Source: an uncultured Clostridia bacterium
Lineage (GTDB): Bacteria > Bacillota > Clostridia > Christensenellales > UBA1750
NCBI GenBank assembly: GCA_904393115.1
Contig: CAJFMX010000003.1
Location: 62,001 to 126,000, forward strand
Length of the DNA: 64,000 nt
Direction of reading: 5' to 3'
The notes beneath the pieces are model-generated. The model searched no databases. It was not told the DNA's origin and was given only the letters and a program-made list of their open reading frames with translations. The position numbers and the translations under genes were made by a program. Of the stretch, positions 1-64,000 are shown piece after piece. Each line of letters begins with the position of its first letter. The first letter of the stretch is position 1.

Positions 1-674
1 TGACCACGGCCGAGCTCGACCGGGTAGCCGAAAGCGTCATCCGCTCGCACGGCGCGATTCCGTCCGAAAAGGGATATGAGGGATTTCCGGGCTCCATCTG
101 CGCGTCTCCGGACGACATGGTGGTGCACGGCATCCCCTCTGAATCGGTGGTCCTGCGGGAAGGGCAGATCATTTCCATTGACTGCACGGTGCTGCTGGAC
201 GGGTACCAGGCCGACATGGCGCGGACCTTCCCGGTGGGGGAGATCTCGCCCGAGGCCCAGGCCCTGATCGACGCGGCGAAGGAGAGCTTTGGCAAGGGCC
301 TGGCCTTTGCGCGCAAGGGATACCGGATCGGAGACATTTCCCACGCCATCCAGACCTCAGTGGAAGGACATGGCTACGGCGTGGTGCGCAGCTTGTGCGG
401 CCACGGAATCGGGAAGGAGATGCACGAGGACCCCGAGGTGCCGAACTTCGGCAAGCCGGGGCACGGGCTGCGTCTTCGCGAGGGGCTGTGCATCGCGGTG
501 GAGCCCATGATCACGGCGGGGGACTATCGCGTCTACATCGCCGAGGACAACTGGGCCTTCCTCACGCGAGACCACTCTCTGAGTGCGCACTACGAAAACA
601 CTTTGGCGATCACGGAAAGCGGCGAGGCGCTGATCCTGACGATGCCGGACGGCTTCGATGGGGAGGACGTATGA
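1..674 (+). CDS. map: methionine aminopeptidase, type I (5' end outside window)
   Basis: Removes the initiator methionine from new proteins in the cytosol. The reading frame is open from base 3, so the N-terminus lies upstream. The pita-bread metallopeptidase signature is visible: VVHGIPSES (substrate-side His), metal-binding Asp residues in IDCTVLLDGY and ADMARTFPVG, the metal His in GHGIGKEMHEDP, Glu in AVEPM and the last Glu in ENTLAIT. It sits in the usual Firmicutes place between the ribosomal protein genes and infA, and its stop overlaps the next start as ATGA, which suggests translational coupling. Identity is secure; only the missing N-terminus is unseen. Confidence 0.95.
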   Translation, partial: TTAELDRVAESVIRSHGAIPSEKGYEGFPGSICASPDDMVVHGIPSESVVLREGQIISIDCTVLLDGYQADMARTFPVGEISPEAQALIDAAKESFGKGLAFARKGYRIGDISHAIQTSVEGHGYGVVRSLCGHGIGKEMHEDPEVPNFGKPGHGLRLREGLCIAVEPMITAGDYRVYIAEDNWAFLTRDHSLSAHYENTLAITESGEALILTMPDGFDGEDV

Positions 675-991
675 CGCCGGATGTGAAGATCGGTCAGGTC
701 GTTCGCTCGACAAAGGGCCGCGACGCGGGGAGGCTGTTTCTCGTCGTCGGCTTTGCCGACGAGGAGCACGCCCTGCTCTGCGACGGGGACCTGCGGCGGA
801 TCGATTCGCCAAAGAAGAAGAAACGCAAGCATTTCCTGCCAACGCAGGAATTGATTTCCAGTCTCGGGGAGAGGCTAACACGGGGCGAAGCGGTCTGCGA
901 TGCGCACATCCGCAAGGCCCTGGCCGCCCTGAGGGATCAAGGATTGGATGCGCCTTGCAAGGAGGTTAAAGAGTGTCGAAGCAGGATGTAA
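671..991 (+). CDS. KOW-domain RNA-binding protein (L14e-like)
   Basis: A 106-residue basic protein starting at the ATG that overlaps the map stop codon. The N-terminal half ([23 protein letters not shown]) has the KOW/SH3-like pattern of the L14e-like proteins that Firmicutes commonly encode between map and infA. The middle is Lys/Arg-rich (SPKKKKRKH), fitting RNA binding. Its last 19 bases overlap the start of infA in another frame, so the two are probably coupled. The exact role, ribosomal or translational, is not established for the family. Confidence 0.85.
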
Positions 992-1194
992 TCGAAGTGG
1001 AAGGCACCGTAACGGAAGCCTATCCGAACGCGATGTTCCAAGTGGAGCTTCCCAATGGCCACAAGATCCTCGCGCACATTTCCGGCAAGCTTAGGATGAA
1101 CTTCATCCGGATTCTTCCGGGTGATAAAGTGACCATAGAGCTTTCGCCCTATGACCTGACCAGGGGAAGAATCACCTGGCGCGGCAAGGCGTAA
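973..1194 (+). CDS. infA: translation initiation factor IF-1
   Basis: A 73-residue OB-fold protein that binds the ribosomal A site during initiation. I chose the GTG start at 973 because GGAGG at 961-965 lies a normal distance upstream, and the product then begins [18 protein letters not shown], the standard IF-1 N-terminus. The family core is present, including [31 protein letters not shown] and [13 protein letters not shown]. Length is typical. It lies inside the ribosomal operon, overlapping the KOW gene and followed by rpmJ. Confidence 0.96.
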
Positions 1195-1223
1195 ACCCAT
1201 CACAGCAACGGAGGAAAACGAAC

Positions 1224-1337
1224 ATGAAAGTGAGACCGTCTGTAAAGCCGATCTGCGAAAAGTGCAAGATCATCAAGCGGAAGGGCCGCGTCATGGTCAT
1301 CTGCGAGAATCCCAAGCACAAGCAGCGTCAGGGCTAA
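1224..1337 (+). CDS. rpmJ: 50S ribosomal protein L36 (bL36)
   Basis: A 37-residue ribosomal protein of the large subunit. It starts [14 protein letters not shown] and ends KHKQRQG. Cys11, Cys14, Cys27 and His32 form the zinc knuckle, so this is the zinc-containing form. GGAGG lies 9 bases before the ATG. The position between infA and rpsM is the normal order. The gene is short and easily missed, but the match to the family is complete. Confidence 0.95.
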
Positions 1338-1462
1338 AGGACCCAAACCGCTTTATCTGATTGCGTAGTGCGGCTGCACGGGAGTCCCCCGTGATCTGCG
1401 TGATTTTGATAAATAGATCAACCACGTTAAGACCCCACGATTTACGGAGGTGTTGAGGCACA

Positions 1463-1840
1463 ATGGCACGTATTGCGGGCGTTGACCTGCCCAGAGAGAA
1501 GCGCGTCGAAATTGGGCTGACCTATATCTTTGGCATCGGCAGAGCCACTGCCGATGAAATCCTCAGCAAGACCGGCATCAACCCGGACACCCGCGTCAAG
1601 GACCTGTCCGAGACCGAGGTTGCGCAGCTGAGAGACTATATCGAGCACAACCTGAAGGTGGAGGGCGACCTCCGCCGTGAGGTTTCCCTCAATATCAAGC
1701 GTCTTGTGGAAATCGGCTGCTATCGCGGCGTGCGTCATCGCCGCGGCCTGCCCGTTCGCGGCCAGTCGACCAAGCAGAACGCGCGCACCCGCAAGGGCCC
1801 CAAGAAGCAGGTCGCGGGTAAGAAGAAGGCTACCAAGTAA
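1463..1840 (+). CDS. rpsM: 30S ribosomal protein S13 (uS13)
   Basis: A 125-residue small-subunit head protein that contacts the P-site tRNA and the bridges to 50S. It begins [20 protein letters not shown] and has the helix-hairpin segment [11 protein letters not shown]. The C-terminal tail is very basic ([19 protein letters not shown]), as expected of the tail that reaches the tRNA. The 125-base gap before it contains a small hairpin (CACGGG/CCCGTG, about 1378-1393) but no gene that I can see. It is followed by rpsK after 24 bases. Confidence 0.96.
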
Positions 1841-1864
1841 GCCGTCAGAAGAGGAGGGAACATC

Positions 1865-2269
1865 ATGGCGAAGACCACTAAGGTGACCAAGCGTGTGGTT
1901 CGCAAGCGCAAGGAGCGCAAGAACGTTGAGCGCGGCGCTGCGCACATCGCTTCGTCCTTCAACAATACCATCGTAACCATCACCGACACCGCTGGAAACG
2001 CCCTGTCCTGGGCCTCTGCCGGCGGACTCGGCTTCCGCGGCAGCAAGAAGTCTACGCCCTTTGCGGCGCAGATGGCGGCGGAGACCGCGGCCAAGGCGGC
2101 CATGGAGCATGGCCTGAAGACCGTCGAGGTGTATGTCAAAGGCCCCGGTTCCGGACGCGAGGCGGCGATCCGCTCGCTGCAGGCGGCTGGACTCGAGGTT
2201 TCCCTGATCAAGGACGTGACCCCCATCCCCCACAACGGATGCCGTCCGCCCAAGCGCAGAAGAGTGTAG
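1865..2269 (+). CDS. rpsK: 30S ribosomal protein S11 (uS11)
   Basis: A 134-residue small-subunit platform protein. After a basic N-terminal extension, the family core is clear: [16 protein letters not shown], the [20 protein letters not shown] segment, [17 protein letters not shown] and the C-terminal [27 protein letters not shown] ribosome site lies just upstream. Standard position between rpsM and rpsD. Confidence 0.97.
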
Positions 2270-2282
2270 GAGGTAAAGCCCA

Positions 2283-2909
2283 ATGGCACGTTATACTGGT
2301 TCCGTCTGCCGCCTGTGCAGACGCGAAGGCACGAAGCTGTTTCTGAAGGGCGACCGCTGCTACTCCGCCAAGTGCGCGATCAGCAAGCGCCCCACGCCTC
2401 CCGGCATGCACGGGCAGGCTAGAGCGAGAAAGATGAGCGAGTACGGCATGCAGCTGCGCGAAAAGCAGAAGGTCCGCCGCACCTACGGCGTGCTGGAGAC
2501 GCAGTTCCGCCGCACGTTTGACAAGGCCGCGCGCGTCAAGGGCGTCACGGGCGACAACCTGCTGGCCCTGCTCGAGCGCCGCCTGGACAATGTCGTCTAC
2601 CGCCTGGGCCTGGCCTCCTCCCGTGCGCAGGCTCGTCAGTTTGTCCGCCACAGCCACATCACCGTCAACGGCAAGAAGGTGAACATCCCCTCCTATGTCG
2701 TGGAGACGGGCGACGTCATCGGCGTTCGCGAGAAGAGCCGTGACATGGAGCACTTCAAGGCGCTGCGCGAGGGCACGACCCACGTCGTCCCCAAGTGGCT
2801 GACCTTTGAGGCGGAGCAGCTGCAGGGCACCGTCAACGCGCTGCCGCAGCGCGAGGATGTCGACATGGCGTTCGAGGAGCACCTCATCGTCGAGCTGTAC
2901 TCCAAGTAA
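2283..2909 (+). CDS. rpsD: 30S ribosomal protein S4 (uS4), zinc-binding form
   Basis: A 208-residue primary 16S rRNA-binding protein, which in many bacteria also acts as a translational repressor of its operon. It starts [16 protein letters not shown]; Cys9, Cys12, Cys26 and Cys31 make the zinc site of the C+ type. The S4 RNA-binding domain follows ([13 protein letters not shown] and [20 protein letters not shown]). A ribosome site TAGGAGG precedes the ATG. It is followed, after an 86-base gap, by rpoA. Confidence 0.97.
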
Positions 2910-2995
2910 GGATGCAGCCTGAACGAATGGAGCATCGAACGCGGATTGACGCCTACCGCAATGCGATTTGCGCTTGATGAGGAGGGATAGAGTCT

Positions 2996-3940
2996 ATGAT
3001 TGAAATGGAAAAGCCCAGAATCGAATGTGTCGAGATAAGCGAAGGCAACCTGTACGGCAAGTTCGTCATCGAGCCGCTGGAGCGCGGATTCGGCACGACC
3101 TTGGGCAATTCACTGCGCAGGATTTTGCTTTCCTCGTTGCCCGGCGTAGCGGTCTCATCTGTCCGCATCGATGGCGTCTTGCATGAGTTTTCCACGATTC
3201 CTGGAGTGAAGGAGGATGTCACCGAGATCATCCTCAACCTCAAGGCACTGTCCGCAAAGCTGTATTGCGATGGACCCAAGGTGGTCACGATCTCCGCCTC
3301 CGGCGAGTGCGTGGTCACCGCGGGGGACATCGTCTGCGACGAGCAGGTCGAGATCATCAATCCCGACCTGGTCATCGCAACCCTCAATGAGGATGCGCAC
3401 CTGAACATGGAGATCACCCTGTGCAAGGGCCGCGGCTACGTCTCCGCGGACCGGAACAAGACCCCCAACATGCCCATCGGCGTGCTGCCCGTGGACTCCA
3501 TCTTCACGCCCATCCGCAAGGTCAATTACACCATCGAGAACACGCGCGTCGGCCAGATGACGGACTACGACAAGCTGACGCTCGAAGTGTGGACAGACGG
3601 AAGCATCAAGCCGGATGAAGCCACTTCCATGGCGGCAAAGATCTTATCCGAGCACTTAATGCTGTTTATCAATCTTACCGAGAACGTCGTGCCGGTCGAC
3701 TTCAACGAGCCGGAGGACAACAAGATGGAAAAGGTGCAGGAGATGACCATCGAAGAGCTGGATCTTTCCGTTCGTGCCTACAACTGCCTCAAGCGCGCCA
3801 ACATCAACACGGTTGCAGAACTCGTGCAGCGCAATGAGGAAGACATGATGAAAGTGCGCAACCTGGGCAAAAAGTCGCTCGAGGAAGTGGAGCAGAAGCT
3901 CGCCGCACTGGGCCTGAGCCTGCGCCGCAGCGAGGAATAA
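2996..3940 (+). CDS. rpoA: DNA-directed RNA polymerase alpha subunit
   Basis: A 314-residue scaffold subunit of RNA polymerase. The N-terminal assembly domain (about residues 1-230) carries [21 protein letters not shown] and [16 protein letters not shown] short linker leads to the C-terminal domain ([18 protein letters not shown] and the helix-hairpin-helix [16 protein letters not shown]), which contacts promoter UP elements and activators. GGAGGG lies 10 bases before the ATG. Codon choice is less biased than in the ribosomal protein genes around it, but identity is certain. Confidence 0.98.
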
Positions 3941-4031
3941 CGCCCCGCGCACAGAAAATCAGGTGCGAAAAGCACCGGACCCGGCAGCGCCGCGTCGCGC
4001 CGCAGGGCAATTCGCAAGGAGGGAAACAACC

Positions 4032-4544
4032 ATGGCCAAGGAACGCAAGCTCGGCCGTCCGGCTGACCAGCGTAAGGCACTCCTGCGCAACCAGGTCTCT
4101 CAGCTGATCTGGAACGGCAAGATCACCACCACCTTGGATCGCGCCAAGGAGGTGCGCTCCATCGCGGAGAAGCTCATTACTCTTGCCATGCGCGAGTGTG
4201 ACAATACCGTAGAAGTCACCAAGACCTATAAGAACGATAAGGGCCAGGAGGTCACCGAGACCTTCGTCAACGACGCGCCCTCTAAGCTCCATGCGCGCCG
4301 CATCCTGATGGCGTACCTGTACGACCTGCAGGAGCAGAAGAAGCCCGACGAGAGCAAGGCCGACTTCAAGGAGCGCACCAAGGACATCAAGCACCCGATC
4401 ATCGAGAAGATGTTCCGCGAGTACGCGCCCAAGTACAACAAGCGCAAGGCGGAGCTCGGCCAGGGCGGCGGCTACACCCGCATCCTGAAGATGGGCCCGC
4501 GCAAGGGCGACGGCGCCGAGATGGTCGTCCTCGAGCTGATCTAA
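4032..4544 (+). CDS. rplQ: 50S ribosomal protein L17 (bL17), long form
   Basis: A 170-residue large-subunit protein near the exit tunnel. The family motifs are [19 protein letters not shown], the [24 protein letters not shown] segment and the C-terminal [21 protein letters not shown]. Bacterial L17 is usually about 115-130 residues. This one carries about 45 extra charged residues in the middle ([17 protein letters not shown] and [19 protein letters not shown]). I started at the ATG after AAGGAGGGAAACAACC. A strong terminator follows, so it is the last gene of the operon. Confidence 0.95.
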
Positions 4545-4562
4545 GCCCAATCCCTTTGCAGC

Positions 4563-4601
4563 AAAAAACGGACGTCCCCCACTGGGGGCGTCCGTTTTTT
4601 T
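4563..4601 (+). terminator. Rho-independent terminator after rplQ
   Basis: The stem AAACGGACG-CCCCC pairs with GGGGG-CGTCCGTTT, with one bulged T, a three-base loop and a run of T. It ends the ribosomal operon. Confidence 0.9.
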
Positions 4602-4628
4602 GCACTCCCAAAGAAAGGATGGCGCGGG

Positions 4629-5030
4629 TCAGGGCGCGCAGGGATCCTCCTCGGGGGGAAAGTAGTAGAAGATGGGCTTGCCCTGCTTCTCGGCCTCGCA
4701 GAGGTGCATCATCAAGTCGTTGAAGAACCACGGGGTGCAGGCGACGGCGGCGTCCGCGCGGTCGATCATCCAGCGGTTGCACGCCTCGTGGCTGCGTTCG
4801 GAGGGCAGGGGCCGATCGGGACAATAGACCCAGTGGATCAGGACGTCCGGCCGCTCCTCGCAGAAGCGGAACATCACGCCCGAGACCACGTCGTCGAACC
4901 AACAGCCGCTGCCCACGTAAAAGCGGCGCGCTCCGCGGTCGTAGAGAAAGGACACCATCGAGGACAGCCAGCTGCGCACGAGGGCATCGCCCTCGAAATC
5001 CCAGTCGCCGACAAAGGCTACGGAATTCAT
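4629..5030 (-). CDS. SLOG-fold (DUF1273-like) protein, second of a pair
   Basis: A 133-residue protein beginning MNSVAFVGDWDFEGDALV. Its pattern is that of the SLOG/Rossmann-like nucleotide-binding proteins: GARRFYVGSGCWFDDVV (glycine-rich turn and Asp), CNRWMIDRADAAVACT, then a C-terminal helix and FYYF strand. It is a clear paralogue of the gene just upstream; its ATG overlaps the stop of that gene as ATGA, with GAGGTG seven bases before it. SLOG proteins bind nucleotide-derived ligands or process them; the substrate here is unknown. In this copy the GHR motif at the N-terminus is replaced by GDW, so binding may differ. Confidence 0.7.
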   Translation of the reverse strand: MNSVAFVGDWDFEGDALVRSWLSSMVSFLYDRGARRFYVGSGCWFDDVVSGVMFRFCEERPDVLIHWVYCPDRPLPSERSHEACNRWMIDRADAAVACTPWFFNDLMMHLCEAEKQGKPIFYYFPPEEDPCAP

Positions 5031-5491
5031 GGGGGGTTCACCTCACAATCTGCATCGGGGGGGGGGAAAGAAAGGACAGCCTTGCCGCGGCGCTGGGCGT
5101 AGCGGAGCATCTCCGCCGCGCCGCCCCAGCTGCGCTGCACGCAGGCGACGACGACGTCCGCCTGGTCGACCATCCAGCGGTTGCGGCGGGCGATGGCGAA
5201 CCGGCGGGGCACGCGCTCCAGGGGCGGGTAGACGCTCGCCATGCCCGGCTGCGGCGCGGGCCCGGCATCCAAGTAGGGGCGAACGAGCACGACCTCGACC
5301 TCCGGGTGCGCCGCGCGCAGGGAGAGCGCGGCCGCGGCCGCCGCGGCGTCGAAGGCGCCGTACCCGCCGACGTAGAAGCGGCGCGCGCCCTGGGCGTAAA
5401 GACAGGGGAGCGTCCGGCGGAGCCAGGCCTCCACAGCGGCGCGGTCCGGGAGGTCCCTGTGGCCGCAGAAGGTCACATACTTATAATACAT
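5027..5491 (-). CDS. SLOG-fold (DUF1273-like) protein, first of a pair
   Basis: A 154-residue protein starting MYYKYVTFCGHRDLPDR. The GHR motif, the segment GARRFYVGGYGAFDAAAA, the RRNRWMVDQADVVVAC motif and GGAAEMLRYAQRRGKAV match the SLOG/DUF1273 family closely. It is the leading gene of a two-gene unit with its paralogue. Close to the 3' end the coding strand has ten C in a row (5057-5066), encoding Pro-Pro-Pro; slippage there would change only the last nine residues and the ATGA coupling. The ribosome site AAAGGGGGAT lies before the ATG. A divergent XRE regulator gene lies 114 bases away. Substrate and role are unknown. Confidence 0.75.
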   Translation of the reverse strand: MYYKYVTFCGHRDLPDRAAVEAWLRRTLPCLYAQGARRFYVGGYGAFDAAAAAAALSLRAAHPEVEVVLVRPYLDAGPAPQPGMASVYPPLERVPRRFAIARRNRWMVDQADVVVACVQRSWGGAAEMLRYAQRRGKAVLSFPPPDADCEVNPP

Positions 5492-5605
5492 CGTTATCCC
5501 CCTTTATTTCATAATACGCCAAAAAAATTAAAAAACGTCCAGCTACAGGAACCAATTCCCTTCCAAGAAACGGTAAAATCGGACGGGAAGAGGGGAGGGG
5601 TAGAC

Positions 5606-5845
5606 ATGCAGCTCAATCAAGCTGTAAGTGTGCGTCTGTCCCAACTCCTCCAAGAGAAAAGCATGACACAATACCAGCTCTTCATGAAAAGCGGCGTGCC
5701 CAAATCCACGATCAACAACGTCATTCGCGGAAATTACACGACCATGAAGCTGAGCATTTTGCACGAGTTGTGTCAAGGCTTGGGAATCAGCCTGAGCACG
5801 TTTTTCACCTCCCCCGTCTTTGACGAGGAGAACCTGGACCCCTGA
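5606..5845 (+). CDS. small XRE-family transcriptional regulator
   Basis: A 79-residue protein that is almost only a Cro/C1 helix-turn-helix: VSVRLSQLLQEKSMTQYQLF (helices 1-2), SGVPKSTINNVIRG (recognition helix) and SILHELCQGLGISLSTFF. I chose the ATG at 5606 because AGGGGAGGGG precedes it and the domain starts there. There is no effector domain. It is divergent from the SLOG pair and may control it, but nothing in the sequence proves this. A strong terminator follows. Confidence 0.85.
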   Translation: MQLNQAVSVRLSQLLQEKSMTQYQLFMKSGVPKSTINNVIRGNYTTMKLSILHELCQGLGISLSTFFTSPVFDEENLDP

Positions 5846-5884
5846 ACGGGCCGGCGGCAGCAGCGCGCCGGCCCGTTTTGTTTC
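5846..5884 (+). terminator. Rho-independent terminator after XRE gene
   Basis: ACGGGCCGGCG pairs with CGCCGGCCCGT around a short loop, followed by TTTTG and more T. Confidence 0.85.
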
Positions 5885-5911
5885 GATTCTGCAACGCCTC
5901 CGCTTCCGCGA

Positions 5912-5938
5912 TTGACAAGCGCGCGTTTTCCATATACT
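5912..5938 (+). promoter_or_regulatory. candidate sigma-70-type promoter before HEAT-repeat gene
   Basis: TTGACA at 5912-5917 and TATACT at 5933-5938. The spacer is 15 bases, shorter than ideal, so the -10 call may be off by one or two bases. It would drive the 5972-8621 pair. Confidence 0.5.
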
Positions 5939-5971
5939 CTAGTAGTTGGAAAGAGAAGGGGAGGATGGGGA

Positions 5972-7120
5972 ATGTCCTGGTTTTCCGTGGAACACCTGAA
6001 GGAGAAAAAGAAGATCGCCGCGCTCGCCCGCGTCGCCCGCCGCAGCCGCGGCGAGAGGCAGCGCAAGGCCGCCCAGGCCCTGGCCGACATCGGCGACGGC
6101 GAGGCCGCGCGCGCCCTGCTCACGCTCGCCGCCAGCGACGACATCGCCGTCTGGGAGCCCGCGCAGGCGGCCATCTGCACAATCCGCAACGAGGCCGCCG
6201 TGCCCGCCCTGTGCGACGCGCTCCTCTCCAGCGGATACAACGGCGTCAAGTGCGTGCTCGCCGCCCTGACCAACATGGAGAGCGATCTGGCCCTAAACGG
6301 CCTGCTCAAGGCGCTGGAGGACCCAAAGCTCGCGCCGGACGTGCTCGCCGCGCTGCGCGGCCGCAACCGCGCCGAGATGGTCCCCCCCTTGGAGGACCTG
6401 CTCGAGGAGCTCACCGCCCGCGAGGCCACGGGCGCAAAGTCCCGCCTCTGGCAGCAGAGCCTCTGCCGCCAGATCCTCGAACTCCTCACCGAGGTCGACG
6501 ACATCGGCGCCATCAAGGCGCTGCACCACTTCCTGCGCAACCGGGAGGGCGCGCCCGTGCGCCTGCGCGTGCAGGCCGCCCACGCCCTGGCCGCAAAGGG
6601 CCTGCCCGGCGAGGAGGCCCTGGCCGGCTACGTCGGCGAGAAGTTCACGGACGTGGACCGCGTGATGCTGCTGATGGAGTGCATGCCCAACGAGGAGCTG
6701 CTGGACATCCTCTTTGCGGTCATGCCGCCCAACTCCGCGGACGAGTTCGGCCAGGCGCTCATGGCCAGCCTCAACCGCATGGAGCCCGGACACTGGAAGT
6801 ACATCGTCGCCCTGATCGAGCGGCTCGACCGCGACAACGCGCGCAGCGCGCTGCTGATGTGGTTCGTGCAGACCAAGGCCGCCAGCCCGGACGCCGCCTA
6901 TGCCCTGGCCCGCCACGGCAACACGCGGCCCGTGCTCGTCAAGCGCCTGGTGGACATGGTCCGCTTCGAGGACCAGGACATCCGCCTGCGCGCCGGCGAC
7001 CTGCTCTACCGCCTCTACGCGGACAAGCTCATCACCGAGGAGGGCGTCCACCTGGTCGAGGCCAAGACGGACGAGGAGGGCAAGGTCACGGACTACGAAT
7101 ACATCGGCTACAAGGACTAA
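5972..7120 (+). CDS. HEAT-repeat protein
   Basis: A 382-residue, helix-rich soluble protein. Repeated units of about 30-35 residues, such as RQRKAAQALADIGDGEAARA, AAVPALCDALLSSGYNGVKC and VRLRVQAAHALAAKGLPGEEAL, have the Ala/Leu spacing of HEAT repeats, so it is probably a protein-binding scaffold. No catalytic motif or signal peptide is seen. The ATG at 5972 is set by GGGGAGG eight bases upstream. The arabinofuranosidase gene begins 22 bases after its stop, so the two are probably co-transcribed; how a HEAT scaffold would serve a glycosidase is not evident. Confidence 0.7.
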   Translation: MSWFSVEHLKEKKKIAALARVARRSRGERQRKAAQALADIGDGEAARALLTLAASDDIAVWEPAQAAICTIRNEAAVPALCDALLSSGYNGVKCVLAALTNMESDLALNGLLKALEDPKLAPDVLAALRGRNRAEMVPPLEDLLEELTAREATGAKSRLWQQSLCRQILELLTEVDDIGAIKALHHFLRNREGAPVRLRVQAAHALAAKGLPGEEALAGYVGEKFTDVDRVMLLMECMPNEELLDILFAVMPPNSADEFGQALMASLNRMEPGHWKYIVALIERLDRDNARSALLMWFVQTKAASPDAAYALARHGNTRPVLVKRLVDMVRFEDQDIRLRAGDLLYRLYADKLITEEGVHLVEAKTDEEGKVTDYEYIGYKD

Positions 7121-7142
7121 AGAGACAGAGGAGGAACCTATC

Positions 7143-8621
7143 ATGCAGGCAAAGCTCACCCTGGACAAGGATTTTTCCATCGGCAAGGTCGACGAAAGGC
7201 TCTACGGCTCCTTCATCGAGCACCTGGGCCGCGCGGTCTACACCGGCATCTTTGAGCCCGGCCACGGCACCGCGGACGAGCAGGGCTTCCGCCGCGACGT
7301 CATGGACCTGATCCGCAAACTGCAGATCCCGATCATCCGCTATCCGGGCGGCAACTTCGTCTCCGGCTACCGCTGGACGGACGGCATCGGCCCCAAGGAC
7401 AAGCGCCCCCGCCGCCTGGACTACGCCTGGACGAGCCTGGAGACGAACCAGTTCGGCATCGACGAGTTCGCCGACTGGTGCAAGAAGGCCGGAACCCACG
7501 CCATGGTCGCGGTGAACCTGGGCACCGGCACGCCCCAGCAGGCCGCAGACCTGGTCGAATACTGCAACTTCCCCGGCGGCACGTACTGGAGCGACCTGCG
7601 CATCGCCAACGGCCACAAGGAGCCGCACAACTTCCGCGTCTGGTGCTTGGGCAACGAGATGGACGGCCCCTGGCAGACCTGCGCCAAGACCGCGGACGAG
7701 TACGGCCACGTCGCCAACGAGGCCGCCAAGATGATGAAGTGGGTCGACCCCACGATCGAGCTGGTCGCCTGCGGGTCCTCCTCCGCGGAGATCGCGACCT
7801 ACCCCGAGTGGGACCGCAAGGTGCTCGAGTGGACGTACGACAACGTGGACTTCCTCTCCATGCACCGCTACTACGGCTACAAGGGCGACGTCACGGCGTA
7901 CCTGGCCTCGTATGCGGACCTGGACGCGTTCCTGAGCGCGGGCATCGCCGCGGCGGACTACGTCAAGGCCTACAAGCGCTCCAAGAAGGTCATGAAGATC
8001 TCCCTGGACGAGTGGAACGCCTGGTACTGCGACCACGGCGCGCAGGAGCCCTGGACCGTCGCCCCGGCCCTGGAGGAGCAGACCTACAACGTCATGGACG
8101 CGCTGTGCGTCGGCGGCCTGCTCTGCACGATGATCAACCGCTCGGACCGCGTGCGCATGGGCTGCCTGGCGCAGCTGGTCAACTGCCTGGCCATCGTCAT
8201 GACCGAGCCCGGGAAGAGCGCCTACGCGCAGACGACCTACTATCCCTTCCTGCACGCCTCGCTCTACGGCCGCGGGGAGGCCCTGCGCCCGCTGCTCAAG
8301 GCCCCGAAGCTCGCTGCCGGAACCGGCGAGTTCGACGCCGTGGCCGCCGCGGCGACCTTTGACGAGGAGAAGGGCGAGATGACCGTCTTTGCCCTGAACC
8401 TGGCGGAGGAAGCGGTCGACCTGCACCTGAGCGCCCGCTCCTTTGCGAACCTTGCGCCCGTGGAGCACATCGTGCTGGACGGCGACCTGTTCGCGCAGAA
8501 CACGTTCGCCGAGCCGGAGAAGGTCCTGCCCCACAGCGCGCCCGTCGCCGCGTGCGAAAAGGGCGAGAGCGACGTCAAGCTGCCGGCGCGGTCCTGGAAC
8601 GTGCTGCGGTTCTCGATTTAA
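7143..8621 (+). CDS. abfA: alpha-L-arabinofuranosidase, GH51
   Basis: A 492-residue intracellular glycosidase that removes arabinofuranosyl side groups from arabinan or arabinoxylan oligomers. It starts MQAKLTLDKDFSIGKVDERLYGS, with FIEHLGRAVYTGIFEPGH. The acid/base Glu is residue 172 (WCLGNEMDGPW) and the nucleophile Glu is residue 290 (KISLDEWNAWY); these positions agree with characterised GH51 enzymes. There is no signal peptide, so it should act on imported oligosaccharides. The C-terminal beta-sandwich ends LPARSWNVLRFSI. Ribosome site GAGGAGG. A terminator follows. Confidence 0.93.
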   Translation: MQAKLTLDKDFSIGKVDERLYGSFIEHLGRAVYTGIFEPGHGTADEQGFRRDVMDLIRKLQIPIIRYPGGNFVSGYRWTDGIGPKDKRPRRLDYAWTSLETNQFGIDEFADWCKKAGTHAMVAVNLGTGTPQQAADLVEYCNFPGGTYWSDLRIANGHKEPHNFRVWCLGNEMDGPWQTCAKTADEYGHVANEAAKMMKWVDPTIELVACGSSSAEIATYPEWDRKVLEWTYDNVDFLSMHRYYGYKGDVTAYLASYADLDAFLSAGIAAADYVKAYKRSKKVMKISLDEWNAWYCDHGAQEPWTVAPALEEQTYNVMDALCVGGLLCTMINRSDRVRMGCLAQLVNCLAIVMTEPGKSAYAQTTYYPFLHASLYGRGEALRPLLKAPKLAAGTGEFDAVAAAATFDEEKGEMTVFALNLAEEAVDLHLSARSFANLAPVEHIVLDGDLFAQNTFAEPEKVLPHSAPVAACEKGESDVKLPARSWNVLRFSI

Positions 8622-8630
8622 CGCGCCTTT

Positions 8631-8674
8631 GGCGGCGCGGGAGCAATGCTTCGCTCCCGCGCCGCCCTTTTTGT
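8631..8674 (+). terminator. Rho-independent terminator after abfA
   Basis: GGCGGCGCGGGAGC pairs with GCTCCCGCGCCGCC, followed by CTTTTTGTT. Confidence 0.9.
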
Positions 8675-8778
8675 TCTGAAATGCGGAACGCCCGGCGAGG
8701 AATTTCGGCTGCAGATTGAGCGAAAGGGAAATTTGTGTTAACATATACGTAAGATATATTTTGGGGGAGGGGAACGAT

Positions 8779-9627
8779 ATGCCTTACGTTTCGACAATGG
8801 AGATTTACCAGGATGGCCTGCAGAAGGGATATGGCACGCCCATGTTCAACTGCATCAACTACGAGATGATCCGCTGGGCCATCGAGGCCGCGGAGGAGGT
8901 CGGCATGCCCGTGCTCATCGGCCACTTCTACGGCTTTGAGACGAACATGGACCCCGCGGTGGCCGAGATGGTGACCAAGTACTACGCCTCCAAGGTCAAG
9001 GTGCCCGTCGCGTTCCACCTGGACCACTGCCCCACGGCCGAGATCTGCATCAGCCGCATGAAGCACTTCGACTCCGTGATGATCGACGGCTCGCACTACG
9101 ACTTTGAGGAGAACGTCCGCCTGACCAAGGAGGTCGCCGACATCGCGCACAAGATGGGCATCGTCGTCGAGGCGGAGCTGGGCAAGGTCGGCAACGCCGG
9201 CAACGCCGCGGACGTCAACAACCCCGACACATATACGGACGTGCAGCAGGCCGTGGAGTTCGTCGAGCGCACGGGCTGCGATTCCCTGGCCATCGCCATC
9301 GGCAATGCGCACGGAAACTACGTCGCCAAGCCCAACCTGGCCTTTGACCGCCTGCGCGAGCTGCGCGCCGCGCTCGATCTTCCCCTGGTGCTGCACGGCG
9401 GAAGCGGCATCCCGGACGACCAGTTCGGCCGCTGCGCCGCGGAGGGCATGAGCAAGTTCAACATCTTCACGGAATACAATATGACGCTCTCCAACGCCAT
9501 GAAGGCTTCGCTGGATCGGCAGAACAAGGGCGGCCTGCAGGTGCTCTGCGACTGCAAGGAGGCCTGCAAGGAGCTCGTGCGCCACAAGATTCGCATCGTC
9601 AACCCGAAGGGACTGCGGGTGGTGTAA
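8779..9627 (+). CDS. class II (zinc) fructose-bisphosphate-type aldolase
   Basis: A 282-residue aldolase that should cleave a ketose bisphosphate or phosphate to dihydroxyacetone phosphate and an aldehyde. Asp82 and His83 in AFHLDHC are the catalytic Asp and a zinc ligand; DGSHYDFEEN, EAELGKVG (Glu133), IGNAHG and LHGGSG carry the rest of the site. It leads a cluster with a GNAT gene, a PfkB sugar kinase and a fucose/arabinose-isomerase relative, an isomerase-kinase-aldolase set. The true sugar may therefore not be fructose (tagatose, ribulose or deoxy-sugar derivatives are possible). Start chosen after GGGGGAGGGG. Confidence 0.85.
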   Translation: MPYVSTMEIYQDGLQKGYGTPMFNCINYEMIRWAIEAAEEVGMPVLIGHFYGFETNMDPAVAEMVTKYYASKVKVPVAFHLDHCPTAEICISRMKHFDSVMIDGSHYDFEENVRLTKEVADIAHKMGIVVEAELGKVGNAGNAADVNNPDTYTDVQQAVEFVERTGCDSLAIAIGNAHGNYVAKPNLAFDRLRELRAALDLPLVLHGGSGIPDDQFGRCAAEGMSKFNIFTEYNMTLSNAMKASLDRQNKGGLQVLCDCKEACKELVRHKIRIVNPKGLRVV

Positions 9628-10200
9628 ATGAAAAACACGTTCACCGGGAAGCTCGTGCGCCTGCGCGCGTTTGAGCCCGAGGACCTCGCCCTGTTCGAGG
9701 CGGAAGATAAAAACCGCGACACGGAAAAGGATCGTTGCGACTACATGATCCAGCTTCCGCGCGCGGCCTGGAAGCTGCGGGAGGACTTCCCCAGCCGCCT
9801 AAGGCGCGAGGGCGAGATGGAGACCTTCCGCTTCATGATCGAGGACCTGGAGGGCAACACCGTCGGTTCCATCAACGCGCACGACGTGGACGCGCGCATG
9901 GGCACGTTCAGCTACGGCCTGGGCATCTACGAGCCGTATCGCCGCAGGGGATACGCGCGGGAGGCCATCCTGCTGCTGCTCCGGTTCTACTTCCTGGAGC
10001 TGCGGATGCACAAGTGCAACACCGCGGCCTATTCCTTCAACGAAGCGTCCATCGGGCTGCACCGGAGCCTGGGCTTTGTGGAGGAGGGGCGCCTGCGGGA
10101 GTCCGTCTACACAAAGGGGCGCTACTTCGACGACGTGTGCTTCGGCATGACGCGCGAAGAGTTCCTCGAAAAATACAGCGAATTTGCTCAGGAGGGGTGA
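9628..10200 (+). CDS. GNAT acetyltransferase, RimJ/RimL type
   Basis: A 190-residue acetyl-CoA-dependent N-acetyltransferase. It opens GKLVRLRAFEPEDLALFEAE, typical of the RimJ/RimL/SpeG branch. Motif A is YEPYRRRGYAREAILLLLRF, followed by HKCNTAAYSFNEASIGLHRSLGF and EGRLRESVYTKGRYFD. Its ATG directly follows the aldolase TAA, so they share an operon. The substrate is unknown, and a link to the sugar enzymes around it is only positional. Confidence 0.85.
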   Translation: MKNTFTGKLVRLRAFEPEDLALFEAEDKNRDTEKDRCDYMIQLPRAAWKLREDFPSRLRREGEMETFRFMIEDLEGNTVGSINAHDVDARMGTFSYGLGIYEPYRRRGYAREAILLLLRFYFLELRMHKCNTAAYSFNEASIGLHRSLGFVEEGRLRESVYTKGRYFDDVCFGMTREEFLEKYSEFAQEG

Positions 10201-10207
10201 AGCACCC

Positions 10208-11161
10208 GTGAAGAGGGATTTGATCGCGTACGGAACCCCGTTCATGGATAATCTCGTTCACATCGACCACCTGCCCACGAAAAAGGACGAGGGCGCGCGC
10301 ATTTTGCAGACGAGCTGGCAGGGCGGCGGCAAGGTCTCCTCGGCGCTGACGGCCTTTGGCCAGCTCGGCGGGGCCTCGTCCATGCTGGGCGTGGTCGGCG
10401 CGGACAGCTATGGCGACTTCCTGCTCCGCGACTACGCACGCTACGACGTCGACACCAGCCATATGGTCCGCGACGGCGTCAACTCCTTTTCCCTCGTCCT
10501 CTCGGACGAGGTGACGCACGGCCGCAACATCATCGGCCGGCCGGGAACGACGCGCCGGTACGCGCTGGAGGACATCGACGAGGACTTTGTGCGGCAGCAC
10601 CACGTGCTGCACCTGGAGAACGCCGACCCCGTCTCCCACCGGCTGGCGGCCATCATGCGGGAGAACGGCGGCATCGTCTGCTTTGACGGCGACGGCTATT
10701 CTGACGCGACGCAGGCCATGCTGCCCGAGATCGACGTATTCATCGGCTCGGAGTTCTACTACAACAAGCTCTTTGGGGAGAGCGAGGAGTACGAGAAAAA
10801 CCTCAGCGCGGTCCGCGCGCGCGGGCCGAAGGTCGTGGTCTTCACCCTGGGCGACAAGGGCTCCGTCGTCGCCTGGGAGGACGGCTGGTCGTTTGCGCCC
10901 GGGTTCAAGGTCCCGGTCGTGGACACGCTCGGCGCGGGCGACGTCTACCACGGCGGCTATATCTTCGCCATGATGCAGGGCAAGCGCCCGGACGAGTGCG
11001 CGCGCTTTGCCAACGCCGTGGCGGCCATCAAGTGCACGGGGATCGGCGGCCGCGCCGGCACGCCGAACCTGGAAATGGTCGAGCAGTTCCTGGAGACGGG
11101 GACGTTCGACCGCAGCCTCATCGAGGAAAAGACAAAGCTCTACGCCAACTTCGGCGTCTAA
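10208..11161 (+). CDS. PfkB-family carbohydrate kinase
   Basis: A 317-residue ribokinase-like kinase. It starts MKRDLIAYGTPFMDNLVHID and has the glycine-rich signature WQGGGKVSSALTAFGQLG. The second signature, VVDTLGAGDVYHGGYIFA, carries the catalytic Asp and the anion hole. GTG at 10208 is set by GGAGGGG at 10191-10197. Together with the aldolase and isomerase neighbours it should phosphorylate the ketose made by the isomerase. The precise sugar cannot be read from sequence. Confidence 0.88.
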   Translation: MKRDLIAYGTPFMDNLVHIDHLPTKKDEGARILQTSWQGGGKVSSALTAFGQLGGASSMLGVVGADSYGDFLLRDYARYDVDTSHMVRDGVNSFSLVLSDEVTHGRNIIGRPGTTRRYALEDIDEDFVRQHHVLHLENADPVSHRLAAIMRENGGIVCFDGDGYSDATQAMLPEIDVFIGSEFYYNKLFGESEEYEKNLSAVRARGPKVVVFTLGDKGSVVAWEDGWSFAPGFKVPVVDTLGAGDVYHGGYIFAMMQGKRPDECARFANAVAAIKCTGIGGRAGTPNLEMVEQFLETGTFDRSLIEEKTKLYANFGV

Positions 11162-11186
11162 AACAGAAAAAAACGGAGGGGTGTAC

Positions 11187-12578
11187 ATGGAAAAGTTCGT
11201 AAAGATCGGCATCGTGCCCATCAAGCGCGGCTTCACGGACATGGTCAGCGCGCTGGAGCAGAAGGACCTCTTCCTGAAGAAATGTCATCAGATCGCGCCC
11301 GAGGCGGTGGATCTGTGCGATTTGGAGGGCGTGCTGCCTGAGGGCATCCTCTACGACGCGAGCCAGCTGGACGCGGTGTGCGACTTCCTGCACGCGCAGA
11401 AGGCCGACGCGATCTTCATGCCGCACTGCGACTTCGGGTGCGAGGAGGTCGTCGGGCGCCTGGGCGCGCGGATGAAGCTGCCCGTGCTCGTCTGGGGCAA
11501 CCGCGACCCGCTGCCCGTGCCCGGCCAGCGCGACCGCGACACCCAGTGCGGCACGCTCGCCTCGACCAAGTGCCTGCAGCGCTACAAGGTGCCCTTCTCC
11601 TACATCATCAACAGCGACGTGGACGGCGAGATGTTCCGCAAGGGCTTTGTGGACTTCTGCGCGGTCGCGGCCGTGGCCAAGAAGGCGCGCGGCATGCGCA
11701 TCCTGCAGGTCGGCTCTCGCCCGCAGCCGTTCCTTTCCGTCATCTACAACGAGGACGAGCTGCTGCGCAAGTTCGGCATCGAGATCACGCCCTACTCCTC
11801 CGCGGTGCTCGCCAACGACGTCAAGAAGATCCTGGAAACGCGCGCCGACGAGGTCGACGAGGGCGTCCGCCTCTACGCGGAGAAGGTCGACGTCTCCAAG
11901 ATGCCGGTCGAAAGCCAGCGCGCGCAGCAGGCGCTCAAGCTCGCCATCCTGGACAAGGTCGTTTCGTCCAAGTCCGACGGCGTGGCCCTGGAGTGCTGGA
12001 CCGTGCTCGGCCAGGCCATCGGCGTGGGCGGCTGCCAGGTGATCGGCATGCTGGCGGACCTGGGCATCCCCTGCGCGTGCGAGACGGACGTGCTGGGCGC
12101 CATCTCCGCGGTGCTGCTCAAGGCCGCGACGCTCGGCCGCGAGCCCATCTTCTTTGCGGACATCACCGTGCGCCATGCCAACGACGACAACACGGAGCTC
12201 CTCTGGCACTGCGGACCGTTCCCGGTGTCCCTGGCGCATCCGAACGCAAAGCCCGCGATCGCCCCGGGCGGCCAGGGCCAGTTTGAGCTGCACAACGGCG
12301 CGGTGACCATCTGCCGCATGGACGCGCTGGAGGGCAAGTACACCCTCATGAGCGGCCAGGGCACGGCGGTGGACGGACCGGCAAAGGGCGGCACCTACGT
12401 CTGGGTCAAGGTCAGCGATTGGGAGAAGTGGGAGGAGAAGCTCGTCTTCGGCCCCTACATCCACCACGTGGCCGGCGCGTTTGGCTCCTACAGCCAGATC
12501 CTCAGCGAGGCCTGCAAGTACATTGGCGAGGTGGAGCCCGATCCCATGGACCCGGTCAGCCGCGTCCTGGGAAAGTGA
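11187..12578 (+). CDS. L-fucose/L-arabinose isomerase-family protein
   Basis: A 463-residue protein beginning MEKFVKIGIVPIKRGFTDMV. The layout matches the FucI/AraA fold: an N-terminal Rossmann-like part with MPHCDFGCEEVVGRL, then VLVWGNRDP, a middle domain with MRILQVGSRPQPFLSV and YNEDELLRKFGIEI, and a C-terminal sugar-binding part with EPIFFADITVRHANDDN, WHCGPFP and HHVAGAFG. FucI/AraA enzymes interconvert aldoses and ketoses with a divalent metal. It follows the PfkB gene by 25 bases with GGAGGGG upstream. It completes the isomerase-kinase-aldolase set; the natural aldose is uncertain. Confidence 0.82.
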   Translation: MEKFVKIGIVPIKRGFTDMVSALEQKDLFLKKCHQIAPEAVDLCDLEGVLPEGILYDASQLDAVCDFLHAQKADAIFMPHCDFGCEEVVGRLGARMKLPVLVWGNRDPLPVPGQRDRDTQCGTLASTKCLQRYKVPFSYIINSDVDGEMFRKGFVDFCAVAAVAKKARGMRILQVGSRPQPFLSVIYNEDELLRKFGIEITPYSSAVLANDVKKILETRADEVDEGVRLYAEKVDVSKMPVESQRAQQALKLAILDKVVSSKSDGVALECWTVLGQAIGVGGCQVIGMLADLGIPCACETDVLGAISAVLLKAATLGREPIFFADITVRHANDDNTELLWHCGPFPVSLAHPNAKPAIAPGGQGQFELHNGAVTICRMDALEGKYTLMSGQGTAVDGPAKGGTYVWVKVSDWEKWEEKLVFGPYIHHVAGAFGSYSQILSEACKYIGEVEPDPMDPVSRVLGK

Positions 12579-12624
12579 ACCGGATTCCGGTAAAGGGGCC
12601 GGCTTCCGGTAAACATGTTGTAAC

Positions 12625-12668
12625 AAAAGCCCCGCGGCGGGTTCCGCGCCTGCCGCAGGGCTTTTTTT
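12625..12668 (+). terminator. Rho-independent terminator after the sugar operon
   Basis: AAAGCCC and CGGCGGG pair with CCTGCCG and AGGGCTTT around a short loop; a T run follows. Confidence 0.85.
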
Positions 12669-12681
12669 CGCGCCGGGTGTC

Positions 12682-12690
12682 TGGTATAAT
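12682..12690 (+). promoter_or_regulatory. extended -10 promoter for the lar genes
   Basis: TG-G-TATAAT at 12682-12690, just 22 bases before the larE start. No good -35 is seen; the TGn extension may compensate. The same TGGTATAAT box occurs at three other sites in this window. Confidence 0.6.
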
Positions 12691-12711
12691 GATCGCAAAG
12701 GAGGACTTGCG

Positions 12712-13512
12712 GTGGACGAAGAAAGACGACTCCTCGCATGGCTGAAGGAAAAGGGCCGCGTCGCGCTGGCCTTCTCCGGCGGGGTGGATTCAACGTATTT
12801 GCTCTCTGTCGCGCTGGAGGCCCTGGGCCGGGAGAACGTGCTGCCCATGCTCGTGCAGGCGCAGCTCCACTCCCGCCGGGAGGGGAGCGAGGCGCGGGAA
12901 TACGCCGCGAAATTGGGCGCAGCGCTCCAGATTTTGCCCATGGACATCGCGGACGTGCCGGGCCTTGTGGAGAACCCGCCCGACCGCTGCTACATCTGCA
13001 AGCGGGCGCTCTTTGCCAGGATGGAGCAGGAGGCCCGGGCGCGCGGCTTCGGCGTGATCCTGGACGGCACAAACGCCGACGACGTGGGCGACTACCGCCC
13101 GGGGATGCGCGCCCTCGCGGAACTGGGCGTGCAGAGCCCGCTCAAGGAGCTGGGCTTTACCAAGGCGTGCATCCGCCGCCTCTCCGCCGCGCGCGGCCTG
13201 CCCACGGCGGAAAAGCCCGCGCTGGCGTGCCTGGCCACGCGCATTCCCTTTGGCACGCGCCTGGATGCGGAGACCATGCGCCGCATCGACGATGCGGAGA
13301 CGCGCCTGATGGCGCTGGGCTTTGCCCAGGTCCGCGTCCGCGCGCACGGCGGCGTTGCGCGCATCGAGGTGCCCAAGGACCGGATTCCGGAGGCCGCGGC
13401 GCGCGCGCAGGAGGTGGCCGAGGCGGTCCGCGCCTGCGGATTCGACTTTGCGGCCCTGGACCTGGACGGGTATAAGATGGGTTCCCTGAACCTGCATGTG
13501 GGGGAGAAATGA
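12712..13512 (+). CDS. larE: ATP-dependent sacrificial sulfur transferase LarE
   Basis: A 266-residue PP-loop protein that adenylates the carboxylates of the nickel-pincer precursor and turns them into thiocarboxylates, in the single-Cys form donating its own sulfur. The PP-loop is FSGGVDSTYLL (residues 21-31). Cys173 in KPALACLATRIPFG matches the sacrificial Cys (Cys176 in Lactiplantibacillus plantarum LarE). DRCYICKRALF and DGTNADDVGDYRPG are typical. GTG start at 12712, with AAGGAGG six bases upstream. The stop overlaps larB. LarA itself is not in the window. Confidence 0.92.
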   Translation: MDEERRLLAWLKEKGRVALAFSGGVDSTYLLSVALEALGRENVLPMLVQAQLHSRREGSEAREYAAKLGAALQILPMDIADVPGLVENPPDRCYICKRALFARMEQEARARGFGVILDGTNADDVGDYRPGMRALAELGVQSPLKELGFTKACIRRLSAARGLPTAEKPALACLATRIPFGTRLDAETMRRIDDAETRLMALGFAQVRVRAHGGVARIEVPKDRIPEAAARAQEVAEAVRACGFDFAALDLDGYKMGSLNLHVGEK

Positions 13513-14273
13513 TGGAAATTCGAGAGATTTTGGGCAAGGTCCGCGCGGGCGAGATGAGCGTGGAGGACGCGATCATCCAGATGCGGCTGGAGCCCTTTGA
13601 GGACCTGGGATACGCGCGCGTGGACCACCACCGCGCCCTGCGCCAGGGCGTGGCCGAGGTCATCTACTGCGCGGGCAAGACCGCGGAGCAGACGCGCGGC
13701 ATCGCCCAGGCCATGCTCCGCCGCGGCGCGGAGAACATCCTGCTCACGCGCGTGCGGCCCGAGCACTATGCGGCCGTGCGCGACCTGGACGAGGCCGTGG
13801 AGTATCACGAGGCGGCGCGGATCGTCGTGGTGCGGCGGCGTCCCGTGGCCATGCCGGAGACGCACATCTGCGTCGTCACCGCGGGGACGAGCGACCTGCC
13901 CGTCGCCGAGGAGGCGGCCATCACCGCCGAGGTCCTGGGCAACCGCGTGGACCGCGTCTACGACGCGGGCGTGGCGGGCCTGCACCGCCTGCTCGCCAGC
14001 GCGGAAACGCTCATGCGCGCCAATGCACTGGTGGTCGTCGCGGGCATGGAGGGCGCGCTGCCCTCGGTCGTGGGCGGGCTCGTGGACCGGCCGGTCATCG
14101 CGGTGCCGACCTCCGTCGGCTACGGCGCGAACTTCGGCGGGCTCTCCGCGCTGCTCACGATGCTCAACTCCTGCGCCAGCGGCATCTCCGTCGTCAACAT
14201 CGACAACGGCTTTGGCGCGGGCTACATCGCCTCCCAGATCAATCACACCGGTTTCGTCCCGGGAAATGTATAA
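13509..14273 (+). CDS. larB: nickel-pincer cofactor biosynthesis protein LarB
   Basis: A 254-residue protein (or 253 if the second, adjacent ATG at 13512 is used). LarB carboxylates and hydrolyses nicotinic acid adenine dinucleotide to give the dicarboxylated mononucleotide. The N-terminal part (LEPFEDLGYARVDHHRALRQG) is LarB-specific. The C-terminal half resembles AIR carboxylase PurE: VTAGTSDLPVAEEAAITAEVLG, the RVYDAGVAGLHRL segment, VVVAGMEGALPSVVGGL and PVIAVPTSVGYGANFGGLSAL. ATGA overlap with larE shows coupling. Confidence 0.93.
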   Translation: MMEIREILGKVRAGEMSVEDAIIQMRLEPFEDLGYARVDHHRALRQGVAEVIYCAGKTAEQTRGIAQAMLRRGAENILLTRVRPEHYAAVRDLDEAVEYHEAARIVVVRRRPVAMPETHICVVTAGTSDLPVAEEAAITAEVLGNRVDRVYDAGVAGLHRLLASAETLMRANALVVVAGMEGALPSVVGGLVDRPVIAVPTSVGYGANFGGLSALLTMLNSCASGISVVNIDNGFGAGYIASQINHTGFVPGNV

Positions 14274-14299
14274 AAATCAGGACAGCGAGGAAAACAAAC

Positions 14300-15115
14300 A
14301 TGAAAATTCTCTATTTGGACTGCTTCTCCGGCATCAGTGGAGACATGACCATGGGCGCGCTGCTCGACGCGGGCGGCGACGCCGAGGCCCTGAAGCGGGA
14401 CCTGGCCAAGCTCGGCCTGGGCGACGCCTTCCACCTGCACATCCACAAGGCCCTCAAAAACGGCGTGATGTGCACGCACGTGGACGTCGCGACGGACCAC
14501 GTGCACGGCGACCACGAGCACGACCACGGCCATGACCACGAGCACAGCCACGACCACGATCATGACCACGAGCACGACCACGGCCACGAGCACGTGCACC
14601 GCGGCCTGCACGACGTGCTGGCGGTGATCGACGGCAGCACCCTGGAGGAGGAGGTCAAGGAGACGGCGCGGCGCATCTTCCGCACGCTGGCCGAGGCGGA
14701 GGCCAAGATGCACGGCACGACCGTGGACGAGGTGCACTTCCACGAGGTCGGCGCCATCGACGCCATTGTGGACGTGGTCGGCGCCGCGATCCTGGTCCAC
14801 CAGCTCAAGCCGGACCGCATCCTCTGCTCCCGCATCAACGTGGGATCGGGGTATGTGCAGTGCGCGCACGGGCTCTTCCCCGTGCCGGCGCCGGCGGTTG
14901 CGGAGATCCTGCGCGGCAAGCCCTGGTTCATGGGCCCGGGCCGCGGGGAGCTGTGCACGCCCACGGGCGCGGCCATCGCCGCGACGCTGAGCGAGGAGTT
15001 CGGGCGCATGCCGGTTCTGGAGGTGGACGCCATTGGCTACGGCGCGGGCCAGCGCGAGATGGAGACGCTCAACGCCCTGCGCGTGATCGTGGGACACGAG
15101 TCAAAAAAAGCGTAG
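14300..15115 (+). CDS. larC: LarC nickel insertase, N-terminal part (frame 0)
   Basis: A 271-residue product if translation stops at the TAG at 15113. It starts MKILYLDCFSGISGDMTMGA, the LarC signature, and carries a His/Asp-rich stretch (about residues 68-100, HEHDHGHDHEHSHDHD) likely to store or bind nickel. HFHEVGAIDAIVDVVG and GRGELCTPTGAAIAAT are conserved. The rest of LarC continues in the -1 frame after an AAAAAAA slip site at 15103-15109, giving a 418-residue full protein. This layout is known for larC1/larC2 in L. plantarum. LarC uses CTP to insert nickel into the pincer nucleotide. Confidence 0.92.
   Translation: MKILYLDCFSGISGDMTMGALLDAGGDAEALKRDLAKLGLGDAFHLHIHKALKNGVMCTHVDVATDHVHGDHEHDHGHDHEHSHDHDHDHEHDHGHEHVHRGLHDVLAVIDGSTLEEEVKETARRIFRTLAEAEAKMHGTTVDEVHFHEVGAIDAIVDVVGAAILVHQLKPDRILCSRINVGSGYVQCAHGLFPVPAPAVAEILRGKPWFMGPGRGELCTPTGAAIAATLSEEFGRMPVLEVDAIGYGAGQREMETLNALRVIVGHESKKA
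15103..15109 (+). other. programmed -1 ribosomal frameshift site in larC
   Basis: The heptamer A-AAA-AAA is in phase with frame 0 (Lys-Lys codons at 15104-15109), four bases before the TAG stop. Slipping one base back joins frame 0 (GHES-KK) to SVAPEVTVLTANIDD in the -1 frame. A small hairpin CGGT/ACCG (15128-15139) lies downstream; no strong stimulator is obvious. Confidence 0.75.
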
Positions 15116-15555
15116 CCCCCGAGGTGACGGTGCTGACCGCGAACATCGACGACATGCCGGGAGAGGCCTTCGGCTACCTCCTGGAGCGGCTGATGGGCGC
15201 GGGCGCGCTGGACGTCGCCTTCCTGCCCATGACGATGAAGAAGAGCCGTCCGGGCGTGATGGTGCAGGTGGTCTCCCGCGTGGAGGACGAGGAGCGCATG
15301 GGACGGCTGCTCCTTGCGGAGTCCAGCACCTTGGGGGTTCGCCTTGCGCGGATGCGGCGCATGGTGCAGGAGAGGGAGTTTGTGCAGGTGCAGACGCCCT
15401 ATGGTCCCATCGACATGAAGGTTGCGCGGGATACGGGCCGCGCCTGCCCGGAGTACGAGCAGGCGGCTGCCCTCGCCCGGGAGGCGGGCGCGCCCTATCT
15501 TGCGGTGTACGAGGCCGCGATGCAGGCCTATCGAGAGCGGAAAAAGGAGGAATAG
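15109..15555 (+). CDS. larC: LarC nickel insertase, C-terminal part (-1 frame)
   Basis: Read by -1 frameshifting from 15109, giving 148 further residues of LarC. VTVLTANIDDMPGEAFGYLL, FLPMTMKKSRPGVMVQVVS and TLGVRLARMRRMVQ match the LarC C-terminal domain. An independent start at GTG 15124 is possible but has no ribosome site, so frameshifting is the better reading. A plain inactivating mutation is less likely because the break falls exactly on a slippery heptamer at the known LarC1/LarC2 boundary and both halves are otherwise intact. Five bases after its stop comes the GuaA-like gene. Confidence 0.85.
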   Translation, partial: SVAPEVTVLTANIDDMPGEAFGYLLERLMGAGALDVAFLPMTMKKSRPGVMVQVVSRVEDEERMGRLLLAESSTLGVRLARMRRMVQEREFVQVQTPYGPIDMKVARDTGRACPEYEQAAALAREAGAPYLAVYEAAMQAYRERKKEE

Positions 15556-15559
15556 CGGC

Positions 15560-17005
15560 ATGATGCAGCGGCTGGTATTGGTGGTGAACACGGGCGGGAG
15601 CGAGGGGCTCTCCATGGTCAAGGGCATCCGCAGCGCGGGCGTTTTCTGCACGATGACGGATGCGGCGCGCCTGGACGTGCCCGAGGAGGCGAAGGGCGTG
15701 GTGGTCATCGGCGGGCCGAGCGAATACGCGCGCCCCTGCCTGCGCAAGCTGCTGGACCGGCAGCTGCCCATCCTGGCCTTTGGCGACCCGGCGGCGCGCC
15801 TCTGCGAGGAGCTGGGCGGCCAGGTCACGGGACATGCGGTGACGAACCAGCTGCGGGACGTGCACTTTGCGAACCTGGGCGTGTGCAAGGACGTCGAAGG
15901 GGGCATGCGCATGCTGCAGAGCGCGGAGTACCTGAGCCTTCCGCAGGGCTGCCGCACGCTGAGCGTCGCCGAGGGCGTGACGCTGGGCTTTGACGACGCG
16001 CAAGGGCGCTGCACGGGCTTCCAGTTCATGCCCGAGGCGCACGACGTCGAGGCCAGCGAGATCATCGGCAACTTCCTCTGGAACGTGTTGGGCCTCCAGC
16101 CCAACTATACGTTTGAGGGCTACATCGACCAGGCCGTGACCAGGATCCGCGACGCCGTGGGCGACGGGCAGGCGGTCTGCGTGCTCTCGGGCGGCGTGGA
16201 CAGCACGGCCGCGGCGTGCCTGGCCAAGCGCGCGGTGGGGGACCGGCTGCACTGCCTCGTGATCGAGAAGGGGCTGGGGCGCAAGGGCGAGCTGGAGTGC
16301 ATCCAGCAGGTCCTGGGCGGGGAGCTGGGCCTGGACTACCGGCTCATCCAGGCGCAGGGCCGCGTGATGGAGCAGCTGCGCAACTGCGTGACGCCCAGCC
16401 AGAAGCGGCAGGCCGTGGAGCAGTTCATCGCGGACCGCATCTCCGACGAGGTCGCGCGCCTGGGCGGGCACGTCGTCGTGGTCAAGGGGACCAACTACAC
16501 CGAGCTGCTGGGCGGCGAGGACCACGGGCGCCTGGCCGGGGACATCCCGGTGATCGAGCCGCTGCGCCTGCTGTTCAAGGACGAGGTCCGGCAGATCGCG
16601 GGGCTCCTGGGCGTGCCGGAGACCGTGGTCAAGCGCCAGCACTACCCCAGCGCGGGCATCGCGCTGCGCTGCATGGGCGCCGTGGACGGCGAAAAGCTCG
16701 CCGCGCTGCGCCAGGCGGAGGAGATCCTGCGCGAGACGCTGGAGGAATCCGGGCAGAACAAGCCCTCCACGCAGGCCTTTGCGGTCCTTGCGGACTTCTC
16801 CTCCGCGTTCCTGGACGGCGTTCCGCGCTATGTCGTGATCCTGCGCGCGGTCAACGCCTCGGGCGAGGGGACCATCCACGTCCGCCGCCTGCCGCAGGAC
16901 GTGCTCGAGCGCGCAGCGGAGCGCATCATGAAGGAGACGCCCCGCGTCTACCGCGTGGTCTACGATCTGTCGGCCGTTCCCCCGGCGCACGTCGAGTGGG
17001 AGTGA
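15560..17005 (+). CDS. GMP-synthetase (GuaA) paralogue with inactive glutaminase domain
   Basis: A 481-residue protein with GuaA architecture: amidotransferase-like domain (about 1-190), ATP pyrophosphatase domain with SGGVDST at 210-216, and the GuaA dimerisation domain ending AHVEWE. The glutaminase nucleophile region, GICYG in GuaA, is AFGDPA, so the Cys is lost, and the catalytic His of QFHPE is Met (QFMPEAHD). The substrate-side motif HPFPGPGLA is changed to QHYPSAGIA, and VDHGLLRK to IEKGLGRK. It therefore probably activates a different substrate, or uses free ammonia. It follows larC by four bases, with AAGGAGG inside the larC end. Function unknown; a role in or near pincer-cofactor metabolism is inference from position. 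Confidence 0.75.
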   Translation: MMQRLVLVVNTGGSEGLSMVKGIRSAGVFCTMTDAARLDVPEEAKGVVVIGGPSEYARPCLRKLLDRQLPILAFGDPAARLCEELGGQVTGHAVTNQLRDVHFANLGVCKDVEGGMRMLQSAEYLSLPQGCRTLSVAEGVTLGFDDAQGRCTGFQFMPEAHDVEASEIIGNFLWNVLGLQPNYTFEGYIDQAVTRIRDAVGDGQAVCVLSGGVDSTAAACLAKRAVGDRLHCLVIEKGLGRKGELECIQQVLGGELGLDYRLIQAQGRVMEQLRNCVTPSQKRQAVEQFIADRISDEVARLGGHVVVVKGTNYTELLGGEDHGRLAGDIPVIEPLRLLFKDEVRQIAGLLGVPETVVKRQHYPSAGIALRCMGAVDGEKLAALRQAEEILRETLEESGQNKPSTQAFAVLADFSSAFLDGVPRYVVILRAVNASGEGTIHVRRLPQDVLERAAERIMKETPRVYRVVYDLSAVPPAHVEWE

Positions 17006-17014
17006 GCGCCGCAA

Positions 17015-17068
17015 GAAAAAACGCCGATCTGCCTTGGATGGATTCCGTCCGCGCGATCGGCGTTTTTT
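17015..17068 (+). terminator. Rho-independent terminator after the lar/GuaA-like operon
   Basis: AAAAAACGCCGATC pairs with GATCGGCGTTTTTT, with an inner imperfect loop. Confidence 0.9.
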
Positions 17069-17093
17069 CGTAGCGAAAAGAACGGCGATGTGC

Positions 17094-17099
17094 TATAAT
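17094..17099 (+). promoter_or_regulatory. -10 box TATAAT before the phospholipase C-like gene
   Basis: A perfect TATAAT hexamer 38 bases before the GTG start. No convincing -35 is visible. Confidence 0.5.
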
Positions 17100-17136
17100 G
17101 GGTAGCGTGGCAGGATGCCCAAAGGAGGGAAGACGC

Positions 17137-18066
17137 GTGGCCGAATTTTATGCGCACGAGCGCTTGGCCAAGGCTGCGGCGCAGAGCATGACGATGGACC
17201 CCATGGTCTACGAGAATTTCTCGGCCTATCTCGTGGGTTCCAACGGCCCGGACCCCATGTTTTTCCGCGTGCTGTGGCGGTTTGAGGGCGGCGGCATGGG
17301 GGTGCAGAAGCTGGGCGCGCGCCTGCACGACGAGCGGTGCGGGCGCTTTGTCCGGGAGCTCGTGGACCAGGCGAACACGCCGGCGCAGCGCGCGTACGCG
17401 CTGGGATTCCTCTGTCACTACGCCCTGGACCAGGTCATCCATCCTTACGTCCGCTGGCAGTGCCGGCCGGGCGGCGACTTCTCCATGGAGGGCGGGCACG
17501 GGTACCTGGAGGAGGCGATCGACTCCGCGCTCTACTGCAAGGACAATCCCAAGGCGGGGAGCCTGGAGCCGCCGGTGATGGAGCTGGGCGTCTTCCTGGT
17601 GGAGCCGCGCGCGGAGGAGGAGATCGACGAGCTGCTGCGCACGGCGATCCGCCGCGTGTACGGCGGCAGGAAGATCGCGCCCGGGGAGTTCCGCAAGGCG
17701 TTTGCCCGGGTCCGCTGGGCCAAGCGGTACTTGATGCACCCAACGCCCGGGAAGCTGCGCTTTTGGCACATCCTGGAGAAGGTTCTGCGCATGGACTGCC
17801 TCATCACCTCGCACTGCAGCCCGCTCGCGCTTCCGGCCTGCGACTTTCTGAATGAAAAGCACGTCGCCTGGGAGGACGACCGGACGCCGGGCGCCCCCAG
17901 CCAGGAGTCCGTCTGGGACCTGCTGGAGCGCGCGCAGGGCCGCGCGGTGGAGTACATGTCCTGCGCCCAGGAGATCTGGATGGGGGACAAGACCGGCGAG
18001 GACCTGCTGCGCCTGACCCGCAACCGCAGCTACAGCTCCGACGCGCCGAACTCTGCAGGCGCATAA
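17137..18066 (+). CDS. zinc-dependent phospholipase C-family protein
   Basis: A 309-residue protein resembling the zinc phospholipase C / S1-P1 nuclease fold proteins of unknown substrate. MAEFYAHERLAKAA and GSNGPDPMFF supply a His and an Asp, and ALGFLCHYALDQVIHPYV holds the metal-binding HxxxD-type core. Unlike secreted clostridial phospholipase C it has no signal peptide, so it is likely cytosolic and the name says little about its real substrate. GTG at 17137 is set by AAAGGAGGGA at 17121-17130. Confidence 0.75.
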   Translation: MAEFYAHERLAKAAAQSMTMDPMVYENFSAYLVGSNGPDPMFFRVLWRFEGGGMGVQKLGARLHDERCGRFVRELVDQANTPAQRAYALGFLCHYALDQVIHPYVRWQCRPGGDFSMEGGHGYLEEAIDSALYCKDNPKAGSLEPPVMELGVFLVEPRAEEEIDELLRTAIRRVYGGRKIAPGEFRKAFARVRWAKRYLMHPTPGKLRFWHILEKVLRMDCLITSHCSPLALPACDFLNEKHVAWEDDRTPGAPSQESVWDLLERAQGRAVEYMSCAQEIWMGDKTGEDLLRLTRNRSYSSDAPNSAGA

Positions 18067-18070
18067 AAGA

Positions 18071-18108
18071 GAAAAAAACAAGCGTCCATTGCTTGCGCAA
18101 TGGACGCT
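18071..18108 (-). terminator. Rho-independent terminator after the zinc-ribbon gene (minus strand)
   Basis: AGCGTCCATTG pairs with CAATGGACGCT. Read on the minus strand it is followed by TGTTTTTTTC, so it ends the minus-strand zinc-ribbon transcript; on the plus strand the T run is poor. Confidence 0.8.
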
Positions 18109-18139
18109 GATTGTTGGGTCAAGGGGCTGACGGCAGGGA

Positions 18140-18442
18140 TTACCTTTCGCCTCTTTCTCTGCGAGCCTGGTAGCACTCGCTGCAGTAGACGGGACGATCA
18201 TTCTTGGGAATGAAGGGGATCTTGGTGGGCTTGCCGCACTCTGCGCAGATCGCATCGTACATCTCGCGGGGGCGAGAATCGTCGCGGCGGGCGCCACCGT
18301 TGGCCTTGCGAGCATCGCGGCACGCCTTGCAGCGGGAAGGCTCGTTCTGGAAGCCCTTTTCAGCGTAGAAAGCCTGTTCACCCGCGGTGAAGACGAATTC
18401 GGCGCCGCAGTCTCTGCAAATCAAAGTCTTGTCTTCGTACAT
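18140..18442 (-). CDS. zinc-ribbon protein with two paired CxxC knuckles
   Basis: A 100-residue basic protein. The first knuckle is ICRDCGAEFVF...RCKACRDARK and the second is ICAECGKPTKIPF...YCSECYQARR, so two zinc sites are expected. Such zinc-ribbon proteins are common in Clostridia and usually unassigned; nucleic-acid binding is likely. I start at MYEDKTL because GGAGGG lies upstream and the frame before it runs through the candidate structured RNA. The gene is preceded by that RNA as a long leader and has its own terminator. Confidence 0.85.
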   Translation of the reverse strand: MYEDKTLICRDCGAEFVFTAGEQAFYAEKGFQNEPSRCKACRDARKANGGARRDDSRPREMYDAICAECGKPTKIPFIPKNDRPVYCSECYQARRERGER

Positions 18443-18479
18443 GGTAAGGTATCCCTCCGATAGATTGTTGTGCCTGTTT

Positions 18480-18700
18480 TTTGGTAAGCTGACCTGGTTT
18501 TTGCCCCCACACTCGCCAACTGGAAGGTTCGCTCCTAACGGTGTCTCCGTCCCCACTACTACCCCTCTCGGATTGCTCCGGTTGGACTTACTCCTAGGAC
18601 GCGCCATGTTCATCGGCATTTTGCCGACTTATGTGGATCGCTTCGCCCGCGTCTGGCATCGACTTTCAACCACAGACCTTGCCTCGGATCAAGCAACTGC
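18480..18700 (-). ncRNA. candidate structured RNA leading into the zinc-ribbon gene
   Basis: About 250 bases lie between a good minus-strand promoter and the zinc-ribbon ATG, with no credible coding frame. The minus-strand transcript can form several helices: GGTTG/CAACC (18671-18667 with 18584-18580), GACGCG/CGCGTC (18653-18648 with 18603-18598), TCGGCA/TGCCGA (18627-18622 with 18618-18613), a small GCAA-loop hairpin near 18580-18569 and ACGG/CCGT (18550-18538). G-rich single-stranded runs lie between. I cannot assign a class: it lacks the tmRNA, RNase P and SRP signatures that I know. It could be a regulatory leader or a stand-alone RNA of a class such as raiA, which needs a covariance search. 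Confidence 0.55.
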
Positions 18701-18704
18701 CTTT

Positions 18705-18733
18705 ATTATAAACGACTTTGTTCAAAAAAGCAA
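18705..18733 (-). promoter_or_regulatory. promoter for the structured RNA / zinc-ribbon gene
   Basis: On the minus strand TTGCTT (18733-18728), a 17-base spacer and a perfect TATAAT (18710-18705). Transcription should start near 18698. Confidence 0.75.
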
Positions 18734-18825
18734 CAGGGTTTGTACAAAAAATATTTTCGTTTGTTAAAATGCTGAAAAATACGATCTTGGGTGTTAACGG
18801 TTGGCTGTCAAAGCAATGGACGCCA

Positions 18826-18834
18826 TGGTATAAT
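18826..18834 (+). promoter_or_regulatory. extended -10 promoter for the HAD hydrolase gene
   Basis: TG-G-TATAAT followed by AAATAG. The context ATGGTATAATAAATAG is repeated almost exactly at 50764. The -35 is weak. Confidence 0.6.
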
Positions 18835-18863
18835 AAATAGAAACCCAAATGTTGGAGGCGGAA

Positions 18864-19547
18864 ATGAAGAAATCGGTCTGGCTGCTGGATGCGGATATGA
18901 CGCTGTTCGATTTTGAGAAGGCGGAGCGCTTTGCCCTGCGCGAGGCCTGCGCGCGCTTTGGAATCGAAATTTCTGTGAAGGAGAGCGCGCTGTACCACGA
19001 GATCAACGAGGCGCTGTGGCGAAAGCTCGAGCGGGGCGAAACCACGCAGGCGGCGCTGCAGATACAGCGGTTTGAGACGTTTGCGGACGCCCTGGGCCTG
19101 TCCGCGGACCCTCATGCGCTGGCGGAGGCGTTCGTCGTGCAGCTGGGCGAGGGCTGCTTCCTGTTTGAGCAGGCGCTCTCCCTCCTGCAGAACCTGCACG
19201 CGCGCTGCCGGGTGGCCATCGTGACCAACGGCATCACGCAGGTGCAAAAGCGCCGGCTGCAGCTCTCGGGTCTGAGTCCCTACGTCGACGCGCTGGTCGT
19301 CTCCCAGGAGGAGGGCGTCTCCAAGCCCGACCCGCGCATCGTGGAGCGGGCGCTGGAGCGGTTGGGCTGCGCGGACCGCGCGCAGGCCGCCATCGTCGGC
19401 GACTCCCTGACCTCGGACATGGCGGCCGCGCGCAACGCGCGCGTGGACGGGATCTGGTACAACCCCAAGGGACTGCCGCGGCCCGCGGACGCGCCGCACA
19501 TCGTCGCGGAGATCCGGCAGCTGCACGATTTGATGCAATTCGTATAG
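18864..19547 (+). CDS. HAD-superfamily hydrolase, YjjG-type
   Basis: A 227-residue phosphatase-like protein, probably a nucleotidase or sugar phosphatase of the YjjG group. LLDADMTLFDF holds the Asp9/Asp11 pair of motif I; IVTNGITQVQKRRL is motif II; EEGVSKPDPRI has the motif III Lys; IVGDSLTSDMAAARN is motif IV. Between motifs I and II is an alpha-helical cap. I start at ATG 18864, after TTGGAGGCGG, rather than at the ATG five codons upstream. It is followed by the GH32 gene after 13 bases. Confidence 0.87.
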   Translation: MKKSVWLLDADMTLFDFEKAERFALREACARFGIEISVKESALYHEINEALWRKLERGETTQAALQIQRFETFADALGLSADPHALAEAFVVQLGEGCFLFEQALSLLQNLHARCRVAIVTNGITQVQKRRLQLSGLSPYVDALVVSQEEGVSKPDPRIVERALERLGCADRAQAAIVGDSLTSDMAAARNARVDGIWYNPKGLPRPADAPHIVAEIRQLHDLMQFV

Positions 19548-19560
19548 CGGAGGAGAGAAG

Positions 19561-20916
19561 ATGGACAGAACGAGAGCGACCTACCACTTTCAACCCGAGA
19601 AAAACTGGATGAACGACCCCAACGGCCCGGCGGTGCTCGGGGGAAAGCTCCACATGTTCTACCAGTACAATCCCTTTGGCGCGTCCTGGGGCAACATGAC
19701 CTGGGGCCACGCCGTGGCCGAGAACCTCGTGCGCTGGAAGCGCCTGGAGCCCGCGCTGCGCCCGGATGCGCCCTACGACAAGGACGGCGTGTTCTCCGGC
19801 TGCTGCGTGGTCAAGGAGGGAATCCCGCATCTGCTTTACACGGGCGTGCAGCCCGAGGTGCAGTGCCTGGCGATCGGGGATGCCCACGGGGAACACTTCC
19901 AGAAGTACGAGGGCAATCCCATCATCGAGCGCCTGCCGGGGGAGACGCTCACGGGCTTTCGCGACCCCTTTGCCTGGGAGGAGGACGGAAAGACCTACGT
20001 CGTCATCGGCAGCGGCGAGCCGAACAAGCGCGGCTTTGCCTTCGTCTACCGGAGCGAGGACCTGAAGACCTGGGAGCGCGTGGGCGAGCTCTGCTCCAAG
20101 GACGACCCGCAGGAGGACATGTGGGAGTGCCCGAACTTCCTGCGCTTCCCGGATGGACAGGCCCTGCTGCTCGTCTCGCTGATGAAGGCGCAGGGGGTCT
20201 TCGCCATGGAGGGAGCGTATGAAGACCACCGCCTGCACGCGGGGCCCATGCGCCCCTTTGACCTGGGCGACAGCTTCTACGCGCCCAATACCGTCCGCCT
20301 GGCGGACGGCCGCGCGATCCTCTTTGGCTGGATGAAGGAGACGGTCCCCGGGCGCGAGAAGGCGGGCTGGCAGGGCATGCTCACGCTGCCGCGGGAGATC
20401 GTGCAGCACGGGGATGGAGGCGCCGGCGCGCGCCCCGCGGCGGAGGTCGAGAGCCTGCGCGGGGAAAAGCAAATCGAAAAGCGGAACTTCACCCTGCGCT
20501 CCGGGGAAAACCCGCTCAAGGGCCTGCACAGCCGCTGCTGCGAGGTCCTCATCGAGTTCGAGGCCGGCAGCTCCGGCCAGCTGCACCTGGAGCTGTGCAA
20601 GAGCCCGCGCGGCGAGGAAAAGGCGGAGGTCCTCTACGACGGCACGGCCGACGCGCTCTACGCCGATACCGGGCGCTGCGGCGGCCGCGGCCGCACGGGC
20701 GGCTACGTGCAGGGCCGCGGCAGGACGCGCCTGCGCGCCTTCCTGGACGGCTCCGCGCTGGAGGTCTATCTCAACGACCGCGAAACGCTGACCACGCGCC
20801 TCTACCCGGAGCGGGAGGACGCCGACGGCCTGCGCCTTTGGGCGGAGGGCGGCGTGCGCGTGAATCTGCTGCAGGTCTATGAAATGCAAAGCGCATACGA
20901 GGAGGAGAAAAAATGA
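19561..20916 (+). CDS. beta-fructofuranosidase / sucrose-6-phosphate hydrolase, GH32
   Basis: A 451-residue glycosidase cleaving beta-fructofuranosyl bonds (sucrose, sucrose-6-phosphate or fructo-oligosaccharides). WMNDPNG (residues 16-22) carries the nucleophile Asp19; FRDPF is the transition-state stabiliser motif; MWECPNF carries the acid/base Glu. A five-blade propeller is followed by the beta-sandwich (VLIEFEAGSSGQLHLEL). There is no signal peptide, so it is cytosolic. No phosphotransferase or sugar transporter gene lies nearby. Its stop overlaps the NIF3-like start. Confidence 0.92.
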   Translation: MDRTRATYHFQPEKNWMNDPNGPAVLGGKLHMFYQYNPFGASWGNMTWGHAVAENLVRWKRLEPALRPDAPYDKDGVFSGCCVVKEGIPHLLYTGVQPEVQCLAIGDAHGEHFQKYEGNPIIERLPGETLTGFRDPFAWEEDGKTYVVIGSGEPNKRGFAFVYRSEDLKTWERVGELCSKDDPQEDMWECPNFLRFPDGQALLLVSLMKAQGVFAMEGAYEDHRLHAGPMRPFDLGDSFYAPNTVRLADGRAILFGWMKETVPGREKAGWQGMLTLPREIVQHGDGGAGARPAAEVESLRGEKQIEKRNFTLRSGENPLKGLHSRCCEVLIEFEAGSSGQLHLELCKSPRGEEKAEVLYDGTADALYADTGRCGGRGRTGGYVQGRGRTRLRAFLDGSALEVYLNDRETLTTRLYPEREDADGLRLWAEGGVRVNLLQVYEMQSAYEEEKK

Positions 20917-21695
20917 AGGCGAGAGAACTGATGGAAGAGCTGTTTGCCCGGGCGGACGAGCCCGTCCGGGACACGGTGGACACCTGCAAGGCCGGGGACC
21001 CGGAGCGCGCGCTGCGCCGGGTCGCCACCTGCTTTATCGCCACGCCCGAGGTGATCCGGGCCGCGGGGGACTGGGGCGCGGACCTGCTCATCACGCATGA
21101 GCCGACCTACTACGAGCACCGCGACCACCTGGGCGCGATCCCGGACGACCCCGTGATGCAGGCCAAGAAGCGCCTGCTCGAGGGAACGGGGATGACGGTC
21201 TACCGCCTGCACGACCACATGCACGCCAGCACGCCCGACGGCATCATCGAGGGCGAGCTGCACGCCCTGCCCTGGGACTGCGCGCACGACGGCCATTTCG
21301 CCGTGACGCTGCGCGAGCCGCGGACCGCGCGTCAGGTCGCCGCGGACCTGGAGAAGCACTGGGGCCTCCGGCGCGTGCGCATGGTCGGCGCGCTGGACGA
21401 GCCCATGACCGGCGTGTACCTGATGATCGGCGCCTATGGCGAGGAGAACCACCTCAAGGCCCTGCGCAAGCCCGAGTGCCAGATCCTGGTCGTCGGGGAG
21501 ACGAGCGAGTGGCGCATCGCGGAATACGTGCGCGACGCGGTGCAGCTAGGGCTCTCCAAGGCGATGCTGGTCTGCGGCCACGTGGGCAGCGAGCGCGAGG
21601 GCATGCGCTTCCTGGCGCAGAGCATCGCAAAGGCGCATCCGGACCTGGAGACGCGCTACTTTGAGTGCGGCGAGGTCTACACGGACCTCGGCTGA
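20913..21695 (+). CDS. NIF3-like dinuclear metal centre protein
   Basis: A 260-residue protein of the NIF3/YqfO family, which forms toroidal hexamers with a two-metal site and is suspected to be a hydrolase. LLITHEPTYYEHRD and YRLHDHMHA hold metal His/Asp ligands; the C-terminal MLVCGHVGSEREGMRFLA gives the last His and Glu. ATGA overlap with the GH32 gene shows coupling. The sequence is divergent from YqfO (for example THEPTYYEH), so this may be a carbohydrate-associated branch of the family. Substrate unknown. Confidence 0.8.
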   Translation: MKARELMEELFARADEPVRDTVDTCKAGDPERALRRVATCFIATPEVIRAAGDWGADLLITHEPTYYEHRDHLGAIPDDPVMQAKKRLLEGTGMTVYRLHDHMHASTPDGIIEGELHALPWDCAHDGHFAVTLREPRTARQVAADLEKHWGLRRVRMVGALDEPMTGVYLMIGAYGEENHLKALRKPECQILVVGETSEWRIAEYVRDAVQLGLSKAMLVCGHVGSEREGMRFLAQSIAKAHPDLETRYFECGEVYTDLG

Positions 21696-21720
21696 AAAGA
21701 AAAGGGGATTCCCGCTGCCC

Positions 21721-22352
21721 GTTGCCTCTGCTTCGTTTCGTGCCGCCGTCGGCAGCACGGGATTTCGTCTGGGAGGATTGCCCGCGGTATCCAGGGGCTA
21801 CAGCCCCCCGCGAAAGCGACACGCCGGCGTTTCGCATAGGATAAGAAGAAAACGGGGAAACCCTCTGCGCGGCGTGAAGACCGGAAAGCAGTCCCTTATC
21901 CTACCGCCTCTGCTTCGTTTCGTGCCGCCGTCGGCAGCACGGGACTTCGTCTGGGAGGATTGCACGCAGGATCCAAGGGCTTCGGCCTCCCGCGAAAGCG
22001 ACACGCCGCCGTTGTGGATAGGGCGGGAAGAAAACGGGGAATCCCAACCGGAATTTCCTCTGCGCGGCGGGTCGGGTGGATTGCACGCGGCATCCAAGGG
22101 CTTCGCCCTTGTCGCTGCGGATAAAATTGGAAGAAAGCGGCCTTTTCGAATAAGAAAGAGAGGAATCCCAACCGGGATTCCCTCTGCCCGTTGCCTCTGC
22201 TTCGTCCCGTGCTGCCGTCGGCAGCACGGGATTTCGTCTGGGAGGATTGCCCGCGGCATCCAAGGGCTTCGGCCTCCCGCGAAAGCGACACGCCGGCGTT
22301 GCGGATAGGGCGGGAAGAAAACGGGGAATCCCAACGGGGATTCCTCTCTTTT
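21721..22352 (+). repeat. block of four degenerate palindromic repeats between convergent genes
   Basis: This 673-base gap holds no gene. A unit of about 140 bases starting CCTCTGCTTCG occurs at 21721-21861, 21906-22045 and 22190-22333, with a shortened copy at 22057-22140. Each full unit has a palindrome around CGTCGGCAGCACGG (perfect, CCGTGCTGCC/GGCAGCACGG, in the last copy), the block TCGTCTGGGAGGATTG, a GGGCTTCG hairpin, CGAAAGCGACACGCCG and an end AAAACGGGGAATCCC. The last unit ends in a terminator-like hairpin. It looks like an intergenic repeat family (REP/MITE-like) that has multiplied locally. No open reading frame in it looks real. Confidence 0.8.
22325..22352 (+). terminator. terminator-like hairpin at the end of the repeat block
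   Basis: GGAATCCC pairs with GGGATTCC, followed by TCTCTTTTTG. It could end transcripts arriving from the NIF3-like gene. Confidence 0.6.
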
Positions 22353-22368
22353 TGTGCGCTTGCGGGCA

Positions 22369-23103
22369 TTACGCGGGCTTCTGCGCGGAGACGATGAGCA
22401 TCATCGGCCGGCGCATCTCGTCGCGCATGCCGGGAAGGTCCAGCATGCTCTCCGGCGGCGGGGGCTCGACCACGCGCGCGAGGCGGAAGCCGTTCGTCAG
22501 CAGCGCGTCCAGATAGGTCGTGAGCGTGCGGTGATACTTGGTCACCGGTTCCCCGAGGAAGACCGCCTGGCGCGGCCCTTCGTAGTAGTAGTTGTCCACG
22601 GGGAAGTGGAGGATGTTCCCCTCCGCGTCGTAGAACCAGTCCTGCGAGCCGTAGGCCGTGAAGACCGGGTGCTCCACGGAGAAGAGGAACGCGCCGCCCG
22701 GCCGCAGCCAGCGCGCGATGTTCTGCACCAGCGGCACAAAATCCCGCACATAGTGGAAGGCGAGGGAGCTGAACACGATGTCCACGCTGGAGTCGGGCAG
22801 GACGAGGTCCTCCATCGCGCAGCGGCGGTAGGTCACGGCCGGGGCGGCGTTCTTCTCCTGCGCGGCGGCCAGCATCTTTTCCGAAAGGTCGATCCCAAGG
22901 ACGCTGCGCGCGCCGTGCGCTGCGGCGTAGGCGCAGTGCCAGCCGTAGCCGCAGCCCAGGTCCAGCACTTCCTTGCCGGAAAAGTCCGGCAGGAGCGGTT
23001 CCAGCGCCGGCCATTCGCCCGCGCCCGCCAGGCCGTACCGGGAGCGCGGCATCTCGCCGTATTTCTCGAAAAATCGCTCCTCGTCGTACTTGTTTTCCTT
23101 CAT
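22369..23103 (-). CDS. class I SAM-dependent methyltransferase
   Basis: A 244-residue methyltransferase (Methyltransf_11 type). Motif I is VLDLGCGYGWHCAYAA, the acidic SAM-ribose residue is in GIDLSEKML, motif II is DIVFSSLAFHYV and motif III is WLRPGGAFLFSVEHP. The C-terminal cap (DNYYYEGPRQAVFLGEPV, HRTLTTYLDALLTNGF) would define the acceptor, which is not known. It is the last gene of a minus-strand group with the gamma-glutamyltransferase and ABC-F genes; start after AAGGGGGATG. Confidence 0.88.
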   Translation of the reverse strand: MKENKYDEERFFEKYGEMPRSRYGLAGAGEWPALEPLLPDFSGKEVLDLGCGYGWHCAYAAAHGARSVLGIDLSEKMLAAAQEKNAAPAVTYRRCAMEDLVLPDSSVDIVFSSLAFHYVRDFVPLVQNIARWLRPGGAFLFSVEHPVFTAYGSQDWFYDAEGNILHFPVDNYYYEGPRQAVFLGEPVTKYHRTLTTYLDALLTNGFRLARVVEPPPPESMLDLPGMRDEMRRPMMLIVSAQKPA

Positions 23104-23124
23104 TTTTGCATCCCCCTTGGGAAA

Positions 23125-24726
<1,602 letters not shown>

Positions 24727-24772
24727 TCCGATTCCTCTTCCTCGCTTTTCAGCGTGTTTTCTGTTGGGGCGC

Positions 24773-26680
24773 TCAGGACTGGGCGGCCTCCCATTCCTCG
24801 TAGAGCGCGGCGATCTTCTTTTGCAATTCGTCGTATTTCCGGCTGAGCGCCTGGGCGCGGGCGTTGTCCGCGTAGGTGTCCGGGTCGCTCATCTCGATCT
24901 CGAGCTCCGTCATCTGCCCTTCCAGGTCGGTGATGCGCGTCTCCAGGTTGGCCACGAGCTCCCGCTGGCGGCGGGCGGCCTCCTGGGCGGCCTTTTCGCG
25001 CTTTTTCTCCTCGCGCAGGGCGGTCTTGGTCTTGGCGGGCGCGAGGTCCTCCTCGGGCAGGGCCTTCTGCGCGGCCTTTTCCAGGTAGTCGTCGTAATTG
25101 CCGATGTATTCCGTCACGCCGTCGGGCTCCATCACGATCACGCGGTCCGCGATGCGGTTGATGAAGTAGCGGTCGTGGGAGACGGTCAGGATCGTGCCCT
25201 CAAAGCCGAGCAGGGCGGTCTCCAGCATCTCGCGGCTGTCCATGTCCAGGTGGTTGGTGGGCTCGTCCAGGATGAGGAAATTGTCCTGGCGCAGCATGAG
25301 CTTTGTCAGCAGCACGCGCCCGCGCTCGCCGCCCGAGAGCGTGGAGATGGGCGCGAGCACGTCGTCCCCCGTGAAGAGGAAGCCGGCCAGCGCGTTGCGG
25401 ATCGTGGTCTGGTCCGTGCGGGGGAAGTCGTCCCAGACCTCGTTAAGCACGTCCTTGTCCGGGTGCAGGCCCTGCTGCTGCTGGTCGTAGTAGCCGACCT
25501 CCACGCCCGCGCCGAAGCGCACGGAGCCCGCATCCGGGGCCTCCTGGCCGACGAGGATCTTGAGCAGCGTGGACTTGCCCACGCCGTTTGCGCCCAGCAG
25601 CGCGATGCGGTCCCCCGCGCGCACGTGCAGGTTCAGCCCGTGGAAGAGGCGGCGCTCGCCAAAGGACTTGGACAGGTCCTCGCACAGGAGCACGTCGTTG
25701 CCCGTGCCGCGCCCGGCGTGGAAGCGGAAGAAGACGTTGTGCTCCTCTACGGGCTTTTCGAGGCGCTCGATCTTGCTCAGGCGCTTCTCCCGGCTCTTGG
25801 CCTTGATGTGGGAGGCCTCCGTGTTGTAGGCGCGGTACTGCGCGATGATGGCCTCCTCCCGCGCGATCTCCTTCTGCTGCAGGGTGTATTCCTTCAGGCG
25901 GCGCACCATGACCTCCTCGCGGAGCTTGAGGTAGCGCGTGTAATTGCCCTCGTACTGTTCGATCTTTCCAAAGGACAGCTCCGCGATCGAGTTGCAGACC
26001 GCGTCCAGGAAATAGCGGTCGTGCGAGACCACGACCACCGCGCCCTTGTAGGCGCGCAGATAGTCCTCCAGCCACTGGATGGAGGTCAGGTCCAGGTGGT
26101 TGGTGGGCTCGTCCAGGAGCAGAAGGTCCGTGCGCAGCAGCAGGAGCTTGCCCAATTTGAGGCGCGTGCGCTCCCCGCCCGAGAGCGAGGGCACACTTTG
26201 GTCGTACTGCGCGCTGGTAAAGCCCAGGCCCGTCAGCACCCCCTGCAGGCGCGAGCGCCAGCTGTAGCCGTCCTCCTCCTCGAAGCGGTCGGTGAGCTTG
26301 GCATAGTCCTCCGAGAGGCGCGCGTACTGCTCCGGATCGACGTCGTGCAGCTCGCCCATGCGCGCCTCCATCTGCCGGAGCTGTTCCTCCATCTCAAAGA
26401 CTCCGGCAAAGCAGGTCTCCATCTCCTGCCAGACCGTGCGCTCGCTCGTCAGGTCGTCCAGCTGCGTGTGGAAGCCGATGCGCAGGCCGCGCGTCGTGCT
26501 CAGGGTCCCGCCGTCGTAGGCGTCCTGGCCGGCGAGGATCTTGAGCAGCGTGGACTTGCCCGAGCCGTTGGAGCCGACAAGGCCCACGCGGTGGTGATCC
26601 TGTACGGTCAGCGTCACGCCCTTGAGGACCTCGTTTACGCCGAAGGATTTGGTCAGTTGGTTGGTCTGTAAGACGATCAT
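24773..26680 (-). CDS. ABC-F ATPase (ribosome-associated type)
   Basis: A 635-residue soluble protein with two ABC domains and no membrane segment. Walker A motifs are GSNGSGKST (36-44) and GANGVGKST; signatures LSGGERTRLKL and LSGGERGRVLL; Walker B LLLLDEPTNHLD and FLILDEPTNHLD. The inter-domain linker is long and charged (KLREEVMVRRLKEYTLQQKE), and the C-terminus forms a coiled coil (REEKKREKAAQEAARRQREL). ABC-F proteins act at the ribosomal E site as translation factors or antibiotic-resistance factors. The arrangement suggests a Uup/YdiF-like factor; resistance cannot be inferred. Confidence 0.92.
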   Translation of the reverse strand: MIVLQTNQLTKSFGVNEVLKGVTLTVQDHHRVGLVGSNGSGKSTLLKILAGQDAYDGGTLSTTRGLRIGFHTQLDDLTSERTVWQEMETCFAGVFEMEEQLRQMEARMGELHDVDPEQYARLSEDYAKLTDRFEEEDGYSWRSRLQGVLTGLGFTSAQYDQSVPSLSGGERTRLKLGKLLLLRTDLLLLDEPTNHLDLTSIQWLEDYLRAYKGAVVVVSHDRYFLDAVCNSIAELSFGKIEQYEGNYTRYLKLREEVMVRRLKEYTLQQKEIAREEAIIAQYRAYNTEASHIKAKSREKRLSKIERLEKPVEEHNVFFRFHAGRGTGNDVLLCEDLSKSFGERRLFHGLNLHVRAGDRIALLGANGVGKSTLLKILVGQEAPDAGSVRFGAGVEVGYYDQQQQGLHPDKDVLNEVWDDFPRTDQTTIRNALAGFLFTGDDVLAPISTLSGGERGRVLLTKLMLRQDNFLILDEPTNHLDMDSREMLETALLGFEGTILTVSHDRYFINRIADRVIVMEPDGVTEYIGNYDDYLEKAAQKALPEEDLAPAKTKTALREEKKREKAAQEAARRQRELVANLETRITDLEGQMTELEIEMSDPDTYADNARAQALSRKYDELQKKIAALYEEWEAAQS

Positions 26681-26722
26681 GGTGCTCCCCTTTCCCTGGG
26701 ACGATGTACTCTCATATCCTTC

Positions 26723-26731
26723 ATTGTAGCA
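26723..26731 (-). promoter_or_regulatory. extended -10 promoter for the ABC-F gene
   Basis: On the minus strand TG-C-TACAAT, about 45 bases before the ATG. The -35 is weak. Confidence 0.45.
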
Positions 26732-26779
26732 CAGGACAGGACTTCATGCACGGCTTTTTTGCCGCCCCCTGCGCTTCGG

Positions 26780-26808
26780 TTGACACCGGGGGCGGCGGAC
26801 CGTATAAT
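26780..26808 (+). promoter_or_regulatory. consensus promoter for the pseudo-E2 gene
   Basis: TTGACA (26780-26785), a 17-base spacer and TATAAT (26803-26808): a full match to the housekeeping consensus, suggesting strong constitutive expression. Confidence 0.85.
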
Positions 26809-26855
26809 CAAGGCAGAGTGAGCGGAAACCCGGCTCGAAAGGGAGGTTTGCAGAT

Positions 26856-28142
26856 ATGGCAGTCATTCAGATGCCCAGCCGCGGCAAGAAGGACGAAACC
26901 GGCATGATCACCAAGTGGTACAAGAAGACGGGAGACTGGGTCGCAGAGGGGGACGAGCTCTTCTCCTTTGACACGGACGACGGTTCCTATACGGTAAAGT
27001 CGCAGAAGGCGGGGCGGCTCGTCGCCATCTTCGTCCCCGAGGGCGAGCTGGTGCACTGCCCCACGGACGTTGGGATGCTCTCCTCCCCCTCGCCGGAGTC
27101 CGTGCTGCACCTGGGCCGGATGCAGTTCGTGGACGAGGAAAAGCCCCGCGTCGCCCCGCACGCGGACCCGGAGCCGGTCTCCCCCGAGGCGGAGCCCGCC
27201 CCCCTGGCAGAGCCCGCCCCCCTGGCAGAGCCCGCCCCGCTGGCAGAGCCTGCCCCGGAGGCAGAGGAGGCCCCCGCCCCCCAGGCAGAGGCTGCCCCCC
27301 TGGCAGAGGCTGCCCCCCTGGCAGAGGCTGCCCCCCTGGCGGAGCCTACCCCGGAAGCGGAGGAAGCGCCCGAGGAGCTTGGCGACGCGGAGCCGCAGGC
27401 GGACGAGGCCCCCGCGGAGCTGGATTCTTCCGCGCAGGAGGGCGCGGACGAGATCACGCCGGAGGAGGACGCGCAGCCGGCCGAGGCGGAGCCGGAGGAG
27501 GAAGCGCCCGGAATCGCGCTCTCCTTTGCCGATATGGAGCCGGAGGAAGCGGACGAGGAGGAGGCGCGCGCCGCCGGGGCGGAAGCGGCGGAGGACGGCG
27601 CGCCGGAATCCGAGGCGCAGGCGGAAGACGCGCCCGAATCCGAGGCGCCGCAGGAGGAGACGATGCCAGAGCAGGAGCCGGAGCAGACCGAACCGGAGGC
27701 CGCGGCGGCCGAACCGGCGCGGCCGGCGAGCCTCACCCGGCGCGTGGACGTGGCGCTCTGCCAGGACATCGCCGCGCGCACGGGCGTCACCCTGGCGGCC
27801 ATGGTGCGCTTTGCGGCCCTGCGCAGCGCGCCGGCGGGGTTGCTTGCGCCCCTGGAGGACGAGACGCTGCGCGGCATGAGCGCGCAGCAGGATCTGCCCA
27901 ACGTGCAGGACCTGGGCAAGTGGGGCGTCGTGCGCGCGCAGCGCACGGGCGCGGGCGAGCTCTGCTTCCTCGTTCCGGCGGCGGCGGAGACGGCGCGGCG
28001 CAAGGGCGAGGCGGTCGAGTGGGTTCCGACGCTGGAGCTGACGCTCTGCTTTGACGAGGCGAAGCTCTCCCTGGCGGAGGCCGCGTGCTTCCTCGGCGAT
28101 ACGTGCCGGAACCTGGAGAACTTCTGGGATCTCTTGCTGTGA
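26856..28142 (+). CDS. pseudo-E2 acyltransferase-like protein with acidic linker
   Basis: A 428-residue protein with the layout of a 2-oxo-acid dehydrogenase E2. Residues 1-80 resemble a lipoyl domain (MAVIQMPSRGKKDETGMIT, WYKKTGDWVAEGDELFSFDTD, GRLVAIFVPEGELV), but the DKA lipoyl-lysine turn reads DTDDGSYT, so no Lys is offered. Residues 95-295 are an Ala/Pro/Glu linker with PAPLAE repeats. The last 130 residues resemble a shortened catalytic domain (TLAAMVRFAALRSAPA, LPNVQDLGKWGV, LELTLCFDEAKLSLAEAACFLGD), but the DHRxxDG motif is lost. Neither acyl carrying nor transfer seems possible. No E1 or E3 gene is nearby. A structural or binding role is inference. Confidence 0.7.
   Translation: MAVIQMPSRGKKDETGMITKWYKKTGDWVAEGDELFSFDTDDGSYTVKSQKAGRLVAIFVPEGELVHCPTDVGMLSSPSPESVLHLGRMQFVDEEKPRVAPHADPEPVSPEAEPAPLAEPAPLAEPAPLAEPAPEAEEAPAPQAEAAPLAEAAPLAEAAPLAEPTPEAEEAPEELGDAEPQADEAPAELDSSAQEGADEITPEEDAQPAEAEPEEEAPGIALSFADMEPEEADEEEARAAGAEAAEDGAPESEAQAEDAPESEAPQEETMPEQEPEQTEPEAAAAEPARPASLTRRVDVALCQDIAARTGVTLAAMVRFAALRSAPAGLLAPLEDETLRGMSAQQDLPNVQDLGKWGVVRAQRTGAGELCFLVPAAAETARRKGEAVEWVPTLELTLCFDEAKLSLAEAACFLGDTCRNLENFWDLLL
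27192..27350 (+). repeat. in-frame 18-base tandem repeats in the pseudo-E2 linker
   Basis: Copies of CTGGCAGAGCCCGCCCCC and close variants encode repeated PAPLAE/AAPLAE units. Copy number is likely to vary between strains. Confidence 0.8.
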
Positions 28143-28149
28143 TGGACGC

Positions 28150-28180
28150 AAAAAAAGGACGGCTTTTGCCGTCCTTTTTT
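28150..28180 (+). terminator. Rho-independent terminator after the pseudo-E2 gene
   Basis: AAAAAAGGACGGC, loop TTTT, GCCGTCCTTTTTT; the A-tract also makes it usable on the minus strand. Confidence 0.9.
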
Positions 28181-28311
28181 GCATGCCGAAGGCCCGCTTC
28201 CTCGCGGCGCACACGCCGCCGCTGCGGATTTTCGAGGAAAGGGGCCTCTTTCTGCACACAAAGTCAGCACGCTTCGAAAGCATGATTCCGACTGGCATTC
28301 ACGCCGCTGAG

Positions 28312-28353
28312 GATGGAACAGGGAAGGGGCGAAAGCCCCTTCCCTGTTCCATC
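28312..28353. repeat. 19-bp perfect inverted repeat with GAAA loop
   Basis: GATGGAACAGGGAAGGGGC and its exact complement flank GAAA. It lies just past the 3' end of the minus-strand oxidoreductase gene and may act as a terminator or RNA-stability hairpin, but no T run follows on either strand. Confidence 0.7.
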
Positions 28354-28378
28354 TGCGAAGCAGCAAAGGCTTTTTGCG

Positions 28379-29764
28379 TCAGTCGAGGAGGTAGGCGCCG
28401 TCCGCGCGGAGGGTTTCGCGCAGGAGGTTCGGGTCCAGGTCGCGCGGGGCGATGCCGGCCTTGGCGCTCAGCGCCGCGGCGAGCCCGCCCGCGTGGCCGA
28501 TGGCGCCGACGATGGGCGCGGTGCGGAACGCGCCCTGTGCCCGGTAGGAGACGGAGGTGCAGCGCCCCACCGTCAGCAGGTTGCCGACCTGCGCATTGAC
28601 CAGGCAGCGATAGGGGAGGGAGCGGATCTTTCCCCAGTAATAGCGGTTTTCCTCCGCGTGGCTGGCGAAGCGGCGGGAGGCGTCGTTCTGCCCCTGGTTT
28701 CCCGCCTCGTGCACGTCCACGGGGTAGGCGGAGAAGGCGATGGCATCCGGAAACTCGCGGCAGGCGTACACGTCGTCGTCCGAGAGCGTGTAGAGCCCGA
28801 CGATCTGGCGCGAGCTGCGCACGCCCACGAACGGACCCGTGTAAAGCAGGCGCGCCTCCTCAAAGCCGGGAATGTACTTGCGGAACATGCGGTAGAGCTC
28901 GTTGGCCTGGCGCCGGCCCTCGATCTCGGCCATCGTCAGGGAGTGCGGGTCCAGGTTGTCAAACCCCTCCAGGTGCGAGGTGTTGATGATGACCTCGCCC
29001 GGATTGCTCGTCTCGAAGAAGAGCACGTCCCGCCGGGAGAAGCTGAGCGCGCCCTCGGCCACGGCGCGCTCCGTGGTGCGGGTGAAGCCGCCGATGGAGA
29101 GGCGGCAGGCGCGGTCCACCTTGTGGGTGTCGTGCTCCAGGCGGGGGAACTCCTCGTCGTGCGCGCGGATGTAGGCGCGGGTGCGCTCGACGTCCACGTT
29201 GTTGACGCGCAGCATCATGGTCATGGCCTGGGGCGTGCCGGTGCTCGGGCTGCCGATGTGGAAGGGCACGCCCGCGCGCGCCGAGAGGTCCGCGTCGCCC
29301 GTGGCGTCGACGTACACCTTGGCGCGCACGCGGAAGAGCCCGGCCTTGCCGCAGAGCTGCACGGAGGCGATGTCCCCGGACTCGACCTGCACGTCGGCCA
29401 GCATCGTGTGGTAGAGGAGCTCGACGCCCGCCTCCAGCGCCATCTCCTCCAGCTCGGTCTTGAGCCCCTCGGCGTCAAACGGGGTCACGGTGTAGGTATA
29501 GCCCGTCGTGTCGAAGATGTGGCCGGGGGAGAGGCCCTTGCGCTGCAGGCGCTGGATGACCTCGTCCGCGATGCCGCGCACGATGAGCGTCTCGCCCGCG
29601 TGGAAGGTCATCATGGGGCCCACGCCCGCGGCGGTGAGCATGCCGCCGAGGAACCCGTATTGTTCGACAAGGAGCGTGCGCGCGCCGCAGCGCGCTGCGG
29701 CGATGGCCGCGATGGCCCCCGAAAAGCCGCCGCCGACCACGAGAACGTCGTAGATGTCCTGCAT
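28379..29764 (-). CDS. FAD-dependent oxidoreductase
   Basis: A 461-residue flavoprotein. The N-terminal dinucleotide motif is YDVLVVGGGFSGAIAAIAAARCG with Glu at VEQYG; GGMLTAAGVGPMM and VYVDATGDADLSARAG are typical of the FAD-dependent oxidoreductases often found in carbohydrate clusters. The C-terminal part closes the FAD site (GNLLTVGRCTSVSYRAQGAFRTAPI). There is no signal peptide. It is the last gene of a seven-gene minus-strand operon with two sugar-isomerase-like proteins. Its substrate is unknown. Confidence 0.85.
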   Translation of the reverse strand: MQDIYDVLVVGGGFSGAIAAIAAARCGARTLLVEQYGFLGGMLTAAGVGPMMTFHAGETLIVRGIADEVIQRLQRKGLSPGHIFDTTGYTYTVTPFDAEGLKTELEEMALEAGVELLYHTMLADVQVESGDIASVQLCGKAGLFRVRAKVYVDATGDADLSARAGVPFHIGSPSTGTPQAMTMMLRVNNVDVERTRAYIRAHDEEFPRLEHDTHKVDRACRLSIGGFTRTTERAVAEGALSFSRRDVLFFETSNPGEVIINTSHLEGFDNLDPHSLTMAEIEGRRQANELYRMFRKYIPGFEEARLLYTGPFVGVRSSRQIVGLYTLSDDDVYACREFPDAIAFSAYPVDVHEAGNQGQNDASRRFASHAEENRYYWGKIRSLPYRCLVNAQVGNLLTVGRCTSVSYRAQGAFRTAPIVGAIGHAGGLAAALSAKAGIAPRDLDPNLLRETLRADGAYLLD

Positions 29765-29815
29765 GAACGGTTCCCTTCCCTTTTTCTATGAAGCTCTATG
29801 CGGGGAACGCGGGGA

Positions 29816-30496
29816 TCAGACCCCGCTGCGCCAGGCTGCGCGGCCCTGCCGCAGCAGCCGGGCGAACTCCTGACCATTCGAAAACGGAGGGCAGACCATG
29901 GAAGCGCCGCCCGCGTCGCCCACCTGGTGGACGTCGGACCCCGCCGTCATGAGGAGGCCGTGCGCCTGCGCATAGGCGAGAGCCCGGTCGTTGTGGCTGT
30001 CGTGGCGGGGGTTGGCGTTGAGCACCTCGATGCCGTCCAGGTGGCGGGCATCCTGGCAGGTGAGGTAGTCGCGGTAGGGGTGCGCCTGGACGAGGACGCC
30101 GTCCGGCGTGCTGCGCACGGCCGCGTGCAGCTCCTCCAGGGAGAGGAAGGCCAGGCACGGCAGCTCCGCGAGCTGCTCCGGCGAGACGCCGTAGACGAGG
30201 TAGTCCTCCGGCCCGTCGTACAGGCGCACTTCCAGCCCGGGGAACACGCGCAGGCCCGCCTTGCGGCCGGCTTCCGCTGCGCGGCGGTACCCGGAAAAGT
30301 AGCGCTCCAGATAGATGCGGTAGTCCTCGCCCGTGGGATGCACGGCGAAGAACTCCGGCGTGTAGTGATCGGTGACGAACAGGGCGTCGTACCCGGCGGC
30401 GCGCACCTGCTCGACGAGCTGCTCCGGCGCAAGGCGGCCGCAGGGGCTCACGGGCGCGGTGTGCGCATGGGTCTCCACCCTCCAAAGCGATTCCAT
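29816..30496 (-). CDS. PHP-domain metal-dependent phosphoesterase
   Basis: A 226-residue PHP-family protein. His10 and His12 in VETHAHT open the metal site; FVTDHYTPEFF, PGLEVRLY, QAHPYRD and MTAGSDVHQVG supply further His, Asp and Glu ligands. PHP proteins usually hydrolyse phosphoesters such as histidinol phosphate or nucleotide phosphates. There is no polymerase domain, and it is not next to histidine genes. It lies between the exonuclease and FAD oxidoreductase genes in the minus-strand operon. Confidence 0.85.
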   Translation of the reverse strand: MESLWRVETHAHTAPVSPCGRLAPEQLVEQVRAAGYDALFVTDHYTPEFFAVHPTGEDYRIYLERYFSGYRRAAEAGRKAGLRVFPGLEVRLYDGPEDYLVYGVSPEQLAELPCLAFLSLEELHAAVRSTPDGVLVQAHPYRDYLTCQDARHLDGIEVLNANPRHDSHNDRALAYAQAHGLLMTAGSDVHQVGDAGGASMVCPPFSNGQEFARLLRQGRAAWRSGV

Positions 30497-30508
30497 GTCG
30501 TTCCTCCC

Positions 30509-31063
30509 TCAGTGGAATAGATCGCGCAGGTCGCCGCGCGCGGCGGCAGCCTGCGCGCAGAGGCAGACGGCCTCTGCGTCAAAGCGCGCGTCGTGCGCGG
30601 CGGTCTCCGCACCGAAATCCGCCCGCGCCGCGCGGGCGATTGCCTCCTCCGAAACGCCGTAGTGCGCGCACAGCTCGAGAAGGCTCGGCATCTTGTAGGG
30701 GCGGCCGCCGGGCAGGCAGAGCACGCGCGCAAAGCGGTACATCGTGCACAGGCCGTAGCGGTTGGGCAGCGGGCCGAAGGCGCGCTGCAGCACGCGCTTG
30801 TCGCGGTTGAGGTGGTGCGCTGCGAGCGTCGCGCCGGAAAAGGCGGCGAGGACCTCCTCCCGCACGGCCGCGGGCTCCGTCCCGACGCGGCAGAGAAAGC
30901 CGGGCGTGAGCCCGGTCAGGCGCTGCACGCGCGCCTCCACGGCCTCGGCGCGGAAGAAGAAGTTCCGGCAGACGCGGCGCCCGCCCTGCACCTCGATGTA
31001 GGCGAGCTGCAGCAGCGTTAGCGTCCCGGGGTCGTACTCCGTGTCCAGAAAGACGGCCTTCAC
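30509..31063 (-). CDS. DEDDh 3'-5' exonuclease (DnaQ-like)
   Basis: A 184-residue exonuclease. FLDTEYD has the Asp7/Glu9 metal pair; THE C-terminal HDARFDAEAVCLC carries the His and last Asp of the DEDDh type, with LAAHHLNRDKRVLQRAF in the middle for Exo II. GTG at 31063 overlaps the stop of the aminotransferase gene as GTGA, which fixes the start. It probably trims DNA or RNA ends. Its presence in a sugar-enzyme operon is odd. Confidence 0.8.
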   Translation of the reverse strand: MKAVFLDTEYDPGTLTLLQLAYIEVQGGRRVCRNFFFRAEAVEARVQRLTGLTPGFLCRVGTEPAAVREEVLAAFSGATLAAHHLNRDKRVLQRAFGPLPNRYGLCTMYRFARVLCLPGGRPYKMPSLLELCAHYGVSEEAIARAARADFGAETAAHDARFDAEAVCLCAQAAAARGDLRDLFH

Positions 31064-32211
31064 GCCTGCGCGCGCAGGTAGGCGGCAATGCGGCCCACGC
31101 CCTCCTCGACGAGCCGGGGCGGCGCGGCCAGGTTCAGCCGCACGAAGCCGTCGCCCAGGGGGCCGTAGTCCGTTCCGGCGTTCAGGCGCACCTTCGCCGT
31201 TTCCTGCAGGTCCTTTACCAGGTCCTCGCTGCCCCGGTGTAGGTGCCGGAGATCCAGCCAGAGCAGGTAGGTTCCCTCGTTGGGGTAGACCTTCGCGCCC
31301 GCCTCGCGCAGCGCCTGCACGGCGAAGTCGCGGTTGCGCACCACGAGGGCCTTGACCGCCTCGAGCCACTCGTCGCCGGTCTGGTAGGCCGCGGTCGTGG
31401 CCAGCACGCCCAGCAGGTTGCCGCCGCCCATGCCGATCTCGCTGGCCTTGTCGGAAAGGGCCTTGCGCAGGTCGGGGTCGGGGACGAGGAAGGTGGAGTG
31501 GTTGAGGCCCGCGATGTTGAAGGTCTTTGTGGCGGAGACCGCGACGGCGACGCCCGTTTCCGCGCCGTCCAGCGTCAGGGCCGAGACGTGGCGCCTGCCG
31601 TCGAAGACGAAGTCGCAGTGGATTTCGTCCGCGATCAGGGGCACGCGGTGCTTCTTGCACAGGTCCAGCACGGCCTGCAGCGTCTCGCGCTCCCAGACGC
31701 GGCCGCAGGGGTTGTGCGGCGAGCACAGGAGCATGAGCTTGCACTCCGCAAGGCGCGCGTCCAGGTCCGCAAGGTCCATCTCGTAGCGGCCGGACGCGGT
31801 CTGCACGAGGGGATTTTCCACGATCTCGCGCTTGGCCCGGCGGATGACGCCGGAGAACGGCCCGTAGACCGGGGACTGGATCAGCACCTTGTCCCCGGGC
31901 GCGGTCAGCGCGTGCACGGAGAGCAGCAGGGAGTCGACCACGCCCGGGGTGAAGAGCATCTCCTCCCCGCACAGCTTCATGCCGTGGCGGCGGGCGTAGT
32001 AGTCGACGATGGCCTGCTTGTCCGCGTCGCTCATGCGCGTATAGCCGAAGACCGGGTGCTCCAGGCGCTTGCGCAGCGCCTCCAGGATGCCCGGCGCGCA
32101 GGGGAAGTCCATGTCCGCGACCCACATGGGCAGCACGCCCTCGGGCGTGGTGTCCCACTTCAGGCACTGGGTGCCGCGGCGGTCAATGCCCGCCTCCAGA
32201 GAGAGATCCAT
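31060..32211 (-). CDS. PatB/MalY-type PLP-dependent lyase or aminotransferase
   Basis: A 383-residue fold-type I PLP enzyme. The family start is CLKWDTTPEGVLPMWVADMDF; CSPHNPCGRVW binds the cofactor phosphate side; IADEIHCDFVF holds the pyridine-N Asp; the Schiff-base Lys is in SATKTFNIAGL; the C-terminal Arg is in FVRLNLAAPP. PatB/MalY enzymes are usually cystathionine beta-lyases (C-S lyases) that release homocysteine or thiols. It overlaps the exonuclease start downstream and follows an isomerase-like gene. Confidence 0.9.
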   Translation of the reverse strand: MDLSLEAGIDRRGTQCLKWDTTPEGVLPMWVADMDFPCAPGILEALRKRLEHPVFGYTRMSDADKQAIVDYYARRHGMKLCGEEMLFTPGVVDSLLLSVHALTAPGDKVLIQSPVYGPFSGVIRRAKREIVENPLVQTASGRYEMDLADLDARLAECKLMLLCSPHNPCGRVWERETLQAVLDLCKKHRVPLIADEIHCDFVFDGRRHVSALTLDGAETGVAVAVSATKTFNIAGLNHSTFLVPDPDLRKALSDKASEIGMGGGNLLGVLATTAAYQTGDEWLEAVKALVVRNRDFAVQALREAGAKVYPNEGTYLLWLDLRHLHRGSEDLVKDLQETAKVRLNAGTDYGPLGDGFVRLNLAAPPRLVEEGVGRIAAYLRAQA

Positions 32212-32235
32212 ATTCTGTCATCCTTTCTGTTTCCA

Positions 32236-33000
32236 TTAGCGATAGGTGTTCAGCAGCGCGTAGGCGGCGCGGGCGTCCGCGGCAAAGTCGCCGCAGTTCC
32301 CCTCGATGCTGACGCGGCCGGCGTAGCCGCCCGCGTGGAGCGCGCGGAAAAAGGCCTCGTACTCCGGCTCCGATCCGTCGCCCTGGCGCGGATAGGCGCG
32401 CTGCACGCGCTCGGCGATGTGCGCGTGCAGGATGCCCCGCTCCACGGCCGTGCAGTCCTCGCCGCCGGACATCATGTGGTAGAGGTCGGCCAGCGCGCCG
32501 ACGTTGGGCAGGCCGACGCGCGAGGCGAGGTACTGCGCCTCGGCGACGTGGTGGAGGATGTTGCACTCCTGCGCGCGCAGGGGCTCGATGGCGATGGACA
32601 GGCCGTAGTCCTGCGCCATGCGCCCGGCCAGCGCCAGGTAGGCGGCAAGGTACGCGTAGCCCTGCGCCTGGGTCATGCCCTCCGGCAGGCGGCGCGCGCC
32701 GCCGGAGCCGAAGACCACGACCTGCACGCCCAGCGCCTGCGCGCGGGAGAAGGCCGTCTGCAGGTACGCGCGCACGCGCTCGCCCGTCCCCTCCGGCCCG
32801 CAGAGGGGGTATTCGGCGGGGATCATGCTGTTCATGGCCTCCACCGGCAGGGGCGAGGACTGCACCGCGGCGCGCAGGCCGGCATAGGCCGCCTCGCTCA
32901 TCTGCGCGACCTGCGTCATGTTCAGCTCCAGGTAGTCATAGCCGATCTCCCGCAGGATCGGCGCATGGTCGATGGACGTGCAAATTCCCAGGCGAATCAT
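32236..33000 (-). CDS. sugar-phosphate isomerase/epimerase-like TIM barrel (second)
   Basis: A 254-residue AP-endonuclease-2-fold protein. MIRLGICTSIDHAPILREIGYDYLEL starts the barrel; SIAIEPLRAQECN carries a metal-binding Glu; NVGALADLYHMM carries Asp and His; VSIEGNCGDF carries the last Glu. The family includes xylose, inosose and allulose isomerases or epimerases. The ATG at 33000 is chosen for GGAGGG upstream. It lies directly downstream of a related gene, so the two may act in sequence on one sugar or cyclitol. Confidence 0.85.
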   Translation of the reverse strand: MIRLGICTSIDHAPILREIGYDYLELNMTQVAQMSEAAYAGLRAAVQSSPLPVEAMNSMIPAEYPLCGPEGTGERVRAYLQTAFSRAQALGVQVVVFGSGGARRLPEGMTQAQGYAYLAAYLALAGRMAQDYGLSIAIEPLRAQECNILHHVAEAQYLASRVGLPNVGALADLYHMMSGGEDCTAVERGILHAHIAERVQRAYPRQGDGSEPEYEAFFRALHAGGYAGRVSIEGNCGDFAADARAAYALLNTYR

Positions 33001-33060
33001 GGTGGTTCCCTCCTTGCGACAAAACGTAGGTTTCTGCATGTTCAATGCGCCGGACAGCCC

Positions 33061-33900
33061 TCACCGGAGCGCGACGCCGGCCGCACGGGCGATGCCCTGC
33101 ACGCGCGCGACCGCCTCGCGATAGGCCGCGTCCCCGGTCAGGTGCTCGATGATCATGGGCGTGTCGGGCGAGAGCGCCTCCGCGCGCTCGATGTAGTGCG
33201 CGATGTCCAGACCGCCCAGGCCCACAGGCACCTCCTCCAGCAGGCAGGTCATGCCGTCGTGCAGCTTGGAGTCCTTGAGGTGGCAGCTGCGGACGCCCGC
33301 GCCCAGCAGGTCGAACGCCTCGTCGATGAACTCCCGGTTGTAGAGGTAGGTCTTGGGGCTGTAGACCCAGTTGGTGATGTCGATGTGCACGGCGAAGGCC
33401 TCGCGGTCCACGGCGCGCAGAAGGTCCAGGTACTGCTGCGGCGTGTCCGGGATCATCCACTGCATGGCCTCCATGCAGTAATAGGTCTTCTTGGGCTTGA
33501 CGCTGTCGATGATCTCCTGGATCGAGCGCACCGTCGCCTCGAAGGCCTCCTGCGTGTAATTGGCGCGGTGGAACCCGTCCCAGCGCGCGCCGCGGAACGC
33601 CCCGGCGATGTTGACGCAGCAGCGCGCGCCCAGCTCCTCGGCCAGGCGGAGCTGGCCCTTGCACTTTTCCAGGGCGGCCTGGCGCTGCTCCGGAATCTCG
33701 GACAGGGGGTTGCTCCAGGCGCCGACCTCCGCGATGCACAGGCCCGCGCCCCGGGCCGCGTCGGCATAGGCGGCGATCTGCGCGTCGCCCGCCGCATACT
33801 CTACGGGAAATACCGCCGCCGAAAGGCCCAGCGCGCGCAGGTCCTGCGCCCACTGCTCCGGCGTCTCATGCGAAAGCACGTGGGAAATGCCAAGTCTCAT
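33061..33900 (-). CDS. sugar-phosphate isomerase/epimerase-like TIM barrel (first)
   Basis: A 279-residue TIM-barrel protein starting MRLGISHVLSHETPEQWAQDL. YYCMEAMQWMIP (metal Glu), FAVHIDITNWVYSP (Asp), RSCHLKDSKL (His/Asp) and PMIIEHLTGD (Glu) outline the metal centre of the isomerase/epimerase family. It is only distantly related to the second barrel gene downstream. Between the APH-family gene (6 bases upstream) and the other barrel it is clearly within the operon. Substrate unknown. Confidence 0.85.
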   Translation of the reverse strand: MRLGISHVLSHETPEQWAQDLRALGLSAAVFPVEYAAGDAQIAAYADAARGAGLCIAEVGAWSNPLSEIPEQRQAALEKCKGQLRLAEELGARCCVNIAGAFRGARWDGFHRANYTQEAFEATVRSIQEIIDSVKPKKTYYCMEAMQWMIPDTPQQYLDLLRAVDREAFAVHIDITNWVYSPKTYLYNREFIDEAFDLLGAGVRSCHLKDSKLHDGMTCLLEEVPVGLGGLDIAHYIERAEALSPDTPMIIEHLTGDAAYREAVARVQGIARAAGVALR

Positions 33901-33906
33901 ATTTGC

Positions 33907-34824
33907 TCACCTCTCGATGTGGTTTGCTTCGTCCGCCTCGTCCCGGCAGTACCAGGTTGGGCGGGAAAGGCCGTAGGGGCCGTCGTACCAGGCGCGCACC
34001 TGGCGGGCCTGCTGCCGCAGGATCTCCACCTGTTCCCCGCCCCGGGGGATCGCCCAGGGGAGGGAGGAGATCTGGTTCACCGCCACGTACAGGGCGAGCA
34101 GCGGCCAGAACGCGTCGGGCGGCTCCCCGCGGAAGTAGGCGCGCAGGAGCGCGCGGGAGAAGGCGGGGGAGCAGGCGACGCTCCAGGGCAGGCGGCTGAA
34201 CTCCTCCCAGGGGTCGCCGTAGTCCATGCGGTCAAAGTCGATGACCCCGAGGCGGAAGGCGGCGTCCAGGACCATGTTGGCCACGGAATAGTCGCCGTGC
34301 TGGAAGGTGGAGGGCCGGCCGGAGAGCAGCGCCGCGCTGTCCAGCGCGTAGGCCGCAAACTCGTCGAGCTCGGGGAGGTGCAGGGGGCAGGCGCGGTAGG
34401 ATTCGACCCTGCGCGCCATCTTGCGGCCATAGGCTTCGGCCCAGTCGGGCGCAAGGGGCGCGGGCACGGTGTGCAGCGTCCGGAGGATCTCGCCGGCCTG
34501 GCGGCCGACGGCCCGCTGCCCGCGCGCGGGCAACCCGGGCAGGATCTCCGGGGAGGGCCGGCCCTCCACCCAGCTCAGGAGCGTGTAGACGCCGCCCTCG
34601 CAGTCGCCGAAATCGAGCGCGCGGGGGATGTTGACGGAGAGCGGGGCGAGGGCGCGCATGGCCGTGTACTCGCGCAGGCGGCGCTCCCGCTTGTCCGCGG
34701 GGCTGATGCGCAGCAGGCACTCGCCGCCGGGGCCGGACACGTGAAACTTCTCGTCCCCGGAAAAGCCCTCCTGAACGGGATCGATCTCCGTCCAGAGATC
34801 GCTTTGCGCAATGCCGCGGAACAT
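33907..34824 (-). CDS. aminoglycoside phosphotransferase (APH)-family kinase
   Basis: A 305-residue kinase-like protein. STFQHGDYSVANMVLD holds the catalytic Asp and metal Asn; GVIDFDRMDYGDPWEEF is the DFG-equivalent motif. The N-lobe has a Lys-containing FSGDEKFHVSG strand. The APH family includes antibiotic, choline, homoserine and sugar kinases. It leads an operon of sugar-type enzymes, so a small-molecule kinase is more likely than a resistance enzyme. It is transcribed from a good promoter 40 bases upstream. Confidence 0.85.
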   Translation of the reverse strand: MFRGIAQSDLWTEIDPVQEGFSGDEKFHVSGPGGECLLRISPADKRERRLREYTAMRALAPLSVNIPRALDFGDCEGGVYTLLSWVEGRPSPEILPGLPARGQRAVGRQAGEILRTLHTVPAPLAPDWAEAYGRKMARRVESYRACPLHLPELDEFAAYALDSAALLSGRPSTFQHGDYSVANMVLDAAFRLGVIDFDRMDYGDPWEEFSRLPWSVACSPAFSRALLRAYFRGEPPDAFWPLLALYVAVNQISSLPWAIPRGGEQVEILRQQARQVRAWYDGPYGLSRPTWYCRDEADEANHIER

Positions 34825-34862
34825 ACGACGCCCTTCCCCCTTTTTCCTGAAAATCCACCTTC

Positions 34863-34891
34863 AGTATACACCGCAAATCCCCCGCTGACAA
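34863..34891 (-). promoter_or_regulatory. promoter of the seven-gene minus-strand operon
   Basis: On the minus strand TTGTCA (34891-34886), a 17-base spacer and TATACT (34868-34863). It should start transcription about 33 bases before the APH-family ATG. Confidence 0.75.
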
Positions 34892-34897
34892 GGACGG

Positions 34898-34914
34898 GGA
34901 AAAGTCCGCCCCTG
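34898..34914 (+). repeat. 17-bp direct repeat, left copy
   Basis: GGAAAAGTCCGCCCCTG, identical to 36293-36309. Each copy lies close to the -35 side of a promoter (34863-34891 minus; 36315-36343 plus), and together they bracket the ECF sigma pair. Confidence 0.8.
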
Positions 34915-35059
34915 CCCAAGATCAGCAGAGACGGAACAAATCCCGTCGATTTCCCCGGGCAGAAAGCATCCAGAAAAAATTTGAAAGACGTTGTAAGATC
35001 TGCGTTCAAAAGTTGTGTATATACGTGAAAAGACAAATGAGAAAGTGAGGGGAAAACGG

Positions 35060-35620
35060 ATGGAGGACATACAGATCGTCCAGTTCTACTGGGACAGAGA
35101 CGAGCGGGCCATCCCGGCTACGGCGGACAAATACGGAAATTACTGCACCGCGATTGCCAAGAACATACTGGGCATTCCGGAAGATGCCGAAGAATGCGTC
35201 AACGATACCTACATGCGCGCATGGAACTCCATGCCGCCGCACAGGCCCAATGTCCTGTCTGCATTCCTGGGAAAAATTACAAGAAACGTATCCCTAAACC
35301 GATACAAACAGAATACTGCCGACAAACGAGGAGGTGGGGAAGTTCCGGCTGTTCTGGAGGAAATCGCAGAGTTGGTATCGGATACGGACAGTGTGGAGCA
35401 GGAAGTTGACCGCAGGGAACTGGTAAAGGCGATAGACGCTTTTTTGGATAGGCTTCCAACGGAGAAGAGAAGTCTTTTTCTCTGCCGGTACTGGTATTTT
35501 GACAGTGTGTCCGATCTTGCGTCCCGGTTTGGAATGACAGAGAATCATGTATCCGTAACCCTGAATCGCCCTCGGCGAAAATTGCACAATGATCTTTTAG
35601 AAAGGGGATTTGACCTATGA
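35060..35620 (+). CDS. ECF-type RNA polymerase sigma factor
   Basis: A 186-residue alternative sigma factor. Region 2 is NYCTAIAKNILGIPEDAEECVNDTY, with MRAWNSMPPHRPNVLSAFLGKITRN; region 4 is LPTEKRSLFLCRYWYFDSVSDL and ASRFGMTENHVSVTLNRPRRKL (helix-turn-helix). Start at ATG 35060 after GTGAGGGG. Its stop overlaps the membrane-protein gene as ATGA, typical of a sigma/anti-sigma pair. Base composition here is clearly A+T-richer than in flanking genes, suggesting recent acquisition. A TGTAAG box at 34992-34997 may belong to its own promoter. Confidence 0.9.
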   Translation: MEDIQIVQFYWDRDERAIPATADKYGNYCTAIAKNILGIPEDAEECVNDTYMRAWNSMPPHRPNVLSAFLGKITRNVSLNRYKQNTADKRGGGEVPAVLEEIAELVSDTDSVEQEVDRRELVKAIDAFLDRLPTEKRSLFLCRYWYFDSVSDLASRFGMTENHVSVTLNRPRRKLHNDLLERGFDL

Positions 35621-36186
35621 AAAAAGAAGAATTTTGCGAAGTCCTCGGGGACGTTAACGAGAACTATGTGAAAGAGGCCAGAGCGGTTCGCAAAGCAAAG
35701 AAACCGCGGTGGATGCAGTGGGGAGCTGCGGCAGCCTGCCTATGTTTGCTTGTCGCCGGTGGAGTCCTGTTCACGCGGAACCGTGGAAACGCTGCGCCGG
35801 ATCCTAACCCTGTGCAGATTCCGAATCCGATTCTTACGGTTGCATCTGTGGAGGAAATGGAAGAGTATCTCGATTTTGAAGTTCCTGTTCTGGACAAGGA
35901 AGCTGCGTCGTATGCTGTTTTTATTGAGGACGGGTATCCCACAATGGGACAGATAGAGTATGCAGACGGTTCGGAATTCCGCATACAGTACGGAAGTGGA
36001 GATATTAGCGGCATTCACGGCGGCACACTGGAAAAGAGCGAAAAGATTGACGGCGTGGAAGTCGAACAGTATAGATACGAAAATACGACCTATGCAATTT
36101 GGGAACAAAACGGATTTACGTTCAGCTATGTATACACCGACAGCGAAGCCATAGATGTGGCGAGCATCATTCAGCAATTTGCGTAA
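35617..36186 (+). CDS. single-pass membrane anti-sigma-type protein
   Basis: A 189-residue protein with a cytosolic N-terminus (KKEEFCEVLGDVNENYVKEA), one membrane segment at about residues 36-53 (WGAAAACLCLLVAGGVLF) and an outside domain of about 130 residues (VASVEEMEEYLDFEVPVLD, TTYAIWEQNGFTFSYVY). Coupled to the ECF sigma gene, it most likely binds that sigma inside and senses a signal outside. The outer domain resembles DUF4367-type domains; I do not know its ligand. It shares the lower G+C of its partner. A terminator follows. Confidence 0.75.
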   Translation: MKKEEFCEVLGDVNENYVKEARAVRKAKKPRWMQWGAAAACLCLLVAGGVLFTRNRGNAAPDPNPVQIPNPILTVASVEEMEEYLDFEVPVLDKEAASYAVFIEDGYPTMGQIEYADGSEFRIQYGSGDISGIHGGTLEKSEKIDGVEVEQYRYENTTYAIWEQNGFTFSYVYTDSEAIDVASIIQQFA

Positions 36187-36208
36187 ATGGTCTTGTCAGG
36201 CTGCAACC

Positions 36209-36256
36209 CAAAAGAGCGGCGGTTTCATTCGGAAACGGCAGCTCTTTTCTTTTTCC
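36209..36256 (+). terminator. Rho-independent terminator after the sigma/anti-sigma pair
   Basis: AAAAGAGC pairs with GCTCTTTT around an inner GGTTTC/GGAAAC stem, followed by CTTTTTCC. Confidence 0.8.
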
Positions 36257-36292
36257 ATTTCCCTTGAAATCGCGGCTTTCCTTGAAAAGGGA

Positions 36293-36309
36293 GGAAAAGT
36301 CCGCCCCTG
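36293..36309 (+). repeat. 17-bp direct repeat, right copy
   Basis: GGAAAAGTCCGCCCCTG, identical to 34898-34914. It lies 5 bases before the -35 hexamer of the dehydrogenase promoter. Confidence 0.8.
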
Positions 36310-36314
36310 TCCTA

Positions 36315-36343
36315 TTGACGGGGCGGGGGCGGGAACGTATACT
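36315..36343 (+). promoter_or_regulatory. promoter of the dehydrogenase / lactonase genes
   Basis: TTGACG, a 17-base spacer (G-rich) and TATACT. The same hexamer pair with the same spacing occurs at 52408-52436. Confidence 0.75.
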
Positions 36344-36407
36344 TTCCTTAAGAAGCGACCCATTTGGATACGACCGAACACAGGACAAAAAGGGGGTTCG
36401 AAGGAAC

Positions 36408-37442
36408 ATGACCATGCTGGGCTTTGCCGCGCTGAAAGAGGGCGGCGCCGCGCTTGTGACCCTGCCCATCCCGGAGCCCGCGCCCTATCAGGCGCTCGTG
36501 CGCATGCGGGCGTGCGGCGTCTGCAACGGGACCGACTCCAAGATCATTCACCACACCTTCAAGCTCTTCGACCAATACCCGACGCTGCTCGGGCACGAGG
36601 GCGTCGGCCAGGTCGTGCGCCTGGGCGAAAAGGCGCGCCGCCTGCGGGTGGGGGACCTGGTGCTGCTGCCGTTTGTGGAGGGGGAGCTGGCGGGCTTTTC
36701 CTCGGGCTGGGGCGCCTACTGCGAATACGCCGTGGTCTGGGACCTGAAGGCCATGCTGGAGGACGGCGTCACCCCGCCGGACAGCGCGTACGCCCAGACC
36801 CTGCTCCCGCCGGACATGGACCCGGTGGACGCCACGATGATCGTCACCTTCCGCGAGGTGCTCTCCAGCATCCCGCGCTTCCACATCGAGTCGGGCGAGA
36901 CGGTCGTGGTCTACGGCGCGGGGCCGGTGGGGCTGAGCTTTGTCAAGTTCCTCAAGCACCGCGGCTGCACCGTCGTCTCCGTCGACATCTCGGACGAAAA
37001 GGCCGAGCGCGCGAAGCGCTTCGGCGCGGACTACGCGGTCAATTCCACGGCGGTGGACGTCGTGGCCTTTGTGCGGGACCTCTTCCCGCAGGGCGTGCAG
37101 TCCGTCGTGGACGCCGTGGGCGTCAACGCCCTGCTCAACGAGGCCATGGGGCTAATCGCCGACCACGGCAAGATCTGCTCCTACGGCATCTCCCCCAAGC
37201 TCGAGATGAACCTGAGTTGGGCGCCGGCGCCCTACAACTGGAGCCTGACCTTCGTCCAGTTCCCGGAAAAGAAGGAGGAGGCCGCGCAGCACGAGGAGGT
37301 CATGGAGATGATCCGCACGGGCGAGCTCGTGCCGCGGGACTTCATCTCCCTGGTCCTGCCGCAGGGCGAGATCGCCACGGCCTTTGACCTTGTGGAACAG
37401 AAGAAGACGGACCTGAAGACCGTGATCGAATTTCGGGCATAG
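36408..37442 (+). CDS. zinc-containing medium-chain alcohol/polyol dehydrogenase
   Basis: A 344-residue MDR-family NAD(P) dehydrogenase. Cys36 (RACGVCNGTDSK), His63-Glu64 (LLGHEGVGQVV) form the catalytic zinc site. The structural four-Cys zinc loop is missing, which is typical of some sorbitol/threonine dehydrogenase relatives. The coenzyme fold is VVVYGAGPVGLSFVKFL with Asp at SVDISDEKAE, suggesting NAD. It is followed after 22 bases by an SMP-30 lactonase, so the pair may oxidise a sugar to a lactone and open it. Substrate not determinable. Confidence 0.88.
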   Translation: MTMLGFAALKEGGAALVTLPIPEPAPYQALVRMRACGVCNGTDSKIIHHTFKLFDQYPTLLGHEGVGQVVRLGEKARRLRVGDLVLLPFVEGELAGFSSGWGAYCEYAVVWDLKAMLEDGVTPPDSAYAQTLLPPDMDPVDATMIVTFREVLSSIPRFHIESGETVVVYGAGPVGLSFVKFLKHRGCTVVSVDISDEKAERAKRFGADYAVNSTAVDVVAFVRDLFPQGVQSVVDAVGVNALLNEAMGLIADHGKICSYGISPKLEMNLSWAPAPYNWSLTFVQFPEKKEEAAQHEEVMEMIRTGELVPRDFISLVLPQGEIATAFDLVEQKKTDLKTVIEFRA

Positions 37443-37464
37443 CCCCAGAAAGGAATGCATCCGC

Positions 37465-38448
37465 ATGCAGCAATCGAAACTCTTCCAGATCCTTCCGGAC
37501 TACATCTGCACGCCCGATGGAATGGCCATAGACCAAGAGGGGAACCTCGTGCTCTCCTGCCCGAACTTCGCCGACGACAGCCTGCCCGGCTGCGTGGTCA
37601 AGATCGACAAGCAGGGCAGCGTCCGCAAGTGGTTCGACGTGCCGGTCAACCCCGCGCACGGCCTTGCGCGCACCATGGGCATCGCCTTTGACGGCGACTG
37701 GAACCTCTACCTCTGCGACAACCCCGGCTGGCTCGGCCGGAAGGAGACGGACTTCACCGGCCGCCTGCTCAAGATCACCGCGGACGAGGACGGCATCCGC
37801 GAATGGAAGACCGTCGCCTGCGGCATGGAGCACCCCAACGGCGTGCGCATCCGCGACGGCTATCTCTACGTCACCCAGAGCAACCTCACAAAGGTCCAGG
37901 ACCCGAGCGGCAAGCTCGTCAGCGCCGTCTACCGCTTCGCCCTCGACGAGGAAAACGTAGAGGTCACAAATACGCTGGAGGACCCGAACCTCTTTGTGAC
38001 GTTCCTGACGCAGAACCCCGACTGCCAGTACGGCGCGGACGGCATCTGCTTTGACGAGGCGGGGAACCTCTACGTCGGCAACTTCGGCGATGGCGCGGTG
38101 CACAAGATCACCATCGAGGGCGGGCGCGCGGTCAAGAACGAGGTCTGGGCCAAGGACCCCGAGCAGCTCACCTCCACCGACGGCATCTGCGCCGGGCCGG
38201 GCGGCTGCTTCTACGTCGCGGACTTCTCGGCCAACGCCGTGGCGCGCATCTCCAAGGACGGCGAGGTCACCCGCATCGCCCAGAGTCCGGACACCGACGG
38301 CCTCCACGGCGAATTGGACCAGCCCGGCGAGCCCATCGTCTGGGACGGCAAGATCGTCGTCTCCTGCTTTGACCTGGTCACGGACCCCGGCAAGGTCAAC
38401 ACCGCCCACGAGATGCCCGCGACCATGGCGTATCTCGACTTGGAGTGA
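37465..38448 (+). CDS. SMP-30/gluconolactonase-family protein
   Basis: A 327-residue six-blade propeller. TPDGMAIDQEGNLVLSCP, CGMEHPNGVRIRDGYLYVTQ, YGADGICFDEAGNLYVGNFGDG and STDGICAGPGGCFYVADF are the repeated blade strands with the Asp and Asn metal ligands of SMP-30 lactonases. There is no signal peptide. With the dehydrogenase upstream it fits a sugar oxidation pathway (aldose or inositol to lactone to acid). The real substrate is not visible from sequence. Terminator follows at 38471. Confidence 0.87.
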   Translation: MQQSKLFQILPDYICTPDGMAIDQEGNLVLSCPNFADDSLPGCVVKIDKQGSVRKWFDVPVNPAHGLARTMGIAFDGDWNLYLCDNPGWLGRKETDFTGRLLKITADEDGIREWKTVACGMEHPNGVRIRDGYLYVTQSNLTKVQDPSGKLVSAVYRFALDEENVEVTNTLEDPNLFVTFLTQNPDCQYGADGICFDEAGNLYVGNFGDGAVHKITIEGGRAVKNEVWAKDPEQLTSTDGICAGPGGCFYVADFSANAVARISKDGEVTRIAQSPDTDGLHGELDQPGEPIVWDGKIVVSCFDLVTDPGKVNTAHEMPATMAYLDLE

Positions 38449-38470
38449 TCGTTTTTTGGGGAATGCAAGG

Positions 38471-38500
38471 AGGAGACGCAGCGTCTCCTCTTTGTTTTGG
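38471..38500 (+). terminator. Rho-independent terminator after the lactonase gene
   Basis: AGGAGAC pairs with GTCTCCT around GCAGC, followed by CTTTGTTTT. Confidence 0.75.
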
Positions 38501-38509
38501 GAGAAGGAA

Positions 38510-38539
38510 TTGACAAGCCGTGCAGAACGATGATAAGAT
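38510..38539 (+). promoter_or_regulatory. promoter of the small exported-protein genes
   Basis: TTGACA (38510-38515), an 18-base spacer and TAAGAT (38534-38539) with a TGA extension. Confidence 0.65.
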
Positions 38540-38623
38540 AGAATTACAACAGGGAAGAACCTCTTGACGAATAGCGGAAAATGCGCTTGCGCAAAAGACG
38601 GAGACCGAAAGGGGGGCGCGGAA

Positions 38624-39097
38624 ATGAAACGTGCAAAGGCGGCAGTCGCCGTGCTCCTGTTCGCGCCGCTCCTGCTCTGTTCCCAGGGTGCGGTTCCGAC
38701 GGAAGATCCACCGGCTGTAGAGTATGTGTCGATTTACCCCGTGCAACCAGACGACCCGGAATGGGCAGAGCTCACCTCCGCATCGGAGATGCTGGCGGCC
38801 TGCCGCGTCCCGGCGGAGGTGATCGGCGCGCTCTCGACGCCGCAGCTGGTGGAGGCGGTGCTGGACTATCCGATGCGGATCTGCATCCTACTGTTTGACG
38901 ATTACCAGACCGGGCTGGAGGTGCTGGAAGGACAGTGCGACGCGCTGGCGGCACTGATGGAGCGGGAAGATGCGGCCAGCGCCATCGCGGCGCGCCTGGA
39001 GCAGCAGCTCACTGCCGAAGAAAGGGATGTGGTAGCAGAATGTGTGGAATATCGCATGGCGGCGGCCGCGGCGCACGCGGAAAAGGAGGGCATATGA
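38624..39097 (+). CDS. small exported protein of unknown function
   Basis: A 157-residue protein. MKRAKAAVAVLLFAPLLLCSQGAVP looks like a signal peptide. The mature part is acidic and helical (MLAACRVPAEVIGALSTPQL, GLEVLEGQCDALAALMERED, AASAIAARLEQQLTAEERD). I do not recognise the family. It shares the pattern ALMEREDAxxA with the lipoprotein gene that overlaps its 3' end (ATGA), so the two are probably old paralogues working together outside the cell. ATG 38624 chosen for the GAAAGGGGGG site and because it begins the signal peptide. Confidence 0.6.
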   Translation: MKRAKAAVAVLLFAPLLLCSQGAVPTEDPPAVEYVSIYPVQPDDPEWAELTSASEMLAACRVPAEVIGALSTPQLVEAVLDYPMRICILLFDDYQTGLEVLEGQCDALAALMEREDAASAIAARLEQQLTAEERDVVAECVEYRMAAAAAHAEKEGI

Positions 39098-39411
39098 GAA
39101 AGTTTCAGCGGTTGGTCCTGGGGTTGGTTCTCGTGGGCGCGGCCCTGCTGTTTTCCGGATGCGGGAAACCGCCGAGCGAGGAGAGCCTGGAGCTGGCGAG
39201 GAACGTGTTCGCGCAGGAGGGGCCGTATGCGCTCCTGTTCGCCTACACGACGGAGGAACAGAGCGCGGAGGCGCTGGCGCGGGAGAGCGAGGACTTTGCC
39301 GCCCTCCTGGAGAGGGAGGACGCGGAGGCGGCGCTCCTTACCGTCGCCGCGGAGTCGGACGACGCGCTCGTCCGGCGCGCGGTGCGCATCGCGCTGGAGG
39401 CCCTCCCCTGA
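39094..39411 (+). CDS. small lipoprotein of unknown function
   Basis: A 105-residue protein with a lipoprotein signal: MRKFQRLVLGLVLVGAALLF then SGC, with Cys23 as the lipidated residue. The short mature part is acidic and helical (ESLELARNVFAQEGPYALLF, DFAALLEREDAEAALLTVAA). Ribosome site AAAAGGAGGG. It overlaps the exported-protein gene upstream and resembles it in ALLEREDA. A terminator follows. No known domain; a solute-binding role is unlikely given its size. Confidence 0.65.
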   Translation: MRKFQRLVLGLVLVGAALLFSGCGKPPSEESLELARNVFAQEGPYALLFAYTTEEQSAEALARESEDFAALLEREDAEAALLTVAAESDDALVRRAVRIALEALP

Positions 39412-39424
39412 TCCCGGAGTGGAC

Positions 39425-39465
39425 GGCGCCGCGGAAAGCCTGGACTTTCCGCGGCGCCTCTTTTT
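39425..39465 (+). terminator. Rho-independent terminator after the small lipoprotein gene
   Basis: GGCGCCGCGGAAAG pairs with CTTTCCGCGGCGCC, followed by TCTTTTTG. Confidence 0.9.
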
Positions 39466-39513
39466 GCGCGGCGCGCACTTTTGCGGCCATTACTGGAAAC
39501 TTGCAGGTGCAGA

Positions 39514-39522
39514 TGGTATAAT
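39514..39522 (+). promoter_or_regulatory. extended -10 promoter for the AraM-like gene
   Basis: TG-G-TATAAT, 28 bases before the ATG; the -35 is weak. Confidence 0.55.
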
Positions 39523-39550
39523 GGAAAAAAACGTTTGGAGGCGGAGAACC

Positions 39551-40864
39551 ATGGCGGAAGATATGCTCGCGCGGTGCCGCGCGCTGGAGGGCGCGTGCGC
39601 CTGCGGAAGGACCCACCGCATGCGCACGCGGGAGATCTACATCGGGGAGGATTGGCAGGCGCACTTGCAGGCGCAGGCCCAGGCGCTCTGCGGGGACGGC
39701 GCCGTGACGGTCGTGGCGGACGAGCGCACCTGGGAGGTCGCCGGGTGCGCGGCGGCGCAGGCGCTGCGCGGCCGCGAGGTGCAGACGGTCGTGCTGCGCG
39801 GCGGGGAGCTGCACGCCAACGCCGACAGCATCGGCCAGGTGCTGCTGGGCGTGGGCGACAGGACGCGCCTGCTCGTCGCGGTGGGATCGGGCACGATCAA
39901 CGACACCACGCGCTTTGTCGCCTACCGCGTGGGGCTGCCGTACCTGGTCGTGGGCACGGCGCCCTCCATGGACGGCTACGCATCCTCCGTTTCCCCGGTC
40001 CTGCAGGACGGCATGAAGATCACCTACGAGGCCACGCACCCGGAGGCGGTGCTCTCCTCGCCGGCGATTCTCTGCAGCGCGCCGCAGAACATGGTGGCCG
40101 CGGGCCTGGGCGACATGCTGGGCAAGCACACGGCCCTGCTGGACTGGAAGCTGAGCGCCATCGCCACGGGCGAATCCTTCTGCGAGGGCATTGCCGGAAT
40201 GATGCGCGAGGCCGTGGGCATCTGCGAGCGGAACGCCGAGGGCCTCAGCCGCCGCGAGGGCGCGGCCGTCTCCGAGCTCACGCAGGGGCTCGTCCTCTCC
40301 GGGCTGGCCATGCAGATGATGGGCAACTCCCGCCCGGCCTCCGGCTGCGAGCATCACCTCTCCCACTTCTGGGAGATGCGCCAGCTCCTGCGCGGCCAGG
40401 GCGCGAGCCTGCACGGCGACAAGGTCGGCGTGGCCACGCTCCTCATCGTGGAGATGTACCATCGCTTCTTTGCGAAAAAGCCGGACCGCGTGATCCCGGT
40501 GGACCTTGCGCGCTGGGAGGCGCGGATGCGCGCGGCCTATGGACCGCTTGCGGAGGGGTTCCTTGCGCGCAATCCGCTGGACCGCGCCGAGGCGACCACC
40601 GCGCAGGAGCAGATCGAGCGCATCCTCGCGAACTGGGACGCGCTCAAGGCCGAGGCTGACGCGCTCTACGCCAAGAAGGACGCCCTGCGCCGGATGCTCG
40701 AGGAGAGCGGCGGGCCCACGGACCCCGCGCAGGTCGGCTGCCGCGGCGAGGACGTGCGCGACGCCCTGCTGTGCGCCTGGCTCCTGCGCCCGCGCTTTAC
40801 GCTGCTCAAGCTCGCCTTTGACCTGGGATGTTTGGAGGAAATCGTCGATGAAGTCCTTGCATGA
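39551..40864 (+). CDS. araM: sn-glycerol-1-phosphate dehydrogenase (AraM/EgsA family)
   Basis: A 437-residue metal-dependent dehydrogenase that reduces dihydroxyacetone phosphate to sn-glycerol-1-phosphate in Bacillus. AVGSGTINDTTRFVAY (cofactor loop), TAPSMDGYAS, GLGDMLGKHTAL (metal Asp), CEHHLSHFWEM and LHGDKVGVATLL (metal His) are all present. The C-terminus is extended by a helical region. ATG 39551 follows TTGGAGG. Its end overlaps an AraL-type phosphatase gene by 17 bases. In B. subtilis araL and araM are neighbours in the arabinose operon; here the pair occurs without araA, B or D. Confidence 0.9.
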   Translation: MAEDMLARCRALEGACACGRTHRMRTREIYIGEDWQAHLQAQAQALCGDGAVTVVADERTWEVAGCAAAQALRGREVQTVVLRGGELHANADSIGQVLLGVGDRTRLLVAVGSGTINDTTRFVAYRVGLPYLVVGTAPSMDGYASSVSPVLQDGMKITYEATHPEAVLSSPAILCSAPQNMVAAGLGDMLGKHTALLDWKLSAIATGESFCEGIAGMMREAVGICERNAEGLSRREGAAVSELTQGLVLSGLAMQMMGNSRPASGCEHHLSHFWEMRQLLRGQGASLHGDKVGVATLLIVEMYHRFFAKKPDRVIPVDLARWEARMRAAYGPLAEGFLARNPLDRAEATTAQEQIERILANWDALKAEADALYAKKDALRRMLEESGGPTDPAQVGCRGEDVRDALLCAWLLRPRFTLLKLAFDLGCLEEIVDEVLA

Positions 40865-41666
40865 CCGCTCCCCGGAGCAGATCCGCGCGGCGCTGCAGCG
40901 CGTGCGCGCCTTCCTGTTGGACATGGACGGCACGTTCTACCTGGGTGACCGCGTGCTCGAAGGCTCGATGGAGTTCCTGGACGCGGTGGAGCGGACGGGC
41001 CGGAAGTACCTCTTCCTGACGAACAACTCCTCCCGCTCGGTCAAGCACTATGTGGAAAAGCTCCACCGCCTGGGCCTGGACGTGGGGGAGGAGAAGATCC
41101 TCACCTCCGGCCAGGCCGCGGCGCAGTACCTCCTGCGCGAGCACCCGGGCAAGCGCGTCTACCTGCTGGGGAACCCGTCCCTTGCGCAGGAGATGCGCGC
41201 CTACGGCATCGCCCTGGAGGAGGAAGACCCGGACCTCGTGCTCGTGGGCTTTGACACGACCCTGGACTATGCGAAGATGTGCCGCGTCTGCGACCTCGTC
41301 CGCGCGGGGCTGCCCTACGTGGCGACGCACCCGGACTTCAACTGCCCGACCGAGACGGGCTTCATCCCGGACATCGGCGCGATCATGGCCTTTATCGAGG
41401 CCTCGACCGGCCGCCGGGCGGATGTGGTCATCGGCAAGCCCCACGGCGAGATCGTGCGCGCGGCGCAGGAGCGCCTCGGCCTTGCCCCGGGGGAGATGGC
41501 CATGGTCGGCGACCGGCTCTACACGGACGTGCGCACGGGCGTGGACCACGGCCTCTGCGCGATCCTCGTGCTCTCGGGCGAGGGGACGCTTGCCGACATC
41601 GAGACGATGCACATCGAGCCGGACCTGATCTTTGCGCGCCTGGGGAGCATGATCCCCTATCTATAA
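40848..41666 (+). CDS. HAD-IIA sugar/glycerol phosphatase, AraL/NagD-like
   Basis: A 272-residue phosphatase. FLLDMDGTFYLGDRVLEGSM holds Asp25/Asp27 of motif I; FLTNNSSRSVKHYVEKL is motif II; DVVIGKPHGEI has the motif III Lys; MVGDRLYTDVRTGVDHGL is motif IV. A C2b cap lies between (VGFDTTLDYAKMC, THPDFNCPTETGFIPDIG). It overlaps the AraM gene, whose end carries its ribosome site TTGGAGGAA. The partner suggests glycerol phosphate or a similar small phosphate as substrate; AraL itself is promiscuous. Confidence 0.88.
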   Translation: MKSLHDRSPEQIRAALQRVRAFLLDMDGTFYLGDRVLEGSMEFLDAVERTGRKYLFLTNNSSRSVKHYVEKLHRLGLDVGEEKILTSGQAAAQYLLREHPGKRVYLLGNPSLAQEMRAYGIALEEEDPDLVLVGFDTTLDYAKMCRVCDLVRAGLPYVATHPDFNCPTETGFIPDIGAIMAFIEASTGRRADVVIGKPHGEIVRAAQERLGLAPGEMAMVGDRLYTDVRTGVDHGLCAILVLSGEGTLADIETMHIEPDLIFARLGSMIPYL

Positions 41667-41694
41667 AGAGAAGAAAAAGAGGAGGAGACCTTGC

Positions 41695-42486
41695 ATGGAA
41701 CGGATACCCCTTTGGGAACGCGCGCCGCTGTTCGAGGAGAGCTTTGACCAGCCTGCGCCGAGCCTGACCCCCTATCTTTTGCCCGGCGGCGGCGCGCGCG
41801 GCGCGGTGATCGTCTGCCCGGGCGGCGGCTACGTCATGAAGGCGGACCACGAGGGCGCGCCCATCGCCGAGCGCCTGAACGAACTCGGCTTCCACGCCTT
41901 CGTGCTGGACTACCGCGTCGCGCCCTACCGCCATCCCGTGCCGCTGCTGGACGTGCAGCGCGCCATCCGCCTGGTGCGCCACCGCGCGCAGGAATTCGGC
42001 GTCAAGCCGGACAAGATCGCGATCCTGGGCTTTTCCGCGGGGGGGCACTTGGTCTGCACCGCGGCGACGCACTACGATGCGGGCGACCCCGCCGCGGTGG
42101 ACCCCATCGACCGGGAGAGCTGCCGGCCGGACCTCTTCGTGCCCTGCTACGCGGTGGCGTCGCTGACGGGATTCTGGCACGAGGGCTCCGCGCACAGCCT
42201 GCTGGGCGAGAAGACGGACCCCCGCCAGCTCCGGGCCCTGACCGCGGAATTCTGCGTGACCGAGGACACGCCCCCCTGCTTCCTCTGGCACACGGCCGAG
42301 GACGGCGCGGTGCCGGTGGAGAACAGCCTGCGCCTGGCCGCGGCGCTCACGGCGCACAACGTGCCGGTGTCCCTGCACGTGTTCCCCTTTGGCCCGCACG
42401 GCGTGGGCCTGGGGCGCGAGGACTCGCCCCTTGCCGAGGACTGGCCGGACCTTCTGGCGGACTTCCTGCGGACGATGGGCTTTTGA
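41695..42486 (+). CDS. alpha/beta-hydrolase, acetyl-esterase type (copy 1)
   Basis: A 263-residue esterase of the bifunctional xylanase-esterase/acetyl esterase branch. Oxyanion-side motif VIVCPGGGYVMKADHEG, nucleophile Ser114 in LGFSAGGHL, acid in TAEDGAVPVENS and His in FPFGPHGVGLG. There is no signal peptide, so it probably deacetylates imported oligosaccharides. The next gene is a close duplicate. It follows the AraL-type gene by 28 bases with GAGGAGACC. Confidence 0.87.
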   Translation: MERIPLWERAPLFEESFDQPAPSLTPYLLPGGGARGAVIVCPGGGYVMKADHEGAPIAERLNELGFHAFVLDYRVAPYRHPVPLLDVQRAIRLVRHRAQEFGVKPDKIAILGFSAGGHLVCTAATHYDAGDPAAVDPIDRESCRPDLFVPCYAVASLTGFWHEGSAHSLLGEKTDPRQLRALTAEFCVTEDTPPCFLWHTAEDGAVPVENSLRLAAALTAHNVPVSLHVFPFGPHGVGLGREDSPLAEDWPDLLADFLRTMGF

Positions 42487-42500
42487 GGGAGGGATAGCGT

Positions 42501-43301
42501 ATGGAACGGATTCTGCTTTGGGAGCGGGACATCCCGCAGTTTGACGAGAAGATCGGCCAGGCGGCGCCGTCGCTGACGCCCTTTTTGCTGGACGATGGAA
42601 AGAAGCACGGCGCGGTGATCGTCTTCCCCGGCGGCGGCTACACCATGAAGGCCGCCCACGAGGGCGCGCCCGTGGCCGAGCGCCTGAACGAGATGGGCCT
42701 GCACGCCTTTGTGCTGGACTACCGCGTCGCGCCCTATCGCTTCCCCGTGCCGCTGCTGGACGCGCAGCGCGCGATCCGGCTGGTCAAGAGCCGCGCGGCG
42801 GAATGGAATGTCCTGCCGGACAAGGTCGCGGTGCTGGGCTTCTCCGCGGGCGGGCACCTGGCGGGCATGTGCGGCACGCACTTTGACGCGGGCGACCCCG
42901 CGGCCGCCGACCCCGTCGAGCGGCAGAGCTGCCGGCCGGACGCCTTTGCGCCCTGCTACGGCGTGCTCAACCTCAACCACACGCGCCGCGCGGACCTGTT
43001 TGCGACCATGATCGGCAAGGGCGATCCGGACCTTGCCACCGTCCGGTCCATCAGCCCGGCATACGCCGTGACAAAGGAAACGCCGCCGTGCTTCCTGTGG
43101 CACACGGCGGCGGACAGCGTGGTCCCCGTGGAGAACTCCCTGGACTTTGCGCAGCGGTGCGCGGACATGGGCGTGCCGGTTTCCCTGCACGTCTACCCCT
43201 TCGGCCGGCACGGCATCGGCCTGGGCGACGAGGCGGAGGCCCCGGGCGCCGGCACGTGGAGCGCGCTGCTGGGCAAGTTCCTGCACCAGATCGGCTTCTG
43301 A
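42501..43301 (+). CDS. alpha/beta-hydrolase, acetyl-esterase type (copy 2)
   Basis: A 266-residue esterase, well over half identical by eye to the gene before it (for example [23 protein letters not shown] and PVSLHV). Nucleophile Ser115 in LGFSAGGHL, Asp in [12 protein letters not shown] and His in [11 protein letters not shown] are retained. The region after the nucleophile, which shapes the acyl pocket, differs most ([14 protein letters not shown] here, SLTGFWHEGSAHSLL in copy 1), so the copies probably prefer different esters. It is convergent with, and only 4 bases from, the next gene. Confidence 0.87.
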
Positions 43302-43305
43302 GCGG

Positions 43306-43815
43306 TCAGTCCAGCAGGTTCACCTGGCCAAAGAGGCAGCGGATCTCCATCTGCACCTGCAGCCCGTCGCCCACCACGCACACGACCTGGCCAAAGCCCG
43401 GCTGCACGCCCTTGGGCGTGGAGATGGAGCCAAAGGCGGTCGAGCAGAGGGTGCGCACGGAATACCCCTGCGGGATGCGCACGGTCATGTCGCTGAAGAG
43501 GCACTGTATGCGCGACTGCGCGGCCATGGGGTGGGAAAAGTCCACCGTCGCGTTCCCCAGGACCAGCGTAAGGTCCGGGCTCTGCGCGTCCAGGCGGATG
43601 CTTCCGTTGAAGAAGGCGCGCGTTCCGCCGCCCTCCTCGCGGCGGAAGCGGTTCAGGCCAAAGCTCCCCGTGAGCAGGAAGACCCCGCTCTCCAGCAGGA
43701 GGATGGCGATGGCCATGGTCCAGCCGGAGAACTCCAGCCGGAAGAAGATCTTGACCAGCAGGGCAATGCCGACGAGAATGCAATAGATCGACCAAAAAAT
43801 GCGGGTGCGCGTCAT
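43306..43815 (-). CDS. membrane protein with LiaF-like C-terminal domain
   Basis: A 169-residue protein. Two membrane helices sit near the N-terminus ([19 protein letters not shown] and [18 protein letters not shown]). The rest is beta-rich ([67 protein letters not shown]), like the cell-wall-stress domain of LiaF/VraT-type proteins. I start at the second ATG (43815), because the AGGGAGGG site lies directly against the first. No sensor kinase is adjacent, so a role in envelope stress is inference from the fold. Confidence 0.6.
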
Positions 43816-43920
43816 GCTCATCCCTCCCTATGCTCTTTCAAATACTCCGTGTGCGCGGAAAAACCCTTTTATTTCAAAGAAAAGTTACGATTTGGACAAA
43901 CCCAAAGGAGGAGGATTCCC

Positions 43921-45573
43921 ATGACGGATATTGAGATCGCGCGGGCGGCAAAGCCGAGAAAGATTCTGGACATCGCCAAGGACCTGGGCCTGGACACAGA
44001 GCACGTGGAGCCCTTCGGCCACTACAAGGCGAAGGTCGACCCCGCCTTTGTGCCCGACCGGCCCGATGGAAAGCTCATCCTGGTCACGGCCATCAACCCC
44101 ACGCCCGCGGGCGAGGGCAAGACCACCGTCTCCATCGGCCTTGCGGACGGGCTCCGGCGCCTGGGCAAAAAGGCGGTTCTGGCGCTGCGCGAGCCGTCGC
44201 TGGGCCCGGTCTTCGGCGTAAAGGGCGGCGCGGCCGGCGGCGGCTATGCGCAGATCATCCCCATGGAGGACATCAACCTGCACTTCACCGGGGACCTGCA
44301 CGCCATCACCACGGCCAACAACCTCCTGGCCGCCATGGTGGACAACCACATCCAGCAGGGCAATGCGCTGGGCATCGACCCCAGGCGCGTCTGCTGGCGG
44401 CGCTGCATGGACATGAACGACCGCCAGCTGCGCGAGATCGTCTCCGGCCTTGGCGGCAAGAACAACGGCATGCCCCGGCCCGACGGCTTTGACATCACCG
44501 CGGCCTGCGAGGTGATGGCGGTGTTCTGCCTGGCCAGCGACCTTGCGGACCTCAAGCGCCGGCTGGAGCGGATCGTCGTGGCCTATACCTTTGCGGGCGA
44601 ACCCGTCACCGCGAAGGACCTGCACGCCCAGGGCGCCATGACCGCGCTGCTCAAGACCGCGCTCATGCCCAACCTCGTGCAGAGCCTGGAGGGCACGCCC
44701 GCGCTCGTGCACGGCGGCCCGTTTGCCAACATCGCGCACGGCTGCAACTCGGTCATCGCCACGCGCACGGCGCTCAAGCTCGGCGACTACTGCGTGACGG
44801 AGGCGGGCTTTGGCGCGGACCTGGGCGCGGAGAAGTTCCTGGACATTAAGTGCCGCGCGGCGGGCCTTTCGCCCAGCGCCGTGGTCGTTGTGGCGACGGT
44901 GCGCGCGCTCAAGTGCCACGGCGGCGTGCCCAAGGCGGAGCTCGGCAAGGAGAACCTCGCCGCGCTGGAAAAGGGCCTGGGCAACCTGCTCAAGCACGTG
45001 GAGAACATGCAGAGCGTCTACTCCATGCCCGTTGTCGTCGCGCTCAACCGCTTTGTGACGGATACGCAGGCGGAGCTGGACCTCGTCGCGCAGCGGCTGC
45101 GCGCGCTCTCGGTCAACGTCTGCCTGTGCGACGTGTGGGCCAAGGGCGGCGAGGGCGGCATGGCCCTGGCCGAGGAGGTCGTGCGCCTGTGCGAAACGCC
45201 CTCGCAGCTCACCTACGCCTATCCCCTGGAGGAGACGCTGGAGAACAAGATCCGCCTCATCGCCCAGCGGGTCTACGGCGCAAAGGACGTCGCCTTTGCC
45301 GCTGGGGTCAAGACCCAGCTGCGCAAGCTGGACGCGCTCGGCCCCCTGCCCGTGTGCATGGCCAAGACGCAGTACTCCCTCTCGGACAACCCCAAGCTCG
45401 TCGGCCGGCCGGAGGGCTTCACCGTGACCGTGCGCCAGGTACGCCTGAGCGCGGGTGCGGGCTTTGTCGTGGCCTTCACGGGCGAGATCATCGCCATGCC
45501 CGGCCTGCCCAAGGTCCCCGCGGCCGAGGCCATCGACGTCAACGAGGCGGGCGAGATCGAAGGGCTGTTCTGA
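43921..45573 (+). CDS. fhs: formate-tetrahydrofolate ligase
   Basis: A 550-residue enzyme of one-carbon metabolism that makes 10-formyl-tetrahydrofolate from formate, ATP and THF. The P-loop is [61 protein letters not shown] and [20 protein letters not shown] are hallmark blocks. Length is normal. It is the entry step of the Wood-Ljungdahl methyl branch and also serves purine synthesis; no other pathway genes are present here. ATG after AAAGGAGGAGG. Terminator follows. Confidence 0.97.
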
Positions 45574-45595
45574 TCCCCCCGGAAAAAGGCTGCAA

Positions 45596-45630
45596 AAAGG
45601 CCCCGGCCGCAAGGCCGGGGCCTTTCTTTT
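45596..45630. terminator. bidirectional terminator between fhs and the tiny genes
   Basis: AAAGGCCCCGGCC, loop GCAA, GGCCGGGGCCTTTCTTTT; read on the minus strand it also ends in a T run, so it can serve the two minus-strand small genes. Confidence 0.85.
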
Positions 45631-45637
45631 GTGCGCC

Positions 45638-45748
45638 CTAGAGATCGTCTGCGTCCTGAACGGGCTGCGCATCCTCTGCGGGAACGCCGGTCCAGGAGCC
45701 CAGGGGATCGGTCGGGCTGGGCGCCGTCTCGAAGGAGGCCCGGTTCAC
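45638..45748 (-). CDS. tiny protein with PTDPLGSWTG and QDADDL motifs
   Basis: A 36-residue product from GTG 45748: NRASFETAPSPTDPLGSWTG, then VPAEDAQPVQDADDL. The string PTDPLGS(Y/W)TGVP...PVQDADDL is one that I recall in small conserved Clostridia proteins of no known function, so the reading frame is probably real although short. The ribosome site is weak. It lies just after, and in the same frame as, another tiny gene. A terminator follows at once. Confidence is limited by length. Confidence 0.55.
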   Translation of the reverse strand: MNRASFETAPSPTDPLGSWTGVPAEDAQPVQDADDL

Positions 45749-45772
45749 GGGCCGCCCCGGGAAGGCTTCCCT

Positions 45773-45892
45773 TCAAGGCTCGCAGGGTTCCTTCTGGTTC
45801 TTGCTCTCGTTGTCGTTCTGGCGGTCGCAGTTCTTCTTGCTGTTCTGGTTCTTGTTGCAGTTCTTCTGGCTCTTGCCGGGATTGTTCTGCAT
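45773..45892 (-). CDS. tiny Asn/Lys-rich, Cys-containing protein
   Basis: A 39-residue product: MQNNPGKSQKNCNKNQNSKK, then NCDRQNDNESKNQKEPCEP. It is extremely hydrophilic and has three Cys. GAGGTG lies eight bases before the ATG. Codon positions and composition differ from random shadow frames, which here are Arg/Ala-rich. I do not recognise the family; small proteins like this are frequent among spore or coat proteins, but that is inference. It probably shares a transcript with the tiny gene downstream. Confidence 0.5.
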   Translation of the reverse strand: MQNNPGKSQKNCNKNQNSKKNCDRQNDNESKNQKEPCEP

Positions 45893-45951
45893 GTTTTCTC
45901 ACCTCGCCCCCTAGTATGGACGGCGAGGGGACGCGCTATGCGCGGCAGGCG

Positions 45952-47058
45952 CTACGGCTGCAAAGGCTCGTCCGAGCCGATCTCTCCGCCCGAGGCCGAG
46001 GCGGGCGTCGTCGCCGGCTGCGTGGTCGCGGGCTGCGTCGGAGCGGTGGAGGTGGAGGGCGCAGGCGTTGCGGAAGCGCTCGGGTCCGCGGAGGCGGCGG
46101 GATCTGCGCTCGCCGCGGGGTCCGCGCTCTCCGCGGACGCGGAATTTTCCGCAAGGGCGGTCAGCGTCTGGACGTAGAGGATGTTCTGGTCCGCGTCCAC
46201 GAACACGATGGGCTTGCCCTTATCCACATCCGCCCGCGCGCAGAGCACGGCAGAGGGAGCGATCGAACCCGTCGCCGTCTCCGAGAAGGCCACGCGCACC
46301 AGGATGTAGAAATCGCTCTCCGAAATGCTGGCGATGGCGGCCTGGCGCGCGTCCCCGACGGCCGGCGCGGCCACGAAGAGCACCTGGTCCTGGGGAAGCG
46401 ACGGCATCTCCGCGCTGCCGAAGGCGTAGTAGACCGCGCTGTCGCCCGAGCGCTCGTAGGTGCTCGCGGTGAAGGCGATTTCCGCGCTGACCTGGTCAAA
46501 GAGCGTGGAGTCGATGCTGGCGCGCAGCGCACTGTCGTCCGGGGGCACAAAGGAGCTGGTGTTCCCCGTGCTCGCCGAGGAGCTGCTCAGGCCCTCGCCC
46601 CAGGCGGAGAGGAGCTCGGCAAGGCCCGTGGGCTGAAAGCTCAGGTACACGCGGACGCTCTCTTCGTCCACCCTGCGGTTGATGGGCACGTTGAGCAGGT
46701 TCTGGTAGTCGTCGTAGTACAGGGACATCGTTCCGCCGGACGTGGTCAAAAAGATCTCGTGCGAGGCGTTGATCTCCGGAGAATAATTGGAAGGGATTTC
46801 CACGACGACCGGCGCCGCGCCGTAGAGCAGGCTGAGCAGCTGGTCGCACTGGCTGGTGCCCGAGGCGTAGTCCACGCGGGGGATGTTTTCGCCCACGCCG
46901 ATGTTCAGGTAGCTGACGGCGGCCTGCTGCACGCTGTCCCGGGGCAGGAGATCCTCCAAATACACCTCCTGCTGCTGGCATCCCATCACGGGCAATATCA
47001 AGGCGATCAGGAGAAGCAGTCCCAACACGCCGCGTCTTTTCTGTATGAGTTTGTCCAT
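45952..47058 (-). CDS. lipoprotein of unknown function, possibly sporulation-related
   Basis: A 368-residue protein with a lipoprotein signal (GLLLLIALILPVMGC, Cys27). Mature part: two similar alpha/beta regions (QLLSLLYGAAPVVVEIPSNY and YYDDYQNLLNVPINRRVDEE), the second of which resembles the GerMN-type fold (RVYLSFQPTG), then a Ser/Ala/Pro/Thr tail with repeats ADPAASADPAASADPS. A GerMN-like origin would fit sporulation or spore germination, but I am not sure. It is divergent from the YhcN/YlaJ-type lipoprotein gene 162 bases away. Confidence 0.55.
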   Translation of the reverse strand: MDKLIQKRRGVLGLLLLIALILPVMGCQQQEVYLEDLLPRDSVQQAAVSYLNIGVGENIPRVDYASGTSQCDQLLSLLYGAAPVVVEIPSNYSPEINASHEIFLTTSGGTMSLYYDDYQNLLNVPINRRVDEESVRVYLSFQPTGLAELLSAWGEGLSSSSASTGNTSSFVPPDDSALRASIDSTLFDQVSAEIAFTASTYERSGDSAVYYAFGSAEMPSLPQDQVLFVAAPAVGDARQAAIASISESDFYILVRVAFSETATGSIAPSAVLCARADVDKGKPIVFVDADQNILYVQTLTALAENSASAESADPAASADPAASADPSASATPAPSTSTAPTQPATTQPATTPASASGGEIGSDEPLQP

Positions 47059-47220
47059 TTCTTCGCCTCCGTACGGCGCGAGAGCGCCTCAAATGCTCAT
47101 CCTATTATACATGCTGGCACGGCTTTTTGCAACGGCGCGGGCAGGAGAAAAAACTTGCAGCGTTTTAGGTATGCGATGGATGCGCATGGCGCACAATAAG
47201 GCCCGAAGGAGGCGAAACCT

Positions 47221-47802
47221 TTGAAAAGGAAACTGTTATTGACACTGGTCTTCATCCTTGCGACGGCGGCCCTGACCGCGTGCTCGTGCAGCATCAGCCC
47301 CGGCGCATCCCCCTCGCCCTCGCCCTCGGCGCTGACGGCGACCCCCAGCCCCACGCAGAGCGCGACGGCAAGCCCCTCTCCCATGGAGAGCGCGGCGACG
47401 ACCCCGGGCGCGTCGGCTGCATCGCCCAGCCCGGAGAGCTCCGCCCAGACGGACGCGGCCATAGACCTGGACGCGCTGGCCCAGGAAGTGGAGAAGCTGA
47501 GCGAGGTCAGCCTCTGTGACGTGGTCGCTGAAGGGGACCGCGCCGTGGTGGGCCTGAGCTTTGACGCGCAGTACCAGGGCACGCTGACCGACCGCATCGA
47601 GGAAATGGTGCGCGAAAAGATCACCGGCATTGAGTCGGCCGTAATCCACATCGCCGTGACCGCGGACCCCACGCTGTGCACCGAGATCAAGAACCTTGCC
47701 CAGGAAGTCCAGGGCAAGCCGATGACCGAGGAGCAGATGGCAAAATTCGACGAACTGTATGAGAAGATCCAGCCCGCGGGCACGGAATCGTCTGCGGCGT
47801 AA
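47221..47802 (+). CDS. YhcN/YlaJ-family sporulation lipoprotein
   Basis: A 193-residue lipoprotein (signal MKRKLLLTLVFILATAALTA, Cys21). A Ser/Pro/Ala-rich linker of about 55 residues follows. The C-terminal domain (LAQEVEKLSEVSLCDVVAEG, DRAVVGLSFDAQYQGTLTD, VREKITGIESAVIHIAVTAD) matches the YhcN/YlaJ pattern of spore membrane lipoproteins. TTG at 47221 is the start, with AAGGAGGCG upstream. The presence of this gene is the best sign here that the organism can form spores. Terminator follows. Confidence 0.8.
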   Translation: MKRKLLLTLVFILATAALTACSCSISPGASPSPSPSALTATPSPTQSATASPSPMESAATTPGASAASPSPESSAQTDAAIDLDALAQEVEKLSEVSLCDVVAEGDRAVVGLSFDAQYQGTLTDRIEEMVREKITGIESAVIHIAVTADPTLCTEIKNLAQEVQGKPMTEEQMAKFDELYEKIQPAGTESSAA

Positions 47803-47817
47803 CCCGAGGGGGAAATG

Positions 47818-47866
47818 CCTCCCCGTTCAATGGGCCAAGGCCCTGCGGCGGCGGAGGTTTTTTTGC
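47818..47866 (+). terminator. Rho-independent terminator after the YhcN/YlaJ gene
   Basis: CCTCC pairs with GGAGG around an inner GGGCC/GGCCC hairpin, followed by seven T. Confidence 0.75.
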
Positions 47867-47928
47867 GCCCGTTTGCCCGGCGCCGCGGCCGCTTTTGTGA
47901 ATTTATTTTTGCCGTCAACGGGTTTGGA

Positions 47929-47957
47929 TTGACTGGAAAAGATTTGCGCTCTATAAT
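47929..47957 (+). promoter_or_regulatory. promoter of lgt
   Basis: TTGACT (47929-47934), a 17-base spacer and TATAAT (47952-47957). Confidence 0.8.
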
Positions 47958-48022
47958 GTGTTTACACCTTTGCGCTTTTGCAGGGGCAGTTTGACAAAAA
48001 AATGAAGCAGGAGGAAACCGCC

Positions 48023-49198
48023 ATGTTTTGTCCGGATCCGGTCGCGTTTACCATCTTTGGCCGCGACATTTACTGGTACGGAATTCTGATTTCCCTCTCC
48101 GTGGTGCTTGCGGTCATCATGGTCTACCGCGAGGCCAAGCGCGAGGGCCTGGATGCCGATTGCATGCTGGACTATGCGCTCCTGACGGTGCCCATCGCCA
48201 TCGTCTGCGCGCGCATCTATTACGTCATCTTCGAGTGGGATCAATATGCAGCAGACCCGATCCGCGCCCTGTACATCTGGGAGGGCGGAATCGCCATCTA
48301 TGGCGCGGTCATCGGCGGCGTCATCGCCACGCTGATCTTTTCCCGCTGGAAGAAGATCTCCTTCTGGAAGCTGGCGGACCTGGTCGCGCCCGGCCTCGTC
48401 CTGGGTCAGGCGATCGGCCGGTGGGGCAACTTCTTCAACCAGGAGGCCTTCGGCGGCCTGGTGACGGACCCCGCGTGGCAGTATTTCCCCTATGCGGTCT
48501 ACATTGAGCGCCTCGGCGAGTGGCACCAGGCGACCTTTTTCTATGAATCCGTCGCCTGCTTCCTCATCTTCATTTTCCTCATGATCTACCGCCGCAAGGC
48601 GAAAAACGCGCCCGCGGGCAACCTCTTCCTCTGGTACTGGGTGCTCTACGGCATCGAGCGCGCCTACGTCGAGGGGCTGCGGACGGACAGCCTGTGGATG
48701 TTTAAGGACGGCATCCCCATCGGGAGCCTGATCTTCTTCCCCAACGGCCTGCGCGTGTCGCAGGTGCTGTCCATCGTCATGGCCGTGGCGTTCTCCATCG
48801 TGCTCCTGGTGCGCTTTGTCAAGCGCCGCAAGAACGCCCCGCCCGTGGAGAAGGTGGAAGAGCCCGTCGGCCCGCTCGACCCGGAGCTCGTGCTCATCCC
48901 GGAGGACAAGCGCGAAGCCATGGGCGGCGCGCAGGACGAGGACGCGCAGGACGACGCCGCGGCCGCCGTGCTGGGCGCGGCCGTTGTGCAGGCCGCAGTG
49001 ACGGGCGCGGAAGCGGAGGCGCAGGAATCCGCAGAGGCGCAGGAGGCGGCAGAAGCGGACGAAACCGCAGAGGCGCAGGAGGCGGCGGAAGCGGACGAAC
49101 CTGCAGAGACGGCGGACGCGGATGAACCCGCTGAAACGGCGGACGCGGATGCGGACGGCGGCGCGGACAGCGGGGACGCGGATGCCGAGGACGACTGA
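48023..49198 (+). CDS. lgt: prolipoprotein diacylglyceryl transferase with acidic tail
   Basis: A 391-residue membrane enzyme that transfers diacylglycerol from phosphatidylglycerol to the lipobox Cys. Several membrane helices; the family signature is VLGQAIGRWGNFFNQEAFGG; RIYYVIFEWD and WEGGIAIYGAVIGG are typical. The core ends near residue 270, the usual length; about 120 extra, strongly acidic residues follow (repeats AEAQEAAEADE and PAETADADE). I start at ATG 48023 because AGGAGG lies ahead of it. It should serve the many lipoproteins in this window. Confidence 0.92.
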   Translation: MFCPDPVAFTIFGRDIYWYGILISLSVVLAVIMVYREAKREGLDADCMLDYALLTVPIAIVCARIYYVIFEWDQYAADPIRALYIWEGGIAIYGAVIGGVIATLIFSRWKKISFWKLADLVAPGLVLGQAIGRWGNFFNQEAFGGLVTDPAWQYFPYAVYIERLGEWHQATFFYESVACFLIFIFLMIYRRKAKNAPAGNLFLWYWVLYGIERAYVEGLRTDSLWMFKDGIPIGSLIFFPNGLRVSQVLSIVMAVAFSIVLLVRFVKRRKNAPPVEKVEEPVGPLDPELVLIPEDKREAMGGAQDEDAQDDAAAAVLGAAVVQAAVTGAEAEAQESAEAQEAAEADETAEAQEAAEADEPAETADADEPAETADADADGGADSGDADAEDD

Positions 49199-49223
49199 CC
49201 CGCATGGGGAGAGAGGGATACAT

Positions 49224-50678
49224 ATGCGCAACCTGACAATGCTCACAGACCTGTACCAGATGACGATGATGAACGGCTACATCCAGGCCGGAATTCCGGA
49301 CCGCATCGCGGTGTTCGACCTGTTTTACCGCAAGAACCCCGGAAACGCGGCCTTTGCCGTCGCCGCGGGGCTCGAGCAGGTGATCGACTACATCGAAAAC
49401 CTGCACTTTGACGCGGAGGACATCGCCTATCTGCGCTCGCTGAACCTGTTTGACGAGAAGTTCTTCGACTACCTCAAGAACTTCCGCTTCACGGGCGAGA
49501 TCTACGCCATGCCCGAGGGCACGGTGGTCTTCCCCTACGAACCCCTGCTGCGCGTCAAGGCCCCGATCTTCGAGGCCCAGCTCATCGAGACGGCGATGCT
49601 CAACATCGTCAACCACCAGACGCTCATCGCCTCCAAGGCGGCGCGCGTCTGCCAGGCCGCGCAGGGCGACCTGGTCATGGAGTTCGGCCTGCGCCGCGCG
49701 CAGGGCCCGGACGCGGGCCTCTACGGCGCGCGCGCCGCGCTGATCGCCGGATGCGGCTCCACGTCCAACGTCCTTGCGGGCAAGATGTTCGACGTGCCCG
49801 TGGCGGGGACGCACGCGCACAGCTGGGTCATGTCCTTCCCGGACGAGCTGACGGCCTTCCGCGCCTATGCGGACGCCTATCCGGATGCCTGCCTGCTGCT
49901 GGTGGACACCTACGACACGCTGGGCAGCGGCATGCCCAACGCCATCCGCGTGTTCCGCGAGCTGCGGGAGAAGGGGCACGAGCCCCTGGGCGTGCGCCTG
50001 GACAGCGGCGACCTCTCCTACCTTTCGCGCCGGGCGCGCCGGATGCTGGACGAGGCCGGCTTCCCCAACGCGAAGATCTGCGCCTCTGGCGACCTGGACG
50101 AGGACGTCATCTGGGACCTCAAGCAGCAGGGCGCCTGCATCGACACCTGGGGCGTGGGCACGCGCATGATCACCTCCGACGGCTGCGCGGCCCTGGGCGG
50201 CGTCTACAAGATGAGCGCCGAGATCGTGGACGGCAAGGTCGTGCCCAAGATCAAGATCTCCGAAAACCCCAGCAAGGTCACCAACCCCGGCATCAAGAAG
50301 GTGCAGCGCATCTACAACCGCGAGGGCATGGCCATGGCCGACCTCATCCTCCTGGAGAGCGAGCAGATCGACCCCGCAAAGCCCCTGACCATCTTCCACC
50401 CCGTGGACACCTGGAAGCGCCAGACCTACACGGACTACACGCTGCGGGACCTGCTCGTGCCGGTGTTTGTGGACGGCAAGTGCGTCTACGAGCGCCCGAC
50501 GCTCAAGCAGATTCAGGCCTACTGCCAAAAGGAGATCTCCACGCTCTGGGAGCAGTACCGCCGCCGCCTGAACCCCCACGTCTACAAGGTGGACCTGTCC
50601 TACGAGCTCTATGCGCTGCGGCATAAGCTGCTCAACCAGGCCCGCACCGAGATGGACGACCTCCCCCCGCTGCAGTGA
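49224..50678 (+). CDS. pncB: nicotinate phosphoribosyltransferase
   Basis: A 484-residue enzyme that makes nicotinate mononucleotide from nicotinate and PRPP, using ATP. It starts [39 protein letters not shown] holds the phosphorylated His (residue 197); [15 protein letters not shown] and [18 protein letters not shown] bind PRPP and substrate. It feeds NAD synthesis and so also the nicotinic acid adenine dinucleotide that LarB uses. It lies 25 bases after lgt. A terminator follows. Confidence 0.95.
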
Positions 50679-50683
50679 GAATC

Positions 50684-50734
50684 GGCCCGCGCTGCTTTTT
50701 TCCCCGGAAAAAGAGCGGCGCGGGCCTTTTTTTC
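50684..50734 (+). terminator. Rho-independent terminator after pncB
   Basis: GCCCGCGCTGCTTTTTT pairs with AAAAAGAGCGGCGCGGGC imperfectly, followed by a run of seven T. Confidence 0.85.
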
Positions 50735-50764
50735 GGAAAAGCCTTGCCGCGTTGCTAAAAAACA

Positions 50765-50773
50765 TGGTATAAT
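50765..50773 (+). promoter_or_regulatory. extended -10 promoter for the FAD protein gene
   Basis: TG-G-TATAAT followed by AAATAG, nearly identical to the sequence at 18826. Confidence 0.6.
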
Positions 50774-50834
50774 AAATAGGTATGTGCGGAGGCGTCTGCA
50801 CGGACCAATTTCATCAGGATTTGGAGTGAATCCA

Positions 50835-52241
50835 ATGCGCGAATTTGACGTCGTTGTCGTGGGTGCAGGCCCGGCGGGCATCTTTACCGCCCTGGAGCTG
50901 CAGAAGGGCTCTCCGAACGCGCGCGTCCTCATCGTGGACGCGGGCAGCAGTATCGACCGGCGCAACTGCCCGGCGCGCCGGACGGGAAAGTGCGTGGGCT
51001 GCACGCCCTGCGCCATCATGCAGGGCTGGGCCGGCGCGGGCGCGTTCTCGGACGGCAAGCTCTCCCTTTCCGAGGAGGTGGGCGGCAACCTGCCCGATTA
51101 TCTGCCGCGCCAGCAGGTCCGCGAGCTGATCCATTACTGCGACGAGCAGTACCTGGCCTTCGGCGCGCCGGACATCGTGCATGGACGCAACGATCCCAAG
51201 GTGGAGGAGTTCAAGTACGAGGCCAGCAAGTACAACATCCAGCTCGTTCCCTGCCCGGTCCGCCACATGGGCACGGAGTACTCCTTCGAGGTGCTGCGCG
51301 CCATGTACCGCAAGCTCTGCGAAAGCGAGAACTTCACCTTCCAGGAATACACGACCTGCGAGGACGTCGTGGTCGAGGACGACCAGGTCGTCGGCGCGGT
51401 CCTCAAGACGCGCGACGGCAAGGTGGAGCGCATCGGCGCGCGCTTTGTCGTGGCCGCGCCCGGGCGCGCGGGCGCCTCGTGGCTGACGCGCGTGGCCCAC
51501 GCGGCGGGCATCCACACGCAGAACAACGAGGTGGACATCGGCGTGCGCGTCGAGGTCCCCAACGCCGTGATGGACCACCTGACCAAGCACCTGTACGAGG
51601 CCAAGCTCGTCTACTACTCCGACACGTTTGAAAACAAGGTGCGCACCTTCTGCATGAACCCCGGCGGCCTGGTTTCCGAGGAGCACTACGACGGGCACAT
51701 CGCCGTGGTCAACGGCCACTCCTACGCGGACGACTCCCGCCACACGGAGAACACGAACTTCGCCATGCTCGTGTCGACCAAGTTCACCGAGCCCTTTGAC
51801 CAGCCCACCGAGTACGGCAAGTACATCGCGCAGCTGGGCAACATGCTCACCGGCGGCGGCATCATGGTCCAGCGCCTGGGCGACCTGCTCAAGGGCCGCA
51901 GGACCGACGCCTCCCGCCTGAAGAAGTCCACCACCATCCCCACGCTGCCCACCGCCGTGCCGGGGGACCTCTCCTTCGTCCTGCCGCACCGGCATCTGAC
52001 CAGCATCATCGAGGCCATGCGCGCCTTTGACAACCTGGCGCCCGGCCTCTACAGCAAGAACACCCTCCTCTACGGCGTGGAGGTCAAGTTCTACTCCTCC
52101 AAGGTCACCGTGGACGAGAAGTTCGAGACCAAGGTCCGCAACTTCTTCGCCATCGGCGACGGCGCGGGCATCACCCGCGGCCTCATGCAGGCATCCGTCA
52201 CGGGCGTCGTCGTCGCACGGGAAATCGCAGCCAGAATCTAA
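50835..52241 (+). CDS. FAD-dependent dehydrogenase-like protein (COG2509 type)
   Basis: A 468-residue flavoprotein. EFDVVVVGAGPAGIFTALEL is the N-terminal FAD motif; a four-Cys stretch (NCPARRTGKCVGCTPCAIM) close behind could bind a metal or react with thiols; GWAGAGAFSDGKLSLSE and the C-terminal FFAIGDGAGITRGLMQASVTG complete the fold. Such proteins are annotated as uncharacterised FAD-dependent dehydrogenases in many Firmicutes. Start at ATG 50835 follows TTTGGAGTGA. Its own promoter and a terminator make it monocistronic. Confidence 0.85.
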   Translation: MREFDVVVVGAGPAGIFTALELQKGSPNARVLIVDAGSSIDRRNCPARRTGKCVGCTPCAIMQGWAGAGAFSDGKLSLSEEVGGNLPDYLPRQQVRELIHYCDEQYLAFGAPDIVHGRNDPKVEEFKYEASKYNIQLVPCPVRHMGTEYSFEVLRAMYRKLCESENFTFQEYTTCEDVVVEDDQVVGAVLKTRDGKVERIGARFVVAAPGRAGASWLTRVAHAAGIHTQNNEVDIGVRVEVPNAVMDHLTKHLYEAKLVYYSDTFENKVRTFCMNPGGLVSEEHYDGHIAVVNGHSYADDSRHTENTNFAMLVSTKFTEPFDQPTEYGKYIAQLGNMLTGGGIMVQRLGDLLKGRRTDASRLKKSTTIPTLPTAVPGDLSFVLPHRHLTSIIEAMRAFDNLAPGLYSKNTLLYGVEVKFYSSKVTVDEKFETKVRNFFAIGDGAGITRGLMQASVTGVVVAREIAARI

Positions 52242-52253
52242 TTTCTCCCGGTC

Positions 52254-52296
52254 AAGCGGCTTCTCCCCCGAAGGGGAGAGGCCGCTTTGCGTTTTT
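52254..52296 (+). terminator. Rho-independent terminator after the FAD protein gene
   Basis: AAGCGGCTTCTCCCC pairs over 15 bases with GGGGAGAGGCCGCTT, followed by TGCGTTTTT. Confidence 0.85.
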
Positions 52297-52364
52297 CCGG
52301 ACGATCCGCCGCGCTTCCTGGGATTTCCTGCGGATTTTTGGGCAGTTTCTGGACAGGGATGAAT

Positions 52365-52392
52365 GTTAATATTCGAATTTTCGACCGTTAAC
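52365..52392 (+). promoter_or_regulatory. possible operator: inverted repeat before the nucleoside operon
   Basis: GTTAA at 52365-52369 and TTAAC at 52388-52392 flank the palindrome ATTCGAAT (52371-52378). It lies 16 bases before the -35 and is locally A+T-rich. It could bind a regulator; no known consensus matches it well. Confidence 0.35.
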
Positions 52393-52407
52393 AACCTGTG
52401 AAGTTGA

Positions 52408-52436
52408 TTGACGGAAAATGAAGGTTTGACTATACT
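52408..52436 (+). promoter_or_regulatory. promoter of the MTA/nucleoside operon
   Basis: TTGACG (52408-52413), a 17-base spacer and TATACT (52431-52436). Confidence 0.8.
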
Positions 52437-52498
52437 AGTCTCGTCCTATGCAAAGGGACGGCATCCGACAGGAAAAAACAGACAGGGAGAGGCTGCAT

Positions 52499-53371
52499 AT
52501 GATCAGAAAAGAAATTCCGCAGGCGGAATATGCGCACATCGGCGGCTCCGGCACCTGGGGCGACGATTTTCCGGAGAATGTCGGCATAGAGGGCGTCAAG
52601 ATCCTCGATGCGGACATGGAGTTTGAGACGCCCTTTGGCACCACCGTGCCGATGAAGCTGTTTGAGATCTCGGCGGACATCACCGCCGATCACAAGAAGC
52701 ACGTCGTGCTGGACATGCCCTTCCACGGGTGGTTCGGCCTGTCTCCCTACCTGGACACCCCCTCGGAGCGCGTGTTCTGGGTGCTGCAGCGCGCGGGCGT
52801 CAAGTGGATCCTCGCCGACGGCAGCGGCGGCGGCATCAACCCGCTGCTCGACCCCGGCGACGTCATCATCCCCGACGACCTGATCGACCAGACCAAGCGC
52901 GTGTCCTACCTTTCCAAGTTCACGGACAAGATCGTGCGCATGCGCGACATCGTCTGCCCGGACCTGGCGGCCATCCTGTACAACGAGGCGCTCAAGGAGT
53001 ATCCGCGCGTCTTCGGCCGCGGCGTCTACGCGGTGGACGAGGCGCCCCGCTTTGAGACCAAGGCCGAGATCCGCCGCCTGTACGACCAGCACTGCGACAT
53101 CTGCGGCCACACCATGATGCCGGAGGCGGCCCTGGCCCGCGCCATCGGCGCGCACTATGCGGCGATCTACATCGTCTCCAACTGCGCCGAGGGCATCGAC
53201 CCCGACTGGAAGCGCCCCATCTTCGACATCTATGCCGAGTGCGCGCCCAAGTTCAGCCGGATCATGGTGCGCGCGCTTGCCGCCATCGACCCGGAGAAGA
53301 TCGGCTGCCGCTGCGGCGAGAACCTGCTCGACGTGCCCAGCCGTGTGCAGAAGCGAATGAACGCCAACTAA
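52499..53371 (+). CDS. MTA/purine-nucleoside phosphorylase-family protein
   Basis: A 290-residue phosphorylase of the MTAP/PNP type II fold. AHIGGSGTWGDDFPENVG is the start; GVKWILADGSGGGINPLLDPGD and VIIPDDLIDQTKRVSYL match the phosphorylase core; CGHTMMPEAALARAIGAHYAAIYIVSN matches the nucleoside-binding segment. It should split 5'-methylthioadenosine or a related purine nucleoside to base and sugar-1-phosphate. It leads the operon of a nucleoside-type ABC transporter and an MTA/SAH-like deaminase, which supports this. ATG 52499 after GGGAGAGG. Confidence 0.85.
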   Translation: MIRKEIPQAEYAHIGGSGTWGDDFPENVGIEGVKILDADMEFETPFGTTVPMKLFEISADITADHKKHVVLDMPFHGWFGLSPYLDTPSERVFWVLQRAGVKWILADGSGGGINPLLDPGDVIIPDDLIDQTKRVSYLSKFTDKIVRMRDIVCPDLAAILYNEALKEYPRVFGRGVYAVDEAPRFETKAEIRRLYDQHCDICGHTMMPEAALARAIGAHYAAIYIVSNCAEGIDPDWKRPIFDIYAECAPKFSRIMVRALAAIDPEKIGCRCGENLLDVPSRVQKRMNAN

Positions 53372-53445
53372 CCGGCGTCTTTCGATACGCGAAAAGCGAA
53401 ATGCCGCATCCTGGCGGCAAAACAGCAACGGAGGAGAAGCAAGTC

Positions 53446-54564
53446 ATGAAGAAGATCTTTGCGCTCATTCTGTCCCTCGTTCTGGCGCTGGCCCTGGTGG
53501 GCTGCGCGGGCGAGCCCGCCGCGGAGAACACCGCCGGCGCCGATGCGACGCAGGCGCCCGCGGAGTCCGCCGGCACGGAGTCCCCCGCGGGGGAGGAATC
53601 CGCCGCGCCCGCCGAGGGCGAGGCATACAAGGTCGCCATCGTCCTGGGCGTCGGCGGCCTGGGCGACGAATCCTTTAACGACAGCATGTACGACGGCTGC
53701 CAGCTGGCCATGGCCGAGGACCCCAGCATCACCGTGCAGGTGATCGAGCCCACGGAGGTCGCGGAGTTCGAGGGCCACTACATGGAGCTGGCCCGCACCG
53801 GCGAGTACGACCTGATCATCGGCTCCGGCTTTGACGGCGTGGAGGCGGTGACCAAGGTGTCCGGCCTGTTCCCGGAGCAGCAGTTCATGTTCGTGGACGG
53901 CGACTGCGGCGACCTGCCCAACGTCGCGTCCTTTACCTTCCGCGATCAGGAGAAGGCCTTCCTGCTCGGCTACCTGGCCGCGCAGACGAGCGAGACCGGC
54001 AAGATCGGCGTCGTGGGCGGCATGGACATCCCCTCCATCAACATGTTCGTCGCGGGCTATGAGGCGGGCGCAGCCTATGCCGGCAACGGCACCACGGTGG
54101 AGCGCAAGTACGTTGGCGCCTGGAACGACACCTCCACCGGCAAGGAGCTGGCCCTGGCCCTGTACGACAGCGGCTGCGACATCGTCTACCAGGCGGCGGG
54201 CGGCTCCGGCCTTGGCGTCTTCGCCGCGGCCGCGGAGAAGGACCTGCTGGCCATCGGCTCGGACACCAACCAGTGCCTGATCGATCCGGACCACGTCTTT
54301 GCCTCCGGCATCCGCACGCTGAACTACATCATCCGCGACGGCATCCTGTCCGGCAAGGCGGGCACGCTGGAGCCCGGCTCCCACTCCGTGGGCCTTGCGG
54401 AGAACGGCGTGACCTACACCTGCGAGGGCTCCAACGTGGCGGTTCCGCAGGAGGTCATCGACAGCGTTGAGGCGGTCAAGCAGGAGATCATCGACGGCAA
54501 GCTGACCGTGCCCTCCACGCTGGACGACGTCGCGTCCTTCATCGAAACCTACTGCAACAAGTAA
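53446..54564 (+). CDS. BMP-family nucleoside-binding lipoprotein
   Basis: A 372-residue substrate-binding lipoprotein (LALVGC, Cys20) with a short low-complexity linker and the Bmp/PnrA domain: VAIVLGVGGLGDESFNDSMYDG, the EYDLIIGSGFDGVEAVTKVSG segment, QFMFVDGDCGDLPNVASFTF, GKIGVVGGMDIPSINMFVAGYEAGA and CDIVYQAAGGSGLGVFAAA. Bmp/PnrA proteins bind purine nucleosides. It delivers to the permease pair downstream. Ribosome site ACGGAGGAG. A stem-loop follows, which may raise its mRNA level. Confidence 0.93.
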   Translation: MKKIFALILSLVLALALVGCAGEPAAENTAGADATQAPAESAGTESPAGEESAAPAEGEAYKVAIVLGVGGLGDESFNDSMYDGCQLAMAEDPSITVQVIEPTEVAEFEGHYMELARTGEYDLIIGSGFDGVEAVTKVSGLFPEQQFMFVDGDCGDLPNVASFTFRDQEKAFLLGYLAAQTSETGKIGVVGGMDIPSINMFVAGYEAGAAYAGNGTTVERKYVGAWNDTSTGKELALALYDSGCDIVYQAAGGSGLGVFAAAAEKDLLAIGSDTNQCLIDPDHVFASGIRTLNYIIRDGILSGKAGTLEPGSHSVGLAENGVTYTCEGSNVAVPQEVIDSVEAVKQEIIDGKLTVPSTLDDVASFIETYCNK

Positions 54565-54581
54565 ACCCGGAACGGCGACAC

Positions 54582-54620
54582 ACGGCAATGGCGGCAGAGG
54601 ACCTCTGCTGCTGTTGCCGT
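54582..54620 (+). terminator. stem-loop after the binding-protein gene
   Basis: CGGCAA/TTGCCG with an inner GCAGAG/CTCTGC stem. There is no T run, so it is more likely an mRNA-stability or partial-termination element within the operon. Confidence 0.5.
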
Positions 54621-54698
54621 ATTTGCCGTTGACGCGCTTCGGGCGGCGCCAAAGCGCGGGGGAAACACCGCCAAATGCGAGAGAAATGGGGAGAGGCA

Positions 54699-56228
54699 AT
54701 GTACGCTGTTGAAATGCGCGGCATCACCAAGCAGTTTAAGAACGTGCTGGCGAACAGCAACGTCGACCTGCTGGTCCAGCGCGGCGAAATCCATTCGCTG
54801 CTCGGCGAAAACGGCGCGGGCAAGTCCACACTGATGAACATCCTCTATGGCATGTACGCGCCCACCAGCGGCGAGATCAGCGTGCAGGGCAAACCCGTCA
54901 AGATCGAAAACCCGCTCAAGGCCATCGAGCTGGGCATCGCCATGGTGCACCAGCACTTCATGCTCATTGAGCCCATGACGGTCGCCGAGAACGTGGTCCT
55001 CGGCTACGAGCCGAAGAAGAGAGGCTGCTTTGACTTCAAAAAGGCCGTGTCGGACGTGGAGGCCCTGGCCAAGGAATACGGCCTGTACGTCGACGCGCGG
55101 GAAAAGGTGGAGAACCTCTCCGTCGGCACCAAGCAGCGCGTGGAGATCCTCAAGGCCCTCTACCGCAAGGCGGAGATCCTCATCCTGGACGAGCCCACGG
55201 CCGTGCTCACGCCGCAGGAGGTCACGGACCTGTTCAAGGTGCTGCGCCGGCTCAAGGAGAGCGGCAAGACCATCCTCATCATCACCCACAAGCTCAAGGA
55301 GACCCTGGCCCTGGCCGACACGGTGACCATCCTGCGCAAGGGCCAGGTCATCACCTCCGTCTCCACCAAGGACGTGGACGAGAGCAAGCTTGCAGAGCTC
55401 ATGGTGGGGCGCATCGTCTCCTTCCAGGCGGAGAAGAACGAGGTGCCCGGCGAGCACAAGGTCGTCATGGCCCTGCGCGGCGCCACGGTCGTCAAGGAGA
55501 AGCGGAACGCGCTCGACGGCGTGAGCCTGGAGATCCGCTCCGGGGAGATCCTGGGCATCGCGGGCGTGGAGGGCAACGGCCAGACCGAGCTCATCGACGC
55601 GCTTACGGGCCTGCAGCGGCTCCACAGCGGCAGCATCGAGCTGGAGGGAAAGGCGCTGCACACCGCGCGCATCACCCCGCGCGCCATGCTGGAGGCGGGC
55701 GTGGGCCACATCCCCGAGGACCGCGGCAAGCGCGGCTTTGTCGGCAGCTTCACCATCGCCGAAAACATCGTCCTCGGCTACCACCGGAAGCGGGAATTCA
55801 GCAACCACGGCCTCATCCGGCTCAAGGAGCGGGACGCCTTCGCCCAGAAGGTCGCCGAGCAGTACGACGTGCGCATGGACTCCATCCGCGACACCGTGGG
55901 CTCGCTCTCGGGCGGCAACCAGCAGAAGGTCATCATCGGCCGCGTCTTTGCGCAGGACCCCAAGGTCATCATCGCGGCGCAGCCCACGCGCGGCGTGGAC
56001 ATCGGCGCCATCGAGTACATCCACGCCCAGATCCTGAAGATGCGCGACGCGGGCAAGGCCATCCTGCTCATCTCCGCGGATCTGGAGGAGCTCACCAAGC
56101 TCTCGGACGAGATCGCGGTGCTCTACGCGGGCCGCATCGTGGACAAGCGGCCGGCCAAGGACTACGACGAAAAGACGCTGGGCGCCCTGATGACGGGCCA
56201 CGCCGCGGCGGAAGAAAAGGAGGCGTAA
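54699..56228 (+). CDS. nucleoside ABC transporter ATPase (double domain, NupO/YufO-like)
   Basis: A 509-residue protein with two ABC domains in tandem. First: LLGENGAGKSTLMNILYGMY, LSVGTKQRVEILKALYR and ILILDEPTAVL. Second: degenerate Walker A IAGVEGNGQTELIDAL (no GKS), signature LSGGNQQKVIIGR and Walker B VIIAAQPTRGVDIG. This asymmetric pair is typical of the sugar/nucleoside transporter family. It energises the two permeases that follow. ATG 54699 is preceded by GGGGAGAGG. Confidence 0.93.
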   Translation: MYAVEMRGITKQFKNVLANSNVDLLVQRGEIHSLLGENGAGKSTLMNILYGMYAPTSGEISVQGKPVKIENPLKAIELGIAMVHQHFMLIEPMTVAENVVLGYEPKKRGCFDFKKAVSDVEALAKEYGLYVDAREKVENLSVGTKQRVEILKALYRKAEILILDEPTAVLTPQEVTDLFKVLRRLKESGKTILIITHKLKETLALADTVTILRKGQVITSVSTKDVDESKLAELMVGRIVSFQAEKNEVPGEHKVVMALRGATVVKEKRNALDGVSLEIRSGEILGIAGVEGNGQTELIDALTGLQRLHSGSIELEGKALHTARITPRAMLEAGVGHIPEDRGKRGFVGSFTIAENIVLGYHRKREFSNHGLIRLKERDAFAQKVAEQYDVRMDSIRDTVGSLSGGNQQKVIIGRVFAQDPKVIIAAQPTRGVDIGAIEYIHAQILKMRDAGKAILLISADLEELTKLSDEIAVLYAGRIVDKRPAKDYDEKTLGALMTGHAAAEEKEA

Positions 56229-56232
56229 CCCG

Positions 56233-57309
56233 ATGACAGTCAGCGGGACCAAGAAAAAGGCCAGCCTCGCCGAGCGGCTGAGCCAGAACAGCGTCTTCCT
56301 CTCGGGCGCAGCGCTGGTGCTGTCGCTGATCGTGGCGGGCATCGTGATGCTCATCGCGGGCTATTCGCCGATCGAAGGGTATTCGGCGATGTTCACGGGC
56401 GCGTTTGGAAACGTCAGCAACCTCGCCCAGACCCTGGGCACGGCCACGCCCCTGATCTTTGCGGGCCTGGCGATGGCGTTTGCCGCGCGGGGCGGCATGT
56501 TCAACATCGGCATCGAGGGACAGATCATCGCCGGCGCCTTTCCGGCGGCGCTGGTCGGCGCGTATGTGCAGGGCCTGCCCTGGTTCCTGCACATTCCGCT
56601 CTGCTTCCTGGCCGGCATGATCGGCGGCGGCGTCTGGGCGGCGATCGCCGGATTCCTGAAGAACAAGCTGCGCGTCAGCGAGGTCATTTTGACCATCATG
56701 CTCAACTATGTGGCGCAGTACCTGGCGGAATACCTGGCGAACTACCAGTTCAAGGCCGAGGGCATGCTCGTGCGCACGGAGACCATCCTCCCCTCCGCGG
56801 CGCTGACGCCCCTTGTGCCCTATACGCGCCTTACGGGCGGCATCTTTGTGGCGCTGGCCTTTGCGGTCCTGATGTGGTGGTTCCTCTCCCGCACGACGGC
56901 CGGATACCAGATCCGCGCGATCTCGGCCAACCCCTACGCGGCGGAGGCCGGGGGCATCAACATTGCGCGCATGAACCTTCTGACGATGTTCCTCTCCGGC
57001 GCGCTGGCCGGCATGGGCGGCGCGGTGGAGGTGCTGGGCGTGCACGGCTACTTCATCACGAACATGACGAGCGGCTACGGCTTTGACGGCGTGGCCATCG
57101 CGGTCATGGGGCAGTACACGCCCCTTGGCACGGTGGTCTCCGCGCTGATCTTCGGCGCGCTGCGCGCCGGCTCCACCAGCATGAACCGCATGACCAGCAT
57201 CCCCGGCGAATTCATCCAGGTCCTGCAGGCGCTGGTCATCCTCTTCGTATCCACGCCCGGCATTGTGCGCATGTTCCTCAAGAAGCGCCGCCAGAAGAAG
57301 GAGGCTTGA
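56233..57309 (+). CDS. nucleoside ABC transporter permease 1 (NupP/YufP-like)
   Basis: A 358-residue polytopic permease of the BPD-transporter type 2 family. SPIEGYSAMFTGAFGNVSNL, ATPLIFAGLAMAFAARGGMF, NIGIEGQIIAGAFPAALVGA and the cytosolic EAA-like loop ISANPYAAEAGGINIARMN are typical. It ends with KKRRQKKEA. The stop lies next to the start of the second permease. The coordinates give a single complete frame. Confidence 0.93.
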   Translation: MTVSGTKKKASLAERLSQNSVFLSGAALVLSLIVAGIVMLIAGYSPIEGYSAMFTGAFGNVSNLAQTLGTATPLIFAGLAMAFAARGGMFNIGIEGQIIAGAFPAALVGAYVQGLPWFLHIPLCFLAGMIGGGVWAAIAGFLKNKLRVSEVILTIMLNYVAQYLAEYLANYQFKAEGMLVRTETILPSAALTPLVPYTRLTGGIFVALAFAVLMWWFLSRTTAGYQIRAISANPYAAEAGGINIARMNLLTMFLSGALAGMGGAVEVLGVHGYFITNMTSGYGFDGVAIAVMGQYTPLGTVVSALIFGALRAGSTSMNRMTSIPGEFIQVLQALVILFVSTPGIVRMFLKKRRQKKEA

Positions 57310-57314
57310 GCAAA

Positions 57315-58250
57315 ATGGAAGACATCCTCTCCGTCGTCACGTCCCTGATCGCGGGGTCGATCCGCGTATCCATCCCCATCGCCTTTGCGGCCCTTGGCGG
57401 CACGCTCTCGGAGCGCAGCGGCATCATCAACATGGGCCTGGAGGGAACCATGCTCATCGGCGCCTTCTTCGGCGTGGTGGGGTCGTACTTTACGAACAAC
57501 GTCTGGCTGGGGCTGCTCACGGCCATGCTGGCCGGCGCGCTGTGCGGGCTGCTGCACGCGGTGCTGACGATCCGGTTTAAGTGCGAGCACGTGCTGGCGG
57601 GCGTCGGCATCAACGTGCTGGCCTCGGGCCTTACGGTCGTGCTCCTGCAGATGATCTGGGACACCAAGGGCAAGAGCGCCGAGGTCGCCTCCTTCTCCAA
57701 CATCAGCCTGCCCGTCATCAACCAGATCCCGGTCCTCAAGGACATCCTGGGCGAGGTCTCGCCCCTGCTGATCCTGCTGGCCGTCAGCGTCGTGGGCGTC
57801 TGGTTCCTGCTCTACCGCACGGTCTTCGGCCTGCGCGCGCGCGTCATCGGCGAAAACCCCGAGGCCGCGGGCTCCATGGGCATCAACGTCTACCGCACGC
57901 AGTACATCTGCGTCATCCTCTGCGGCGTGCTGGCGGCCATCGGCGGCGCGTACATGTCCATCGGCGACATCCACATGTTCAGCCGGGACATGGTCTCCGG
58001 CCGCGGCTTCATCGCCCTGGCGGTGGTCATCTTCGGCGGGTGGCACCCGGTGGGCGCGTGGCTCGGCTCGCTGCTCTTCGGCCTTGCGCAGAGCCTGCAG
58101 TACCGCCTGCAGACCGGCAGCATTCCCCCGCAGCTCGTCCAGATGCTGCCCTATGTGGCCACCATCGTGGTGCTGATCTTTGCGCGCGGGTCCAGCCGCC
58201 GCGCCCCGGCCTCCGAGGGCAAACACTACTACGCGAAGGGAGAACAATGA
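57315..58250 (+). CDS. nucleoside ABC transporter permease 2 (NupQ/YufQ-like)
   Basis: A 311-residue permease. SIPIAFAALGGTLSERSGIINMGLEGTML is the family N-terminus; ALCGLLHAVLTIRFKCEHVL, GVGINVLASGLTVVLLQM and RVIGENPEAAGSMGINVYR (coupling loop) follow. I chose ATG 57315 over the TTG at 57306, because AAGGAGG ends one base before that TTG. It pairs with permease 1 to form the channel. ATGA overlap with the V4R gene. Confidence 0.93.
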   Translation: MEDILSVVTSLIAGSIRVSIPIAFAALGGTLSERSGIINMGLEGTMLIGAFFGVVGSYFTNNVWLGLLTAMLAGALCGLLHAVLTIRFKCEHVLAGVGINVLASGLTVVLLQMIWDTKGKSAEVASFSNISLPVINQIPVLKDILGEVSPLLILLAVSVVGVWFLLYRTVFGLRARVIGENPEAAGSMGINVYRTQYICVILCGVLAAIGGAYMSIGDIHMFSRDMVSGRGFIALAVVIFGGWHPVGAWLGSLLFGLAQSLQYRLQTGSIPPQLVQMLPYVATIVVLIFARGSSRRAPASEGKHYYAKGEQ

Positions 58251-58864
58251 CCATGGAATCCAACAGCATCCTGCTTTCCCCCAAGATCGAGGAGGTCCGC
58301 AAGATTCTGCGCGAGAAGATCCACATCGACCGGGAGACCTCCGAGGAGATGAGCGCCTACGTCCGCCGCCAGGAGGCGCTGGTGGACTCCATGCTCAACA
58401 TGTACAAGCTCTATGACGACGGCGTCCCCTTCCGCCCGACGCTGGGCAACGAGATGCAGGTCATGTACATGCGCGAGCGGCAGACGCTCTCCTTCCTGCT
58501 CTTCCCGGAGCTGCTCAAGCTGGAGTACGAGGTCGCGCGCGTCATCGGCGACGTGTTCATCGCGCCCATGCTCATGGGCAAGACCCTGCCCGAGATCCTG
58601 AACAGCAACCAGCCCATCGCCGCGCGCCACGGCTATGCGCGCGAGGAGATCGTCGTGGCGCGGGAGGACTTCGGCATCTACCGCCACTACGAGTGCGCGG
58701 ACTGCTACGGCCTGCCCAACATCGGCATGAAGATCTGCGCCTACGAGGCGGGCACCGCGGCCGGCTGCTTTGCCCGGCCCCTGGGGCGGCCGGTCGAGGT
58801 CGTGGAGACCAAGTGCTGCGCCAACGGCGATCCCTACTGCGAGTTTGAGGTCCACGTCGGCTAA
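58247..58864 (+). CDS. stand-alone V4R-domain protein
   Basis: A 205-residue soluble protein. The N-terminal 90 residues are helical (REKIHIDRETSEEMSAYVRR, LYDDGVPFRPTLGNEMQVMY). The C-terminal half is a V4R (4-vinyl-reductase) small-molecule-binding domain: CADCYGLPNIGMKICAYEAG, AAGCFARPLGRPVEV and VETKCCANGDPYCEFEV, with five or more Cys that may bind a metal. It is coupled to the permease gene, inside an operon for nucleosides. V4R domains elsewhere sense aromatic or hydrophobic ligands. Here it could sense the substrate, handle it enzymatically or regulate the transporter; unknown. Confidence 0.75.
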   Translation: MTMESNSILLSPKIEEVRKILREKIHIDRETSEEMSAYVRRQEALVDSMLNMYKLYDDGVPFRPTLGNEMQVMYMRERQTLSFLLFPELLKLEYEVARVIGDVFIAPMLMGKTLPEILNSNQPIAARHGYAREEIVVAREDFGIYRHYECADCYGLPNIGMKICAYEAGTAAGCFARPLGRPVEVVETKCCANGDPYCEFEVHVG

Positions 58865-58888
58865 GGCCGCCGCGGGAGGAGGAGAAAG

Positions 58889-60184
58889 ATGAAGACCGTC
58901 TTTCAAAACGTCTGGGTCGTGACGGAAAACGCGGCGCGGGACGTGCTGCAGAACGGGACCGTGGTCGTGGACGGCGACCGCATCGCCTATGTGGGTGCAG
59001 GGCTGGACGCGCTCCCCGCCGGGGCGCGCGTCGTGGACGGCAGGGGCAAAAAGCTCCTCATGCCGGGCCTGGTCAACGGGCACACCCACCTGCCGATGGT
59101 GCTCTTCCGCGGCGGCGCGGACGACATGGAGCTGCACACCTGGCTGAACACCCGCGTCTTTCCCATGGAGGCCAAGGAGACGCCGCAGTCCGTGACCGAC
59201 GGCGCGGTCCTCGCGCTGTGCGAGATGGCGCGCGCGGGCATCACCACCGTCAACGACATGTACACCCAAAACCGCTGCCTCCTCCCCGCGCTGGAGAAGG
59301 TGCCCCTGCGCGCCACGCTCGCCATGGGCCTGTTTGGCCAGGCGGACAACGCGGACGAGCAGCTGGCCGACGCCGTCGCCTTCCACCGCGAGTACAACGG
59401 CGCGCTGGGGGGCCGGGTGCGCGTGGGCCTCGGCCCGCACGCCGAGTACACGGCCACGCTCCCCTTCCTGGAGAAGTGCGCGGATGCGGCGCGCCGCCTG
59501 GACTGCCCGCTGCACATCCACGTCTCGGAGACGCGCGCGGAGCACGAGGCGTGCATCGGCCGGCACGGGTGCACGCCCGTGGGCGCGCTCGACCGCGTGG
59601 GGTTCTTTGACGGCACGCGCGCGCTGCTCGCGCACGGCGTGTGGCTGAGCGACGAGGACATCGGGATCGTCGCGGAAAAGGGCGCGGCGGTCCTGCACAA
59701 TCCCTGCTCCAACCTCAAGCTCGGCTCGGGCATCGCCCGCGTGCCGGAGATGCTCCGCAAGGGCGTGCGCGTGGCGCTCGCCACCGACGGCGCGGCCAGC
59801 AACAACAGCCTGGACCTCTGGGAGGAGATGCGCATCTGCGCCCTGCTGCACAAGGGCCGCCTGCTGGACGCCACGGTCCTGCCGGCGGAGGAGGCGCTCT
59901 ACCTGGCCACGCGCGGGGGCGCGCTCGCGCTCGGGTACGAGGACGTGGGCAGCGTCGAGCCGGGGTTCAAGGCGGACCTCTGCCTCGTGGACCTGGACCA
60001 GCCCTATTATCACCCGATGACGGACCTCGTCCACCACATCGTCTACGGCGGCAACTCGCGCGACGTGGAGATGACCCTGGTCGACGGCCGCGTGGTCTAC
60101 GAGCGGGGAAAGCCCATCGCAGAGGACCTGGACGCCGTCTGCGCGCGCATCCAGGACCTGTGGGAGAATTGGTTCAACGCCTGA
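58889..60184 (+). CDS. mtaD: amidohydrolase, MTA/S-adenosylhomocysteine deaminase-like
   Basis: A 431-residue metal hydrolase of the ATZ/TRZ-MtaD group. MPGLVNGHTHLPMVLFRG holds metal His65/His67; LHIHVSETRAEHE, LLAHGVWLSDED and LATDGAASNNSLDLWEEM hold the other His, His and Asp. It should deaminate the adenine ring of 5'-methylthioadenosine, S-adenosylhomocysteine or 5'-deoxyadenosine to the inosine form. With the phosphorylase at the start of the operon this gives two ways to use the imported nucleoside. Terminator follows. Confidence 0.88.
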   Translation: MKTVFQNVWVVTENAARDVLQNGTVVVDGDRIAYVGAGLDALPAGARVVDGRGKKLLMPGLVNGHTHLPMVLFRGGADDMELHTWLNTRVFPMEAKETPQSVTDGAVLALCEMARAGITTVNDMYTQNRCLLPALEKVPLRATLAMGLFGQADNADEQLADAVAFHREYNGALGGRVRVGLGPHAEYTATLPFLEKCADAARRLDCPLHIHVSETRAEHEACIGRHGCTPVGALDRVGFFDGTRALLAHGVWLSDEDIGIVAEKGAAVLHNPCSNLKLGSGIARVPEMLRKGVRVALATDGAASNNSLDLWEEMRICALLHKGRLLDATVLPAEEALYLATRGGALALGYEDVGSVEPGFKADLCLVDLDQPYYHPMTDLVHHIVYGGNSRDVEMTLVDGRVVYERGKPIAEDLDAVCARIQDLWENWFNA

Positions 60185-60190
60185 GCGCAG

Positions 60191-60226
60191 GAAACGCCGT
60201 GGGAAGAGTTCCCGCGGCGTTTTTTC
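60191..60226 (+). terminator. Rho-independent terminator after the nucleoside operon
   Basis: AAACGCCG and GGGAA pair with TTCCC and CGGCGTTT, followed by TTTTCTC. Confidence 0.85.
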
Positions 60227-60235
60227 TCTCTTTCC

Positions 60236-60261
60236 TGTAATGAAACCGCCTTCTGCGCGTC
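60236..60261 (+). promoter_or_regulatory. candidate ECF-sigma promoter before the first tandem ECF gene
   Basis: TGTAAT (60236-60241), a 16-base spacer and CGTC (60258-60261), in the style of ECF promoters and possibly autoregulated. Confidence 0.45.
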
Positions 60262-60287
60262 CAATGTGTGAGAGGAGGGGAAACGGG

Positions 60288-60767
60288 GTGGACTTTGAAG
60301 CGGTGTACCGCGAAAATTTCGCACATGTCTACCGGTTTTTGCCTTCCCTGTGCCGGGACGCGCATCTTGCCGAGGAGCTCACGCAGGACACGTTCGACCG
60401 CGCCTTCCGCAAGGGCGAGCAGTTCAACGGCCGCTGCGAGCTGAAGACCTGGCTGTGCAGCATCGCCCGCAACGCCTACTTGAGCGAGTGCCGCAGGGCC
60501 CGGCGCCCGGCCCCGCCGGCCGAGGCGGCCCTGGACGTCGACCCCGACGACCGGGACGGGGTCCTGCGCATCCATCGGGCGCTGCACGACCTGGCGGAGC
60601 CGTACAAGGAGGTCTTCACCCTGCGGACCTTGGGCGAGCTGCGCTACAGCGAGATCGGCGCGCTCTTTGGCCGGAGCGAGAACTGGGCGCGCGTGACCTA
60701 TTACCGGGCCAAGGTCAGGCTCCGGGAACGAGTCGGAAAGGAGAGGGAACATGACGGAGAGGACTGA
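60288..60767 (+). CDS. ECF-type RNA polymerase sigma factor
   Basis: A 159-residue sigma factor. Region 2: AVYRENFAHVYRFLPSLCRD, HLAEELTQDTFDRAFRKGEQ and LKTWLCSIARNAYLSECRR; region 4: EPYKEVFTLRTLGELRYSEI and GALFGRSENWARVTYYRAKV. GTG 60288 is set by AGAGGAGGGG. It overlaps the following zinc-binding anti-sigma gene by 17 bases. This layout (sigma with zf-HC2 anti-sigma) is common in Firmicutes. Confidence 0.9.
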   Translation: MDFEAVYRENFAHVYRFLPSLCRDAHLAEELTQDTFDRAFRKGEQFNGRCELKTWLCSIARNAYLSECRRARRPAPPAEAALDVDPDDRDGVLRIHRALHDLAEPYKEVFTLRTLGELRYSEIGALFGRSENWARVTYYRAKVRLRERVGKEREHDGED

Positions 60768-61560
60768 ACCGAGAGAGACCATCTGCGCCGTCGCGCAGGA
60801 CATCATGCCGCTGATGCTGGACAACGTCTGCAGCCCGGAGAGCCGCAGCTTTGTCGAGGAACACGTCCAGAACTGCGAGGGCTGCCGCGAGGCCCTGGCG
60901 CTCATGCAGGCGGAGGACCGGCAGACCCCCTCGCCCGAGGAGGCGACGGAAAACCGCGCCCAGTGGAAGGGCGTGCGCCGGTACTGCAAGCGCCTCACCT
61001 CCCGGGGATTCCTCCTGGGGCTGGCCGTGACGATCCTGGCCGCTGCGCTGGCGGCCGCCGCCTATTGGCAGCTCTGGGTGGTCGATTCGACGCCCGTGCC
61101 GCTGGAGGAGTACGACGTCCGGCTGGTCCGCACGGCGGACGGCTGGGTGGCCCGGGTCTTTGAAAGCGGGACCTATGTCGGCCAAAGATCCACCCTCGGG
61201 GAGGGGGACGGCGGAATCCGCATCACGTTCTGCACCTCCCGCATCCCCAAGCGCGGCGAGCCGCACACGGTCATCACCCCCCAATACTATCTCCACGAGG
61301 GGAAGCTCTACCGCGCGGACGTCGAGGTCTCCCTCGACGAGGGCGCGTACATCGAGCTTGGGGACGAGGTGACGGAGATCCGCGTCGGCACGCCGGAGAA
61401 CGACCGGGTGATCTACCGCGCGGGCGACGAGATCCCCCTGTGCAGCGCGGAGGAGGAGGAAGAGATCCGGGCGCACATGCAGCGCACGGCCCGCGCAGAC
61501 GGCGAGATCCCCTGGGACGGCATGGCGGTCCGCCGCGCGGAAGAAGAAAAAAATTCCTAA
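60751..61560 (+). CDS. zf-HC2 membrane anti-sigma factor
   Basis: A 269-residue protein. The cytosolic zinc-binding anti-sigma domain has Cys at AVAQDIMPLMLDN and VCSPESRSFVEEH, then VQNCEGCREALAL, which gives the HxxxCxxC knuckle. One membrane helix lies near residues 88-108 (GFLLGLAVTILAAALAAAAY). The outer part is beta-rich (PLEEYDVRLVRTADGWVARV, GGIRITFCTSRIPKRGEPHT). It should hold its partner sigma at the membrane until a signal arrives. No terminator follows; the next sigma gene begins 63 bases later. Confidence 0.85.
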   Translation: MTERTEPRETICAVAQDIMPLMLDNVCSPESRSFVEEHVQNCEGCREALALMQAEDRQTPSPEEATENRAQWKGVRRYCKRLTSRGFLLGLAVTILAAALAAAAYWQLWVVDSTPVPLEEYDVRLVRTADGWVARVFESGTYVGQRSTLGEGDGGIRITFCTSRIPKRGEPHTVITPQYYLHEGKLYRADVEVSLDEGAYIELGDEVTEIRVGTPENDRVIYRAGDEIPLCSAEEEEEIRAHMQRTARADGEIPWDGMAVRRAEEEKNS

Positions 61561-61568
61561 AAAATTTT

Positions 61569-61595
61569 TGCAGCGTTTTCCCCCTGTGCGGGGTA
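61569..61595 (+). promoter_or_regulatory. possible ECF-type promoter before the second ECF gene
   Basis: TGCAGC at 61569-61574 and GGGT at 61591-61594, with T- and C-rich spacer, similar in spacing to the box at 60236. Weak match. Confidence 0.3.
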
Positions 61596-61623
61596 TGTGT
61601 AAGTGAAAGGAGGCAGGGGAAAA

Positions 61624-62115
61624 ATGGAGAGCCTGTCGCTTCGAACCGATGAGAGCATCGACGAGGTCGTCGAGCGGTACGCCGACATGGTTTACCGCCT
61701 GGCCTGTGCGCAGACCGGCCGCAGGGACAGCGCCGACGATGTCTTTCAAGAGGTTTTTCTGCGGCTTGTGCGACGCAATCCGACCTTTGCCTCCGAAGAA
61801 CACCGCAAGGCATGGCTGCTGCGCGTAACCCTGAACTGCTGCAAAAAGCTCGGCGCGTCCGCCTGGAGGCGGCACGTCGTGCCCGTGGAACGCCTGCCCG
61901 AGCACGGCCAGGCGGACGATTTCGAGGCGTTGGCCCTGCGCGACGCGCTGGCCCGGCTGCCGGAAAAGGATCGCGCCGCACTGCACCTGTTCTACGGCGA
62001 GGGGCTGACCGCTCGCGAGATCGGCGCGATCACGGGGGAAAAAGAGGCGAGCGTGCGCTCCAGACTGTCGCGCGCCCGCGCACAGCTCCGTAAGGAATGG
62101 GAAGGGGGAGCATGA
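61624..62115 (+). CDS. ECF-type RNA polymerase sigma factor (RsiV-linked)
   Basis: A 163-residue sigma factor. Region 2: VVERYADMVYRLACAQTGRR, DSADDVFQEVFLRLVRRNPT and HRKAWLLRVTLNCCKKLGAS; region 4: LPEKDRAALHLFYGEGLTAR and EIGAITGEKEASVRSRLSRA. Start at ATG 61624 after AAAGGAGG. ATGA overlap links it to an RsiV-like gene. In B. subtilis the SigV/RsiV pair responds to lysozyme. Confidence 0.9.
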   Translation: MESLSLRTDESIDEVVERYADMVYRLACAQTGRRDSADDVFQEVFLRLVRRNPTFASEEHRKAWLLRVTLNCCKKLGASAWRRHVVPVERLPEHGQADDFEALALRDALARLPEKDRAALHLFYGEGLTAREIGAITGEKEASVRSRLSRARAQLRKEWEGGA

Positions 62116-62942
62116 TGGAAGAGAAATACCGCAGACAGTATCACAGAAACCACCCGTCCGAAAAACTCGTGGAGCAGACCAAACGCCGCATGCGGAAGGC
62201 TAGAGGAGTGGAACATCAAATGAAGTGGCTGAGAGTGGCCGGCGCCGCCGCGGCGGTGGTCGTGGTCTTTGGCGTCAGCGTCAATGTTAGCCCTGCCTTT
62301 GCACAGGCAGTGGACGAGATCCCGGTCGTGGGCGACATCGCCCGCGTGCTCACGGTGCGCTCCTTTACGGAGGAGCAGCCGGGCAGCACCGTGAACGTCG
62401 AGCAGCCCATGGTTGCGGATGACACCCAGTTTGCCGCGGATGTGAACGAGCAGATCAACAAGATCGTGGATCAGTACATCGAAGAGGCAAACCAGCGCAT
62501 CGCGGAGTACCGCGAGGCGTTCCTGGCCACCGGCGGCACGGAGGAAGAGTTCGAGCAGAAGAACATCCAGGTCGACGTGGACTACGAGATCCTCAGCGAG
62601 ACCGAGGACCGCGTCTCCTTCGTGCTGCGCGCCGCGGAGAGCGACATCTCGGCCGGGAAGGAGATCGTCTACTACAACCTCGACCTTGCGACCGGCCAGG
62701 TCCTGACGCTGCAGGACGTGCTGGGCGAGGATTGGGTGAACATCTGCAATTCCTCCATCCAGGAGCAGATGGCGGAGAACACGGACGTCTCCTACTTCTC
62801 CGAGGACCAGGGCGGCTTTACCACCGTCGACGAGAACACGTCCTTCTACCTGGACGAGGACGGCAGCGTCGTGGTGGTCTTCCCGAAGTACTCGATCGCT
62901 CCCGGCGCCTACGGTGAGCAGACCTTCCGCATCGACGCGTAA
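62112..62942 (+). CDS. RsiV-like anti-sigma factor (DUF3298/DUF4163 type)
   Basis: A 276-residue single-pass membrane protein. N-terminal cytosolic helix (KYRRQYHRNHPSEKLVEQTK), one membrane helix around residues 38-60 (LRVAGAAAAVVVVFGVSVNV), and an outer domain with FAADVNEQINKIVDQYIEEA, YYNLDLATGQVLTLQDVLGE and SFYLDEDGSVVVVFPKYSIA, matching the DUF3298-type domain of RsiV. In RsiV this domain binds lysozyme and triggers proteolysis. Whether this one does so is not known. Terminator follows. Confidence 0.85.
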   Translation: MMEEKYRRQYHRNHPSEKLVEQTKRRMRKARGVEHQMKWLRVAGAAAAVVVVFGVSVNVSPAFAQAVDEIPVVGDIARVLTVRSFTEEQPGSTVNVEQPMVADDTQFAADVNEQINKIVDQYIEEANQRIAEYREAFLATGGTEEEFEQKNIQVDVDYEILSETEDRVSFVLRAAESDISAGKEIVYYNLDLATGQVLTLQDVLGEDWVNICNSSIQEQMAENTDVSYFSEDQGGFTTVDENTSFYLDEDGSVVVVFPKYSIAPGAYGEQTFRIDA

Positions 62943-62953
62943 TCTGCGCATTT

Positions 62954-62988
62954 CGAGCGCCTTCCATCCGGAAGGCGCTCTTTTTTTC
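62954..62988 (+). terminator. Rho-independent terminator after the RsiV-like gene
   Basis: GAGCGCCTTCC pairs with GGAAGGCGCTC around ATCC, followed by a run of seven T. Confidence 0.9.
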
Positions 62989-63058
62989 TTGCTTTTGCGC
63001 GCGGAATCCTGTACAGTAGGGGAGAAGTACGCGGAACAGAAAGGGAGGCGGAATACGC

Positions 63059-63754
63059 ATGTGCGCAGATTCGGATCTGCAGGTTCTGCTCGACTTCCTC
63101 GCGCCCGAGGACGCGTTTGACTGCGCGGAGGTGCTGGTCCTTCTGGGCAGCGCCCTGCCCTGCGCGGCGGAATACGCCGTGCGCCTCAACCGGGAGCGGC
63201 AGTTCTGGCACACCGTGGTCAGCGGCGGGGTCGGGCACTCCACGGCGCTCCTGCGCGAGGCGATCCGGCGCGATCCCCGCTACGAGGGCATCGCGGTCGA
63301 AGGCCGACCGGAGGCCGCGATTTTTGCGCAGATCCTGCGCGTGGACGGCGGCTTTTCCCGCCTGCTCGTGGAGGGTGAATCCACGAACTGCGGGGACAAC
63401 GCGGTCAGGACGCGCGCCCTGCTGGACCGGCTGGGGCTGCGCCCGCGCACCCTCGCGCTCATCCAGGACCCCACCATGCAGCGCCGGAGCGCGGCCTCCT
63501 TTGCGGCGGTCTTCCCGGGCGCGCGGATCTTCTGCGCGCCGCCCTTCCGGCCGACGCCGGAGAGCGCGCCCCTCTACGGCAGCCGGGAGCGCCTGCTCTC
63601 GCTGGCCCTGGGCGAGATCCCGCGCCTGCGCGACGACGAGAACGGCTACGGCCCGCGCGGCCGCGGCTTCATCGCGCACGTGGACATCCCGGAGGAGGTG
63701 GAGGCCGCCTGGCGGCGCCTCGCCGACCGCTGCCCCGAGGCCGTCCGACGCTAG
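63059..63754 (+). CDS. DUF218/YdcF-like protein
   Basis: A 231-residue protein of the DUF218 (YdcF/SanA/ElyC) fold. [40 protein letters not shown] and [20 protein letters not shown] (the EGxSTNxxEN-like core) are typical; [20 protein letters not shown] completes the Rossmann-like sheet. There is no signal peptide or membrane helix, so it is of the cytosolic YdcF type. YdcF binds SAM; the reaction is unknown. The start is the ATG after AAGGGAGGCGG. Confidence 0.8.
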
Positions 63755-63774
63755 AAAAGACAGGAGGAACGCCC

Positions 63775-63933
63775 ATGGAAACCTATTCCTACAAGTGCCC
63801 CGTCTGCGGGTACGTCCACCTGGTCCCGGGATATTGGGTCTCCTACGACCCGCCCGCGGAGCTGGAACAGCCGCACTTTCACGAGGGAGAGCTCTGCGAG
63901 CACGCGCTCGTCCTGCAGGAGGAGCAGGGATGA
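63775..63933 (+). CDS. small rubredoxin-like / zinc-knuckle protein
   Basis: A 52-residue protein: METYSYKCPVCGYVHLVPGY, then WVSYDPPAELEQPHFHEGEL and CEHALVLQEEQG. The CPVCGYVH motif gives one half of a metal site; the second half may be the His and Cys of HFHEGELCEH. The CxxCG-Y pattern resembles rubredoxin, but the second CxxC is missing. GGAGG lies 9 bases before the ATG. It is probably co-transcribed with the gene before it. Confidence 0.6.
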   Translation: METYSYKCPVCGYVHLVPGYWVSYDPPAELEQPHFHEGELCEHALVLQEEQG

Positions 63934-63966
63934 GCGCGGACCGAACAAATCGGGAGGGGGATTGCC

Positions 63967-64000
63967 ATGGCGCTGCCCAAGTACGATGAACTGTATGGGG
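63967..64000 (+). CDS. start of a gene cut by the window end
   Basis: GGGAGGGGG lies just before the ATG, and the first residues are MALPKYDELYG. The N-terminus resembles that of Mrr-type restriction proteins (ALPKYxEL), but eleven residues are too few to be sure. Confidence 0.4.
   Translation, partial: MALPKYDELYG

Follow-up and report, generated by a model that had tools for sequence, protein, structure and literature searches.

The window analysed here is a stretch of 64,000 nucleotides from the genome of a gut bacterium, referred to below as G000, and the locus of interest is a compact lar operon on the forward strand that ends in a gene resembling guaA, here given the working name guaAx. 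The first gene is larE, encoding an ATP-dependent sulfur transferase (12712-13512; TIGR00268, 303.6 bits), followed by larB, encoding an NaAD carboxylase/hydrolase (13509-14273; NF033503, 298.6 bits), and by larC, the nickel-insertion gene, which is split into two reading frames, larC1 (14300-15115; TIGR00299, 223 bits) and larC2 (15103-15555; NF052512, 131.7 bits). A run of AAAAAAA (15103-15109) sits just ahead of the larC1 stop in the segment 15103-15115, and larC2 is apparently entered through a -1 slip on this run. The two larC frames also overlap in a relative (locus L022). guaAx itself (15560-17005) encodes 481 amino acids and starts four bases after the larC stop codon (15553-15555), as the first-pass annotation had stated. 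Its Shine-Dalgarno sequence, AGGAGG, is contained within the 3' end of larC, which together with the 4-nt gap (15541-15559 for both) suggests translational coupling of larC and guaAx. Downstream of guaAx is an intrinsic terminator consisting of a hairpin and T run (17015-17069, forward strand; RNA fold of -37.9 kcal/mol, z -6.05). A weaker terminator-like hairpin (12634-12661, forward strand), picked up by the consensus scan only, separates larE from the sugar genes before it and suggests that larE-larB-larC-guaAx is a transcription unit of its own. These genes are likely to be carried on a single transcript. Of the earlier claim that lar and guaAx share a terminator, the strong hairpin is borne out, while the sharing is read from its position only. 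The sugar cluster upstream of lar (8776-12578) includes a class-II aldolase, a PfkB kinase and a fucose/sulfoquinovose-isomerase-like gene, the last of which falls far under the cut-off of its best isomerase model (114.6 of 700 bits). This cluster is retained in the related genome G009 and partly in G006.

The guaAx protein can be divided into a dead class-I glutaminase domain (residues ~1-180), a PP-loop ATP-pyrophosphatase domain (~183-370) and a GuaA-type dimerisation domain (~377-481). In phmmer searches, GMP synthetases alone scored better than an E value of 1e-20 (best 5.8e-57). The protein stays under the cut-offs of both GMP synthase models (NF000848, 272.1 of 400 bits; TIGR00884, 232.1 of 338.75 bits), and with a whole-length GuaA similarity of 272 bits a chance match is not an issue. 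It also stays under the cut-offs of the models for LarE (TIGR00268, 29 bits, cut-off 150) and for NadE/NMN synthetase (53.6 of 255 and 39.2 of 63.65 bits). A predicted structure had been proposed as a check, and the AlphaFold2 model has the GMP-synthetase fold, with good quality from residue ~180 onward and a poorly modelled glutaminase domain (pLDDT <50 at residues 90-165). GMP synthetases come first among its structural matches (Z up to 29.8), LarE next and then NAD synthetases, although likeness of fold does not establish likeness of function. For instance, the T. thermophilus GuaA structure 2ywc aligns with a VIA Z of 29.2 over 388 residues and the M. jannaschii ATPPase 6jp9 with 28.9, and guaAx shares with GuaA the domain order, the PP-loop, the dimerisation domain, the Lys and Arg that contact the ATP phosphates, the Arg that contacts XMP O6 and a terminal EWE. 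LarE (8cp4, 5udq) shares the PP-loop ATPase fold (Z 21.4 over 247 residues) and the operon; however, it is only 17% identical, and guaAx has no identified sulfur-transfer Cys in an operon that already holds a normal LarE. The NH3-dependent NAD and NMN synthetases (1xng, 3fiu), which amidate nicotinate nucleotides without a glutaminase of their own, share the PP-loop fold as well (Z 20.2 and 17.4) but are built from other domains, while guaAx has the GuaA dimerisation domain.

Contacts to XMP were taken from the T. thermophilus GuaA structure with XMP (PMC11448925) and a review of GMP synthetases (PMC10526850) and mapped through alignments. The first-pass description of a full GuaA-type protein with a dead glutaminase and an intact PP-loop holds in the alignment: GICYG has become AFGDPA, with Gly75 in place of the nucleophilic Cys, QFHPE has become QFMPE, with Met157 in place of the catalytic His, and the class-I glutaminase residues are thus absent, while SGGVDST is unaltered. 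On the ATP side, guaAx retains K340 and R359 (T. thermophilus K359 and R378), and the adenylation position, D371 of PfGMPS, is still acidic. ATP binding is likely to be retained. The substrate side was also correctly described as changed, from (H/Q)PFPGPGLA to QHYPSAGIA and from VDHGLL to IEKGLG. In T. thermophilus GuaA, XMP is contacted by Arg288, PGP382-384, Gln424 and Lys495 (PMC11448925). The equivalents R283, which reads XMP O6, and Q405 are present in guaAx, as are R465, E479 and the C-terminal Glu, E481. However, PGP is replaced by PSA (two of three residues), and the XMP-phosphate Lys, K495 in T. thermophilus and K547 in PfGMPS, is replaced by V473. Furthermore, the catalytic lid IKSHHNVGGLP is deleted, taking with it the PfGMPS residues K386, H388, H389 and N390, and the equivalent of PfGMPS E374 is lost. 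The loop that carries R249 in M. jannaschii is shortened, and the canonical Arg of the region equivalent to M. jannaschii 243-250 falls in a gap of the MAFFT alignment, whereas phmmer places R423 there, which makes this position ambiguous. The XMP site is therefore altered in its lid, Lys and PGP motif and kept at R283 and Q405.

These losses bear directly on whether guaAx could be an ammonia-dependent GMP synthetase, an explanation that its GuaA ancestry and the retained R283, Q405, R465, E479 and C-terminal Glu would favour. In PfGMPS, K547, K386, H388 and H389 are required, adenyl-XMP is no longer formed once K547, K386 or H389 is lost, and mutations in the lid or at K547 abolish glutamine- and ammonium-dependent activity alike (PMC10526850). 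Since equivalents of K547, K386 and H389 are lost, synthesis of GMP by guaAx from either nitrogen source is very unlikely. Furthermore, a normal guaA lies on another contig of the same genome (G000:C44:9945-11465) and is 33% identical to guaAx, which answers the first-pass question of whether a normal guaA exists elsewhere; guaAx is not the genome's GMP synthetase. Canonical GMP synthetase genes are likewise found in G006, G007, G008 and G009, and all but one of the genomes with a glutaminase-dead copy have one, be it complete, truncated by a contig end or of the ATPPase subunit type. The exception is G001 of a sister genus, where guaAx is the sole GuaA-like match, probably because of an assembly gap. 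An ammonia-dependent GMP synthetase is accordingly the least probable of the explanations considered, and very improbable. The G001 copy (locus L024, contig G001:C75) comes from an assembly that is 97% complete. A second GMP synthetase gene, encoding the ATPPase alone (two-subunit type), is present in several genomes of the order (L028 14911-15834, L030 7165-8085, L029 7966-8985), in some cases alongside a full-length gene and in others as the sole canonical one.

Selection on guaAx can be estimated from its close relatives. Its dN/dS (NG86) is 0.31 between G000 and G008, 0.25 between G000 and G009 and 0.29 between G000 and G007; for comparison, canonical guaA and larB give 0.17 and 0.14 between G000 and G009. 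The gene is constrained, though less tightly than canonical guaA. Values near 0.3 indicate purifying selection, so guaAx is no pseudogene and, very probably, no ammonia-dependent GMP synthetase either; a new function is probable. The close guaAx clade was found in 6 of 396 genomes of the order, all in a single family; five of these belong to the same genus as the window and the sixth to a sister genus. A GTDB scan with one genome per species returned five guaAx loci, every one already in the order's set, and no relative was found among viral contigs. More distant glutaminase-dead copies occur in 10 genomes of the order (G005, G010, G273, G242, G200, G328, G157, G044, G319 and G373). These Cys-to-Gly paralogues resemble guaAx in having lost the Cys, the His and the lid and in being additional to a canonical GMP synthetase, but they are only 30-35% identical to it, have no lar neighbours and keep an acceptor loop closer to that of GuaA (QPFPxxGLA). 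The Cys-to-Gly change is found in all 15 glutaminase-dead members that could be scored and the catalytic His is absent from 16 of 16; the lid is missing from every member with coverage, guaAx and all 10 distant members among them; and K340 and R359 are invariant across 14. The acceptor loop RQHYPxAGIALRC(M/V)G is specific to the window's genus, where all 5 copies with coverage have it. Canonical GuaA and guaAx come out as separate groups in an unrooted tree, each with support of 100/100, and the G005 and G010 copies adjoin guaAx (92/93). This topology, from a tree built without an outgroup, fits loss of the glutaminase before arrival beside lar. The paralogue family, with Cys-to-Gly and no lid, was detected in this order only; across the phylum its profile does not split dead copies from canonical GuaA by score, and the apparent restriction comes from match counts, nearly every genome having one GuaA match. 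Among open-licence papers, we found no published account of a glutaminase-dead GuaA paralogue or of a lar operon that includes a guaA-like gene.

The linkage to lar is real but narrow, being limited to one genus. guaAx lies directly 3' of larC in G000, G008 and G009, and directly 3' of larE in G006 (25 bp), where the contig stops inside guaAx; LarA is present in that genome and LarB and LarC are unseen, consistent with an assembly gap. LarA was found in all four of these genomes. In G007, the contig begins within guaAx, and no lar gene was detected in the 85%-complete assembly. In G001, whose guaAx is 44% identical, the gene and an alcohol-dehydrogenase-like neighbour point away from each other, and a separate contig has larE-larB-larC without guaAx. 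Co-occurrence with larB, larC and larE is thus seen beside lar in four of five members of one genus, and not across lineages. The 10 distant members have no lar gene in the fetched flanks, larC is present in 1 of their 10 genomes versus 55 of 396 across the order (no enrichment), and about 140 other lar loci have no guaAx. A search of the Cys-less clade for lar neighbours, suggested by the first-pass annotation, therefore revealed no preference in the family as a whole; adjacency holds within the genus, where it is kept despite a different gene order, although no lar gene was detected in the 85%-complete G007, and it fails in G001, the nearest outside relative. The idea that dead GuaA members generally cluster with lar was rejected on these counts.

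Alternatively, guaAx could be a passenger: a diverged guaA copy that happened to land among the lar genes and persists for reasons that have nothing to do with them. Canonical guaA has settled independently after larC in three other lineages (G034, G093 and G572) among about 144 lar loci, where about 0.06 would be expected by position. In G034, the order is larE-larB-larC-guaA-purE-purC-purF (L105 3583-7845, reverse strand), so that lar genes head a purine operon, and in G572 guaA has its own purine riboswitch. Only G093, where the gene is the second guaA of the genome and lies near a phage integrase, is left without an explanation, and a general guaA-lar link was therefore discarded as support for an NPN role. 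Since guaA can settle behind lar for purine reasons, adjacency weighs less as evidence of such a role. The separate location of guaAx in G001 would also suit a passenger. However, guaAx has stayed with lar while its protein sequence diverged by 50% and, in G006, the gene order changed, and in the window it follows larC by four nucleotides with its ribosome-binding site inside that gene. We consider a passenger improbable, though far less so than a GMP synthetase. At locus L234, two purine riboswitches directly 3' of a lar operon (8007-8108 and 9938-10039, forward strand) precede guaA and a xanthine/uracil-type permease.

The first-pass annotation had suggested that guaAx may carry out a new adenylation connected with metabolism of the pincer cofactor. 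Such a step might target a pyridinium nucleotide, whether P2CMN, PCTMN or a side product, and adenylate its carboxylate or carbonyl in repair, salvage or modification. Consistent with this, guaAx shares an operon with lar in one genus in two different arrangements, and among solved structures only GMP synthetase comes closer in fold than LarE, which adenylates P2CMN (PMC9283937). PP-loop enzymes have a common fold regardless of substrate, however, and the pathway looks complete: LarE keeps its PP-loop and, in the alignment, a Cys at the sacrificial position (KPALACLATR), LarB and LarC appear normal, and the LarA of G000 scores 589.6 bits with the model for ordinary lactate racemase. NPN synthesis in G000 therefore has no missing step, and guaAx would be accessory at most. 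Replacement of a defective LarE by guaAx was likewise rejected, as LarE retains its PP-loop and reactive Cys. Together with the roughly 140 lar loci that do without guaAx, and the sister-genus and wider-family copies unlinked to lar, this makes an extra nickel-pincer step doubtful, below even the passenger; marginally more doubtful still is a dedicated nickel-pincer enzyme that would use ATP to activate the carboxylate of a pyridinium nucleotide, in a step (repair, salvage or a modified cofactor) beyond LarB, LarE and LarC. What stands of the proposal is the changed acceptor side, the kept ATP side and the genus-level operon, set against complete lar genes and no family-wide preference; an adenylating role in pincer-cofactor metabolism is no more than possible, and the pyridinium or purine substrate that had been inferred is conjectural.

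The explanation we favour, at about even odds, is that guaAx is a selected, repurposed GMP-synthetase paralogue, an ATP-pyrophosphatase acting on a substrate other than XMP. The enzyme would still bind ATP and would adenylate a different acceptor, the nucleophile would come from a source other than its own glutaminase domain, and the dead domain may serve as a structural or docking scaffold. Predicted co-transcription with lar in the genus suggests that the cell needs the guaAx product while it is making the nickel-pincer cofactor. Since guaAx is missing from most bacteria that have lar genes, however, it does not belong to the core of that pathway. Counting against a repurposed enzyme, loss of the lid removes adenylation residues of GMP synthetase, and the ATP chemistry may be gone too; the lar linkage comes from one genus, with lar on another contig in G001 and no lar gene detected in G007 (contig cut, 85% complete), and the glutaminase domain is poorly modelled. 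The main rival is a non-catalytic or regulatory subunit that binds ATP and partners (e.g., canonical GMP synthetase, LarE or LarC) and makes no product. The deleted lid residues and dead glutaminase, in a protein that nevertheless has the fold and an ATP site, are in keeping with this, and the very different C-termini of distant members suggest weak constraint on the acceptor site. However, the strongly conserved PP-loop, K340 and R359 and the genus-specific loop suggest a constrained active site, and a non-catalytic role is judged unlikely, though it ranks ahead of the other alternatives. GMP synthetase is regarded as a single-purpose enzyme. If selection maintains a family of additional copies without the glutaminase, the lid and part of the XMP site but with the ATP site, that family would form a new branch of the PP-loop ATP-pyrophosphatases, likely annotated as GMP synthase, and its place within the lar operon of one genus offers a concrete test for further steps of the nickel-pincer cofactor.

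Beyond the operon, the window also contains a raiA RNA (RF03072, 175.5 bits; 18480-18686, reverse strand) that overlaps the start of a small treble-clef zinc-finger gene (18140-18619, reverse strand). The pair recurs in L022, with raiA at 6649-6855 and the zinc finger at 6823-7182.
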